Assembly: GCA_003671275.1 (NCBI GenBank)
Contig: QWPB01000163.1
Span: 1 to 43,696, forward strand
Length of the DNA: 43,696 bases
Source of the DNA: Planctomycetota bacterium
GTDB lineage: Bacteria; Planctomycetota; Planctomycetia; Planctomycetales; Planctomycetaceae
Direction: 5' to 3'
Shown here in pieces: positions 1 through 43,696 of the stretch. The position numbers and the translations under genes are program-made. Position 1 is the first letter of the stretch. Every line of letters starts with the position of its first letter. The notes under the pieces were generated by a model, which worked only from the letters and a program-made list of their open reading frames with translations, was not told the origin of the DNA and made no database searches.

Positions 1-48
1 CGACAAGTGTGAGGTCGGTTTGTGAGAAGGAGCGTTTTAGCACGCGGG

Positions 49-96
49 CGAAGCGGAGCTTCGGGGATATGCGGTCCCAAGCCGGAGCTTGGGACC
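49..96. repeat. Tandem pair of short hairpins (REP-like)
   Basis: Two perfect inverted repeats lie close together. At 49-63 a 6-bp stem (CGAAGC/GCTTCG) encloses GGA. At 73-96 a 9-bp stem (GGTCCCAAG/CTTGGGACC) encloses CCGGAG. Neither is followed by a T run, so they do not look like terminators. Short GC-rich hairpins of this kind recur between genes in planctomycete chromosomes, so a dispersed REP-like element is the best reading. That is an inference, because only one copy of this form is in the window. Confidence 0.45.
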
Positions 97-132
97 GAGG
101 GGGGCGGGCGGCTTATTCAGACGAGTATACGC

Positions 133-164
133 AAAAAGCCCCAGTGGGGATCACCGGGGCTTTT
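133..164 (-). terminator. Rho-independent terminator of dnaK (bidirectional form)
   Basis: An inverted repeat pairs AAAAAGCCCC (133-142) with GGGGCTTTT (156-164) around a 13-base loop, starting 14 bases beyond the dnaK stop codon. Read on the minus strand, the stem is followed by a run of T, the classical intrinsic terminator form. The A/T flanks are symmetrical, so it could also stop transcription arriving from the other side. Confidence 0.8.
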
Positions 165-177
165 GGGGTTTCTTGGG

Positions 178-2094
178 TTACTTCTTCTCGAACTCGGCGT
201 CGATCACGTTGTCGTCTTTGCCGCTGCTGCTGGCTCCGTCGGGGGCGGGGTCACCAGTGGGGTTACCCCCACCGCTCGCCGCTTGGGCCGCTTCGTACAT
301 GTGCTTCGACAGAGCGTGGGTCGCCTGTTCCAGGTTCTCCACAGCGCTGTTGATCGCAGCCACGTCCTCGCCCTTGGCGGCTTCGTGGACTTTCGTCACA
401 GCCGCTTCGATGGCGGTCTTGCTGGCTTCGTCCAGCTTGTCGCCCAGTTCCTTGACCTGCTTTTCGGTCGAGTAGGCCAGGTGTTCGGCCTTGTTGCGGG
501 CTTCGGCCAGTTCCTTCTTGGCCTTGTCGCTGGCGGCGTTGAGTTCGGCTTCCTTCTGCATCTTCTCGATCTGCTCTTTCGACAGACCGGACGACTGCTT
601 GATCTCGACCTTGTGCTCCTTGCCGGTTCCCTTGTCCTTGGCCTTCACGTTCAGGATGCCGTTCACGTCGATGTCGAAGCTGACTTCGATCTGCGGCGTC
701 CCACGTGGGGCCAGTGGGATCCCTTCCAGGTTGAACTGGTCGAGCAGACGGTTGTCGTTGGCCATCGGGCGTTCCCCCTGGAACACGCGGACGGTGACGG
801 CGGTCTGGTTATCGGCAGCTGTGGAGAAGGTCTGGCTCTTGGTGGTGGGGATCGTCGTGTTGCGTTCGACGAGGGCGGTCATCACGCCCCCTTCGGTTTC
901 GATGCCGAGGGAGAGCGGGGTGACGTCGAGGAGTACGACATCCTTCTTATCACCAGTGATGATGGCCCCCTGAACGGCGGCCCCGATGGCGACGACTTCG
1001 TCCGGGTTGACGCCCTTGTGCGGCTCCTTGCCCTGGAAGATTTTCTTGACCAGCTCCATGACCATCGGCACGCGGGTCGAACCGCCGACGAGGACCACTT
1101 CATCGATCTGCGACGGCGAGAGCTTGGCGTCCTTCAGAGCCTGCTCGACTGGGCGACGGCAGCGTTCGACGAGCGGGTCGATCAGCTTCTCGAACTGCGA
1201 CCGCGTGATGTTCAGCTGCAGGTGCTTGGCCCCGCTGGCATCGGCACAGATGAACGGCAGGTTGATCTCGCTGTTCTGAGCGGACGAGAGTTCCTTCTTG
1301 GCCTTTTCGGCAGCTTCGCGGAGCCGCTGCAGAGCCATCGCGTCCTTGCGGAGGTCGATGCTGTTCTCCTTCTGGAAGGAGTTGGCGATGTGGTTGATGA
1401 GGACTTCATCGAAGTCGTCACCGCCCAGGTGGGTATCGCCGTTGGTCGCGAGGACTTCGATCGAGCCCTCTTCGACTTCCAGAACCGACACGTCGAACGT
1501 CCCGCCCCCGAGGTCGAAAACGCAGATCTTCTCTTCCTTCTTCTTGTCGAGGCCGTACGCCAGAGCCGCAGCAGTGGGCTCGTTGATGATCCGGCAGACT
1601 TCGAGGCCGGCGACCTGTCCGGCGTCCTTGGTGGCTTGCCGCTGGGCGTCGTTGAAGTAGGCGGGGACGGTGATGACGGCCTTGTTGACCTTGTGCCCGA
1701 GGTAGTTCTCGGCAGCGTCCTTGAGCTTCATCAGCACGCGGGCCGAGACTTCCGGCGGGGTGTACTGGCGGCCGTTGATGTCGACCTTCACGTACTCTTC
1801 GCGGCCGCCGATGACCTTGTAGGGGACGATCTTCTCTTCCGATTCGACTTCGGAGTGCCGCCGTCCCATGAAACGCTTGATCGAGTAGATCGTGTTCTTG
1901 GGGTTGGTGACCGCCTGCCGCTTGGCCGGGTCGCCGACGAGGATGTCCCCCTTGTCGGTAAAGGCGACCACGCTGGGGGTGGTCGGGTAACCTTCCTGGT
2001 TGGGGATGACCTTGATTTCGCCCCCCTCCATGACCGAGACGCACGAGTTGGTCGTGCCGAGGTCGATGCCGATGATTTTTTCGCTGACAGCCAT
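178..2094 (-). CDS. dnaK: Molecular chaperone DnaK (Hsp70)
   Basis: Hsp70 chaperone: binds exposed hydrophobic peptide segments in the cytoplasm in an ATP-driven cycle with DnaJ and GrpE. At 638 residues it has the usual length. The N-terminus carries the phosphate-binding motif [13 protein letters not shown] at about residues 8-20. The ATPase core shows [13 protein letters not shown] and the VGGSTRVP motif, followed by the substrate-binding domain ([14 protein letters not shown]) and an Ala/Lys-rich helical lid. The C-terminus ends VIDAEFEKK, close to the usual DAEFEEV-type tail. An AGGAG ribosome site sits 7 bases before the ATG. No grpE, dnaJ or hrcA lies beside it, and I see no CIRCE-type operator upstream, so heat-shock control cannot be read from this window. 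Confidence 0.98.
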
Positions 2095-2553
2095 GGTGGA
2101 CTCCTGGGGAGCCTAGGGGTTAGGGCCTAGGGCTAAGGGCCAGAGGGTGATGTAGTGACCCGTTGACGGGACGACAAAGCCGTATTGCAAAGAGAATGCC
2201 AGACCCCAACGAAAAGAAACATGTGTTCGTTACCTACTGCTGCAAAACAGTTTGTGAATCATGTCGATTTACAGAACCATCCCCTTCGCCAAAACGGCAG
2301 ACGCCACATCGAACCGGCAAACCTCGTGTGGCGCAAAAATGGCAGTTGGCAGAAGAGGCCAGAGACTAGGGGGCACGTCGGTCCCTTGGTGAAACCGCTT
2401 CTGAATTCAATTTCAGTCCCCACAGGCCAGCGGGGCCTACTCAAAAAAGCATATCCCCCACGCCAGGGTGCTGCGAGCTGAGGTTGCCGGAGCTTGACCG
2501 TTGCTGTCAGAATCGTCCGCGTGAAAACCGAGAATCGAAGACGGGAGAACGCG
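2095..2553. other. 459-bp divergent intergenic region between dnaK and esterase
   Basis: This gap separates the dnaK start (minus strand) from the exported esterase start (plus strand), so it should contain both promoters. The dnaK-proximal end (2112-2141) is a degenerate repeat of CTAGGG/TTAGGG-like units. The centre is AT-richer than the surrounding genes. I looked for a CIRCE palindrome and a convincing -35/-10 pair and found neither. Short open frames here lack ribosome sites and coding character. Confidence 0.5.
2112..2141. repeat. Degenerate CTAGGG/TTAGGG repeat in dnaK 5' region
   Basis: The stretch contains CCTAGGGG, TTAGGG, CCTAGGG and CTAAGGG in immediate succession, about four copies of a 6-7 base unit. 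It ends 18 bases before the dnaK start codon, so it would lie in the 5' untranslated RNA. Function unknown. Confidence 0.4.
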
Positions 2554-3570
2554 ATGCGACAAAGTCTACTGTGGGGGATGGTTGTCTGGGCGGTCATCGG
2601 AGCTGGTGTTCAAGCGGCCGAGCCCGCATTGCGTCAGCCGGTAGATGGTCCCTTCCTTCCCGAACCCGCGTTGCCGGGTGGGATCGTGAAGCCGCTGTAT
2701 GCGGCGGATGCTTCCGAGCTGAACCAGGCCCGGATTCACGAAGCGGAGCGGTACAACACCGCTGGAAACGCGGGAACAAAACTGCTGAATACACTGAACA
2801 TCCACAACCCGTCGATCGAGGTGCATCTGGCAACCGATCGGGCGAAGACCGGTACGGCGGTGATCGTGGCTCCCGGAGGGGGACACAAAATTCTATGGGT
2901 CGGTCCCGAGGGATACGACACGGTGCCATTCTTTGCCCAGCATGGCGTGTCGACGATTGTGCTGCGACATCGCTTGCGGGTGGATGGGTATGAGCCGACC
3001 ACGGATGCCGTGAACGATGCGTTTCAGGCGATTCGGCTGGTCCGAGCACATGCTGCCGCATGGCAATTGGACCCGGCCCGAATTGGAATCATCGGATTTT
3101 CGGCAGGGGCCGAACTGTCGGGCCCCACGGCACTGTTCTTCGAGGAATATGCGAAGCAGCATCAAAATGAGAGTGACCCCCTGCGGACGGTGTCACCGCG
3201 TCCGGACTTTGTGGGCCTGGTCTATCCCGGTCCGACGCCGTTTACCAAGTTGCCCGACACGTTGATCCCTGCGACTGTGCCACCAAGCTTTCTGGTCTGT
3301 CCGGGATCGGGCGACCAGAACCATGCCTTGTGGGCGACCGACTATTTCACGGCAATGCTCAAGCGAAAGGTGCCCAACCTGGAGATGCATATCTATGGGC
3401 GGGGCACGCATGGAGGGGCCATGAGCCCGCGCGATGGCATCCCGTTTGGCACGTGGCAGGAACGGTATATCGATTGGCTTCGAGACCTGGGGTTCCTGAG
3501 CCCGCCAGGCAGCGACACCCAGGCCGCCCGAGATGTGGCGGATTATGCTCGCAAACAGCCCCGTCCGTAG
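2554..3570 (+). CDS. Exported alpha/beta hydrolase (esterase/acetylxylan esterase-like)
   Basis: Probable carboxylesterase of the alpha/beta-hydrolase fold, resembling the BD-FAE/acetylxylan-esterase group that removes ester groups from polysaccharides. A Sec signal peptide (MRQSLLWGMVVWAVIGAGVQA) suggests periplasmic or extracellular action. The oxyanion-hole motif APGGGH is at 106-111, the nucleophile Ser183 lies in GFSAG, and a late GTHGG supplies the likely catalytic His. The ATG at 2554 was chosen because it begins the signal peptide and follows a GGGAG ribosome site; an upstream in-frame start at 2494 would add a charged, non-signal stretch. It is divergent from dnaK and stands alone. 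The substrate cannot be read from sequence. Confidence 0.85.
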   Translation: MRQSLLWGMVVWAVIGAGVQAAEPALRQPVDGPFLPEPALPGGIVKPLYAADASELNQARIHEAERYNTAGNAGTKLLNTLNIHNPSIEVHLATDRAKTGTAVIVAPGGGHKILWVGPEGYDTVPFFAQHGVSTIVLRHRLRVDGYEPTTDAVNDAFQAIRLVRAHAAAWQLDPARIGIIGFSAGAELSGPTALFFEEYAKQHQNESDPLRTVSPRPDFVGLVYPGPTPFTKLPDTLIPATVPPSFLVCPGSGDQNHALWATDYFTAMLKRKVPNLEMHIYGRGTHGGAMSPRDGIPFGTWQERYIDWLRDLGFLSPPGSDTQAARDVADYARKQPRP

Positions 3571-3651
3571 CGAATCATTCACGGCGACCTCACGCGCACG
3601 TCCGTACACTTTTGAAATATTGAAAATCCTGCGTTTGAACGCAGAAAATCC

Positions 3652-3680
3652 TTGAAGTGACCGAGCGTGTCCGGTTAGTC
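3652..3680 (+). promoter_or_regulatory. Possible sigma70-type promoter upstream of small ORF
   Basis: TTGAAG at 3652-3657 and TTAGTC at 3675-3680 are separated by 17 bases. A small hairpin with a 6-bp stem (CTGCGT/ACGCAG, loop TTGA) lies just upstream at 3629-3644, flanked by two copies of GAAAATCC. The -10 match is poor, so this is only a candidate for transcription of the small gene and nnrD. Confidence 0.3.
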
Positions 3681-3762
3681 TCTCGGCCATTGTGAAACGG
3701 GTGTCCGTGTGGCAGCCGTCGTTGAGCGAAACGGAATTCGCCCTTCTCTGGAGTGCTCACGG

Positions 3763-4029
3763 ATGAGCCGACTGCGCTTGTTTCGTCCCGAGGGATCGCC
3801 ATCTTCGGATGCCCCGCGAACCCTTTCGTTTTCGTTCTATGCTCCCCTGATCCGGGCTCAACGAGCCTTGGCCAAAAGCCGTGGTCAGCAAACAGCCGTG
3901 CATCCCATCGTCCGGACGATCACAACCGTTCCGGGACCGATGGCTGTGATTTGCCCGGATGGCCAGCGTCTGCCGGTGCGGTCCGCCCCCTCGCTGTTCG
4001 TCCGTCGTTTCGATCTAGCCAGTGAGTAG
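3763..4029 (+). CDS. Small hypothetical protein (88 aa) upstream of nnrD
   Basis: Unrecognised basic protein of about 88 residues starting MSRLRLFRPEG, with no membrane segment or signal peptide. Codon choice in this frame is GC-rich at third positions like neighbouring genes, and the frame ends only 20 bases before the nnrD start, which suggests co-transcription. The ATG at 3763 is preferred over an upstream start at 3709; only a weak CTGGAG lies upstream. An overlapping frame (3753-4025) is less gene-like. It could be spurious. Confidence 0.45.
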   Translation: MSRLRLFRPEGSPSSDAPRTLSFSFYAPLIRAQRALAKSRGQQTAVHPIVRTITTVPGPMAVICPDGQRLPVRSAPSLFVRRFDLASE

Positions 4030-4049
4030 TCGCCGCACGTGAGGCCCGA

Positions 4050-4925
4050 ATGTCGTCGATTCGTCGCATCACGGAACTGCCCGCGCTGCCCCTGCGGCTG
4101 GCGGACTCGCATAAGGGAACTTACGGGCGGGTGCTGCTGATCGGCGGAAGCGCGGGAATGAGCGGGGCCGCCGCGCTGTCTGGGCTGGGGGCGTTACGCG
4201 GCGGAGCTGGACTGGTGTATGTCGCCACGCCGTGTTCAGTCGCTTCGATCGTCGCCGCCATTGAGCCCTCCTATCTGACAATCCCGCTCCCCGAAGATGA
4301 GCGGGGCCGGATCGCTCTGGAGGCGCTGGAGACTTTACAGCCGCACTGGCTCGCGGCCGATTGTGTCGCGGTCGGGCCCGGGCTGGGTCAGTCCGATGAA
4401 CTGCGTTTGCTCCTGGCGCAGATTCTGCAAACCACGGTAAGTCCCTGCGTGCTGGATGCCGATGCCCTGAACCTGCTGGTGGGGCATGAGGACTGGTTAG
4501 CGGGGGCGGGACCGCGCCTCCTGACGCCTCATCCCGGCGAATTTGCCCGCCTGACCGGGCGGACCATTGCGGAGGTCCAGTCACGCCGTGAAGAGCTGGC
4601 GCTGGCGTTTGCCCGTAAAAACCAGGTCACACTGGTGTTGAAAGGGGCAGGGACGGTCATCACCGATGGCGAGCGGGTTCATATCAACACCACCGGGAAC
4701 GCGGGTATGGCGACCGGGGGAACCGGAGATGTTTTGACGGGGCTCCTGGCAGCTTTATGTGCTCAGCAGATGCCCGCTTTCGAAGCCGCCTGTCTGGCGT
4801 GTCACTTACATGGACTGGCGGGTGATCTGGCGGCAGAAGAGTGGAGTCAGCCAGGGATGATGGCCTCCGACCTGCCGCGTTATTTGGGCCGGGCGTGGCA
4901 GCAGGTATGGCATCCGTCACAGTAG
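4050..4925 (+). CDS. nnrD: ADP-dependent NAD(P)H-hydrate dehydratase
   Basis: Metabolite-repair enzyme that dehydrates the damaged cofactors NADHX and NADPHX back to NADH and NADPH using ADP. It has a ribokinase-like fold and is cytoplasmic. At 291 residues it matches the stand-alone C-terminal half of YjeF; the epimerase (NnrE) half is not fused to it. Family landmarks are KGTYGRVLLIGGS near residue 22, VGPGLGQ at about 108-114, LDADALN at 135-141, TPHPGE at 159-164 and the nucleotide/catalytic motif NAGMATGGTGDVLTG with Asp227. It follows the small gene at 3763 closely; no nnrE partner is visible. Confidence 0.93.
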   Translation: MSSIRRITELPALPLRLADSHKGTYGRVLLIGGSAGMSGAAALSGLGALRGGAGLVYVATPCSVASIVAAIEPSYLTIPLPEDERGRIALEALETLQPHWLAADCVAVGPGLGQSDELRLLLAQILQTTVSPCVLDADALNLLVGHEDWLAGAGPRLLTPHPGEFARLTGRTIAEVQSRREELALAFARKNQVTLVLKGAGTVITDGERVHINTTGNAGMATGGTGDVLTGLLAALCAQQMPAFEAACLACHLHGLAGDLAAEEWSQPGMMASDLPRYLGRAWQQVWHPSQ

Positions 4926-5003
4926 TGCGAACCCCGCCAGGAAGCGGTCGTTTCTGCTGACCAATACCAATGTGGAAAGCAGGGCTTGCGGCGTCCCGCA
5001 GGC

Positions 5004-5522
5004 TTACTTGCGAGCCTGAATCTGGGCCAAGGCTGCATCATTGTGAACGCGAGCGTGACGGGCTTCCATCACAGCGCTTTGGAACCGTTCAGGACGCGAC
5101 ACCCCAGCCAAGGTCGCAAGAAGAGCCCCCTTGGCGTCTCGCAATTCGATATCCCCGGCCTTGTGAAAGGCTTGCCCCGGCACCACGCGAATCGTGACCG
5201 CAGCGATCTGGCTGAGATCCACTCGCCGGATCAGACGGCCACCAATGGATTTGCGGATTTCAACTCCGCGATTCGTGAGGAGATATCGGTCCCCGGTGAC
5301 CTTGGTCAGCAGGTAGAGGGCTGCACCAGCCGGAGCCAGCGGCAAACCAAACAGAATACAGGACAGCTTGACCCCAGCCACCCGGACGGGAAGTGAGTCG
5401 CAGATCTTTCCGATGATTCTGCCAGGCCACGTGGCGGCAACCGACGGATAAATGATCTCGATAATCCGATCCAGCCCCGCACTCACTCCCGCGATCGGTT
5501 GCGATTGAGTTACGACAGCCAC
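5004..5522 (-). CDS. PH-domain-like (bPH) membrane-associated protein
   Basis: Predicted bacterial pleckstrin-homology-like protein of about 172 residues. A hydrophobic segment (around VKLSCILFGLPLAPAGAALYLL) is followed by DRYLLTNRGVEIRKS and RRVDLSQIAAVTIRV, the pattern of the bPH_2/DUF304 group, whose role is generally membrane-associated but unknown. I chose the GTG at 5522 because GAGGTGAT lies directly before it at good spacing. The frame stays open to a GTG at 5657, only 4 bases from the modC stop, but that extension reads like non-coding sequence. It is last in the mod gene run; any link to molybdate uptake is positional only. Confidence 0.65.
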   Translation of the reverse strand: MAVVTQSQPIAGVSAGLDRIIEIIYPSVAATWPGRIIGKICDSLPVRVAGVKLSCILFGLPLAPAGAALYLLTKVTGDRYLLTNRGVEIRKSIGGRLIRRVDLSQIAAVTIRVVPGQAFHKAGDIELRDAKGALLATLAGVSRPERFQSAVMEARHARVHNDAALAQIQARK

Positions 5523-5661
5523 GATCACCTCACCAGCAAACAGACACACCGGGAGCCGCATCGCCCCCGGCAGAAGAGAGAAAGTACCAGACGCCCGACC
5601 GGGATGCCACCGAGGACCAGTCCGTTCCCGGAGTTGGGGCGTTGGGGAGGCCCACACGGCG

Positions 5662-6381
5662 TCATGGCCCGCTGGGGCTCTCTGACTGCGGCACCTCAGG
5701 AATTTCCGACGATGGTTTGGCCTCAGAACGAGGAACGGGCACCACCACCGGACGGAGGAAGCCCCCCTCCAGATTCAGAATGCGTTGCCCCATCATGCGG
5801 GCTTCCTGGGCGTTATGCGTCACGTACAGAGCTGCCACCCGGGTTTCTGTCTGCACCTGGTTCAAGAGGGCGCGCATCTCGAGTCGCGTTGCCTCGTCGA
5901 GCGAGCTAAACGGTTCATCCAGCAGGAGAACCTGGGGCTCGGCAGACAACGCCCGACCAATGGCGACCCGCTGCAACTCCCCCCCGCTGAGCCCCAGAAC
6001 CGAGCGGCCCCACAGGGCTCGAATCCCCAGCAACTCACCCCACTGCTCACAGCGGGAACGGTAGACTTTGGCCGATGTGCCCGCCATCCGGGGGGCGAAC
6101 TCCAGTTGTTCCCGGACGGACAGATGGGGAAACAAGGCCAGATCCTGAGGCACATATCCGATGCGGCGGTCAGCGGGATCCCAGCGGGTGACATCGACCC
6201 CGTTCAACATGACACGTCCGGCATCCAGGGGCCGAAGACCGCAGATCACTTCGATCAGTGAGGTCTTACCCGCCCCCGATCGGCCCATCAGTGCCACGGA
6301 CTCGCCCGCATCGACATAGAGATTCAGGTCGTGCAGCCGCAGCAATCCCGCTGTGAATCCGACACCCGTGAGTTCGATCAT
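5662..6381 (-). CDS. modC: Molybdate ABC transporter ATP-binding protein
   Basis: ATPase subunit powering molybdate/tungstate import through ModB. All ABC signatures are present: Walker A GRSGAGKT (33-40), Q-loop VPQD (Gln79), signature LSGGE (131-135), Walker B LLLDEP (152-157) and the switch histidine in YVTHN (His189). The start ATG overlaps the modB stop by 4 bases (ATGA), showing translational coupling. At 239 residues it lacks the C-terminal TOBE/Mop oxyanion-binding domain that many ModC proteins carry and ends in a Pro/Ser-rich tail. The substrate is inferred from the adjacent ModA and ModB; tungstate or sulfate cannot be excluded. Confidence 0.88.
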   Translation of the reverse strand: MIELTGVGFTAGLLRLHDLNLYVDAGESVALMGRSGAGKTSLIEVICGLRPLDAGRVMLNGVDVTRWDPADRRIGYVPQDLALFPHLSVREQLEFAPRMAGTSAKVYRSRCEQWGELLGIRALWGRSVLGLSGGELQRVAIGRALSAEPQVLLLDEPFSSLDEATRLEMRALLNQVQTETRVAALYVTHNAQEARMMGQRILNLEGGFLRPVVVPVPRSEAKPSSEIPEVPQSESPSGP

Positions 6382-7235
6382 ACCCGCCCCCCCAGACCAA
6401 ACAGCCGTAGGGCCACGAGGGTCAGTAATGCGACGGCCAGCAGGAACAGCGAGGTTGCGACAGCGGCCCCCAGGTCTCCATGATTCAGTTCCAGGAAGAC
6501 CGATGTAGAGAGCACTTCCGTGCGAAAGCGAGTGGCTGAAGCAAAGACCAGGATTGGACCAAATTCGCCGACCGCCCGGGCCCAGGCCACCACAAATGCG
6601 GTAAACAGTCCTCGCCCCGCCTGCGGCAGGACGACATACCGAAACACCTGATACCGCGAACACCCCAGCGTGCGGGCCACCTGTTCCGTTCGTACGGGCA
6701 ACATGTCAAACGTGGTCCGCAATGTTCGGACGGCCAATCCACAAATCACCGTGAACTGCGCCAGGATGATCGCCGGGACTTCGTAGGTCACCCGCCAGCC
6801 GAACGTCTGCTGAAGCCAGGCCTCAAGCTGCCATTCCCCGATTCGTACATGAAACAAGATGAGCAGGCTCAACCCCATCACCAGGGGCGGCAGGACCAGC
6901 GGAATATCCACGAGCAGATCGACCAGCACGCGCCCCGGAAACCGGAATCGCGACAACAGATAGGCCAATGGAGTCGCCACCCAGACCGCAATCACGGCGG
7001 CGACGGTACTGGTCAGGAAGGTGAGCCTCGCGGCAGCCTGCGTTTCGGGCTGCTGGACGATCCGATGAAAATCGTCGGGAGCGACGTAACGCAGATCCGC
7101 TCCCAGGAGGGCCGCCAGCAGCAGGACGTAACTCCCCCCAACAACAAACAGCGTCACCACAAAACACGCATCGCGCAACCCGCGTCCACGACGCGGCAGA
7201 AGTGCGGAAGGAGGGGGGGGCGCCAATCGACTCAT
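6378..7235 (-). CDS. modB: Molybdate ABC transporter permease
   Basis: Inner-membrane permease of the ModABC importer, about 285 residues with around five to six hydrophobic segments. The coupling-helix region reads VVAWARAVGEFGPILVFA, the ModB/CysT-type EAA motif that contacts the ATPase. The N-terminal region has a Pro-rich cytoplasmic stretch (RLAPPPPSALLPRRGRG) before the first membrane helix. The ATG at 7235 was chosen because GGAGGG lies at good spacing before it; the frame is open upstream to 7289 without signal character. It overlaps modC by 4 bases and lies 143 bases after modA. Confidence 0.88.
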   Translation of the reverse strand: MSRLAPPPPSALLPRRGRGLRDACFVVTLFVVGGSYVLLLAALLGADLRYVAPDDFHRIVQQPETQAAARLTFLTSTVAAVIAVWVATPLAYLLSRFRFPGRVLVDLLVDIPLVLPPLVMGLSLLILFHVRIGEWQLEAWLQQTFGWRVTYEVPAIILAQFTVICGLAVRTLRTTFDMLPVRTEQVARTLGCSRYQVFRYVVLPQAGRGLFTAFVVAWARAVGEFGPILVFASATRFRTEVLSTSVFLELNHGDLGAAVATSLFLLAVALLTLVALRLFGLGGRV

Positions 7236-7378
7236 CGTTGAACACCCTCCACGGGAGAACACACCGACCCCATTTGCCACCCGTCCCATTCAGTGTGTCA
7301 TGTGAAAGTGATTTCTACGAGTCGTTCTTCGCGGAGCAACGCAGATTTCAAACAACCACTCGCGACACTCGCCTAGAA

Positions 7379-8182
7379 TCAGGGCAAGGACGCGGGAGGA
7401 AGGAATCCGTGTTCCCGATAAATCTTCCCACCCTGCTCCGCAGCTCCCAGATACCGAGCGAATCTAAGGGATTCGTCCGATTGTGACGAATGCTTCAGGA
7501 TTCCAACGGCAACGTCGCAGTACAAGTCGTTGAATTCGGGCAATTCCAAGGCTCGCAATTCGGGGTTCTTCCTCAGCAGCAGTTCGTAAACGATGGCGGC
7601 GTCGGTCGCTCCGATCTGCAAGGCGTGCAGGGCCTCGATCACGGTGGGTTGAAGAATCAGGGAAGATTCGAGACCCGTCCATTCGCCGCGCCGGGTGAGA
7701 TGTTCGCGAACGATTCGACCAATGGCCGCCACCTCGGGGTCTCCGATGGCGACACGGGCCCCAGAGGTCGTCAGCGATTTCAGAGAGGGGATCGCCTCGG
7801 TCCGTCGGGCCGAGACCGCCAGCACAATTTTCATGCGCCCCAGCGGAATCGACTCACCCGCCAGCAGTTGCTGTTCTCGGGCGATGGCGATGTAGCTGTC
7901 ATCCGCAGGCACATAGAGATCGCCCACGTGACTGATGGCCGTCCCCGACAGCAGCGATTGCGAGGCCCCCAGCACCAGCTGGATTTTCACGCCCGTGGTT
8001 TTCTCGTACTCAGCTGCGACGGATTCCAGCACTTGCCGGTTACTGGCCGCACACAGTACGACCAGCGGAGTCCGGGCGGGCAGTGTCCGGGGGAACTGCG
8101 AAACCATGGGACTGCGCAGGAGCAGAATCGCCGCACACAGCACCACGCCTGAAATGATCCCCGCCAGCCCAATCCGGTTCAC
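7379..8182 (-). CDS. modA: Molybdate ABC transporter substrate-binding protein
   Basis: Periplasmic oxyanion-binding protein delivering molybdate (possibly tungstate) to ModBC. At 267 residues it begins with a hydrophobic signal or anchor (about residues 5-22). The mature part starts with the family pattern LVVLCAASNRQVLESVA, then LVLGASQSLL and GDLYVPADDSYI, which supply the Ser-type oxyanion contacts, and later TDAAIVYELLL. There is no lipobox cysteine at the end of the hydrophobic segment, so it may be released or membrane-anchored. It starts 8 bases after the stop of the TlpA-like gene, indicating one transcript. I did not recognise a molybdenum-cofactor riboswitch or ModE site. Confidence 0.88.
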   Translation of the reverse strand: MNRIGLAGIISGVVLCAAILLLRSPMVSQFPRTLPARTPLVVLCAASNRQVLESVAAEYEKTTGVKIQLVLGASQSLLSGTAISHVGDLYVPADDSYIAIAREQQLLAGESIPLGRMKIVLAVSARRTEAIPSLKSLTTSGARVAIGDPEVAAIGRIVREHLTRRGEWTGLESSLILQPTVIEALHALQIGATDAAIVYELLLRKNPELRALELPEFNDLYCDVAVGILKHSSQSDESLRFARYLGAAEQGGKIYREHGFLPPASLP

Positions 8183-8190
8183 GGTGTTCC

Positions 8191-10131
8191 CTACTTCTTC
8201 AACAGCTCCGGAACCAGCTTCTTGACATCCGCCATGGAGGTGGTGATCGCAACGACCACTCCTGTCCGGTCCACGATCAGCATGGTCGGCAGGGCCACAA
8301 TGCCATAGGTCAACGCCGCATCTCCCTCCATGCCGCCGTTGTCATGGATATGGGACCAGGGCACTTTGTACTGCTGGAGATATTCCTGAATCGGGCCCCC
8401 GGGATTATCCAGGCAGACCCCCTGCACTTCGAAGCCGCTGGCTTGCTGGGCCTTGTAGAGTTCGATCAACGAGGGCAGATCTTGAGTGCAGGGACCACAG
8501 TAGGTCGACCAGTAGGTAACGACCAGCACTTTACCTCGATGCACACCTGGGTCGTACGCGCCCCCGGACAGCAGCGGACCGGTCAGACCGAGCTTCTTGC
8601 CTTTCAGACTCAATCGGGCCAGTGAGCCTTTCGCCCGGGCGGCAATCCGGCTTTCCGGGTGGTCCGCAAGAATCATCTGATACCACTTGGCAGCCTCTGG
8701 TGCCCGGGCACTCAAGTCATGCGTGATGGCCAGCTGCAGCAGAGCATCGGGCCGGTCGTCGGCTTTCGGGAATTGGGAGGCAAACTCTTCGAGTGATTTG
8801 AGGAGGCTCTCCTGAATCTTCTGTCGATCCGCTTCCGCAGCGGACTGGAGATCGAGCGAGTATGCCGTCAACAGCCGACGAAAGATGATGAACGGATAGA
8901 TCGGATCTTTGGGGGTCTTGGAGTACGCCGTCTCCATGCGGGTCAACTCCGCCAGCCCATTGGCGTAAGCCCCAATCTGCGTGGCGGCAAAGATCCCTTC
9001 AATCAATTGACGCCGCCAGCTGTCTTTCTCATCGGGGGTATCGGAAGCCTCAACCAGACGGGCCATGTATTGGAAGCGCGCGTTGTGGTACTTCTCGACA
9101 TCGGCGGCGGTGGCTCCGGCTCCGGGCTGGCCCTGATCCAGCTTCTGAATCGCTTCGAGTAGTTCCTGCACTTCCGGTTTCAGACCGCCGCTGGTGTCCG
9201 CGTTCGCCGTGGTGGGGGGGGTGGCATTGTGCTGAAAGAGGCTGCCCCCTTCGGCAACAAACGAGTCCTCTCCTTCGACGGGACGCGGCATCACGGTCAG
9301 CCGCCAGGCATTTCCGATGCGGAGGATTTCCCCCAGATGAACAGACCCGGTGTCAGTTCCGTTTTGGACAATGGCGATCGCATTTTCGTAAGCGTACAGA
9401 TCCTGAGTGCTGCGTCCCGCTTCCGCCGGAATCATGTAGGGCATGGAACAGTTGAACTGCAACCACTTGGTCGTTGGCTTCAGGAGCTTGGATTGCTGCC
9501 GGATATCGGACAGTAACCTCTCCGCATTGGCGACCCCTTTGAGGGTATTGGCGGCAGCCGTCTTGTCGACTCCGGCAGCTGTCAGATCCTCGCTGGTCAC
9601 CAGCAGTGGTTTGAGGATGCGGGGGTCGCCTGTCACCAGGGCACGGACAGCCTCCATGGACACTTCTTCCGCCGAAATGACCATCCATTTATCGATGATC
9701 CCGTCCTTGTTATTGTCGGTGCCCCAACGGGTTCCTCCGGTGTTCAGCCAGCGGTACTGATCGATTGTGACCGCAGCCTTGTTGCCCGTGGTATCGAGTT
9801 CACGATAGACCTCGATCCCATCCTTGTAGTAGCGGTATTGGTCAATGGACTGGTTGCCATCCACATCCAGAAATCGGCGGATGACCTGACCTTGAGGCCC
9901 GGTAACAACGAAACCGTTCCCCTTGCCGATCGTGGTCAGCTCGACCTTGCACTTGCCCCAGTCAGCCTTATCCGGAGTATCAATGTCGACCGCATGAGCC
10001 GGACGGTATCCACCCAGGATGGTTTCGGCTCCTGGGGTCACTGGTTTCTGAGCAAATCCCCAGGAACCCAGGCAGAGGGCGAACGCACCGGCATAACAGA
10101 CCGCGCGCGAAACGAACAGACGGCGAACCAT
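8191..10131 (-). CDS. Exported TlpA-like redoxin with Asp-rich repeat N-terminal region
   Basis: Exported protein of about 646 residues. A signal peptide (MVRRLFVSRAVCYAGAFALC) is followed by Asp/Asn-rich segments resembling calcium-binding loops (DVDGNQSIDQ, DNNKDGIIDKW), a middle helical region, and a C-terminal TlpA/AhpC-type thioredoxin fold. The redox motif CGPC is at about 545-548 in WSTYCGPCTQDLP, with the cis-proline segment VALPTM near 615. It probably acts as a periplasmic thiol oxidoreductase. The ATG at 10131 follows GGAGGG and begins the signal peptide; longer starts are rejected. It heads the run leading to modABC (8-base gap to modA). The partner is unknown; thiol chemistry for metalloprotein or cytochrome maturation is only a guess. 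Confidence 0.82.
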   Translation of the reverse strand: MVRRLFVSRAVCYAGAFALCLGSWGFAQKPVTPGAETILGGYRPAHAVDIDTPDKADWGKCKVELTTIGKGNGFVVTGPQGQVIRRFLDVDGNQSIDQYRYYKDGIEVYRELDTTGNKAAVTIDQYRWLNTGGTRWGTDNNKDGIIDKWMVISAEEVSMEAVRALVTGDPRILKPLLVTSEDLTAAGVDKTAAANTLKGVANAERLLSDIRQQSKLLKPTTKWLQFNCSMPYMIPAEAGRSTQDLYAYENAIAIVQNGTDTGSVHLGEILRIGNAWRLTVMPRPVEGEDSFVAEGGSLFQHNATPPTTANADTSGGLKPEVQELLEAIQKLDQGQPGAGATAADVEKYHNARFQYMARLVEASDTPDEKDSWRRQLIEGIFAATQIGAYANGLAELTRMETAYSKTPKDPIYPFIIFRRLLTAYSLDLQSAAEADRQKIQESLLKSLEEFASQFPKADDRPDALLQLAITHDLSARAPEAAKWYQMILADHPESRIAARAKGSLARLSLKGKKLGLTGPLLSGGAYDPGVHRGKVLVVTYWSTYCGPCTQDLPSLIELYKAQQASGFEVQGVCLDNPGGPIQEYLQQYKVPWSHIHDNGGMEGDAALTYGIVALPTMLIVDRTGVVVAITTSMADVKKLVPELLKK

Positions 10132-10355
10132 GAACCAACCCTCCGTGACAAACTGTTTCGCGTGCATCCGAATGCGAAACGAGACGCCAACCCCTGTTGT
10201 GCGTTGTGGGGAAATTGTAGGCGGAGGAGTCCGGGTCTCGAAAGGCCAAGCGCGGATGCACCCGGCTCCGACGGAATCCAACACAACAGGCCACGACACC
10301 TTGCCGGTGTGGCGGCGGTTGTCATTGTCGGAGGCTGCCGGTCACATGCGGACGA

Positions 10356-11012
10356 CTACACCCCAATCAACCGGCGGATCTCCGGATCGATCAAGCTGGT
10401 GGCCACGTGTTTGGCCGGGCTAAAGTCGTGGTGGCGGCTGTGCTGGTGCGGAACGGAGATGATATGGGCTCCGGCCTCAGCAGCTGCGCGGGTGCCCGCC
10501 TGGCTATCTTCCAGGACCAGCATCTCGTGCGGCTGAACGCCGATTCGTTCGGCAGCTTTCAGGTAAATTTCAGGGTTGGGTTTACCATGGGTGACATCCT
10601 CGGCGGTCAGCTTCATTGGAAACCGATCCGTCAGGTCAAACGCTCCCAACATCCGGTGCAGGTATTCGCGATCCGAAGACGTGGCAACCCCCTTGGGCAA
10701 CCCGCGCTGTTCAATCCAGCCCAACAGCTCAAACAGGCCCGGCATCGTGCATAGATGTGTTTCCAGATAGCCATCGAAGATCGATTCCGATTCGGCCTGC
10801 AGTTCATCAATGGAGTCGGACAGCTCCATCATTTCGATCATGGCCGCGAAGGCTTCCCTCGCCCGACGCCCCATCATCTGGTTGAAAAGGGCCTGTGTCG
10901 CCACCTTGCCACGGCGGCGCAACAGCTCGTGCCCCGTCATGTGAAACACCTCTTCGGTGTTCACCATCAGACCATCCAGATCAAAGACCACTGCACGAAT
11001 CGGAGAGGACAC
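10356..11012 (-). CDS. HAD-superfamily phosphatase (beta-phosphoglucomutase-like)
   Basis: Haloacid-dehalogenase-type hydrolase of 218 residues, subfamily I with a helical cap. Motif I FDLDGLMVNTE gives Asp10 and Asp12. Motif II is ATSSD, the motif III lysine lies in THGKPNPEIY, and motif IV is VLEDSQAG. The arrangement matches the sugar-phosphatase/beta-phosphoglucomutase cluster; the substrate cannot be told. The start is GTG at 11012 with GGGAAG upstream. The 224-base gap to the next downstream gene (8191-10131) and the 90-base gap from the preceding esterase gene suggest it is transcribed alone or loosely with the latter. Confidence 0.88.
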   Translation of the reverse strand: MSSPIRAVVFDLDGLMVNTEEVFHMTGHELLRRRGKVATQALFNQMMGRRAREAFAAMIEMMELSDSIDELQAESESIFDGYLETHLCTMPGLFELLGWIEQRGLPKGVATSSDREYLHRMLGAFDLTDRFPMKLTAEDVTHGKPNPEIYLKAAERIGVQPHEMLVLEDSQAGTRAAAEAGAHIISVPHQHSRHHDFSPAKHVATSLIDPEIRRLIGV

Positions 11013-11102
11013 GAACCGCTTCCCTGGGATTGGAATAGACCATCAATTGCCGCCCGGCGGGTCGGGATTTTGACGGCGAGCCCGCCTTGCGGCAAGCGGG
11101 GA

Positions 11103-12017
11103 CTACTTTGGCGCCAGATGCTTGTCGAACCAGTCAGCGAGCGTCACCGCATCCTTGCCCATCTCGGGCCAACCGTGGGCGGCCCCCGGCTTGACGACGA
11201 GTTCGGCAGTCACGCCCGCAGCCTTGAGTTTTTCGATAATCAGCTCCGCCTGCTGGATCGGGACCAGCTTGTCGGCGTCTCCATGAATGATCAGCGTGGG
11301 GGGATCGTCACTGGTGGCGTGATTGACGGGCGAGATGCTCCGTCCGATGGTGAGAATCCGCTCTTCGTCCGTGATCGGAAGGAACGAGCGAGTCTTCAGG
11401 TCGAACTCATGGAAATCGAACGGTGCCCGGAAATCTTTCAGCACGCCACGCCCGATTGCGTTCTCGCCCGGCTGACCATAGTTCAGAAAGTCGGTCGGCG
11501 GGAAGAAGCAGGCCACAGCCTGAACGCGGCTCGATTGACGATCGACAGGATCTTTGGATTCGGGATTCCCGGCAGTCCCGGCGGTTCCCTGCATCAATGA
11601 CAGATGCCCCCCGGCAGAGGCTCCGGTGATGCCGATTCGCTGGGGATCGATCTGGTACTGCTCGGCCCGACTGCGGATAAACCGCACCGCGCGATGCATG
11701 TCTTCCAGAACCTCCGGAATCGTAAACTTGGGCTGGCTGCCATGAACCACCGCAATGACGGTGTAGCCACGTTTCAGATACTCCTGAATGGCTCCGACAT
11801 GGACGCCTTCATGAGCGGAATACCACCCCCCGCTGACACACCAGACAATGGCCGCCCCGTTGGCGTTTTGCCGGGGCTGAAAGACATCCAGCGTCAGCGC
11901 GGTCCCGAACTTACGCCCGTAGATCACATCTTCCGTACGGGTAAACGCCTCTTCCGCACAAAGCGGCTGGAGCCCCAGATACAACAGACAGACCCACAGT
12001 ACGCAGTGACGAATCAT
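11103..12017 (-). CDS. Exported alpha/beta hydrolase (esterase)
   Basis: Exported esterase/lipase of the alpha/beta-hydrolase fold, 304 residues. The signal peptide is MIRHCVLWVCLLYLGLQPLCA. The oxyanion region reads VWCVSGGWYSAHEG (an SGGW variant of HGGG), the nucleophile Ser134 is in GASAG, the acid lies in HGDADKLVP and the His in PGAAHGWPEM. It resembles the BD-FAE/acetyl-esterase type common in planctomycete polysaccharide degradation. It lies between a HAD phosphatase and a sialidase-family gene on the same strand, which loosely fits glycan turnover. The substrate is unknown. Confidence 0.87.
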   Translation of the reverse strand: MIRHCVLWVCLLYLGLQPLCAEEAFTRTEDVIYGRKFGTALTLDVFQPRQNANGAAIVWCVSGGWYSAHEGVHVGAIQEYLKRGYTVIAVVHGSQPKFTIPEVLEDMHRAVRFIRSRAEQYQIDPQRIGITGASAGGHLSLMQGTAGTAGNPESKDPVDRQSSRVQAVACFFPPTDFLNYGQPGENAIGRGVLKDFRAPFDFHEFDLKTRSFLPITDEERILTIGRSISPVNHATSDDPPTLIIHGDADKLVPIQQAELIIEKLKAAGVTAELVVKPGAAHGWPEMGKDAVTLADWFDKHLAPK

Positions 12018-12099
12018 GGCACAGGCTCTCGGTTAGGTAGGATCGATCGTCCGAAGTTTACCACGTGGAGTACGATTGATCGATTCGCCGATGGTTCGC

Positions 12100-13329
12100 T
12101 TACCGCTCACGTGTCGCGTCGATCACTTCCTGCAACTTCATCCGTATCAGAGTCAGCTGTCCCCCCTGAGCCTTGCCGTCGGACCGCTGCAGCGCCGATT
12201 CAAACAGGCAGAGAACCGTTCCATTCGGCAGGTAAGCCAAGTCGCAATATCCGGATGGACCCCGTTCCAGGGACACTCGTCTTGACCAGTGGGCACCGTC
12301 ATCATGACTGATCTGGATCGACAGATTCCGGCGAGGCAGGCTTTTTCCTGAACCTTTGACTTCCTCGCCGGTGGGTGCGGGCGGCGCTGCGTCCGAGGAG
12401 TCTGGCCCGACATGAATCAGGCAATGCTTGTCCGATTGCTCCACGCTGATCAGTCCGGCCATGCAGACCGGTTCGAACAAGGCCGGTTCAAAGACCGGTG
12501 CCGACCACTGGTCATAGCCATTCGGACTGCGACTGATCAGACGGCGATGCCGGACTGACTCGTTGCGAATGCTCAACAACAGCCCCCCATTGCTGAGTTC
12601 GGCGGCGATCGTTTCACTGGGGTTGGGGGTCACCTCGGTGGTGTTTACGATCAGCGGACCTCGCATCCAGCTTTGCCCATGATCGTCACTGACAATCACC
12701 GACACGGCAGATGGCCGATGCGCATGCCCGCCCGTTCCGGTCGACAACCAGACCGGCACCACCAGTCTCCCCGAGGTCATCACCACGCCATGCCCCGGCC
12801 CTGTGGCCAGCACTTGCCATTCGTACTCCGGACGATACGACTCAAATGCACCGGTGATCTCCTCCGGGGCCGACCAGGTCACTCCATCATCACAGCTGTG
12901 GATAATGAAGCAGCGCATATATTCCAGGCAAAAGAGCAGGTGCAGCCGTCCGTCCGGTTCGACCAGCATGACCGGGTTGTTGTGAGTGATCTCACCTTCA
13001 ACGGCGAGATTCTTTTTAACCGCGACCGGGTTTTTGGGCTTGGGACCAACGACAGCCGGGATGGCGGTGGGTGGACCAAAGGTCTCTCCCCCATCGGTGC
13101 TTCGTCGCAGGAGAATATCGATGGCCCCCCAGTCACTGCGGGAGTTCTTGCGGGCTTCGCAGTAGACGATGACCGATCCCTTGGGTGTCGTGACCATCCC
13201 CGGAATGCGGTAGATTTCATAGCCCTCGGTGGCTGGTTGAAACAACTCGACCCGCTGCTGAGAGATGGAAACCTCATCGGCGAAGAGTGAACTCGATAAA
13301 AACACAACCGTCAGGGCCAGCCACCACAT
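12100..13329 (-). CDS. Exported sialidase-family (BNR repeat) glycoside hydrolase
   Basis: Secreted six-bladed beta-propeller protein of the sialidase/neuraminidase superfamily, about 409 residues, probably cleaving terminal sugars from glycans. A signal peptide (MWWLALTVVFLSSSLFA) precedes the arginine-triad region YRIPGM. Several Asp-box (BNR) motifs are visible: STDGGETFGP, SCDDGVTWSAP, SDDHGQSWM and SHDDGAHWSRR. The ATG at 13329 begins the signal peptide and follows GGGAG; an upstream in-frame ATG at 13464 would add a non-signal leader. Sialic acid as the real substrate is uncertain because many planctomycete homologues act on other sugars. Confidence 0.87.
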   Translation of the reverse strand: MWWLALTVVFLSSSLFADEVSISQQRVELFQPATEGYEIYRIPGMVTTPKGSVIVYCEARKNSRSDWGAIDILLRRSTDGGETFGPPTAIPAVVGPKPKNPVAVKKNLAVEGEITHNNPVMLVEPDGRLHLLFCLEYMRCFIIHSCDDGVTWSAPEEITGAFESYRPEYEWQVLATGPGHGVVMTSGRLVVPVWLSTGTGGHAHRPSAVSVIVSDDHGQSWMRGPLIVNTTEVTPNPSETIAAELSNGGLLLSIRNESVRHRRLISRSPNGYDQWSAPVFEPALFEPVCMAGLISVEQSDKHCLIHVGPDSSDAAPPAPTGEEVKGSGKSLPRRNLSIQISHDDGAHWSRRVSLERGPSGYCDLAYLPNGTVLCLFESALQRSDGKAQGGQLTLIRMKLQEVIDATRER

Positions 13330-13618
13330 CTCAGAATTCTCCCGCCCACCGTTCCGCGCAGAATGTTCCTGTGGGGCTCTCAAGTTATCCAAGGCACGCC
13401 GAGAGTTCACGTGCATCAACTTGGATGCGTTGGGCTGTGGCTGTTCAGTAGTTCGTACATGCATCCCGGCAGGATGTCCGATACCATGCGGAGCTATCCC
13501 TGCGCGGCGCTGGAGAGTGCGCCGGAATTTGCCTGTGCCAGATTCAGCAGGCAGGTGAACCCGTCCTTTCGTTGGGGGGGGGCCACTCGTGGGGTGGCCT
13601 TTTATGGAGATCCGTGCA
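13330..13618. other. Divergent intergenic region between sialidase and SLC13 genes
   Basis: This 289-base gap must hold promoters in both directions. Its plus-strand end contains a G run (13574-13582) and the hairpin listed separately at 13581-13603. I found no confident -35/-10 pair. The open frames here (for example 13265-13558) have no coding character. Confidence 0.4.
13581..13603 (+). terminator. Terminator-like hairpin in the leader of the SLC13 gene
   Basis: GGCCAC (13581-13586) pairs with GTGGCC (13594-13599) around TCGTGGG and is followed directly by TTTT, which has terminator shape. The upstream gene is transcribed away from it, so it sits in the leader of the transporter gene, ending 15 bases before the likely start codon. 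It could be a leader attenuator, a translation-controlling hairpin, or a terminator for a small upstream RNA. Confidence 0.5.
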
Positions 13619-15496
13619 ATGGCCGATGCGATGACGGTGTTGATCGGACTCGACCTGTCGTGGGCCGGGATTCAGGCGCTGCCCTGGCCGATGATCGTCA
13701 CGCTGGGAACCCTGGTTGGGATTCTGATTGCGTTGTACATGGAGCGATACGCCGCCGAACTGATCATGCTGGCCGCCTTGCTGGTGCTGGTCTGTACGGG
13801 CGTCATCACCCTGAAGGAAGGGCTGGCGGGGTTTTCAAACGAAACCATCTTCACGATCGCGGGATTGCTGGTCGTCGGAGTGGGCTTGCAGCAGACCGGG
13901 GCGATTGAAGTGATCAGCCGCGCCATGCTGGGCCAGCCGAAGAAAGGCACCCCCCTGCTGCGACTCATCGTACCGGTGGCGATTCTGTCAGCCTTCATGA
14001 ACAACACGCCGCTCGTGGCCTTCATGATTCCGATCTTTGTGCATGTCGCCCGCAAGCTGCGAACTTCGCCCTCCAAGTTATTGATTCCGTTGTCGTATGC
14101 CTCGATTCTGGGCGGAACTTGTACGCTGATTGGAACCAGTACCAACTTCGTGGTGGACAGCGCCATGAAGGATGCGAACATGCCGGGCATGGGGATGTGG
14201 GAGCTGGGCTGGGTTGGCATTCCCGTGTCGCTGGTCGGCCTAGTCTACCTGGCAACGATTGGTCAGAAGCTGTTGCCCACGCGCACTGACATTCTGGAGT
14301 ACGCGGAAACCCATCCGCGGGAATATACGGTCGAATTGATCGTCCGTCCGAGTTGCTCGCTGATTGGAGCCACGATCCGTAAATCCGGGTTACGTGATCT
14401 TCCGGGTTTGTATCTGTATGCCATTGAGCGGCAGGGAAAACGGTTGTCGCCGGTCGACCCGGACCAGTTCCTGCTGACGGACGACATCCTGTGCTTTTCC
14501 GGGATCGTGTCAACGATCCTCGACGCGCAGAAGATTCGCGGGCTGGAGCCGATCGACCACCACGGACAGGTTGTGCCTCATCCCGCGATGCCGGATGCTG
14601 CTGTGCTCCAGGGGGCCCCTGGAGCAGCTCCTCGATCGGGAAATCAGCTGTGTGAAGCCGTCGTGTCACCGACTTCTCCGCTGGTGGGGATGACGGTGAA
14701 GGAGGCCAATTTCCGTTCGCGGTATCACGCCTCGATCATGGCCGTGCATCGCAGTGGAGAGAAGATCGAACGCAAGATTGGCCAGATCATCCTCCAGCCG
14801 GGCGATACGCTACTGGTCGATGCCCCCGAGGACTTCACGCGGCGCTGGCGAAACTCGCGAGATTTCATTCTGGTCTCGGGACTGGAAGACAGCGCCCCGG
14901 TCGATCACCGTCGGGCATGGATGGCTCTGGCAATTTTTGCGGCGGTGGTCTTCGGAATGACGTTTTACTCGGATCACGCGGCACTCTTCTCGCTGATCGG
15001 GGCCGCCATGACAGTCCTGACGGGCTGTACGACTTCCCGCGAGGCCAATCGGAATGTCGATCTTTCGGTACTGATTCTGATTGCCGCCGCTCTGGGAGTC
15101 GGCAAGGCCATGGAACGCAGTGGTGCCGCCGAATGGCTCGCCGGGAACGCCATTGGCTGGGTCGAGCCCCTGGGTAAAGTGGCTGTGCTGTCGGTCATTG
15201 TATTTCTGACTGGAGTGCTCACTGAACTGCTCAGCAACAATGCTTGTGCCGCCATCATGTCGACGCTGGCACTCGCGGCCGCTAAGTCAACGGGGATTGA
15301 TCCACGACCGCTCCTGTTAGCGGTGGCCGTCACTTCGTCCTATGGATTTGCGACACCGCTGGGGTACCAGACCAACCTGATGGTCTACGGGCCGGGTGGT
15401 TACAAATTCAGCGACTATCTCAAGGTCGGGATTCCGCTGGACATCATCTGCTGGGTGTTAACCATCCTCATTATTCCGTTGGTCTGGCCACTCTGA
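13619..15496 (+). CDS. SLC13/DASS-type sodium:anion permease with two TrkA-C domains
   Basis: Inner-membrane transporter of the ion-transporter (SLC13/ArsB-NhaD) superfamily, about 625 residues. Two hydrophobic halves flank a cytoplasmic part with two TrkA-C/RCK-C domains, near residues 230-300 (EYTVELIVRPSCSLIGATI) and 345-420 (SPLVGMTVKEANFRSRYHA). Conserved transport motifs are FMNNTPLVAFMIP in the first half and LTELLSNNACAAIM in the second, the mirrored SNT-like signature. Likely substrates are sulfate or dicarboxylates; sequence alone does not decide. ATG 13619 is favoured because TGGAG precedes it at suitable spacing; other in-frame ATGs are at 13589, 13604 and 13631. Confidence 0.88.
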   Translation: MADAMTVLIGLDLSWAGIQALPWPMIVTLGTLVGILIALYMERYAAELIMLAALLVLVCTGVITLKEGLAGFSNETIFTIAGLLVVGVGLQQTGAIEVISRAMLGQPKKGTPLLRLIVPVAILSAFMNNTPLVAFMIPIFVHVARKLRTSPSKLLIPLSYASILGGTCTLIGTSTNFVVDSAMKDANMPGMGMWELGWVGIPVSLVGLVYLATIGQKLLPTRTDILEYAETHPREYTVELIVRPSCSLIGATIRKSGLRDLPGLYLYAIERQGKRLSPVDPDQFLLTDDILCFSGIVSTILDAQKIRGLEPIDHHGQVVPHPAMPDAAVLQGAPGAAPRSGNQLCEAVVSPTSPLVGMTVKEANFRSRYHASIMAVHRSGEKIERKIGQIILQPGDTLLVDAPEDFTRRWRNSRDFILVSGLEDSAPVDHRRAWMALAIFAAVVFGMTFYSDHAALFSLIGAAMTVLTGCTTSREANRNVDLSVLILIAAALGVGKAMERSGAAEWLAGNAIGWVEPLGKVAVLSVIVFLTGVLTELLSNNACAAIMSTLALAAAKSTGIDPRPLLLAVAVTSSYGFATPLGYQTNLMVYGPGGYKFSDYLKVGIPLDIICWVLTILIIPLVWPL

Positions 15497-15564
15497 CTGG
15501 AACAGCTCCGTTCAAAAGTCGTGGCCGTCAAGCTTCGCGTCCCCCCTGCCCGGAAGAAGGTAGC

Positions 15565-15882
15565 ATGCTGAAGCGAATGACATTGACGCGAGTTCGTGTC
15601 GCTCCCTGCGGTCGGTTTTGCGGCTTGCTTTCCATCGTTCTGGGAGGACTCGTTGGAGTGACTGTTGTCATGGGACAGTTCGGACTGCGGCTGGTTAGCC
15701 CGGACCCGCGTCACAACTCCGTCGAGTTCATGATCTCCTCCGCACTGCTGATCGGGATCGGACCGCTGTTACTCGGCCTGATCGGCTGGGTGCTGGGGAT
15801 GCTGCTGGCGGTGTCGTTTAATCTGATCGCGGATGGACTGGGTGGTCTGGATTATGAAGTGGACGATCAGAGTGAAGACTGA
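15565..15882 (+). CDS. Small two-helix membrane protein
   Basis: Unrecognised protein of 105 residues with two clear transmembrane segments (LLSIVLGGLVGVTVVMG and LLIGIGPLLLGLIGWVLGML) and an acidic cytoplasmic tail (DYEVDDQSED). A GAAGG ribosome site lies 6 bases before the ATG. It sits 68 bases after the SLC13 gene and 72 bases before the ABC permease, so it may share a transcript with either. No function is proposed. Confidence 0.65.
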   Translation: MLKRMTLTRVRVAPCGRFCGLLSIVLGGLVGVTVVMGQFGLRLVSPDPRHNSVEFMISSALLIGIGPLLLGLIGWVLGMLLAVSFNLIADGLGGLDYEVDDQSED

Positions 15883-15954
15883 CCCTCCGCAACCTGTCGG
15901 GTGAATGAATTCTCCGATGGCGGCAGCCATCAGCTTCTCCTGGAAATATGGCAC

Positions 15955-17277
15955 ATGTTTCGTTTTGCCTGGAAGAACCTGATCAATCGACCGGTTCGAG
16001 TGGTATTGAGCATACTGGGCCTGTCCGTGTCCGTAGCCGGAATGGTCGGGCTGTTTGCGATCTCGGGGGGGATCGCCCAGCTGGTGACCCAGACCTTTGA
16101 GAAGGTACCCGGAATTCTGGTCCAGCAGCAAGGCGCTCCCCTGCCGCTGTTCTCTTCATTACCCACGAGCTGGCAGTCAGAAATCGAATCACTGCCCGGG
16201 GTGTCCGTCTGCAATCCGGAAGTCATGCTCCGCGTGAACATGATTGGCGAAAAGCGAATCATCACTCCGCCCCGTTTCATGATCGGGATGGAGATGGAAA
16301 CCCGGCTCAAGCTGAAAAACGGCATCTACAACGAACATATGGTCGAGGGGCGGTTCCTGACCCTGGAAGATCAGGGCACGACGCATACGGTCATCAGCCG
16401 CCAGATTGCCCAGCTCCATGACCTGCGGATCGGTTCCCCGGTACGAGTGAATGGGACCGAGCTGACCGTGGTGGGGATCTATGATTGCCATTCCCAGTTG
16501 CTCGATGTGAACATGCTGGTCGACATGGAACTGGCCCGCCGTCTGGCCCGCATCGGGGTGGATACCGTCAGCTGCTTTTATGTGGAGGCCCGCGAAGGGA
16601 CATCCAATGAGTCCCTCAAGACAGACATCGAGCGGCTGTTCACGGGGCGGGACTGGAAGGCTTCGCCGATCATGGGGGCGTTGAACATCGCCACGGGGGC
16701 TGGCCCGAATCCCTTGCAGGCGATTGCCAACAATCTGGACCAGTGGGCGAAACGCGGCTCACCCCAGATTCCGGCAACGACACCCGCCCGGCCCAGCTCG
16801 CCCGCCGATGGACCACCGAGTCCTTCGGCGGTGGAAGTTCGCACCGCGGATGACTGTGCCGAGCAGTTCGAGGAGTTCAGCGGGGATCTGCATCTGTTCC
16901 TATTTCTGATTTCGACCGTGGGCTTTTTGATTGCGGTGCTCAGCATCCTCAACACGATGTTAATGAGTGTGATGGAACGAACCAGCGAATTTGGAATCCT
17001 CCGAGCCAATGGCTGGACGCGCGGCGAGGTCATGCGGCTGATCGTCTCTGAAAGTGCGATTGTCGGAATCGGCGGCGGGGTCAGTGGCCTGTTGATCGGG
17101 ATTGCAGCTGCCGCCGTGGCCAATCGAATCTGGCCCGAACGGCTTCATTTGTATGTCTCCCCGAGGCTGGCGTGTTTTGCGATCGCGGTCAGCGTCTGTC
17201 TGGGTGTGGCTGGGGGGCTCTATCCCGCATGGAAGGCCGCGCGGCTCTCGCCGATGGATGCGATCCGCCGGGCGTAA
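15955..17277 (+). CDS. MacB/FtsX-type ABC transporter permease
   Basis: Inner-membrane permease of the MacB/LolE family, about 440 residues. One N-terminal transmembrane helix (VVLSILGLSVSVAGMVGLFAI) is followed by a large periplasmic MacB-PCD domain and three C-terminal helices with the FtsX signature (FLISTVGFLIAVLSILNTM, then ERTSEFGILRANGWTRGEV). A Pro/Ser-rich low-complexity stretch at about residues 275-295 interrupts the periplasmic part. No ATPase gene is adjacent, so its ABC partner must be encoded elsewhere. ATG 15955 (MFRFAWKNL) fits family N-termini; the frame also opens at a GTG at 15901. Confidence 0.87.
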   Translation: MFRFAWKNLINRPVRVVLSILGLSVSVAGMVGLFAISGGIAQLVTQTFEKVPGILVQQQGAPLPLFSSLPTSWQSEIESLPGVSVCNPEVMLRVNMIGEKRIITPPRFMIGMEMETRLKLKNGIYNEHMVEGRFLTLEDQGTTHTVISRQIAQLHDLRIGSPVRVNGTELTVVGIYDCHSQLLDVNMLVDMELARRLARIGVDTVSCFYVEAREGTSNESLKTDIERLFTGRDWKASPIMGALNIATGAGPNPLQAIANNLDQWAKRGSPQIPATTPARPSSPADGPPSPSAVEVRTADDCAEQFEEFSGDLHLFLFLISTVGFLIAVLSILNTMLMSVMERTSEFGILRANGWTRGEVMRLIVSESAIVGIGGGVSGLLIGIAAAAVANRIWPERLHLYVSPRLACFAIAVSVCLGVAGGLYPAWKAARLSPMDAIRRA

Positions 17278-17354
17278 TGCGATACTGCGATTATCTTGAG
17301 AGATCATCGTTGAGTTCGAATGGTCCCCCCTCTCACAACATCTGAGGATCTTCC

Positions 17355-18407
17355 ATGGCGCTGCGTGTGGGCATCATCGGTGCGGGCGGTATCGCCGCAA
17401 AACTGCATCTGCCGGAACTGGTCTCCGTGGCTGGCATCGAAGTGACCGTCCTGGCGGGTCGCAAGCAAAGCCGCCTGGATACACTCTGCCGCAAGTTTCA
17501 GGTGCCCCGCTTTTCACACTCCTATGAAGAGGTGATCGCGGACCCGTCGATCGATGCGGTCGTCATTGCGTTGCCCCATCCACTGCACGTGAAATACGGC
17601 CTGATGGCCCTGGCTGCGGGAAAGCATGTGCATATGCAAAAGCCGCTCAGCACATCACTGGAGGAAGCCGAACAGTTTGTGCAGGCTGCGGAAAAGACCG
17701 ACAAAACCGTGCTGTGTCTGCCGTTTGTTGCGCGGCCGACGCTCCTCACCGCGCGGGACTGCATCGCGCGAGGAGAACTGGGGCGAATCTCGGCAGCCCA
17801 TGCCCGGTTCAGTCATGGCGGGCCCGAGGTGTACTACGCGACCATCCAGCAGATCCTGGAAGAAGAGACCGAAGAAGACCTGTGGTTCTTTGATGCTCAG
17901 CGGGCCGATGTGGGGGCGTTGTTCGACATGGGCGTTTACTCGGTGGCTCATCTGGTGTCACTGCTGGGGACGGTCCGCTCGGTAATGGCCCGCTGCTCGA
18001 CCGTCGACAAGCCGACCACACTGGAAGATACCGCCGCCGCGATTCTCGACTTCGAGTGCGGCGCGCTGGGCGTGGCCGAGACGGGATGGTGCGATGGAGC
18101 CCGCACCTATGGATTTGAAGTCCATGGAACGCAGGGCAAACTCGTCAATCCCCCCCTCACCTCGCACCTGATCAAGTACCGGCCCAGCACACTCGTGGAT
18201 GAGGACGGAGGTCTGATCCACGAGGCGGTAGACTGTTCGGGGCACGCAAACATCCACTCCCACCAGCACTGGTTCGACTGTATTCAGAATCGTCAGCAGC
18301 CTCCGCTGTCGAACGCCCGCTATGCCCGACACATCACTGAGATCCTGCTGGCGGCCCTGGAGTCATCCCGAACCAACCAGCTTGTGACCATTCGGTCCCG
18401 GGTGTGA
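17355..18407 (+). CDS. Gfo/Idh/MocA-family oxidoreductase
   Basis: NAD(P)-dependent sugar or cyclitol dehydrogenase of 350 residues. The N-terminal Rossmann domain has VGIIGAGGIAAKLHLPEL (GxGGxA near residue 9) and the region normally reading EKP is QKP here (HVHMQKPLS). The C-terminal domain contains FDMGVYSVAHLVSLLG, matching the family's D-x-G-x-Y/H-x(2,4)-H pattern. The E-to-Q change in EKP is a variation at a position contributing to cofactor geometry. A GAGG ribosome site precedes the ATG. No signal peptide or TAT motif, so it is cytoplasmic. The substrate is unknown; planctomycetes carry many paralogues. Confidence 0.9.
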   Translation: MALRVGIIGAGGIAAKLHLPELVSVAGIEVTVLAGRKQSRLDTLCRKFQVPRFSHSYEEVIADPSIDAVVIALPHPLHVKYGLMALAAGKHVHMQKPLSTSLEEAEQFVQAAEKTDKTVLCLPFVARPTLLTARDCIARGELGRISAAHARFSHGGPEVYYATIQQILEEETEEDLWFFDAQRADVGALFDMGVYSVAHLVSLLGTVRSVMARCSTVDKPTTLEDTAAAILDFECGALGVAETGWCDGARTYGFEVHGTQGKLVNPPLTSHLIKYRPSTLVDEDGGLIHEAVDCSGHANIHSHQHWFDCIQNRQQPPLSNARYARHITEILLAALESSRTNQLVTIRSRV

Positions 18408-18454
18408 TGAACGCCGATCCGGCGTCCATCTCCCGAGATGAATGAATCCCCGGT

Positions 18455-19366
18455 TCAGAATTCGCCCACGACTTCCCCCCCCTGGATCGTCCCCAGAGCC
18501 TGGTACAGCCCGACATCGATGTTCTCGCTGATGAAGCGAACATGTCCATCGGCCATCAGGAACTGCGTCCCTCCCACGTGGTAGCTGCTGAAGTCGTCCA
18601 GATGGGCCGAGGGATGATTCGGAGTGTGATCGATCGATCCCATCACCCGCTGGAACGCTTCTTCCCCTTCCGGAACCATCCCCACCCAAGTCGACCACCA
18701 GCCCAGATCGGCCCGGGTCTTGCGTTCGCCGACCATGAGCGTGCTGGTCGTTCCGTCCGTCAGGTCACGGATTCCCGTACGGCTGTTGTGGTAGCTCACC
18801 CCGTTGCCGCGGCACTGACCGTTGGCCAGAACGGGAGCTGTTCCCGGAGCATTCTCGCACCCATCCAGTTCATCCGTCCCGAATGCGGCGACGTAGTTGG
18901 CTGTCGCCAGTTCTGCGAGAATCGTTCCCGGACTCCCTTCTTCCTCGATGGACCACTTCGGAGCGGTCCCGGCATCACTGGGGCACAGGTAAGCCGGAAT
19001 CGAGGTGGTAATCAGCTGGGTGTTCGCCGGATCATGGATCGGCACGTTGAGATTGAAACGGTTGTAAAGCGGGGATTGATCGAGCTGTGGGAGGATCATC
19101 AACCCCCACCCCGCCCCACTGCCGCCCGCATGAGCCGACATTAACCCGGTCGTGCCGTCCACCGCGATCCAGCCGGGAGGAAAGACCCGAGATTGCTCGT
19201 GATAGTTGTGCAGAGCCAGACCGATCTGCTTGAGATTGTTCTTGCACTGGGTCCGACGAGCGGCTTCCCGGGCCTGCTGCACTGCGGGCAGCAGCAGCGC
19301 GATGAGAACGGCAATGATCGCAATCACCACCAACAGCTCAATGAGCGTAAATCCACGACGACGCAT
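18455..19366 (-). CDS. DUF1559 protein with type IV pilin-like N-terminus
   Basis: Planctomycete-typical DUF1559 (SBP_bac_10) protein of 303 residues. The prepilin signature [21 protein letters not shown] follows a short basic leader (MRRR), so it should be cleaved and methylated by a prepilin peptidase and assembled or anchored through its N-terminal helix. The next stretch [18 protein letters not shown] and the C-terminal [11 protein letters not shown] are family hallmarks. The ATG at 19366 begins the leader and follows GGGAG; an open extension to 19429 is not credible. Function is unknown; members occur in dozens of copies per planctomycete genome. Confidence 0.93.
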
Positions 19367-19656
19367 GATGAAATACTCCCGCCCTCGATCGAGGACGATT
19401 AGGAATGAGAAGATCCTGCGGATTGGCAAGCGCCATCTTCAGGAACAAAAAAGCCCAGGGACTTCGAAACCTCGTGAATGCGGGACGCCGAGGACACCCG
19501 CCGAGATCCCCCTAGAAAGCGTCTAAAAGGGGAGCGATCGCCGATAAAATCGGATCGTCGTGGTTTTCGAATCACCTCGGACCACGCAGGAAGAAACTCC
19601 TCGTGGCGGGTCAGTACAACCACAGCAACCAGCCGTTCGGTCGACCGTTCGTCCAG
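19367..19656. other. 290-bp leader/intergenic region upstream of DUF1559 gene
   Basis: No gene seen. It contains the perfect 12-base palindrome CCTCGATCGAGG at 19383-19394, 17 bases upstream of the DUF1559 start codon, and a smaller hairpin CCGAT/ATCGG near 19542-19554. The open frame 19399-19623 (minus) lacks coding character. On the minus strand a run of six T follows CCCTGGGC (19446-19458), but without a strong stem. Confidence 0.4.
19383..19394. promoter_or_regulatory. 12-bp perfect palindrome before the DUF1559 ribosome site
   Basis: CCTCGATCGAGG is its own reverse complement and lies just upstream of the GGGAG ribosome site of the DUF1559 gene. It could bind a dimeric regulator or form a small RNA hairpin. 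No copy was noticed elsewhere in the window, so regulatory meaning is only suggested. Confidence 0.3.
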
Positions 19657-20082
19657 CTATGCCCGCCGTGGGGCTGGCGGACCGCGCGGCTGGGCGACGC
19701 GGATCATTTCTGCCGCTTCAATGACAATCTCGACCGCAGTGACCTCGGATCGAATTTCGATCGAGAGCGGGAGATCGAACAGCCCTGCAATTGTCAGCGG
19801 GGTCTCGAAAAGACCACCGATCGAACAATGATCCGGGTCATGAATCGGGGCAGGTTCGGGCGGCTGCGGGTCTGGCTCAGGGGCCGGATGGTGCGGGCAG
19901 ACATGCCGATGCTCCTCATGCGAATGGCCTGCATGAAGGTGTGTATGACCGACCGTTCGATGGTCGGTACAGCCCGCATCCCCCAGCATCCAGTGCGTTC
20001 CGCCGTGCCCCAATAGCACCAGCCAAGCGTATCCTGAAAGGATCGCCCACCGGAGTATCGAGTGACGCGCGCGCAGCTGCAT
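19657..20082 (-). CDS. Small His-rich membrane-anchored protein
   Basis: Unassigned protein of about 141 residues. One hydrophobic segment (ILRWAILSGYAWLVLLG) leads to a His-rich stretch with many HxH patterns (VGHTHLHAGHSHEEHRHVCPHHP), a Pro-rich linker (APEPDPQPPEPAP) and HDPDHCSIGG, then a hydrophobic C-terminal half. The layout resembles small planctomycete proteins with metal-binding His/Cys stretches (compare DUF2946-like proteins), suggesting Cu, Ni or Zn binding outside the membrane; this is inference. The ATG at 20082 is favoured with GGTGAG upstream. It follows the small acidic ORF by 19 bases, so the two are probably co-transcribed with pyrB. Confidence 0.65.
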   Translation of the reverse strand: MQLRARHSILRWAILSGYAWLVLLGHGGTHWMLGDAGCTDHRTVGHTHLHAGHSHEEHRHVCPHHPAPEPDPQPPEPAPIHDPDHCSIGGLFETPLTIAGLFDLPLSIEIRSEVTAVEIVIEAAEMIRVAQPRGPPAPRRA

Positions 20083-20101
20083 GGGGTTCTCACCGAGTTC
20101 C

Positions 20102-20329
20102 CTATTCTTTATCGGCAGATTCTTCGGCGTCAACCGGGGAATCGAAAAAGTTCGCAAAACCCAAAGAATCGCAAGCCCTCTCCGGGGGCAGATCCCGTCT
20201 TTCCCAACTGTCCAGGCCCCGGAATGACTGCAGCCCGACTCGGAGTGCCGCGCTCAACTGTCCATTGAAAAACGAGGGATCGCGAAGCATCAACTGGCTC
20301 CGATTCCACCCCGCTCGGAGGTCACGCAC
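20102..20329 (-). CDS. Small acidic hypothetical protein (75 aa)
   Basis: Open frame between pyrB and the His-rich gene on the same strand, ending FDSPVDAEESADKE. A GTG at 20329 is chosen because GGGAG precedes it by 5 bases; a second GTG at 20335 lies inside that site. No membrane segment or recognised motif. Tight spacing to the following gene (19 bases) and consistent codon use support a real gene, but conservation was not tested. Confidence 0.45.
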   Translation of the reverse strand: MRDLRAGWNRSQLMLRDPSFFNGQLSAALRVGLQSFRGLDSWERRDLPPERACDSLGFANFFDSPVDAEESADKE

Positions 20330-20373
20330 CGTCACTCCCTGAATTCGGTCAATCCGCCGAACCGGGGGAGAGA

Positions 20374-21594
20374 TTACGGCGGGGCCAGCGGCTTGCGCTT
20401 GGTGTAATCCTCGTAATAGTCCGAAATCGCCCCATCCACATCAAAGATATGCGCCAGCAAAGCCGCGCGGGCCCACATCCCGTTGCGAGCCTGGCGGAAG
20501 TAGTGTGCCCGGGGATCACGATCAACCGCTGGCGGAATTTCGCCAAACTCCTTGTCGCGCGGAAACGGATGCAGGATCGCCGCGTACTCCTTCATCCGCT
20601 GGACCAGACTCCGAGTCAGCTTGTAGTTCGTGAAGTCGATCGCCGCGAAGTCCACCTTGTCCTGTGCCGAATTATGTTCCGTCTGGATGCGGGTCATATA
20701 CAGGCAATCGAGCTGTTCGATCACCGGCACCCCGCCAATCGGCGTTTCGAACGAATCAGCTTCAAGCACCCGCACGCCGCTGTCCATTAACAGCTGTTTC
20801 AGGTCATCTGGCATCGACAGGGAGGGATGCTTCGGGGCGATGAAGATCATGGTCATCTCCTGGTGCAGAGCCAGAAGCTGAGCCAGTGATCGCATGGTCC
20901 GACCCCGCCGAAGGTCGCCACAGAAGCCAATGATCTTGTGGTCGATTCCTCGCCGGACGTTGGGGTACTTGGACCGCATTTCGTCGTACTTGGACCATTG
21001 ACTCGAATCACGTTCGTGCCGAAATTCGAAGGCCCGCTGAATCGTATACATATCGAGCAGAGCCTGCGTCGGGTGCTCGTCCTTGCCCGAACCGGCGTTG
21101 ACAATCGGCACGCTGCGGCGGTCTTCCTGCTCCAGTTCATTCATCATGTAGGCACAACATTCCGCGAACTGCGAAACGGGGCTGCGCATGATGACCAGAT
21201 CGAAGTAGCTGCTGAACATGCGAATCGAATCGAGGGGGGACTCACCTTTCGATTCGGAAGAGGTGGCCGGGTCGCGGACCTCGTTGCAGGCGATCCCCAG
21301 AATCTGGCAGGCCGCCGAGAACGACAGGAACGTCCGCGTCGAAGGCTGTGAGAAGTACAGCATGGCCCGCTTATGCGACAGCAAACTGTTCAGGAAGCGG
21401 TGCCCTTCGCGGGACTTGGCAATCGTCCGGATACGGTCGGCGACCTTGCCCAGACGATCCAACAGGGGCAGGTTGAACTGCGAAGCAAACAAGACATGCC
21501 GCAGGCGTCCACCGTGCTGCAAATCGGGAATTTTCAAATTCAACGGGCGGCTCAGCCGCGACTCAAACTCCAAAAATCCCGGATCGATGTCCAT
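20374..21594 (-). CDS. pyrB: Aspartate carbamoyltransferase-like protein, long form
   Basis: Transcarbamoylase catalysing carbamoyl phosphate + L-aspartate to N-carbamoyl-aspartate, the first committed step of pyrimidine synthesis. The carbamoyl-phosphate loop FSQPSTRTF (STRT at 85-88) and HPTQALLD (174-181) are present, with ILHPFPRDKEFGEI and YFRQARNGMWARAALL near the C-terminus. At 406 residues it is about 90 longer than common PyrB (about 310): there is an N-terminal extension of some 30 residues and a charged insertion at about 192-217 (RHERDSSQWSKYDEMRSKYP). No pyrI or pyrC is adjacent. Some divergent transcarbamoylases use other acceptors, so aspartate is probable rather than certain. 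ATG 21594 has GAGAG upstream. Confidence 0.85.
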   Translation of the reverse strand: MDIDPGFLEFESRLSRPLNLKIPDLQHGGRLRHVLFASQFNLPLLDRLGKVADRIRTIAKSREGHRFLNSLLSHKRAMLYFSQPSTRTFLSFSAACQILGIACNEVRDPATSSESKGESPLDSIRMFSSYFDLVIMRSPVSQFAECCAYMMNELEQEDRRSVPIVNAGSGKDEHPTQALLDMYTIQRAFEFRHERDSSQWSKYDEMRSKYPNVRRGIDHKIIGFCGDLRRGRTMRSLAQLLALHQEMTMIFIAPKHPSLSMPDDLKQLLMDSGVRVLEADSFETPIGGVPVIEQLDCLYMTRIQTEHNSAQDKVDFAAIDFTNYKLTRSLVQRMKEYAAILHPFPRDKEFGEIPPAVDRDPRAHYFRQARNGMWARAALLAHIFDVDGAISDYYEDYTKRKPLAPP

Positions 21595-21899
21595 GGGTCT
21601 CTCAGGCAGGAAACAGGCGGTGCGGTGGCCTCGTACAGTCCGAAACGGGGGAGGCCGCACAGCCCGGCGGGCTCTGTGTGGAATGTATGAAGGTGCGAGA
21701 CTGATCGTCAAACGTCGGTCAGAGTTCTCCTGATCGAGGGGAAACCGGCATTCACCGACGATTGCGGCACATGGCGGATGGTCGCGCACTTAGAAACGGT
21801 AATGACCGTGGAGATCAAGAGGCCGACCTTGTTGAGGTTCCCGGTCCCGGTCATGATGGTCAACGGAATCTTCCCGCAGGCATGCCCCTCGGCGGACCC
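21595..21899. other. Divergent intergenic region between pyrB and the 21900 gene
   Basis: This 305-base gap holds the pyrB leader with the hairpin at 21620-21660 and a second small hairpin AGCCC/GGGCT (21661-21673). The half nearer the plus-strand gene shows no clear promoter. Open frames reading through it upstream of 21900 lack coding character. Confidence 0.4.
21620..21660 (-). promoter_or_regulatory. Hairpin in the pyrB leader (candidate attenuator or binding site)
   Basis: On the minus strand GTGCGGCCTC (21660-21651) pairs with GAGGCCACCGCAC (21632-21620), with a short bulge, enclosing an 18-base loop. It lies 26-66 bases upstream of the pyrB start codon. Pyrimidine genes are commonly controlled by leader RNA structures, which makes regulation plausible. 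There is no T run after the stem, so it is not itself an intrinsic terminator. Confidence 0.45.
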
Positions 21900-23027
21900 A
21901 TGGCACACGCATACACCCCCGGGCTACAGGTGATGGAGCGAACCCGCTTTCGAGCGGTGCGAACGCTGCCGATTTCCGGCCAGGTACTAAAACAGGTGGG
22001 CGACCGGGTATCGGCCCGCGATGTGGTCGCGGAAACCCTCCTGCCGGGAGATATCTTTCCCGTGAATCTGGCGAACCAGCTGGCCATCAACCCCGGGGAA
22101 GTTCCGGGTTGCCTGCTGAAGGATGTCGGGGACTCCATCCAGGAAGGGGAACTGCTGGCCCGATCACCCGGGATGTTCGGACTGTTTCAGGCGGAATGCC
22201 TGTCGAAACACACGGGCACTGTGGAATCGGTCTCCCGTGTGACCGGTCAGGCAATTCTGCGAGGGGCTCCCCTGCCCGTCCGTGTCTTGGGATATGTGGC
22301 GGGGGAAGTCGTCGAGATCGTGCCGAACGAAGGTGTGGTCGTCGAGACGGAAGCATGCCTGATTCAGGGGATTTTTGGCATTGGCGGTGAAGCCTATGGA
22401 GAGGTGGTTGTCGTCTGCAAACGTCCGGACGAAGACCTTTCCCCGGAAATGCTCCGCCCCGAACATCAGGGACGGGTCGTCGTGGGTGGCCGCCGGATTC
22501 TGGGAACCACCATCAACCGCGCACGAGAACTGGGGGTAACGGCTATCGTCGCCGGTGGAATCGACGATCAGGATCTGCGGGACATTCTGGGATACGACCT
22601 GGGCGTTGCCATCACCGGGACCGAGACCATGGGCATCACCGTCATTGTGACCGAGGGGTTCGGCGAAATTGCAATGGCCGATCGAACGTTCTCCCTGTTT
22701 CAACTGCACTCAGGGCAGCTGGCATCCGTCAACGGGGCCACACAAATCCGGGCGGGGGTCATCCGCCCCGAAGTGGTGATCCCCTTGCCATCCCGGACAG
22801 CCACCAACAAACAAGCGGCAGCTGTGGGGGGCGGAGTCCTGGACCTCGGAACCCCCGTGCGGATCATTCGTGATCCGCATTTTGGCGTTCTGGGGACTGT
22901 GTCCGCCCTGCCCTCGGAGCCGCACGTATTGCCCACCGGATCCAGGGCCCGCGTGCTGGAGGTCCTCAGCGCCGATGGCACACGGAGAATCATCCCGCGG
23001 GCGAATGTGGAAATTGTCTCCACCTAG
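21900..23027 (+). CDS. Conserved-type protein with lipoyl-like N-terminal and KOW-like C-terminal parts, function unknown
   Basis: Unassigned soluble protein of 375 residues starting MAHAYTPGLQV. The N-terminal half (about 20-175) shows repeated short beta-rich patterns with LPISGQVLKQVGDRVSARDVVAET and VGDSIQEGELLAR, like the swivelling lipoyl/biotinyl-type fold, but without the MKM lysine. The middle (about 190-290) alternates strands and helices with many Gly (VTAIVAGGIDDQDLRDILGY). The C-terminal 75 residues (TPVRIIRDPHFGVLGTV ... SRARVLEVL) resemble two KOW-type modules. The ATG at 21900 is preferred because this N-terminus looks family-like to me; the frame is open from 21762. It is divergent from pyrB with no operon partner. 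Confidence 0.75.
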   Translation: MAHAYTPGLQVMERTRFRAVRTLPISGQVLKQVGDRVSARDVVAETLLPGDIFPVNLANQLAINPGEVPGCLLKDVGDSIQEGELLARSPGMFGLFQAECLSKHTGTVESVSRVTGQAILRGAPLPVRVLGYVAGEVVEIVPNEGVVVETEACLIQGIFGIGGEAYGEVVVVCKRPDEDLSPEMLRPEHQGRVVVGGRRILGTTINRARELGVTAIVAGGIDDQDLRDILGYDLGVAITGTETMGITVIVTEGFGEIAMADRTFSLFQLHSGQLASVNGATQIRAGVIRPEVVIPLPSRTATNKQAAAVGGGVLDLGTPVRIIRDPHFGVLGTVSALPSEPHVLPTGSRARVLEVLSADGTRRIIPRANVEIVST

Positions 23028-23061
23028 GGCGAAATCGGATTGGATGTACCGGAAAGACCGA

Positions 23062-23104
23062 CAGGAATGCCGGCCCCACTGTTGCAGGGGCACAGACATT
23101 CCTG
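23062..23104. repeat. REP-like hairpin between convergent genes
   Basis: CAGGAATG (23062-23069) pairs with CATTCCTG (23097-23104), and inside it GGCCCC (23073-23078) faces AGGGGC (23086-23091). The element lies between the stop codons of the 21900 gene and ccsBA. Hairpins with the phrases ACAGGAATG and CACAGACATTCCTG appear repeatedly in planctomycete intergenic DNA by my recollection; a genome count is needed. No T run follows. Confidence 0.45.
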
Positions 23105-23230
23105 GCTGGGCGAACGGAAGACAGAATCTGCATCGGCCAAACGCCGGAGTTCCCCCTTGGATCGAGGACTGACGAGTAGTTCCCCCGGGTGGTTCCGGTC
23201 CGGAGGATTTCCGGGGGGACGCACGCGGGT

Positions 23231-26200
23231 TTACAGCATCCCTTCGGAGCCTTCGGACACTGAAGGCGATTCCGTGTTATCGCGGCGGAATGACCACCAT
23301 GCCTTCCTGGGCAGAACCGCCAGCAGGGCAATCACCAGCTGGGTTCCAGCGAATACCGCCAGACTAAACGCCCGGCCTTCGGTCACGCCGTAAGAGTGCA
23401 GACCAACGTTGAGTTCATTGACTCCGAAGAAGGACCAGCTCACGACGATATTGCCCAGTACGGCGAGCGAGGCCATGCCGCGTTCGCGAACCATCCCGCC
23501 CCAGCGAGCGTGCAACACCAGAGCGTTCCACAGCACAATGATCAGGGCCCCGTTTTCCTTGGGATCCCAGCCCCAGAAGCGGCCCCACGAATCATCGGCC
23601 CAGAGTCCGCCCAGCACGGTCCCCACAAAGCTGAAGAAGATCGCAAAACACAAGGTTCCATACATCATCGAGGCCAGTCGCTTGCGGTCCTCAACCCCCA
23701 GAGCCGGAGTCAGGATACCGCCCAGGATGTAGACCACGCCGATGAAACCCGCGACATAGGTCGTCGAGTATCCCAGCGAGATCGTGACCACATGCGTCGC
23801 CAGCCAGAACTGGGTATCCAGTACGGCTTGCAGCACCGCAAACGTGTCACCATCGGTCGTCAATCCATTGGCCACACGCAGACTCAGATAGCCCGCTACG
23901 CAAGCCAGCGTTGTCCCCAAGCCCTTCTTGAGAAACAGTTCCAGTACCAACCCAAACAGCGCAGCCCCTGCTCCAATGAAGACGGCTGCGGAGTACAAAT
24001 TCGTGACCGGCGGACGACCCGAAATGTAGATCCGGCCCGAAATCGCGACCACATGGAGACCAAAGGTCAACAACCCCAACGTCAGAGCGGCCAGATGAAT
24101 CGAACGCATTCCGCCCAGCACGTTGGCAATCCAGCCCAGTGCCACCAGGACGAAAGCCAGGACGTACAGCCAGGAGGCCAGATTCAATGGGCCCACACGG
24201 TTGAAGAAGTGCTCGAACGCCGTACGTTCGAGATCCAGCACGGCCCCGGATGACTTCACGGTCAACTGCTCCGGCGTCGCAGCGTGCAACATGGCCGTAT
24301 AGGCCATCACATGCTCGTTGAACTTGGCTGGATCATTCCGGCGGTAGGCCGCCAGCATGCCCTTCCAGTGATCGACCGCTGGCGAAGTTTTTCCGCTGAC
24401 ATCATTCTCGACCGCATTCACGGCGGCGGCTTCGATAAACGTCATCCAGTCCGACCGGGTGGGAAGAGGCAACCGGTCACCGGTCACTCCCAGATCCATT
24501 GGAACGACGATGGCGAACTGACCATCCCGCGAGAGTTTGGCCAACGCCCCCAGATAATCCCGAAGTTGAAAGAACATCGCCTGGGCCCCCTGCGGATCCG
24601 CCTGGATCTGCTCCATCGTCGGCATCGGCGGAGCCGGGAAGACAGTCGTCGGATCGGTGAACATGAGCCGGATCTTGTCGTAGTTGTTGACCTGCCGCTC
24701 CAGGGTCAGCAGCTTGCGCTGATACAGGTTCCGCAAATCGCTCTTGAGATCGCGAGCCTGTTGAATCTCCTTCTCCATTCCGATCAGCTTCTCACGAAAC
24801 TCACGGATCGCGTATCGGAACCGCTCGCGTTTTTCGAGCCCCAGGGCTTTTTGCAGTTCCAGGTTTTCGACACGGAATACCTGATGCTTATCCGCCGCAT
24901 CCGTGCTGACACCTTGTTCATCGGTGACGACATCCAGCAGCCAGCGAACTGCCGGGATGCCGGTCTTCGAGACCGGAGCGGCATCGGCTTTCTGGGCATC
25001 GGGCGCGGCGAGAGGCGGTTTCTCCGGGGAAGCCGGGGCCTCGGCAACCCCGACAGAGGCAGCGCTAATCGCATCCTTGTCACTAATGGAGAGCAGTGCG
25101 TTACGCGCCAGGCTGTCGATCGGCTGGGCCCGTCCTTCGTAGAAGATCGGGATATTCCCGAAGGCGGCATAATCAAACTCGGAATCCGATGCTTTGGTAC
25201 GGACAAACATCACCACGATGCCGCCGAATACCAGCACCGACAGACTGATTGCAATCGTGTTGCCAATGAACGCGTAGTGGTCCGTATCATCGTTCAATGA
25301 CAAGCCGGACTTCAGGAATCCCGGCTGGGCGACCCGGCTCAAGAATCGCAACAGCACCACCCCAAACTGAAACAGCATCCCGACTGCTGTAATCATGCAG
25401 GCCATGTACGGGATCATCCAGCCTTCGTTCTCCACGACTTGCAGGCTGGTAATCTCTCCATGCCCCTGACCACCGGGATCATAGTTACTCTGATAAAACG
25501 TAAAGCCCCCATAACGCAGGGGGTTGTTCATCCAGATGTGTACGTCTTCGAGCTTGGTGCCGTGAGATTTGTCGACCAGCGTCACGACCGAGCGGAAGTC
25601 CTTGGGCCGGTCCGTGCCCACGTAAACATTCTTCTGCACGTCTTTCAGCGTCAGGTGGAACGGGGTGTACGTCCGGCGGAATCGCAGTTCCAGCATGTAC
25701 GTTTTGCCGTTGTGCTGGATCGACTCCGGACGGGTCAGAATGGTGGTCACCAGATAGATGCCGACCTCTTTCCTGGTCTGGCGATCAATCACTCTCACGT
25801 AACCAGAGGGAGTGTCCACCTGCCCCGATGTGTCGGTTCCAACGCTGGTGGGAAGATCGACGATCCGGAAGGTCTGGCCCAACCCCGTAGTGGCCAGGTC
25901 CGGTTCCTTCGGTGCTTCCGCAGGCTGCCCGGGCCGAGACATCCGGAACTTCGCCACCTTGTTGTATAGATCCGAGTGTGGGTAGTAATCCAGCAGCTCG
26001 ATCGCAAACGGCAGCCGGGAATCATCAAACGCAGCGCCCTCGACCAGCATGCGCCCCGGAATGATGGTCTCGACATCTTCCTTCGCATCGGAAAGGTCGA
26101 TCACAGCAAGTTCCGAGCTGCGAATGTCGGTGGTGTAGGTCGCAGTGTGGCCCTCTTCAATCTGCATGCTGGCTTCCATCGTACCGGCATTCATACCGAC

Positions 26201-27079
26201 GATGATCTCGTAAACCATCAACAGACCGATCCCGGCATGCAGCAACACCACTCCGGCCCGCTTCTGGAACACCATCCAGCAACCCAGCATCAGCACCAGT
26301 CCACAGAGCGTCCCCTTGAGCAACTGGTAAAGAATCCGCATGCCCGCGTCTTCCAGTGGCGGGGAGAGCAGGACTGCGGAACTGCCCACGGCCGACAGAA
26401 CCGCCATCGACAGCATGAACCAGCGGGTGGACCGCGTCTGTTCATCACTCAGGCCGAGAAACACCAGGGCTCCCGAAGCAGCCAGCAGTGTCAATCCCAT
26501 GATCTGCCACACCGTGTCGTATCCAATCACAGCTGCGGTCTGAACTCCGTCGGCGGTCGCGGCGGTTTCGATAATGGACCAGGTCAGCAACGAACCCAAT
26601 CCAATGACTCCCAGTCCAGAGTACAGGAGTGTTCCCTTGGACTGGATCCGGAAGCGAACGGCGTGGGCCGCCAACAGATTGACGAACATGACGGCCCCGA
26701 TCGTCCAGCCGCGGGGAAACCAGAAACCGTACTTGTCGGGAATGGGTTCCATCCCGGGACAAATCGCGGGCGGTGTGAAGATCTCGAATCGGATCCAGAC
26801 GAACAAATTCTCGAAGACCGCGCGGAACGAACGAGCCTGAGCCAGTTCATCCTTGTCGATCCGAAAATATTCCCGCACCGCTTGCCAGACATCGGCGTCG
26901 ACTTGTGCCAGCGTACCCGCCAGAACGTTAAACGAAGCCAGCGCCAACAGCACAACAGTCAGTTTCAGTGACGCCAAAGGCCGCACAATTGCCGAGACTT
27001 TGCCCCACAACCCGGCGGCTGCGGGTTGAGCCGGAGCAAAGCCTTCACGGGACGCTGGGGGGATTTGCGAAAGGGTCAT
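23231..27079 (-). CDS. ccsBA: Giant ResB-CcsA fusion, cytochrome c biogenesis (system II heme export/ligation)
   Basis: Fusion of the two system II cytochrome c assembly proteins, 1282 residues in the inner membrane, exporting heme and attaching it to CxxCH of apocytochromes. The N-terminal ResB/CcsB part (about 1-640) has LASLKLTVVLLALASFNVL and a large periplasmic domain. The C-terminal CcsA part (about 960-1282) carries the WWD heme-handling motif near 1169 (WGRFWGWDPKENGALI) and candidate heme-ligand histidines in HVVAISGRIYISG, HVVTISLGYS and GLHSYG. Between them is a ~315-residue soluble insert starting IFYEGRAQPIDSLARNALL, then a Pro/Ala-rich linker and a charged coiled-coil-like stretch. 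Start ATG has GGAG upstream. Confidence 0.93.
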   Translation of the reverse strand: MTLSQIPPASREGFAPAQPAAAGLWGKVSAIVRPLASLKLTVVLLALASFNVLAGTLAQVDADVWQAVREYFRIDKDELAQARSFRAVFENLFVWIRFEIFTPPAICPGMEPIPDKYGFWFPRGWTIGAVMFVNLLAAHAVRFRIQSKGTLLYSGLGVIGLGSLLTWSIIETAATADGVQTAAVIGYDTVWQIMGLTLLAASGALVFLGLSDEQTRSTRWFMLSMAVLSAVGSSAVLLSPPLEDAGMRILYQLLKGTLCGLVLMLGCWMVFQKRAGVVLLHAGIGLLMVYEIIVGMNAGTMEASMQIEEGHTATYTTDIRSSELAVIDLSDAKEDVETIIPGRMLVEGAAFDDSRLPFAIELLDYYPHSDLYNKVAKFRMSRPGQPAEAPKEPDLATTGLGQTFRIVDLPTSVGTDTSGQVDTPSGYVRVIDRQTRKEVGIYLVTTILTRPESIQHNGKTYMLELRFRRTYTPFHLTLKDVQKNVYVGTDRPKDFRSVVTLVDKSHGTKLEDVHIWMNNPLRYGGFTFYQSNYDPGGQGHGEITSLQVVENEGWMIPYMACMITAVGMLFQFGVVLLRFLSRVAQPGFLKSGLSLNDDTDHYAFIGNTIAISLSVLVFGGIVVMFVRTKASDSEFDYAAFGNIPIFYEGRAQPIDSLARNALLSISDKDAISAASVGVAEAPASPEKPPLAAPDAQKADAAPVSKTGIPAVRWLLDVVTDEQGVSTDAADKHQVFRVENLELQKALGLEKRERFRYAIREFREKLIGMEKEIQQARDLKSDLRNLYQRKLLTLERQVNNYDKIRLMFTDPTTVFPAPPMPTMEQIQADPQGAQAMFFQLRDYLGALAKLSRDGQFAIVVPMDLGVTGDRLPLPTRSDWMTFIEAAAVNAVENDVSGKTSPAVDHWKGMLAAYRRNDPAKFNEHVMAYTAMLHAATPEQLTVKSSGAVLDLERTAFEHFFNRVGPLNLASWLYVLAFVLVALGWIANVLGGMRSIHLAALTLGLLTFGLHVVAISGRIYISGRPPVTNLYSAAVFIGAGAALFGLVLELFLKKGLGTTLACVAGYLSLRVANGLTTDGDTFAVLQAVLDTQFWLATHVVTISLGYSTTYVAGFIGVVYILGGILTPALGVEDRKRLASMMYGTLCFAIFFSFVGTVLGGLWADDSWGRFWGWDPKENGALIIVLWNALVLHARWGGMVRERGMASLAVLGNIVVSWSFFGVNELNVGLHSYGVTEGRAFSLAVFAGTQLVIALLAVLPRKAWWSFRRDNTESPSVSEGSEGML

Positions 27080-27184
27080 CGATCAACTCCAGAGACACTT
27101 TTCGTTGCACCGGATGTGGCCTTCCACGATTGTCGTGAAACGACACACTCAAGCCCGGCGGCAACCGGCCCACCGGGGGTGGGA

Positions 27185-27766
27185 TTACGGCAGCTCAATC
27201 GACTCCGTAAAGGCGATGAACTTCGCCGTCTCGCGCAGGGCGAACGCGTTCGGACCCTGCAACTTCACAAACCAGGTCGCCTCGGGACGCGCGATGACCA
27301 CACCCAGGATCGTATCGACGGCCCCGACCAACTGGACCATCGCGCCTTGGTGGGCCCCACATTTGACAGCCTTCACCTGACCCGTCAGCGTGGCTTCATC
27401 CACGGGCTCCAGCTTCACCTGACCGCGCCATCGATTGACGTTGTCGATCAACGATTGATCCGGCCCCAGCCGAATGAGACTGATATCACACTTCTGATCA
27501 CCATCGAGGACGGCCAGCGAGATCGACCGCATGGGGGCGTTCGGCTGAACCGTCCACCCTTCCGGTAATGTGTACTGCGGTCCAGCGGGAGCCGCAGGCT
27601 GCCCGTTCGTTGCAGTGGGTTTGGCAGGCTGATCCCGCCTTTCAGAAATTTCGGCAGGCACCCGGACCTGCTGGATCCCCTCGGAGGGAGTACAGCCTCC
27701 CAGCCCCAGGGAAACCAGCCCTGCCAGTGCGATACAGCCTGTAGTGGCAAAGCGAAAGGAACTCAC
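27185..27766 (-). CDS. Lipoprotein of unknown function upstream of ccsBA
   Basis: Predicted lipoprotein of about 193 residues. The N-terminal hydrophobic stretch ends in a lipobox (SLGLGGC), then a Thr/Pro/Ala-rich linker, then a compact domain beginning YTLPEGWTVQPNAPMR and containing GDQKCDISLIRL and TWFVKLQG, resembling small surface-exposed domains of planctomycete proteins. The start is set to GTG 27766 because it gives a normal short signal peptide with GGGA upstream; the open frame to 27871 begins with TTG. It lies 105 bases before ccsBA on the same strand, with a small hairpin between (TGTCGT/ACGACA, 27131-27145), so co-expression with cytochrome c assembly is likely but unproven. Confidence 0.75.
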   Translation of the reverse strand: MSSFRFATTGCIALAGLVSLGLGGCTPSEGIQQVRVPAEISERRDQPAKPTATNGQPAAPAGPQYTLPEGWTVQPNAPMRSISLAVLDGDQKCDISLIRLGPDQSLIDNVNRWRGQVKLEPVDEATLTGQVKAVKCGAHQGAMVQLVGAVDTILGVVIARPEATWFVKLQGPNAFALRETAKFIAFTESIELP

Positions 27767-27991
27767 AAGTGATTCCCAGACAAGGATTTCAGGCGGGAGG
27801 ACCGTGGCGGGTCGATCAGGTATCAACCGGCGCGAGGACAGCACACCATTATAGTCCCCCCAATCAATCAAAGTACATCAGCGGGTCTGAGCATTAGGAA
27901 AAAGTGGGGGGGCCACCGGGGCCAGTTCACTTCTGTCTCTTGACGGGAAGGCGTACGATCCTCGAATCACCCGACCTTCTGGAGAACGATC

Positions 27992-28387
27992 ATGACTCGT
28001 CGAATCGCATTGTTCATTCCCGCCCTGCTGGCCCTGGGAGCCGTCCTGATGCACGTTCAAGCGGAACCCGCCCAGAAGGCTCCGGCCTTGCTGCGGCATG
28101 TCGTCATGTTCAAGTTCAAAAAGGATGCCACGCCGTCTCAAATTGATGAAGTCGTTAAGGCTTTCGGTGAACTTCCCCAACAGATCGATGCCATTCACAG
28201 CTACGAATGGGGCACCAACAACAGCCCTGAAATGTTGGACAAGGGGTTCACGCACCTGTTCCTGGTGACGTTCAAGTCCGAAGCTGACCGGGCCACATAC
28301 CTGCCGCATGCCGCTCATCAAGCATTCGTGGCCAAGCTCAAGCCAGTTCTCGAAGAACCGATGGTGATCGATTACTGGGCGAAGTGA
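27992..28387 (+). CDS. Exported Dabb (stress-responsive A/B barrel) domain protein
   Basis: Small protein of 131 residues with a signal peptide (MTRRIALFIPALLALGAVLMHVQA) followed by one complete Dabb domain: LLRHVVMFKFKKDATPSQID, the middle SYEWGTNNSPE and GFTHLFLVTF, and the C-terminal HAAHQAFVAKLKP. Dabb proteins form ferredoxin-like alpha+beta barrels, usually dimers; their role is mostly unknown and most are cytoplasmic, so export is noteworthy. The ATG has GGAG upstream. It is convergent with dapB, with 27 bases between their stops. Confidence 0.85.
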   Translation: MTRRIALFIPALLALGAVLMHVQAEPAQKAPALLRHVVMFKFKKDATPSQIDEVVKAFGELPQQIDAIHSYEWGTNNSPEMLDKGFTHLFLVTFKSEADRATYLPHAAHQAFVAKLKPVLEEPMVIDYWAK

Positions 28388-28414
28388 CTTCGTCCAGCGC
28401 CGGAGACGCAACTC

Positions 28415-29215
28415 TTAAAGCCCGAGTACGTCGTTCATCGAGTAGAGCCCGGCAGGCTGTGACGCCACGAACTTGGCAGCCGCCAAGGCTCCGTAGGCGT
28501 AGCTGTCACGGGTATGGCCCCGGACGTAGACCTCCAGGGTTTCACCCATCATGCCAAAGATGATTGTGTGTTCGCCGACATTGTCACCGGTCCGGACGGC
28601 GTGGTAGCCGATCTCGTTACGGGGCCGCTTGCCGGTTTGGCCTTCGCGACCATGGACATGGTTCGGCTGACCCATTTCTTCGGCGACAATCTGACCGAAT
28701 TTCAGGGCCGTGCCGCTGGGGGCATCTTCCTTAAAGCGATGATGCCTTTCGACAATCTCGACATCCACCCCCGAAGATAGATCTTTCAGAGCGCGGCTGG
28801 CTTCCCGCACCAGCTTCATCGCCAGATTCACCGCCAGGCTCATGCTGGGGGAGTAACAGACGGCGGTTTCCTGGGAAGTGGACTTCACCGCTTCCCGCTG
28901 CTGCTCGTTCAGCCCTGTGGTCGCAACCACTAGCGGAATGCGCCGCTGGGCACAGACTTCGGCGATATGCAGGCAGGCTTCCGGGATCGAGAAATCGATG
29001 ATCGAATCAACCGGTTCCGTCAACTGAGAGGCAATCTTGACGCCGATCGGGCCGATGCCCGCCAGTTCGCCAACATCTTTACCCAGAGCCTGACTGTGGG
29101 GCGACTCCAGAGCGGCGACGACCTTCAGGCCCGGGTCCGCAGCCGCCAGGGCCACCACCCGCTGGCCCATTCGTCCAGCAGCTCCGTGGACAGCGATTCG
29201 AGTAATGTCAGCCAT
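28415..29215 (-). CDS. dapB: 4-hydroxy-tetrahydrodipicolinate reductase
   Basis: NAD(P)H-dependent cytoplasmic enzyme of lysine and diaminopimelate synthesis, reducing 4-hydroxy-tetrahydrodipicolinate to tetrahydrodipicolinate. At 266 residues it is full length. The Rossmann motif VHGAAGRMGQRV (GxxGxxG at 11-17), VVATTGL near 97-102, the catalytic ERHHRFKEDAPSGTA segment (His158-His159, Lys162) and the substrate-binding Gly-Thr (168-169) are all present. The ATG at 29215 has GGGGGA upstream; the longer open frame to 29275 is not needed. No other dap gene is adjacent. Confidence 0.96.
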   Translation of the reverse strand: MADITRIAVHGAAGRMGQRVVALAAADPGLKVVAALESPHSQALGKDVGELAGIGPIGVKIASQLTEPVDSIIDFSIPEACLHIAEVCAQRRIPLVVATTGLNEQQREAVKSTSQETAVCYSPSMSLAVNLAMKLVREASRALKDLSSGVDVEIVERHHRFKEDAPSGTALKFGQIVAEEMGQPNHVHGREGQTGKRPRNEIGYHAVRTGDNVGEHTIIFGMMGETLEVYVRGHTRDSYAYGALAAAKFVASQPAGLYSMNDVLGL

Positions 29216-29345
29216 GTTCGTTCCCCCGATGATCCGTGATCTCATCATCGTATCGGCCACTGCCGGGTGACACAAATCGCAGCGTCTGATGCGTCAGGCG
29301 AGTCCGTCCGAGCGGGGGGCCGGGGGCCGTCGGGGTCTACCGCAA

Positions 29346-29374
29346 TTGACAGTTCGTGCGGTTCTATGTTAACC
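29346..29374 (+). promoter_or_regulatory. Candidate sigma70-type promoter for the receiver gene
   Basis: A perfect -35 TTGACA (29346-29351) is followed after 17 bases by TTAACC (29369-29374), a weak -10. A TATGTT overlaps but at 14-base spacing. A second TTGACA occurs at 29402. It lies about 65 bases upstream of the receiver start codon. Confidence 0.4.
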
Positions 29375-29438
29375 CAACCCCGCCAGGCCGAGGAATTGTC
29401 ATTGACAGACAACTTTCCGCCTGACCGGGAAGGTTCGC

Positions 29439-29852
29439 ATGGTCGCTCTACGACATGACTATCGAGTGTTGATCGCCGACGATGATCGGGGGTTTCGCGA
29501 GACCCTGGAGGAGATTCTCACCCCCCACTTTCAAACCTTGACCGTGGAATGCGCGGAGCAGGCGATCGAAGTGGTGGAGCATGACCCAATCGATCTGGTG
29601 CTGTTCGATATGCATATGCATCTATTGACCGGCCTCGAAGCGTTGGGCATTGTCAAGCAGCTGCGATCGGAACTGCCGTGCATTTTGATTACGGCGGATC
29701 TGACGGATCTGCTGCGAGCCCAGGCGATGGAGGCCCAGGCTCATGCCGTCCTGAAGAAGCCGATCGCGCGTCGCGAGTTGCTGATCCAAGTGGGATCGGC
29801 CCTGTGGACACTGCACCACGATCCTCGGCTGGCCGAATGGCTGGCCTGTTGA
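29439..29852 (+). CDS. Stand-alone response regulator receiver protein
   Basis: Cytoplasmic two-component receiver protein of 137 residues with no output domain. The acidic pair Asp14-Asp15 in VLIADDDRGFRE, the phosphoacceptor Asp57 in LVLFDMHMHL, Thr85 in ILITADL and Lys106 in AVLKKPI are in place, so it should be phosphorylatable. No histidine kinase is adjacent. AAGG lies 7 bases before the ATG. The gene precedes an FHA-domain gene by about 136 bases on the same strand, suggesting linked signalling. The short C-terminal tail HDPRLAEWLAC has no recognised domain. Confidence 0.92.
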   Translation: MVALRHDYRVLIADDDRGFRETLEEILTPHFQTLTVECAEQAIEVVEHDPIDLVLFDMHMHLLTGLEALGIVKQLRSELPCILITADLTDLLRAQAMEAQAHAVLKKPIARRELLIQVGSALWTLHHDPRLAEWLAC

Positions 29853-29988
29853 ACATCGTGGGGCAGAGACGGTAATCTCGTGCCACACGGGGCTCTCCGC
29901 TGACCCACGGGTCGCGGAGAGGGTGGTTGGTTCTGTATCACCGGGTTGTCTGGTGACAGAGCGCCGAACTCCCCAGGTGGGGCAATTC

Positions 29989-30657
29989 ATGGCAACAGTC
30001 ACCTTTCAAGTGCTTGAGGGTTTGGAAGCTGGTCGCCTATTTTGCGACCTGGAGACCCCGGTGACCATTGGCCGTGAAGAGGACAATGACATCCGCCTGA
30101 ACGATGATCGGGTCAGTCGCTTTCACGCCAAGATTCAGGAAGACGCCGGACGGGTAATTCTCACCGATCTGGAAAGCACCAACGGAACCCGCATCAACGG
30201 GCACCCCGTGCGGATGTGGGTTCTGCAGATCGGAGACCAGATCCTGTTTGGTCGATGCCTGCTCGTGTATGGCAGTCCTGAAGAATTGGCGGGAGCGGCG
30301 TTTCGTCCCAAAAAATCCGATTCCGGGCTGTCGATTCTTCCACCCGAGCACGGGGATGACGACGAGGGAACTCACCTGCCCATCCCGGAAGAACCGGCCC
30401 CGCCTCCCTGCCCGTTCGGACAGCGTCCCGAAATGCCGGGTCAGATGAGCCCATTGCAGGCGGTCCAGGTTTCCGACCTGTTGTCCTATGTCCGCTCGAT
30501 CGTACTCTTTGTACTGGAAAGCGGTGAGGAGCAACGCCCCGTCCCGACAAAAGGCTCGAATCGCATGACGGTTCCCCCGGAAAGTTGGCACCAGTTGCAA
30601 AAGCTTCAGCTGGACCTATCCCAGCTACTTCGTGAAATTGCCGATCCCGCCGAATGA
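29989..30657 (+). CDS. FHA-domain protein
   Basis: Protein of about 222 residues with an N-terminal forkhead-associated domain that binds phosphothreonine peptides. Key residues are Gly28-Arg29 in VTIGREEDNDI, Ser43 and His46 in VSRFHAKI and Asn65-Gly66 in STNGTRING, all intact. The C-terminal half is a Pro-rich linker followed by a helical segment (QVSDLLSYVRSIVLFVLES) and a second helix (LQKLQLDLSQLLREIADPA), perhaps an oligomerisation region. ATG 29989 has AGGTGGGG upstream. With the preceding receiver it fits signalling by Ser/Thr kinases, which are abundant in planctomycetes, but no kinase lies in the window. Confidence 0.9.
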   Translation: MATVTFQVLEGLEAGRLFCDLETPVTIGREEDNDIRLNDDRVSRFHAKIQEDAGRVILTDLESTNGTRINGHPVRMWVLQIGDQILFGRCLLVYGSPEELAGAAFRPKKSDSGLSILPPEHGDDDEGTHLPIPEEPAPPPCPFGQRPEMPGQMSPLQAVQVSDLLSYVRSIVLFVLESGEEQRPVPTKGSNRMTVPPESWHQLQKLQLDLSQLLREIADPAE

Positions 30658-30773
30658 TGCGGTAATGTTCGGTGGATCGCATAGCGTTTACTTCGCCGGA
30701 CTCAGACGCCAGAATCGATGAGCTTTTGAGGCCGCGAGGCGGTTTCCATTCACCCTCAATGAAGAGTGGCTCC

Positions 30774-33395
30774 ATGCAGCGACTGTTTGTCTACGTGGCC
30801 TTTCTGGGTCTGTCCTTGAGCTTGTGCCCCCTCACGCGGGCCGAGGCTCCTCTGGTTGTGAATCCCGGCGACAAAATCGTTCTGATCGGCAACACGTTTG
30901 CCGAGCGGATGACCATGTTCGGGCACTACGAGACCCGGCTGCATGCCCGGTATCCGGAGCACAAGCTGGTCTTTCGCAACCTGGGCTGGTCAGCGGATGA
31001 AGTCGCACTGCGGCCTCGGCAGAATGCCTTTGACGACCACGGTCACAAACTCGAAGACCACAAGCCGCAGGTGATCGTCGCCGCATTCGGATTCAACGAA
31101 TCGTTCGGAGGCGAGAAGGGCTTGGCCAAGTTCGAGAAGGACCTGGTCGAGTTCATCAAGAAGACCACCAGCACCAGCTACGATGGCAAGACACCGCCAA
31201 AGCTGATTCTGCTGTCGCCCATCGCTAACGAAGACCGCACGGACCGCAAGATCCTTGCAGGCACATGGAACAACGCCCGCATTGAAATGTACACAGCCGC
31301 CATGAAAAAAGTGGCGGGTGAACACCAGGTCGCCTGTATCGATCTATTCACGCCGACGAAGACGCTCCTGGCCGATAGCTCGGCCAGCGGAAAGTACCTG
31401 ACCATCAATGGGGTCCATCTGAACGATGCGGGGTATGCCGCGCTGGCTCCGATTCTGGACGAGGCCCTCAGTGGACCGGCCCCGGCCTACAAAGGAGACC
31501 TCGGCAAGATCCATGCAGAAGTACAGGAAAAGAACAAGCAGTTCTACTACGACTACCGCGCAGTCAATGGCTGTTACATCTATGGCCAGCGGAAGACGCC
31601 GTTCGGCGTGACCAACTTCCCCGCCGAGTTTGCCAAGTTGCGGAAGATGATCGAAGTCCGCGATGGCCGAATTTGGCAGGCCGCGATGGGCGGAACGCCG
31701 AAGCAGTCGATTGATGACAGTGGGACCGGCGACTTTGTGCAGATTGAGACGAACTACAAGAACGAAATCCATCTCTCCTCACCGGAAGAGGCGAAGGCCA
31801 GCTTCACATTGCCGCCCGATTTCGAAATCTCGCTGTTCGCCTCCGAGGTCGATTTTCCGGATCTGAAGGACCCCGTGGCGATCACCTTCGACCGACAGGG
31901 TCGGCTATGGGTGACCACCAATCCGAGTTATCCACAATACCTTCCGGGGACGCCGCCGGATGACAAGATTCTGATTCTGGAAGACACCAACCGCGACGGC
32001 AAAGCCGACAAGCAAACCGTGTTCGCGCGGGGCTTGCACCTGCCGATCGGGATCGAACTGGCCGATGGCGGAGCGTATGTCTCGCTGCAGCCGAACCTGC
32101 ACTTTCTGAAAGACACGAATGGTGACGATGTCGCCGACACGAACGACATTGTTCTGCACGGATTCGACACCGCCGACTCGCATCACTCGATCAGTGCCTT
32201 TGAAGCGGGCCCCGGCGGAGAGATGTACTTTCAGGAAGGCACGTTCCACTACTCTCAGATTGAAACGCCATACGGTCCCGAACGGGTCTCCAATGCTGGA
32301 GTGTTCCGCTACGAACCACGGACCGAGAAGCTTGATGTCTACGTGTCGTACGGGTTCGCTAATCCGTGGGGCCACTGCTTTGATGACTGGGGCCAGAACT
32401 TTGTGGCCGATGCATCGGGCGGAGCGAACTACTTTGCGGCGGCATTCTCAGGCGACCTCGACTACCCGAGAAAGCATCCGAACCTGAAGCAGTTCCTGGT
32501 CAAGCAATGGCGTCCGACCAGCGGATGCGAAATCGTCTCCAGCCGCCATTTCCCGGATGACATGCAGGGTGACTTCCTGCTCAACAACTGCATCGGGTTC
32601 CAGGGAACCTTGCAGTATCGCTTTAAGAAAGACGACAAGCCGTTCTCCGGTTTTGCCGCCGATCCGGTGGAACCGCTGGTCCGGTCGTCCGATCCGAACT
32701 ACCGCCCGGTTGATCTGGTTCTGGGGCCGGACGGGGCGCTGTACATCGCTGACTGGTTCAATCCGCTGGTCGGGCATATGCAGCACTCACTCCGCGATCC
32801 GAACCGGGATCATGTGCATGGCCGCGTCTGGCGTGTGACACATAAGAAGCGTCCGCTGGTGGAACCCGCCAAGATTGTCGGGGCCTCGATTGAGCATCTG
32901 CTCGATCTGCTCAAGACCCCAGAACTGCGAACTCGGGAGAAGGCTCGCCTGGAACTGCGCGAGCGGGACACCGCCACCGTGGTGGCCGCGGTCGACAAGT
33001 GGCTGGCTGGACTCAAGGGGACCGACAGTGCGTCGGAGCATCTGCGGCTGGAGGCCCTGTGGGTCAAGCAGCAGCACGATGTGGTCGACCTGGCACTGCT
33101 CAAGCAGTTGCTGACTTCGAAGGAGTTCCCGGCCCGGGCGGCGGCCACGCGCGTGCTGTGCTACCAGCGGGATCGCGTCCCCGAGGTGCTGACCGTGCTG
33201 GAAACGCTCGTCAATGACGAGCATCCGCGAGTACGTCTGGAAGCGGTCCGCGCCCTCAGCTTCTTCGACAGTCAGGCCGCCCTCGATGTGGCTGTGCAAT
33301 CCTTGATTCATGAGCAGGACGAGTATCTGGAGTACGTTCTCAAAGAGACGACGACCACGCTCGATCAGAGGATCAAGCGGGCCGAAGCCCAGTAG
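30774..33395 (+). CDS. Exported SGNH-like / TIGR02604-type dehydrogenase-like beta-propeller / HEAT protein
   Basis: Large exported protein of about 873 residues in three parts. After the signal peptide (MQRLFVYVAFLGLSLSLCPL) comes an SGNH/GDSL-hydrolase-like domain (about 15-240), but the usual GDS nucleophile is replaced by IGNTFAERM. The late NGVHLNDAGY with the expected Asp/His is present. The middle (about 340-690) is the planctomycete membrane-bound-dehydrogenase (TIGR02604) beta-propeller, starting FTLPPDFEISLFASEV. The end (about 700-873) has HEAT-like repeats (LLKQLLTSKEFPARAAATRVL, shortened here). The C-terminal cytochrome c CxxCH domain common in relatives is absent. An in-frame ATG at 30759 is an alternative start. 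Confidence 0.87.
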   Translation: MQRLFVYVAFLGLSLSLCPLTRAEAPLVVNPGDKIVLIGNTFAERMTMFGHYETRLHARYPEHKLVFRNLGWSADEVALRPRQNAFDDHGHKLEDHKPQVIVAAFGFNESFGGEKGLAKFEKDLVEFIKKTTSTSYDGKTPPKLILLSPIANEDRTDRKILAGTWNNARIEMYTAAMKKVAGEHQVACIDLFTPTKTLLADSSASGKYLTINGVHLNDAGYAALAPILDEALSGPAPAYKGDLGKIHAEVQEKNKQFYYDYRAVNGCYIYGQRKTPFGVTNFPAEFAKLRKMIEVRDGRIWQAAMGGTPKQSIDDSGTGDFVQIETNYKNEIHLSSPEEAKASFTLPPDFEISLFASEVDFPDLKDPVAITFDRQGRLWVTTNPSYPQYLPGTPPDDKILILEDTNRDGKADKQTVFARGLHLPIGIELADGGAYVSLQPNLHFLKDTNGDDVADTNDIVLHGFDTADSHHSISAFEAGPGGEMYFQEGTFHYSQIETPYGPERVSNAGVFRYEPRTEKLDVYVSYGFANPWGHCFDDWGQNFVADASGGANYFAAAFSGDLDYPRKHPNLKQFLVKQWRPTSGCEIVSSRHFPDDMQGDFLLNNCIGFQGTLQYRFKKDDKPFSGFAADPVEPLVRSSDPNYRPVDLVLGPDGALYIADWFNPLVGHMQHSLRDPNRDHVHGRVWRVTHKKRPLVEPAKIVGASIEHLLDLLKTPELRTREKARLELRERDTATVVAAVDKWLAGLKGTDSASEHLRLEALWVKQQHDVVDLALLKQLLTSKEFPARAAATRVLCYQRDRVPEVLTVLETLVNDEHPRVRLEAVRALSFFDSQAALDVAVQSLIHEQDEYLEYVLKETTTTLDQRIKRAEAQ

Positions 33396-33418
33396 ACCGT
33401 TCAGTCGACAGACTCCTG

Positions 33419-33446
33419 GCCCACTGGTGATGACCAGTGGGCTTTT
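33419..33446 (+). terminator. Rho-independent terminator between the 30774 and 33463 genes
   Basis: A perfect 10-bp stem GCCCACTGGT/ACCAGTGGGC (33419-33428 with 33433-33442) with a GATG loop is followed by TTTT (33443-33446). It lies 24 bases after the preceding stop codon, ends 17 bases before the likely start of the ATP-grasp gene, and must therefore separate the two transcripts unless read-through occurs. Confidence 0.85.
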
Positions 33447-33462
33447 CCCATGGGGACGCACG

Positions 33463-34371
33463 ATGCGCTGGGGTGTCCTCGGCAATCAAGACAGCTGGTA
33501 TGTCGCTGACCTCCAGCGGGCCGCCACTCTGCGCGGGCATCAGTGTGATCGGCTCGACTTTGAGCATCTCATTGGGGCTGCCGGGACAGGGATGTGCCTC
33601 GGGCAGCACGCGCCGGCGGGCCAGCCTTCGCAGCGGGTCGATTTGGCCGACTATGACGGGATCATCGTGCGGACCATGCCGCCCGGTTCGCTGGAGCGGG
33701 TCGTGTTCCGAATGGACCTGCTGCATCAGTTGGTGGATCAGGGAGTGACCGTTCTCAATCCGCCCCGCGCCCTGGAATGTGCGGTGGATAAGTACCTGAC
33801 CACGGCCCGGCTGGCGCGGATCGGGCTGCCCGTACCACGTACGATCGTGTGCGAAGGGTTTGAAGAGGCCATGGCGGCCTTCCCTGTTCTCGGGGGAGAT
33901 GTCGTCGTCAAGCCGATCTTCGGAGCCGAAGGCCGAGGGATCGTCCGCGTCAGCGATCCCGACATGGCCCACCGCGTTTTCCGTACGCTGGAACGCATCG
34001 ACGCGGTGCTGTACCTGCAAGAGTTCATCCGCCATCCGGGATATGACATTCGGGTGTTGATCCTGGATGGTCAGGTCATCGGCTCGATGAAGCGAATCAG
34101 CGACACCGACTTCCGCACGAACTGTTCCCGGGATGCCCGCGCGGAAGTACATTCCCCGACGCCGACCGAACTCGACTATGCATTGCAGGCGGTCGCGGTC
34201 ACGGGGGCCTGCTTCGCAGGAGTTGATCTGCTGTACGGCCCCGATAGCCAGCTCTATGTCATCGAGGTCAACGCGGTCCCCGGCTGGCGAGCGTTTTCTC
34301 GAACGACAGGCATCGATGTGGCGGACCGGGTGATTCAATGGATGGAGCAGTCACATGCCTCCTGTTCTTGA
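33463..34371 (+). CDS. RimK-like ATP-grasp ligase
   Basis: ATP-dependent carboxylate-amine ligase of the RimK/MptN/CofF group, 302 residues, cytoplasmic. The ATP-grasp core shows the Lys150 segment VVVKPIFGAEGRGIVRV, hinge YLQEFI near 184-189, RVLILDG and the Mg-binding EVNAVPGWRAF (Glu268, Asn270) followed by TTGID. Such enzymes add L-glutamate to a protein or cofactor. In bacteria with tetrahydromethanopterin C1 enzymes, as many planctomycetes are, a RimK-type ligase glutamylates that cofactor, so this role is possible; no other C1 gene is nearby. ATG 33463 follows GGGGA. The end overlaps the next gene by 17 bases. Confidence 0.87.
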   Translation: MRWGVLGNQDSWYVADLQRAATLRGHQCDRLDFEHLIGAAGTGMCLGQHAPAGQPSQRVDLADYDGIIVRTMPPGSLERVVFRMDLLHQLVDQGVTVLNPPRALECAVDKYLTTARLARIGLPVPRTIVCEGFEEAMAAFPVLGGDVVVKPIFGAEGRGIVRVSDPDMAHRVFRTLERIDAVLYLQEFIRHPGYDIRVLILDGQVIGSMKRISDTDFRTNCSRDARAEVHSPTPTELDYALQAVAVTGACFAGVDLLYGPDSQLYVIEVNAVPGWRAFSRTTGIDVADRVIQWMEQSHASCS

Positions 34372-36175
34372 GACACCCCCGATGGAATGCGTCTTCCCAG
34401 GCGAACGGTTGCGGCGCAACGAGTGGTGTGGCCTGCTGGCATTGTTACTGATTCATGCGGGCCTGCTGGCATGGCTGGGAGCGACGTACTCCCCGACCTA
34501 CGATGAACCTGGGCATCTGGCGGCGGGCTACCGCATCTGGACGACCGGTCGGATCGACCTGTACTCCGTCAACCCGCCGTTGGTGAAAACAATGGCTGCA
34601 GCCCCGCTACGGCTGCTGTCGCCCGAGACCGATTGGCGGCTGATCACCGGCCAGGTAGGGTTTCGCCCCGAGTTCATGATCGGACGCTTGTTTCTGGCCA
34701 ATAATCCCGACATCTGGTGGAAGATGATGACGCTGGCCCGATGGGCCTGCATTCCGTTGAGCCTGCTGGGGGCAGTCGTGGCCTTTCACTGGGCACGCCA
34801 GCTGTTCGGCAGACCCGCAGGCTGGGTCGCGCTGATCCTGTGGACCTTTGATCCGAACCTGCTGGGAAATGGGTGCCTGATCACACCGGATGTGGGCGGC
34901 AGTTCTCTGGGACTGCTGGCAGGGTACACCTTCTGGAGATGGTTGCAAACGCCGGATGCCCGCCGGGCGTTTATGGCGTCGGCCTGTCTGGCACTGGCCC
35001 TGCTGACCAAGAGCACGCTCCTGATTCTGGGCCCTGCGTGGATTGCCTTCTGGGGGATTGATCGGCTGCGACGCGGGCAGCTGAAGACTCACGGGAGGCG
35101 GGAGGCGCTGGTGCTTCTGTTGATCCTGATGGGCAGTGCGTACGGTTTGAATCTGGGTTATGGCTTTCAAGGCACGGGGACGCCGCTCAAGGAATTTGAA
35201 TTTGTCAGTCGAGCCCTGATGGGAGATGTGCCGCGAAACAAATACACGGGCAATCGCTTTCGGGGAAGCTGGACGGGTGAATTACCGGTCATGCTCCCCA
35301 GCGAGTATGTACGCGGTCTGGACCTTCAGAAGAAGGACTTTGATCAGGGTCGCTGGAGTTATCTGGCGGGAGAGTTGAAGTGGGGCGGATGGTGGTATTT
35401 CTATCTGGTGGCAATCGCCATCAAATCGCCTCTGGGATATGGATTACTCTTACTCCTGGCCCTGATGCGCTGGGGACGTGATCCCCGTTGTCGCGAGTCC
35501 GTTTTTGCCGTGGGGCTGCCTCTGGCGGCCATTGTGGCTTTTGTATCGGCGGAGCAAGGATTTACCTCGTTTGTGCGCTATGTCTTGCCGGGTTTGCCGT
35601 ACGGACTGGTGCTCATATCCGGAGCCGGCGTCTGGATACAGTCACACTCCCCCCGGTGGCGGGCGGGGGTGATTACCGGGATGGCGTGGGTCGTAATCAG
35701 CAGCGTGGTCACGTTGCCGCACTCGCTGGGATACTTCAACGAATTGGTCGGGGGGTCCTCGAACGGATATCACTATCTCATTGATGCGAATCTTGACTGG
35801 GGACAGGACTTGGGATTGGTCAAAGAATGGATCGACAAACATCCGGAAGCTCGGCCCGTCACCTTCACCGGGATGTCCGTCTTTGATTCTCGTCTGATTG
35901 GCCTGAACTTGCCCCGAACTCCGGATTTCGAGCTGCAGGCATTTCAAAAAAAGCCAATGCCTCCCAAGGATACATACGCTGGCTGGCATATCGTGAGTGT
36001 CACAGCCCTGCGGTTCGGTGATGAGCGTTATGCTTTTTTCAATGAATTGACCCCCGTCGACCGGATCGGCTATTCCACCCTGATTTACTACATCAGCCCC
36101 GAAGAGGCGGACCTGCTCTACTCCCAGTTTCAGAAACTTGCCAAGGCGGCCCCCCGAGTGAACGAAAAGCTGTAG
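34355..36175 (+). CDS. GT39/ArnT-type membrane glycosyltransferase
   Basis: Polytopic inner-membrane protein of 606 residues with about ten hydrophobic segments, of the dolichyl-/undecaprenyl-phosphate-sugar-dependent glycosyltransferase (PMT/ArnT/GT39 and related) superfamily. The first extracytoplasmic loop carries the catalytic acidic pair and signature TYDEPGHLAAGYRIW followed by NPPLVKTMAAAPLRL. Late in the protein YHYLIDANLDWGQDLGLVKEW is a typical segment. It probably transfers a sugar from a lipid carrier to protein or a lipid. Its start overlaps the ATP-grasp gene by 17 bases, so translation is probably coupled although the functions look unrelated. The acceptor is unknown. Confidence 0.88.
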   Translation: MPPVLETPPMECVFPGERLRRNEWCGLLALLLIHAGLLAWLGATYSPTYDEPGHLAAGYRIWTTGRIDLYSVNPPLVKTMAAAPLRLLSPETDWRLITGQVGFRPEFMIGRLFLANNPDIWWKMMTLARWACIPLSLLGAVVAFHWARQLFGRPAGWVALILWTFDPNLLGNGCLITPDVGGSSLGLLAGYTFWRWLQTPDARRAFMASACLALALLTKSTLLILGPAWIAFWGIDRLRRGQLKTHGRREALVLLLILMGSAYGLNLGYGFQGTGTPLKEFEFVSRALMGDVPRNKYTGNRFRGSWTGELPVMLPSEYVRGLDLQKKDFDQGRWSYLAGELKWGGWWYFYLVAIAIKSPLGYGLLLLLALMRWGRDPRCRESVFAVGLPLAAIVAFVSAEQGFTSFVRYVLPGLPYGLVLISGAGVWIQSHSPRWRAGVITGMAWVVISSVVTLPHSLGYFNELVGGSSNGYHYLIDANLDWGQDLGLVKEWIDKHPEARPVTFTGMSVFDSRLIGLNLPRTPDFELQAFQKKPMPPKDTYAGWHIVSVTALRFGDERYAFFNELTPVDRIGYSTLIYYISPEEADLLYSQFQKLAKAAPRVNEKL

Positions 36176-36185
36176 GGCCACACCT

Positions 36186-37780
36186 TCAGCCGCATTCGCA
36201 TCCGGTCGCACAGCCCCTGACCTGGGCCAGTTGCTCGGTGAGCCGGGCTGCCGCCGGAGTGATGGCTAATCCTCCAAGCGTGGTGCAGCGCAGCTCGCGC
36301 GGCATCTGCTGCGAGACCTGCTTGGCGCTTTCGATCACTTCATCGAGCGGAATCACGGCGTCAAACCCCGCCAGCGCCAGATTCGCACAGGATAAGGCGT
36401 TGCTGGCAGCCATTACGTCCTTGCCTAGACACGGCACCTCGACGCGTCCCGCGATCGGATCGCAGATCAGCCCCAGCATGTTCTGTAGCGCCATCGATGC
36501 CGCCGTGACGGATTGATGCAACGTTCCACCAGCCAGGATCACGAGAGCACTTGCAGCCATACAGGCTGCAGCTCCCCCTTCGGCCTGACACCACCCACCT
36601 CCGCAGCGAATGTCCACCGCGTGGCAATGAAGACCCCGACAAGACCTGCTGCCAACATCGCCTGGGCCATCGCCACTTCATCCAGTCCCAGTTCCTCAGC
36701 CATCGCAATCACCGCAGCGGGCAGTGCCGCACAGGCTCCAGCGGTGGGGGCGGCGACGATCACCCCCAGAGAGCTTTTCACCTCCATCAGGGCTGAGACG
36801 TAGAGCAGGATGCGATGCAGCGGACCCGCGGGAAGCAGGCGTCCCGAATTGATGGCCTGCTGAAAAAGAGGGGTTTGCGGGGGCAGAATTCGATCGGCGA
36901 AGACTGTCCCCTGGATTCCCTGACTGATCGACCGCCGCAGAATCCGGATGATCTCCACCATGCGGGCGAGAACCTCGGATTCCGCGATCTGCCCACGATC
37001 ACACTCGTAGGCGGTCGCGTGCTGCCATAGCGGAATGTTGCGTCCCGCGTCACACCGCAACAGTTCCTCACACGTCGAAAACGGAACCGACATCCCACGC
37101 AGGGTCTGCACTGGCAGGACGGGGCCCAAATGGCAGATTTCTCCCAGCGAGGCCTCCGCATATTCCGCAGCCAATTGTTCACGGCTCAGGAACTCACGTC
37201 CCCGCGCTTCGATCAGTCGGCCCCGGGCGGAGACATGCACCCGGACCTCATCGATTCCCGGAAACCGGCGGATCTGCTCACTCATCTCCCTCGCATTTGT
37301 CCCCACCCAGATCAGCGTGGTGGAGGCATCCCCAAACAACGATACCCGGAAGTCGTCCAGCTGGATGACCTCCATCATGCCTCCTCCGGTCGAGATGGCA
37401 TGTACGACATGCCGCTGCTGCGAGTTCGAGATCGTCAGACGATACGTGTTGGGGTGCAGATCGTGGGTATCGATCGTTGCAAACTGGACGCGAATTCCCG
37501 CCTCTCGCAGATAGCGAGCGGCCTCGGGCAGTCGGTCGTCCGACGCGTCCCATCCCATCAGCCCTCCGAACAAGCCCATATCCGATCCCTGGCTTTCGTG
37601 GGTTGTGGGCAGAGAACCTCCGATATCAAACTCCAGCAAAACCTCGCGGACATCCCCGGCCAGCAAATCGCGACACAACCGGCCAATCCGCAAGGCAGCG
37701 GCACAGTGCGAACTGGACGGTCCGCGCATCACGGGACCAATCACATCATTGAAGATACTGACAGGCAATGAGGTCGGCAT
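36186..37780 (-). pseudogene. sdaA: L-serine dehydratase (iron-sulfur dependent), frameshifted
   Basis: Iron-sulfur L-serine dehydratase, converting L-serine to pyruvate and ammonia, about 531 residues if restored. Reading from ATG 37780, the N-terminal beta domain starts FNDVIGPVMRGPSSSH, and the alpha domain reaches WTFAAEVGG, where the frame runs into an out-of-frame tail ending at 36539. The expected continuation CQAEGGAAACMAASAL is in another frame that runs to 36186. One missing base at about 36588-36600 (GGTGGTGTCAGG where GGTGGTTGTCAGG is expected) explains this. The three presumed cluster cysteines (CQAEGG, GLICDPIAG, VEVPCLG) all lie after the break. It may be a true mutation or a sequencing error; no classical slippery site is seen. 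Confidence 0.85.
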
Positions 37781-37917
37781 CGGGACAATCTCGCGGGGGA
37801 CGAACCATGCTCCCGAGGAGGCCCCGCTCGGATCGCACGGGCATACACCGTATCCTCGGTGGAAGTGACTCAAAAGTCGATCATGCCCTCCCAACCGAAT
37901 TCGAAGGTTGCGAACCA

Positions 37918-37946
37918 CTGACACCATGTGCGTGGGGACTTATACT
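37918..37946 (+). promoter_or_regulatory. Sigma70-type promoter of the dehydrogenase gene
   Basis: CTGACA (37918-37923) and TATACT (37941-37946) are separated by exactly 17 bases, one mismatch each from the TTGACA and TATAAT consensus. The likely start site is near 37953, giving a leader of about 30 bases before the ATG at 37984. An imperfect inverted repeat (GAAGGTTGCGA near 37902 with TCGAACCTTC near 37962) brackets the promoter. Confidence 0.6.
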
Positions 37947-37983
37947 CCCGGCTTCGAACTCGAACCTTCTGGAGCAAGACACC

Positions 37984-38898
37984 ATGGCCCTAACCATCAC
38001 CCCAGGAAAGACTCGCATCGGCTGGATCGGCACTGGCGTGATGGGGAATAGCATGTGCGGCCATCTGATGAAGGCCGGATTCGCCGCGACGATCTACTCT
38101 CGCACAAAAGAGAAGTCTCAGACGCTGCTCGATCAGGGCGCAGCTTGGGCCGCCTCGCCAAAGGAAGTCGCCCAGCAGTCGGATGTGATCTTTGCGATCG
38201 TCGGTTTCCCTCGCGATGTCCGCGAAGTGTTCCTGGGAGCGAACGGAGCCCTTGCCGGTTCGAAAGCCGGGAACGTCCTTGTCGACATGACGACCAGCGA
38301 CCCGAGTCTGGCGGTCGAGATCTACAATGCGGCGAAAGCCCTGGGCGTCCATGCGGTCGATGCCCCGGTTTCGGGGGGCGATGTGGGGGCCAAGAATGCG
38401 GCCCTGTCGATCATGATCGGAGGCGACCCGGAGACGATCGCCGCCTTGCATCCCTGTTGGAATGCGATGGGCAAGACCATCGTCCATCAAGGGGCCGCCG
38501 GAGCGGGACAGCATACGAAGATGGTCAACCAGATTCTGATCTCGACCAACATGATCGGTGTCTGTGAGGCCCTGCTCTACGGCTACAAGGCCGGACTGAA
38601 TCTCGAAACGGTCTTCAAATCGGTCTCCACCGGAGCGGCGGGCAGCAAGTCACTCGACAACCTCGGGCCGCGGATTCTGGCCAACAACTTCGACCCCGGC
38701 TTCTACGTGGAACACTTCATCAAGGACATGGGGATTGCCTTGTCCGAAGCCAAGCGGATGGGCCTGTCGCTGCCGGGCTTGGCCCTCGCGGAACAGCTCT
38801 ATCTCTCGGTTCAGGCGAAAGGCTGGGGCCGCAACGGGACACATGCCTTGATGCTGGCACTGGCCGAGATGGCCGGGATCGATTGGAAAAGCCGGTAA
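37984..38898 (+). CDS. NAD(P)-dependent beta-hydroxyacid dehydrogenase (3-hydroxyisobutyrate dehydrogenase-like)
   Basis: Cytoplasmic dehydrogenase of 305 residues in the 3-hydroxyisobutyrate/tartronate-semialdehyde/glyoxylate reductase family. The N-terminal GWIGTGVMG (GxGxxG at 16-21), the substrate motif [19 protein letters not shown] at about 126-144 and the catalytic Lys179 in [10 protein letters not shown] are intact. The all-alpha C-terminal domain is complete. Substrate not decidable: 3-hydroxyisobutyrate (valine breakdown), tartronate semialdehyde or succinic semialdehyde are candidates. GGAG lies 9 bases before the ATG. The gene is divergent from the serine dehydratase and has its own promoter. 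Confidence 0.9.
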
Positions 38899-38904
38899 CG
38901 GGTC

Positions 38905-39180
38905 GCAGAAGTCGTGAGACTTCTGCCGAACATCCCGCTGCCCCGCAAGCTCCCGTCTGACGGTCCACAGTCAACATCGTTAACACAAAACAGAGGTGTT
39001 GGCCTCGACCGGGAGGGCGAGTCTCCTGCCGAGCCGCTTTCTCGATGGAACATGTCCCTTGGTTCGCGGCTCAGCAGGAGCTTCGTCCTCCCACAGGGAT
39101 GACCGCAAACCACATGTATCGTGTTGACAGGGCATTAGTCCCCTTCGTCTCGGTAGAAGTCTGACGACTTCTGCTACGGA
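38905..39180. repeat. Composite inverted-repeat element (MITE/REP-like)
   Basis: A ~275-bp structure fills this gene-free gap. The outer arm at 38905-38926 reads GCAGAAGTCGTGAGACTTCTGC, a 9-bp stem with a GTGA loop. A near copy in opposite orientation lies at about 39153-39175. Between them a longer hairpin pairs 39011-39037 (GGGAGGGCGAGTCTCCTGCC...) with 39066-39092 (...CAGGAGCTTCGTCCTCC), about 24 of 28 positions matching with a ~28-base loop. No transposase frame is present. It resembles dispersed non-coding repeats of planctomycetes, possibly moved in trans. It separates the dehydrogenase and dihydrouridine synthase genes. Confidence 0.6.
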
Positions 39181-39207
39181 CATGTCATCGCTTCGGGAGA
39201 TGCGTCC

Positions 39208-40254
39208 GTGTCGGGACTCCAAATCGGCCCACATACGATCACCCTACCCATCGCCCAGGCTGCCCTCAGCGGTTACAGCGATGGGCCGATGCGGCGGATC
39301 GCCCGGCGGTTTGGGGCGCGGTATGCCCTCGCGGAAGTGCTGATTGACCGGTTCGTCATTGAAGCCCAATCCGAGAGTTGGGTCCGGCAGCATCTGCGGA
39401 TCGCGGATGATGACCATCCGATCGGCGGGCAACTGATGGGCACCAACCCGGCCCAGTTCCAGTTCGCCGCCACGCGACTGGTCCAGGCGGGGTTCGATGT
39501 GATCGACATCAACTTCGGCTGCCCGGTGAAGTCGGCCATCGGCGGCTGTCGCGGGGGATACCACTTGGGGCAACCGGAGGCCGCACTGGAGATTGTGGCC
39601 CGCGTGCGTGAGGTCGTCCCGGCGGCGATCCCGGTTACCGTCAAGATGCGGCGCGGAATCGATGACACCGAAATCAGTCGAGAACGGTGCTTCCGGATTC
39701 TAGAAGGGGCCTTCGATCGCGGTGTCGCAGCTGTGACCCTCCATGGGAGAACAGTGGAACAGAAATATGTCGGGGAAAGTCGTTGGAGTTTTCTTCGCGA
39801 AGCCAAGACCCAGTTCCCCCAGAAGATGATCCTGGGAAGCGGTGATTTGTATACTGCCGAAGATGGAATCCGGATGCTCCGCGAAACCGGAGTGGACGGA
39901 CTTTCAATGGCCCGCGGGGCCATTGGCAACCCTTGGATCTTTCAGCAATTGGAACGCTTGTTGGAAGGGACTCCCACACACCAGGCACCTCGGCTCCAGG
40001 AACAGAGGGAAGTGATCCGAACACACATGAGCCTCTCAGTGGAGCAACATGGATCCGCAGTAGCAGCCGTAAAAATGCGAAAGCACCTTGTCAAATACGC
40101 CAAGATGCATCCTCAGCACCCCACCGTGCGAAATGCCTTTGCAGTCGCAAAATCGCTGTTGGAAATCGAAGCTGTCATCAGCCAGTTCTATACGCAGGAT
40201 CTGCCTGGACGATGGCCGGGCCATGATGAGGGCCTGACGTGCGAGGCTGAATAA
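39208..40254 (+). CDS. tRNA-dihydrouridine synthase family protein
   Basis: FMN-dependent enzyme reducing uridine to dihydrouridine in tRNA, 348 residues, TIM barrel plus C-terminal helical domain. FMN and substrate motifs include LSGYSDGPMRR, QLMGTNP, INFGCPVKSA with catalytic Cys105, VTVKMRRGID and GSGDLYTAEDG, then SMARGAIGNPWIF. After the Cys the sequence reads GGCRGGYHLGQPE instead of the usual GxGAALL, a deviation also seen, as I recall, in planctomycete relatives. The start is GTG at 39208 with GGGAGA upstream. It is convergent with the rRNA genes. Which Dus class (A, B or C) cannot be fixed here. Confidence 0.9.
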   Translation: MSGLQIGPHTITLPIAQAALSGYSDGPMRRIARRFGARYALAEVLIDRFVIEAQSESWVRQHLRIADDDHPIGGQLMGTNPAQFQFAATRLVQAGFDVIDINFGCPVKSAIGGCRGGYHLGQPEAALEIVARVREVVPAAIPVTVKMRRGIDDTEISRERCFRILEGAFDRGVAAVTLHGRTVEQKYVGESRWSFLREAKTQFPQKMILGSGDLYTAEDGIRMLRETGVDGLSMARGAIGNPWIFQQLERLLEGTPTHQAPRLQEQREVIRTHMSLSVEQHGSAVAAVKMRKHLVKYAKMHPQHPTVRNAFAVAKSLLEIEAVISQFYTQDLPGRWPGHDEGLTCEAE

Positions 40255-40296
40255 TTCAAAGATCAACGTGACAATGAGAACATATCGATCACTAAA

Positions 40297-40336
40297 ATAA
40301 AAACACCTCGTGAAGACGGATCTTCACGAGGTGTTT
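40297..40336 (-). terminator. Rho-independent terminator of the 23S-5S transcript
   Basis: A perfect 16-bp stem AAACACCTCGTGAAGA (40301-40316) with TCTTCACGAGGTGTTT (40321-40336), a four-base loop, and an A/T-rich flank (T-rich on the minus strand after the stem). It lies 9 bases downstream of the 5S end and 43 bases from the dus stop, so on the plus strand it could also end the dus transcript. Confidence 0.93.
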
Positions 40337-40345
40337 GAAAAGTTC

Positions 40346-40452
40346 CCGGCGATGACCTATTTTCGCACCTTTCGGCACTATCGTGGGCCCCAGCAGCTTA
40401 ACGGTCGTGTTCGGAATGGGAACGTGTGTTTCCTGCAGGGTAAAGTCACCGG
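40346..40452 (-). rRNA. rrf: 5S ribosomal RNA
   Basis: The minus strand reads CCGGTGACTTTACCCTGC at the 5' end and closes with GGTCATCGCCGG, giving the terminal helix CCGGTGA/TCGCCGG. The central 5S segment CCCATTCCGAACACGACCG and the loop GGTGCGAAAATAGG are intact. The gene is about 107 bases, short but within the bacterial range. Ends set by the terminal helix may be off by a base or two. Confidence 0.92.
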
Positions 40453-40458
40453 AATGTA

Positions 40459-40484
40459 TCTCGTCCCGATTTCTCCGGACGAGA
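40459..40484 (-). other. Processing-type stem in the 23S-5S spacer
   Basis: TCTCGTCC (40459-40466) and GGACGAGA (40477-40484) form a perfect 8-bp stem six bases upstream of 5S. A second hairpin CTCGAC/GTCGAG is about 50 bases further upstream, near 40532-40546. Stems in this position usually serve in separating 5S from the precursor (RNase E/RNase III type). The rest of the 200-base spacer shows no tRNA. Confidence 0.5.
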
Positions 40485-40652
40485 CATGAGTGAACAGATG
40501 GAAGCAAGCATGTCATGTTTGCCGCGGTCTCGACAATGTCGAGGGCGGGTCGAGCGATCTTGTCTGCGACTCGTCCAGCGGGACAGCGTCTTGAGATCAC
40601 ACTCCGAAGAATGGATGTCAAGCACTGATGTCGCTTGGCGGACAGAGCGAAA

Positions 40653-43446
<2,794 letters not shown>

Positions 43447-43696
43447 ATTGGCTCTACCTCCTGACTCGCAAGCCCTCACAAACCACGATCTCTCGCAGTC
43501 CATCAGTCCTCGCGTCCAGGCACGCCAAGCAAGATCAGTTCACGCCGCCCTATGGCGAATCGCATTCTAAGTTCGCTCTACATAGTTGGCTTTCGCCAAC
43601 ATCGTTAGATGCCACGCTTGCTTCCACCAGATTTCCAAAGATCAAAGCCAAGTGCCTCGCACTTAACTCGCAGGCCAACAAGAACTTACGCCCCCA
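43447..43696 (-). other. Leader upstream of 23S rRNA, truncated by the window edge
   Basis: About 250 bases of leader. On the minus strand they contain a perfect 6-bp hairpin GTTGGC/GCCAAC with a GAAA loop (43585-43600). No tRNA cloverleaf and no 16S 3' end is seen, so 16S is either further upstream or unlinked, as is usual in planctomycetes. A leader with antitermination or processing signals is the best reading; the promoter must be further upstream or outside the window. Confidence 0.6.

Follow-up and report, generated by a model that had tools for sequence, protein, structure and literature searches.

GlmL has been proposed to act as a reactivase or chaperone for glutamate mutase, and in the reactivase of diol dehydratase (DdrA) a swivel domain is joined to an ASKHA ATPase. 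Here we analyze a gene, named X in this work, whose genomic partners include a protein of the GlmL/MutL family (PF13941; hereafter MutL). X lies in a 43,696-nt stretch of a Planctomycetota genome (contig QWPB01000163.1; "the window"). Neither the folds of X nor the MutL family is new. X is one of six to seven genes that form a conserved set without assigned function, and our literature searches, made below the level of full text, found no paper on the set of X, MutL and DUF6754 and none naming DUF6754. PMC10632474 concerns the essential genes of P. limnophila. We consider it probable that X acts as the soluble adaptor, or coupling subunit, of a membrane complex that MutL powers and that also contains DUF6754 and three membrane proteins, named here TM231, P289 and TM307.

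A conserved soluble protein

X is the 375-aa product of an intact open reading frame at 21900..23027 on the plus strand. The mechanically called frame opens at a TTG at 21762; both family alignments, of 36 and 80 rows, open at the ATG at 21900. The protein has no transmembrane segment by hydropathy, and the gene is single-copy, with one match only among the contigs of the window genome. NG86 estimates of dN/dS against the nearest relatives are 0.223/1.81 (homolog in G002) and 0.219/1.74 (homolog in G001), values at which dS approaches saturation; for G001 against G002 the estimate is 0.011/0.19 (genomes, contigs and loci carry our own numbers, prefixed G, C and L). From these low ratios, between the two homologs as well as against each of them, X is under purifying selection.

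Searched alone, the window protein gives a sub-threshold match to PF00364 in Pfam (20.4 bits, below the 22.1 cut-off), weak pantothenate kinase matches in NCBIfam and two weak matches in the PDB (phmmer). The initial annotation had spoken of an unknown family. X by itself has no strong match in these three databases; it belongs to the core of a gene set found in many bacteria. In the window it is flanked by an OTCace-family gene and a ResB/cytochrome c assembly fusion, both on the minus strand. This fusion, whose assembly part is CcsA-type, is 1282 aa long and adjoins X at 23231-27079 (-).

A scan of genome contigs returned at least 563 X-encoding stretches, of which the best 80 were kept. Record titles and a tree place X in at least nine phylum-level groups: Planctomycetota, Zixiibacteriota, CSSED10-310, Fermentibacterota, Elusimicrobiota, Eiseniibacteriota, Caldifarciminota (WOR-3), Poribacteria and Fidelibacterota/Neomarinimicrobiota, three of which rest on one record each. 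One record labelled Acidobacteria and one labelled Bacteroidia fall among the Planctomycetota and may carry wrong labels; another, labelled Nitrospira, is doubtful. Searches with X (tblastn) against plasmid and phage collections gave no match, and a mobile-element reading was dropped on that ground. A defense-system reading was dropped as well, PADLOC having matched neither X nor any of its six partners.

X belongs to a conserved gene run

Clustering of open reading frames in relatives revealed a recurring run around X: a small protein of ~130 aa, a MutL-family protein (PF13941, 2e-129 at locus L058), X, a DUF6754 protein (PF20539, 1.4e-114 at L058), and TM231, P289 and TM307, whose L058 representatives have no Pfam match. 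Counting a same-strand MutL that ends at most 2.5 kb upstream of X and a DUF6754 that starts at most 3.2 kb downstream, we found MutL at 60 of the 71 named-contig loci that have 2 kb or more of flank and DUF6754 at 55 of the 67 that have 1.5 kb or more. At 39 of 52 named-contig loci with wide flanks, the fetched stretch holds all five larger partners on the same strand as X. In a second set of 40 loci, hand-picked for diversity, the corresponding counts are 27/38 (MutL), 29/39 (DUF6754) and 21/37 (all five).

Both MutL and DUF6754 stand beside X in six groups (Planctomycetota, Zixiibacteriota, CSSED10-310, Elusimicrobiota, Eiseniibacteriota and Fidelibacterota), and the Fermentibacterota record has MutL alone. 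Within the loci themselves, neither gene was found near X in Poribacteria (L148, L150, L155) or WOR-3 (L120, L144, L157). The gene-neighborhood comparison that the initial annotation had called for thus shows that X is not an orphan. Its statement that X lacks an operon partner is accurate for the window, where the neighbors are on the minus strand, but not for the family, which has a conserved run; in the window genome, the five larger partners are on other contigs.

The association extends to gene fusion. At three of the 80 loci, all from Neomarinimicrobiota, MutL and X form one open reading frame (L099, 1006 aa; L112, 999 aa; L108, 870 aa, beginning at the contig start). In L099 and L112, the two that are read through, the motif HAYTPGL from the N-terminus of X is kept at the internal MutL-X junction.

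Two further arrangements were seen. In one Zixiibacteriota locus (L127:11525-20855), three DUF6754 genes lie behind a single MutL-X pair, two of them in complete DUF6754-TM231-P289-TM307 cassettes. A protein of ~150-180 aa also recurs in 29 loci; it matches a bacterial PH domain in L085 (7128-7679; PF10756, 1.5e-6), lies directly upstream of the small gene in L085 and L099, and is a possible eighth member.

The gene set persists where the run has dispersed

Across 59 relatives, X was found in 24 genomes, DUF6754 in 25 and MutL in 26, and all 24 genomes with X carry both partners. A survey of 392 genomes from the phylum found X in 105, DUF6754 in 110 and MutL in 115 over its cut-off (124 at E<=0.001 without it); 100 genomes have all three and 269 have none. 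Of 14 control genomes, DUF6754 matched none and MutL two, below the cut-off. X occurs without DUF6754 in 4 of 105 genomes (G124, G198, G207, G410) and without MutL in 2 (G098, and G198, whose X match is itself weak); conversely, 9 of 110 DUF6754 genomes and 12 of 115 MutL genomes lack X. Some of these exceptions are incomplete genomes, but not all: G207 (99% complete) has X and MutL without DUF6754, G155 (94%) has MutL and DUF6754 without X, and G343 (97%) has DUF6754 only. Absences in these searches are not proof, because a limited set of first-pass candidates was scored, and Fisher tests on gene order and co-occurrence counted related genomes as independent. The association of X with MutL and DUF6754 is strongly supported.

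The window genome itself carries all five larger partners, with the six genes spread over five contigs: X on C175, MutL on C22, DUF6754 on C56, TM231 and P289 on C57, and TM307 on C117. X looks like an orphan in the window because the set is scattered in this genome. Scattering is also seen in single-contig genomes: in G006 the six genes lie at five sites (X and DUF6754 together at 0.29 Mb, MutL at 0.79, TM307 at 2.30, TM231 at 3.48 and P289 at 3.53 Mb, this P289 having one internal stop), and in G034, also one contig, three. In the same-genus genomes, TM307 was not found in G001 (71% complete), nor TM231 and TM307 in G002 (66% complete). That the set is kept after break-up of the operon speaks for a common function and not for a gene order that has merely been frozen.

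Variation within the families was also noted. In the MutL-bearing genomes G286, G338, G250 and G342, which lack X, the MutL frames span 468-579 aa, against ~590-760 for most X-associated MutL proteins. The shorter frames suggest that PF13941 may combine two subgroups, an idea with which G155 (598) and G110 (678) are at odds; some further frames are fragments. Extra, strongly diverged X copies or fragments (G069:C95, G096:C308, G179:C37, G222:C30 and C34) share contigs with extra MutL copies, suggesting paralogous sets.

A putative ATPase and its membrane partners

The MutL partner is ~600 aa long, comprising PF13941 and ~118 further residues. Conservation is high: over 19 rows, identity to the first row is 58-78%, and the protein preserves the ATPase-type motifs ATDCGSTTTKA, STSSAGGG and VDIGGATTD, which we take to be those of ASKHA ATPases. 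Its profile matched nothing in the PDB up to E 0.01.

An alternative is that MutL and X serve a cobalamin-dependent mutase as its reactivase or chaperone, with X providing in trans a swivel domain like that of DdrA. X does carry a swivel-type domain, which the natural fusions join to MutL, and the MutL partner of L058 scores against the GlmL models, at 226.5 bits for NF040745, 203.8 for NF040744 and 168.9 for TIGR01319. All three scores, however, fall below the respective cut-offs (475, 600 and 204.05), the constant partners of X are membrane proteins, and DdrA is not among the 50 fold matches listed for X. Nor was a mutase recognized in the 25 most recurrent neighbor clusters, each judged by eye from the opening 120 residues of a single member. 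We regard a reactivase role as unlikely.

DUF6754 consists of an FN3 domain (in many members), a transmembrane helix, a conserved alpha/beta domain and a C-terminal helix. In a model of the L079 protein, which is not from the window genome (pLDDT 93.2), the FN3 domain matches titin FN3 at Z 14.9, and FN3 matches fill the fold list. Pfam recognizes fn3 in 13 of 46 members, and the family profile matches the PDB over the N-terminal FN3 part only (residues ~22-139, among the 60 of 98 matches listed); both results come from an alignment (A4) that includes the out-of-frame row of L152. Topology is ambiguous, with basic residues on both flanks of the helix. We assume that the alpha/beta domain is cytoplasmic, since the FN3 domain is supposed to be exported. 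For the membrane proteins, profile searches of the PDB gave one weak match for TM231, to antiporter subunit F (E 0.045), a best E of only 0.83 for P289, and nothing up to E 1 for TM307.

The TM231 homolog of the window genome (C57; L164:1498-3330 (-)) is 611 aa long, carries an insertion of ~370-380 residues and has no Pfam match. Split TM231 matches in G001, G006, G013 and G029 suggest similar insertions.

X combines three known folds

An AlphaFold2 model of X, built from the window protein and 79 relatives (mean pLDDT 86.3, pTM 0.71), together with the Pfam matches of the family, shows that X joins three known folds, a barrel-sandwich, a swivel domain and a KOW/SH3 barrel, in one soluble protein. 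It opens with HAYTPGL (residues 3-9; 21906..21926, +), in which Y5, P7, G8 and L9 are invariant over 36 rows; over 80 rows P7 and L9 remain so, and Y5, T6 and G8 exceed 90%. Residues 1-7 have pLDDT below 50. This motif, conserved at the fusion junctions as well, is possibly a docking peptide.

The middle of the protein (residues ~129-297; 22284..22790, +), noted initially as a Gly-rich part, proves by fold comparison to be a domain that we assign to the class named swivelling beta/beta/alpha. VIA-align matches it to RraA (1j3l; Z 9.8, 4.7 Å over 131 aa), to AF_0055, presumably the aconitase-X small subunit (2hi6; Z 9.1, 2.8 Å over 110 aa), and to rifampin phosphotransferase (5fbt; Z 9.1, 3.1 Å over 108 aa), although matches at Z 8-10 are moderate and no proof of function. 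ZNRF3 ectodomains and aminopeptidases also rank high in Foldseek; we take these matches to be PA domains, of the same fold class. The glycine-rich motif QGIFGIGGE (residues 156-164; 22365..22391, +) has Q156, G157, G160 and E164 invariant in both alignments, as are T281, Q282, R284, A285, G286, R289 and P290 of the strongly conserved block TQIRAGVIRPE (residues 281-291; 22740..22772, +). No invariant or nearly invariant histidine was found in the 80-row alignment (A3), and the domain is therefore not a phosphohistidine carrier.

At the C-terminus lies a KOW/SH3-like barrel (residues 313-375; 22836..23024, +). Among the fold matches listed, Spt5 and NusG KOW rows align with it at Z 8.0-8.9, for example Spt5 KOW 8ram_Z (Z 8.9, rmsd 1.0 over 51 aa), and the best PDB match of the family profile is again SPT5 KOW, a weak one (E 0.049). 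The initial annotation was thus right about a KOW-type fold but not about two modules, as there is a single barrel. Such a barrel might bind nucleic acid, the ribosome or RNA polymerase, tying the membrane system to gene expression, and its closeness to Spt5 KOW (rmsd 1.0-1.7 over 50-52 residues) would fit. We find this decidedly improbable: PF00467 matches weakly and in only 12 of 80 members (best 0.0024), KOW/SH3 barrels bind proteins too, and X has a MutL-family protein and membrane proteins for partners.

The N-terminal part (residues ~8-128, limits approximate; 21921..22283, +) is, judging from Pfam, a barrel-sandwich region of the lipoyl/RnfC_N/NQRA_N kind. At E<=0.1, PF00364 (Biotin_lipoyl) matches 60 of 80 family members (best 3.5e-9), RnfC_N (PF13375) 36 (best 4.9e-8) and NQRA_N (PF05896) 16 (best 1.5e-5). 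A lipoyl-like N-terminus had been proposed, and these matches bear it out, even though the window protein itself stays below threshold; the structure prediction suggested at the time likewise returned the KOW barrel. The RnfC_N and NQRA_N matches and the membrane partners, one of them with its faint likeness to an antiporter subunit, would suit a subunit of an Rnf/Nqr-related redox or ion pump. X has no invariant cysteine in the 80-row alignment, however, the 80-member Pfam table holds no further Rnf/Nqr domain at E<=0.1, and no Rnf/Nqr gene was recognized by eye among recurrent neighbors, though NADH-dehydrogenase/antiporter-type genes lie near 9 loci; we give this reading little credence.

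In the hairpin region, where a carrier lysine might stand, the window protein has P90 and Q97, as in the hammerhead-like pattern without lysine described initially, and a carrier lysine is absent from it. Most relatives have K at these columns (62 and 57 of 80 rows), and lysine is invariant nowhere in columns 70-112 of A3. That X is a biotinyl/lipoyl carrier is extremely unlikely, since, for all the PF00364 matches and the frequent lysine at the column of window residue 90, the window protein has P90 and Q97, no lysine there is invariant, and the model places a ten-residue loop between strands 85-88 and 99-101. Nor is there support for the earlier suggestion that X is a scaffold for nucleic acids or cofactors, given the missing lysine in the window protein, the single KOW-type barrel and the identity of the constant partners.

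A probable coupling subunit of a membrane complex

The coupling-subunit reading that we favor builds on the observed gene order, the MutL-X fusion, the near-obligate co-occurrence, the persistence of the six larger genes in genomes where they are dispersed, the three domains of X and the lack of a carrier lysine in the window protein. MutL, to go by its motifs, would be the ATPase that powers the complex. X would reside in the cytoplasm and bind MutL directly, and its swivel domain would relay the conformational change of the ATPase to the membrane proteins, beginning with DUF6754. Both the barrel-sandwich and the KOW barrel may be modules for protein docking. With a flexible, conserved N-terminal peptide, a movable swivel domain and two docking-type barrels, X could be such a link.

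More tentatively, X, MutL, DUF6754 and the three membrane orphans may constitute a membrane machine, driven by ATP and so far undescribed, whose ASKHA-type ATPase works on a membrane complex by way of a barrel-sandwich/swivel/KOW adaptor. If true, this would be an energy-coupling design without a characterized counterpart. The label of PF13941, named after glutamate mutase, looks misleading for the MutL subgroup described here. Co-occurrence can place an orphan gene whose operon has scattered; here it replaces a vague unknown by a complex that can be tested and whose subunits are named.

Comparison with known systems

Part by part, X resembles several described proteins. Its C-terminal barrel superimposes on Spt5 KOW as given above and on NusG single-domain rows at rmsd 1.4-2.9 over 54-55 residues; X differs from Spt5 and NusG in having only one barrel, in its gene context and in showing no NGN match in the Pfam table. 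RraA, AF_0055 and the phosphohistidine swivel domains align with its middle over 108-131 residues (Z 9.1-9.8), at 12-16% identity for RraA, AF_0055 and 5fbt, but X has no invariant histidine. RnfC and NqrA are alike in the N-terminal barrel-sandwich sequence matches and differ in the remainder, which in X is swivel and KOW without an invariant cysteine. DUF6754 (PF20539), without assigned function, lies directly downstream of X in most loci and occurs in largely the same genomes. The MutL partner differs from GlmL in scoring below the curated cut-offs, in its ~118 extra residues, in its company of membrane proteins and in having no mutase recognized nearby. The likeness to the GlmL/MutL family (PF13941; NF040745, TIGR01319) is that of X's partner, not of X, and this PF13941 protein is both the most constant gene partner of X and its fusion partner.
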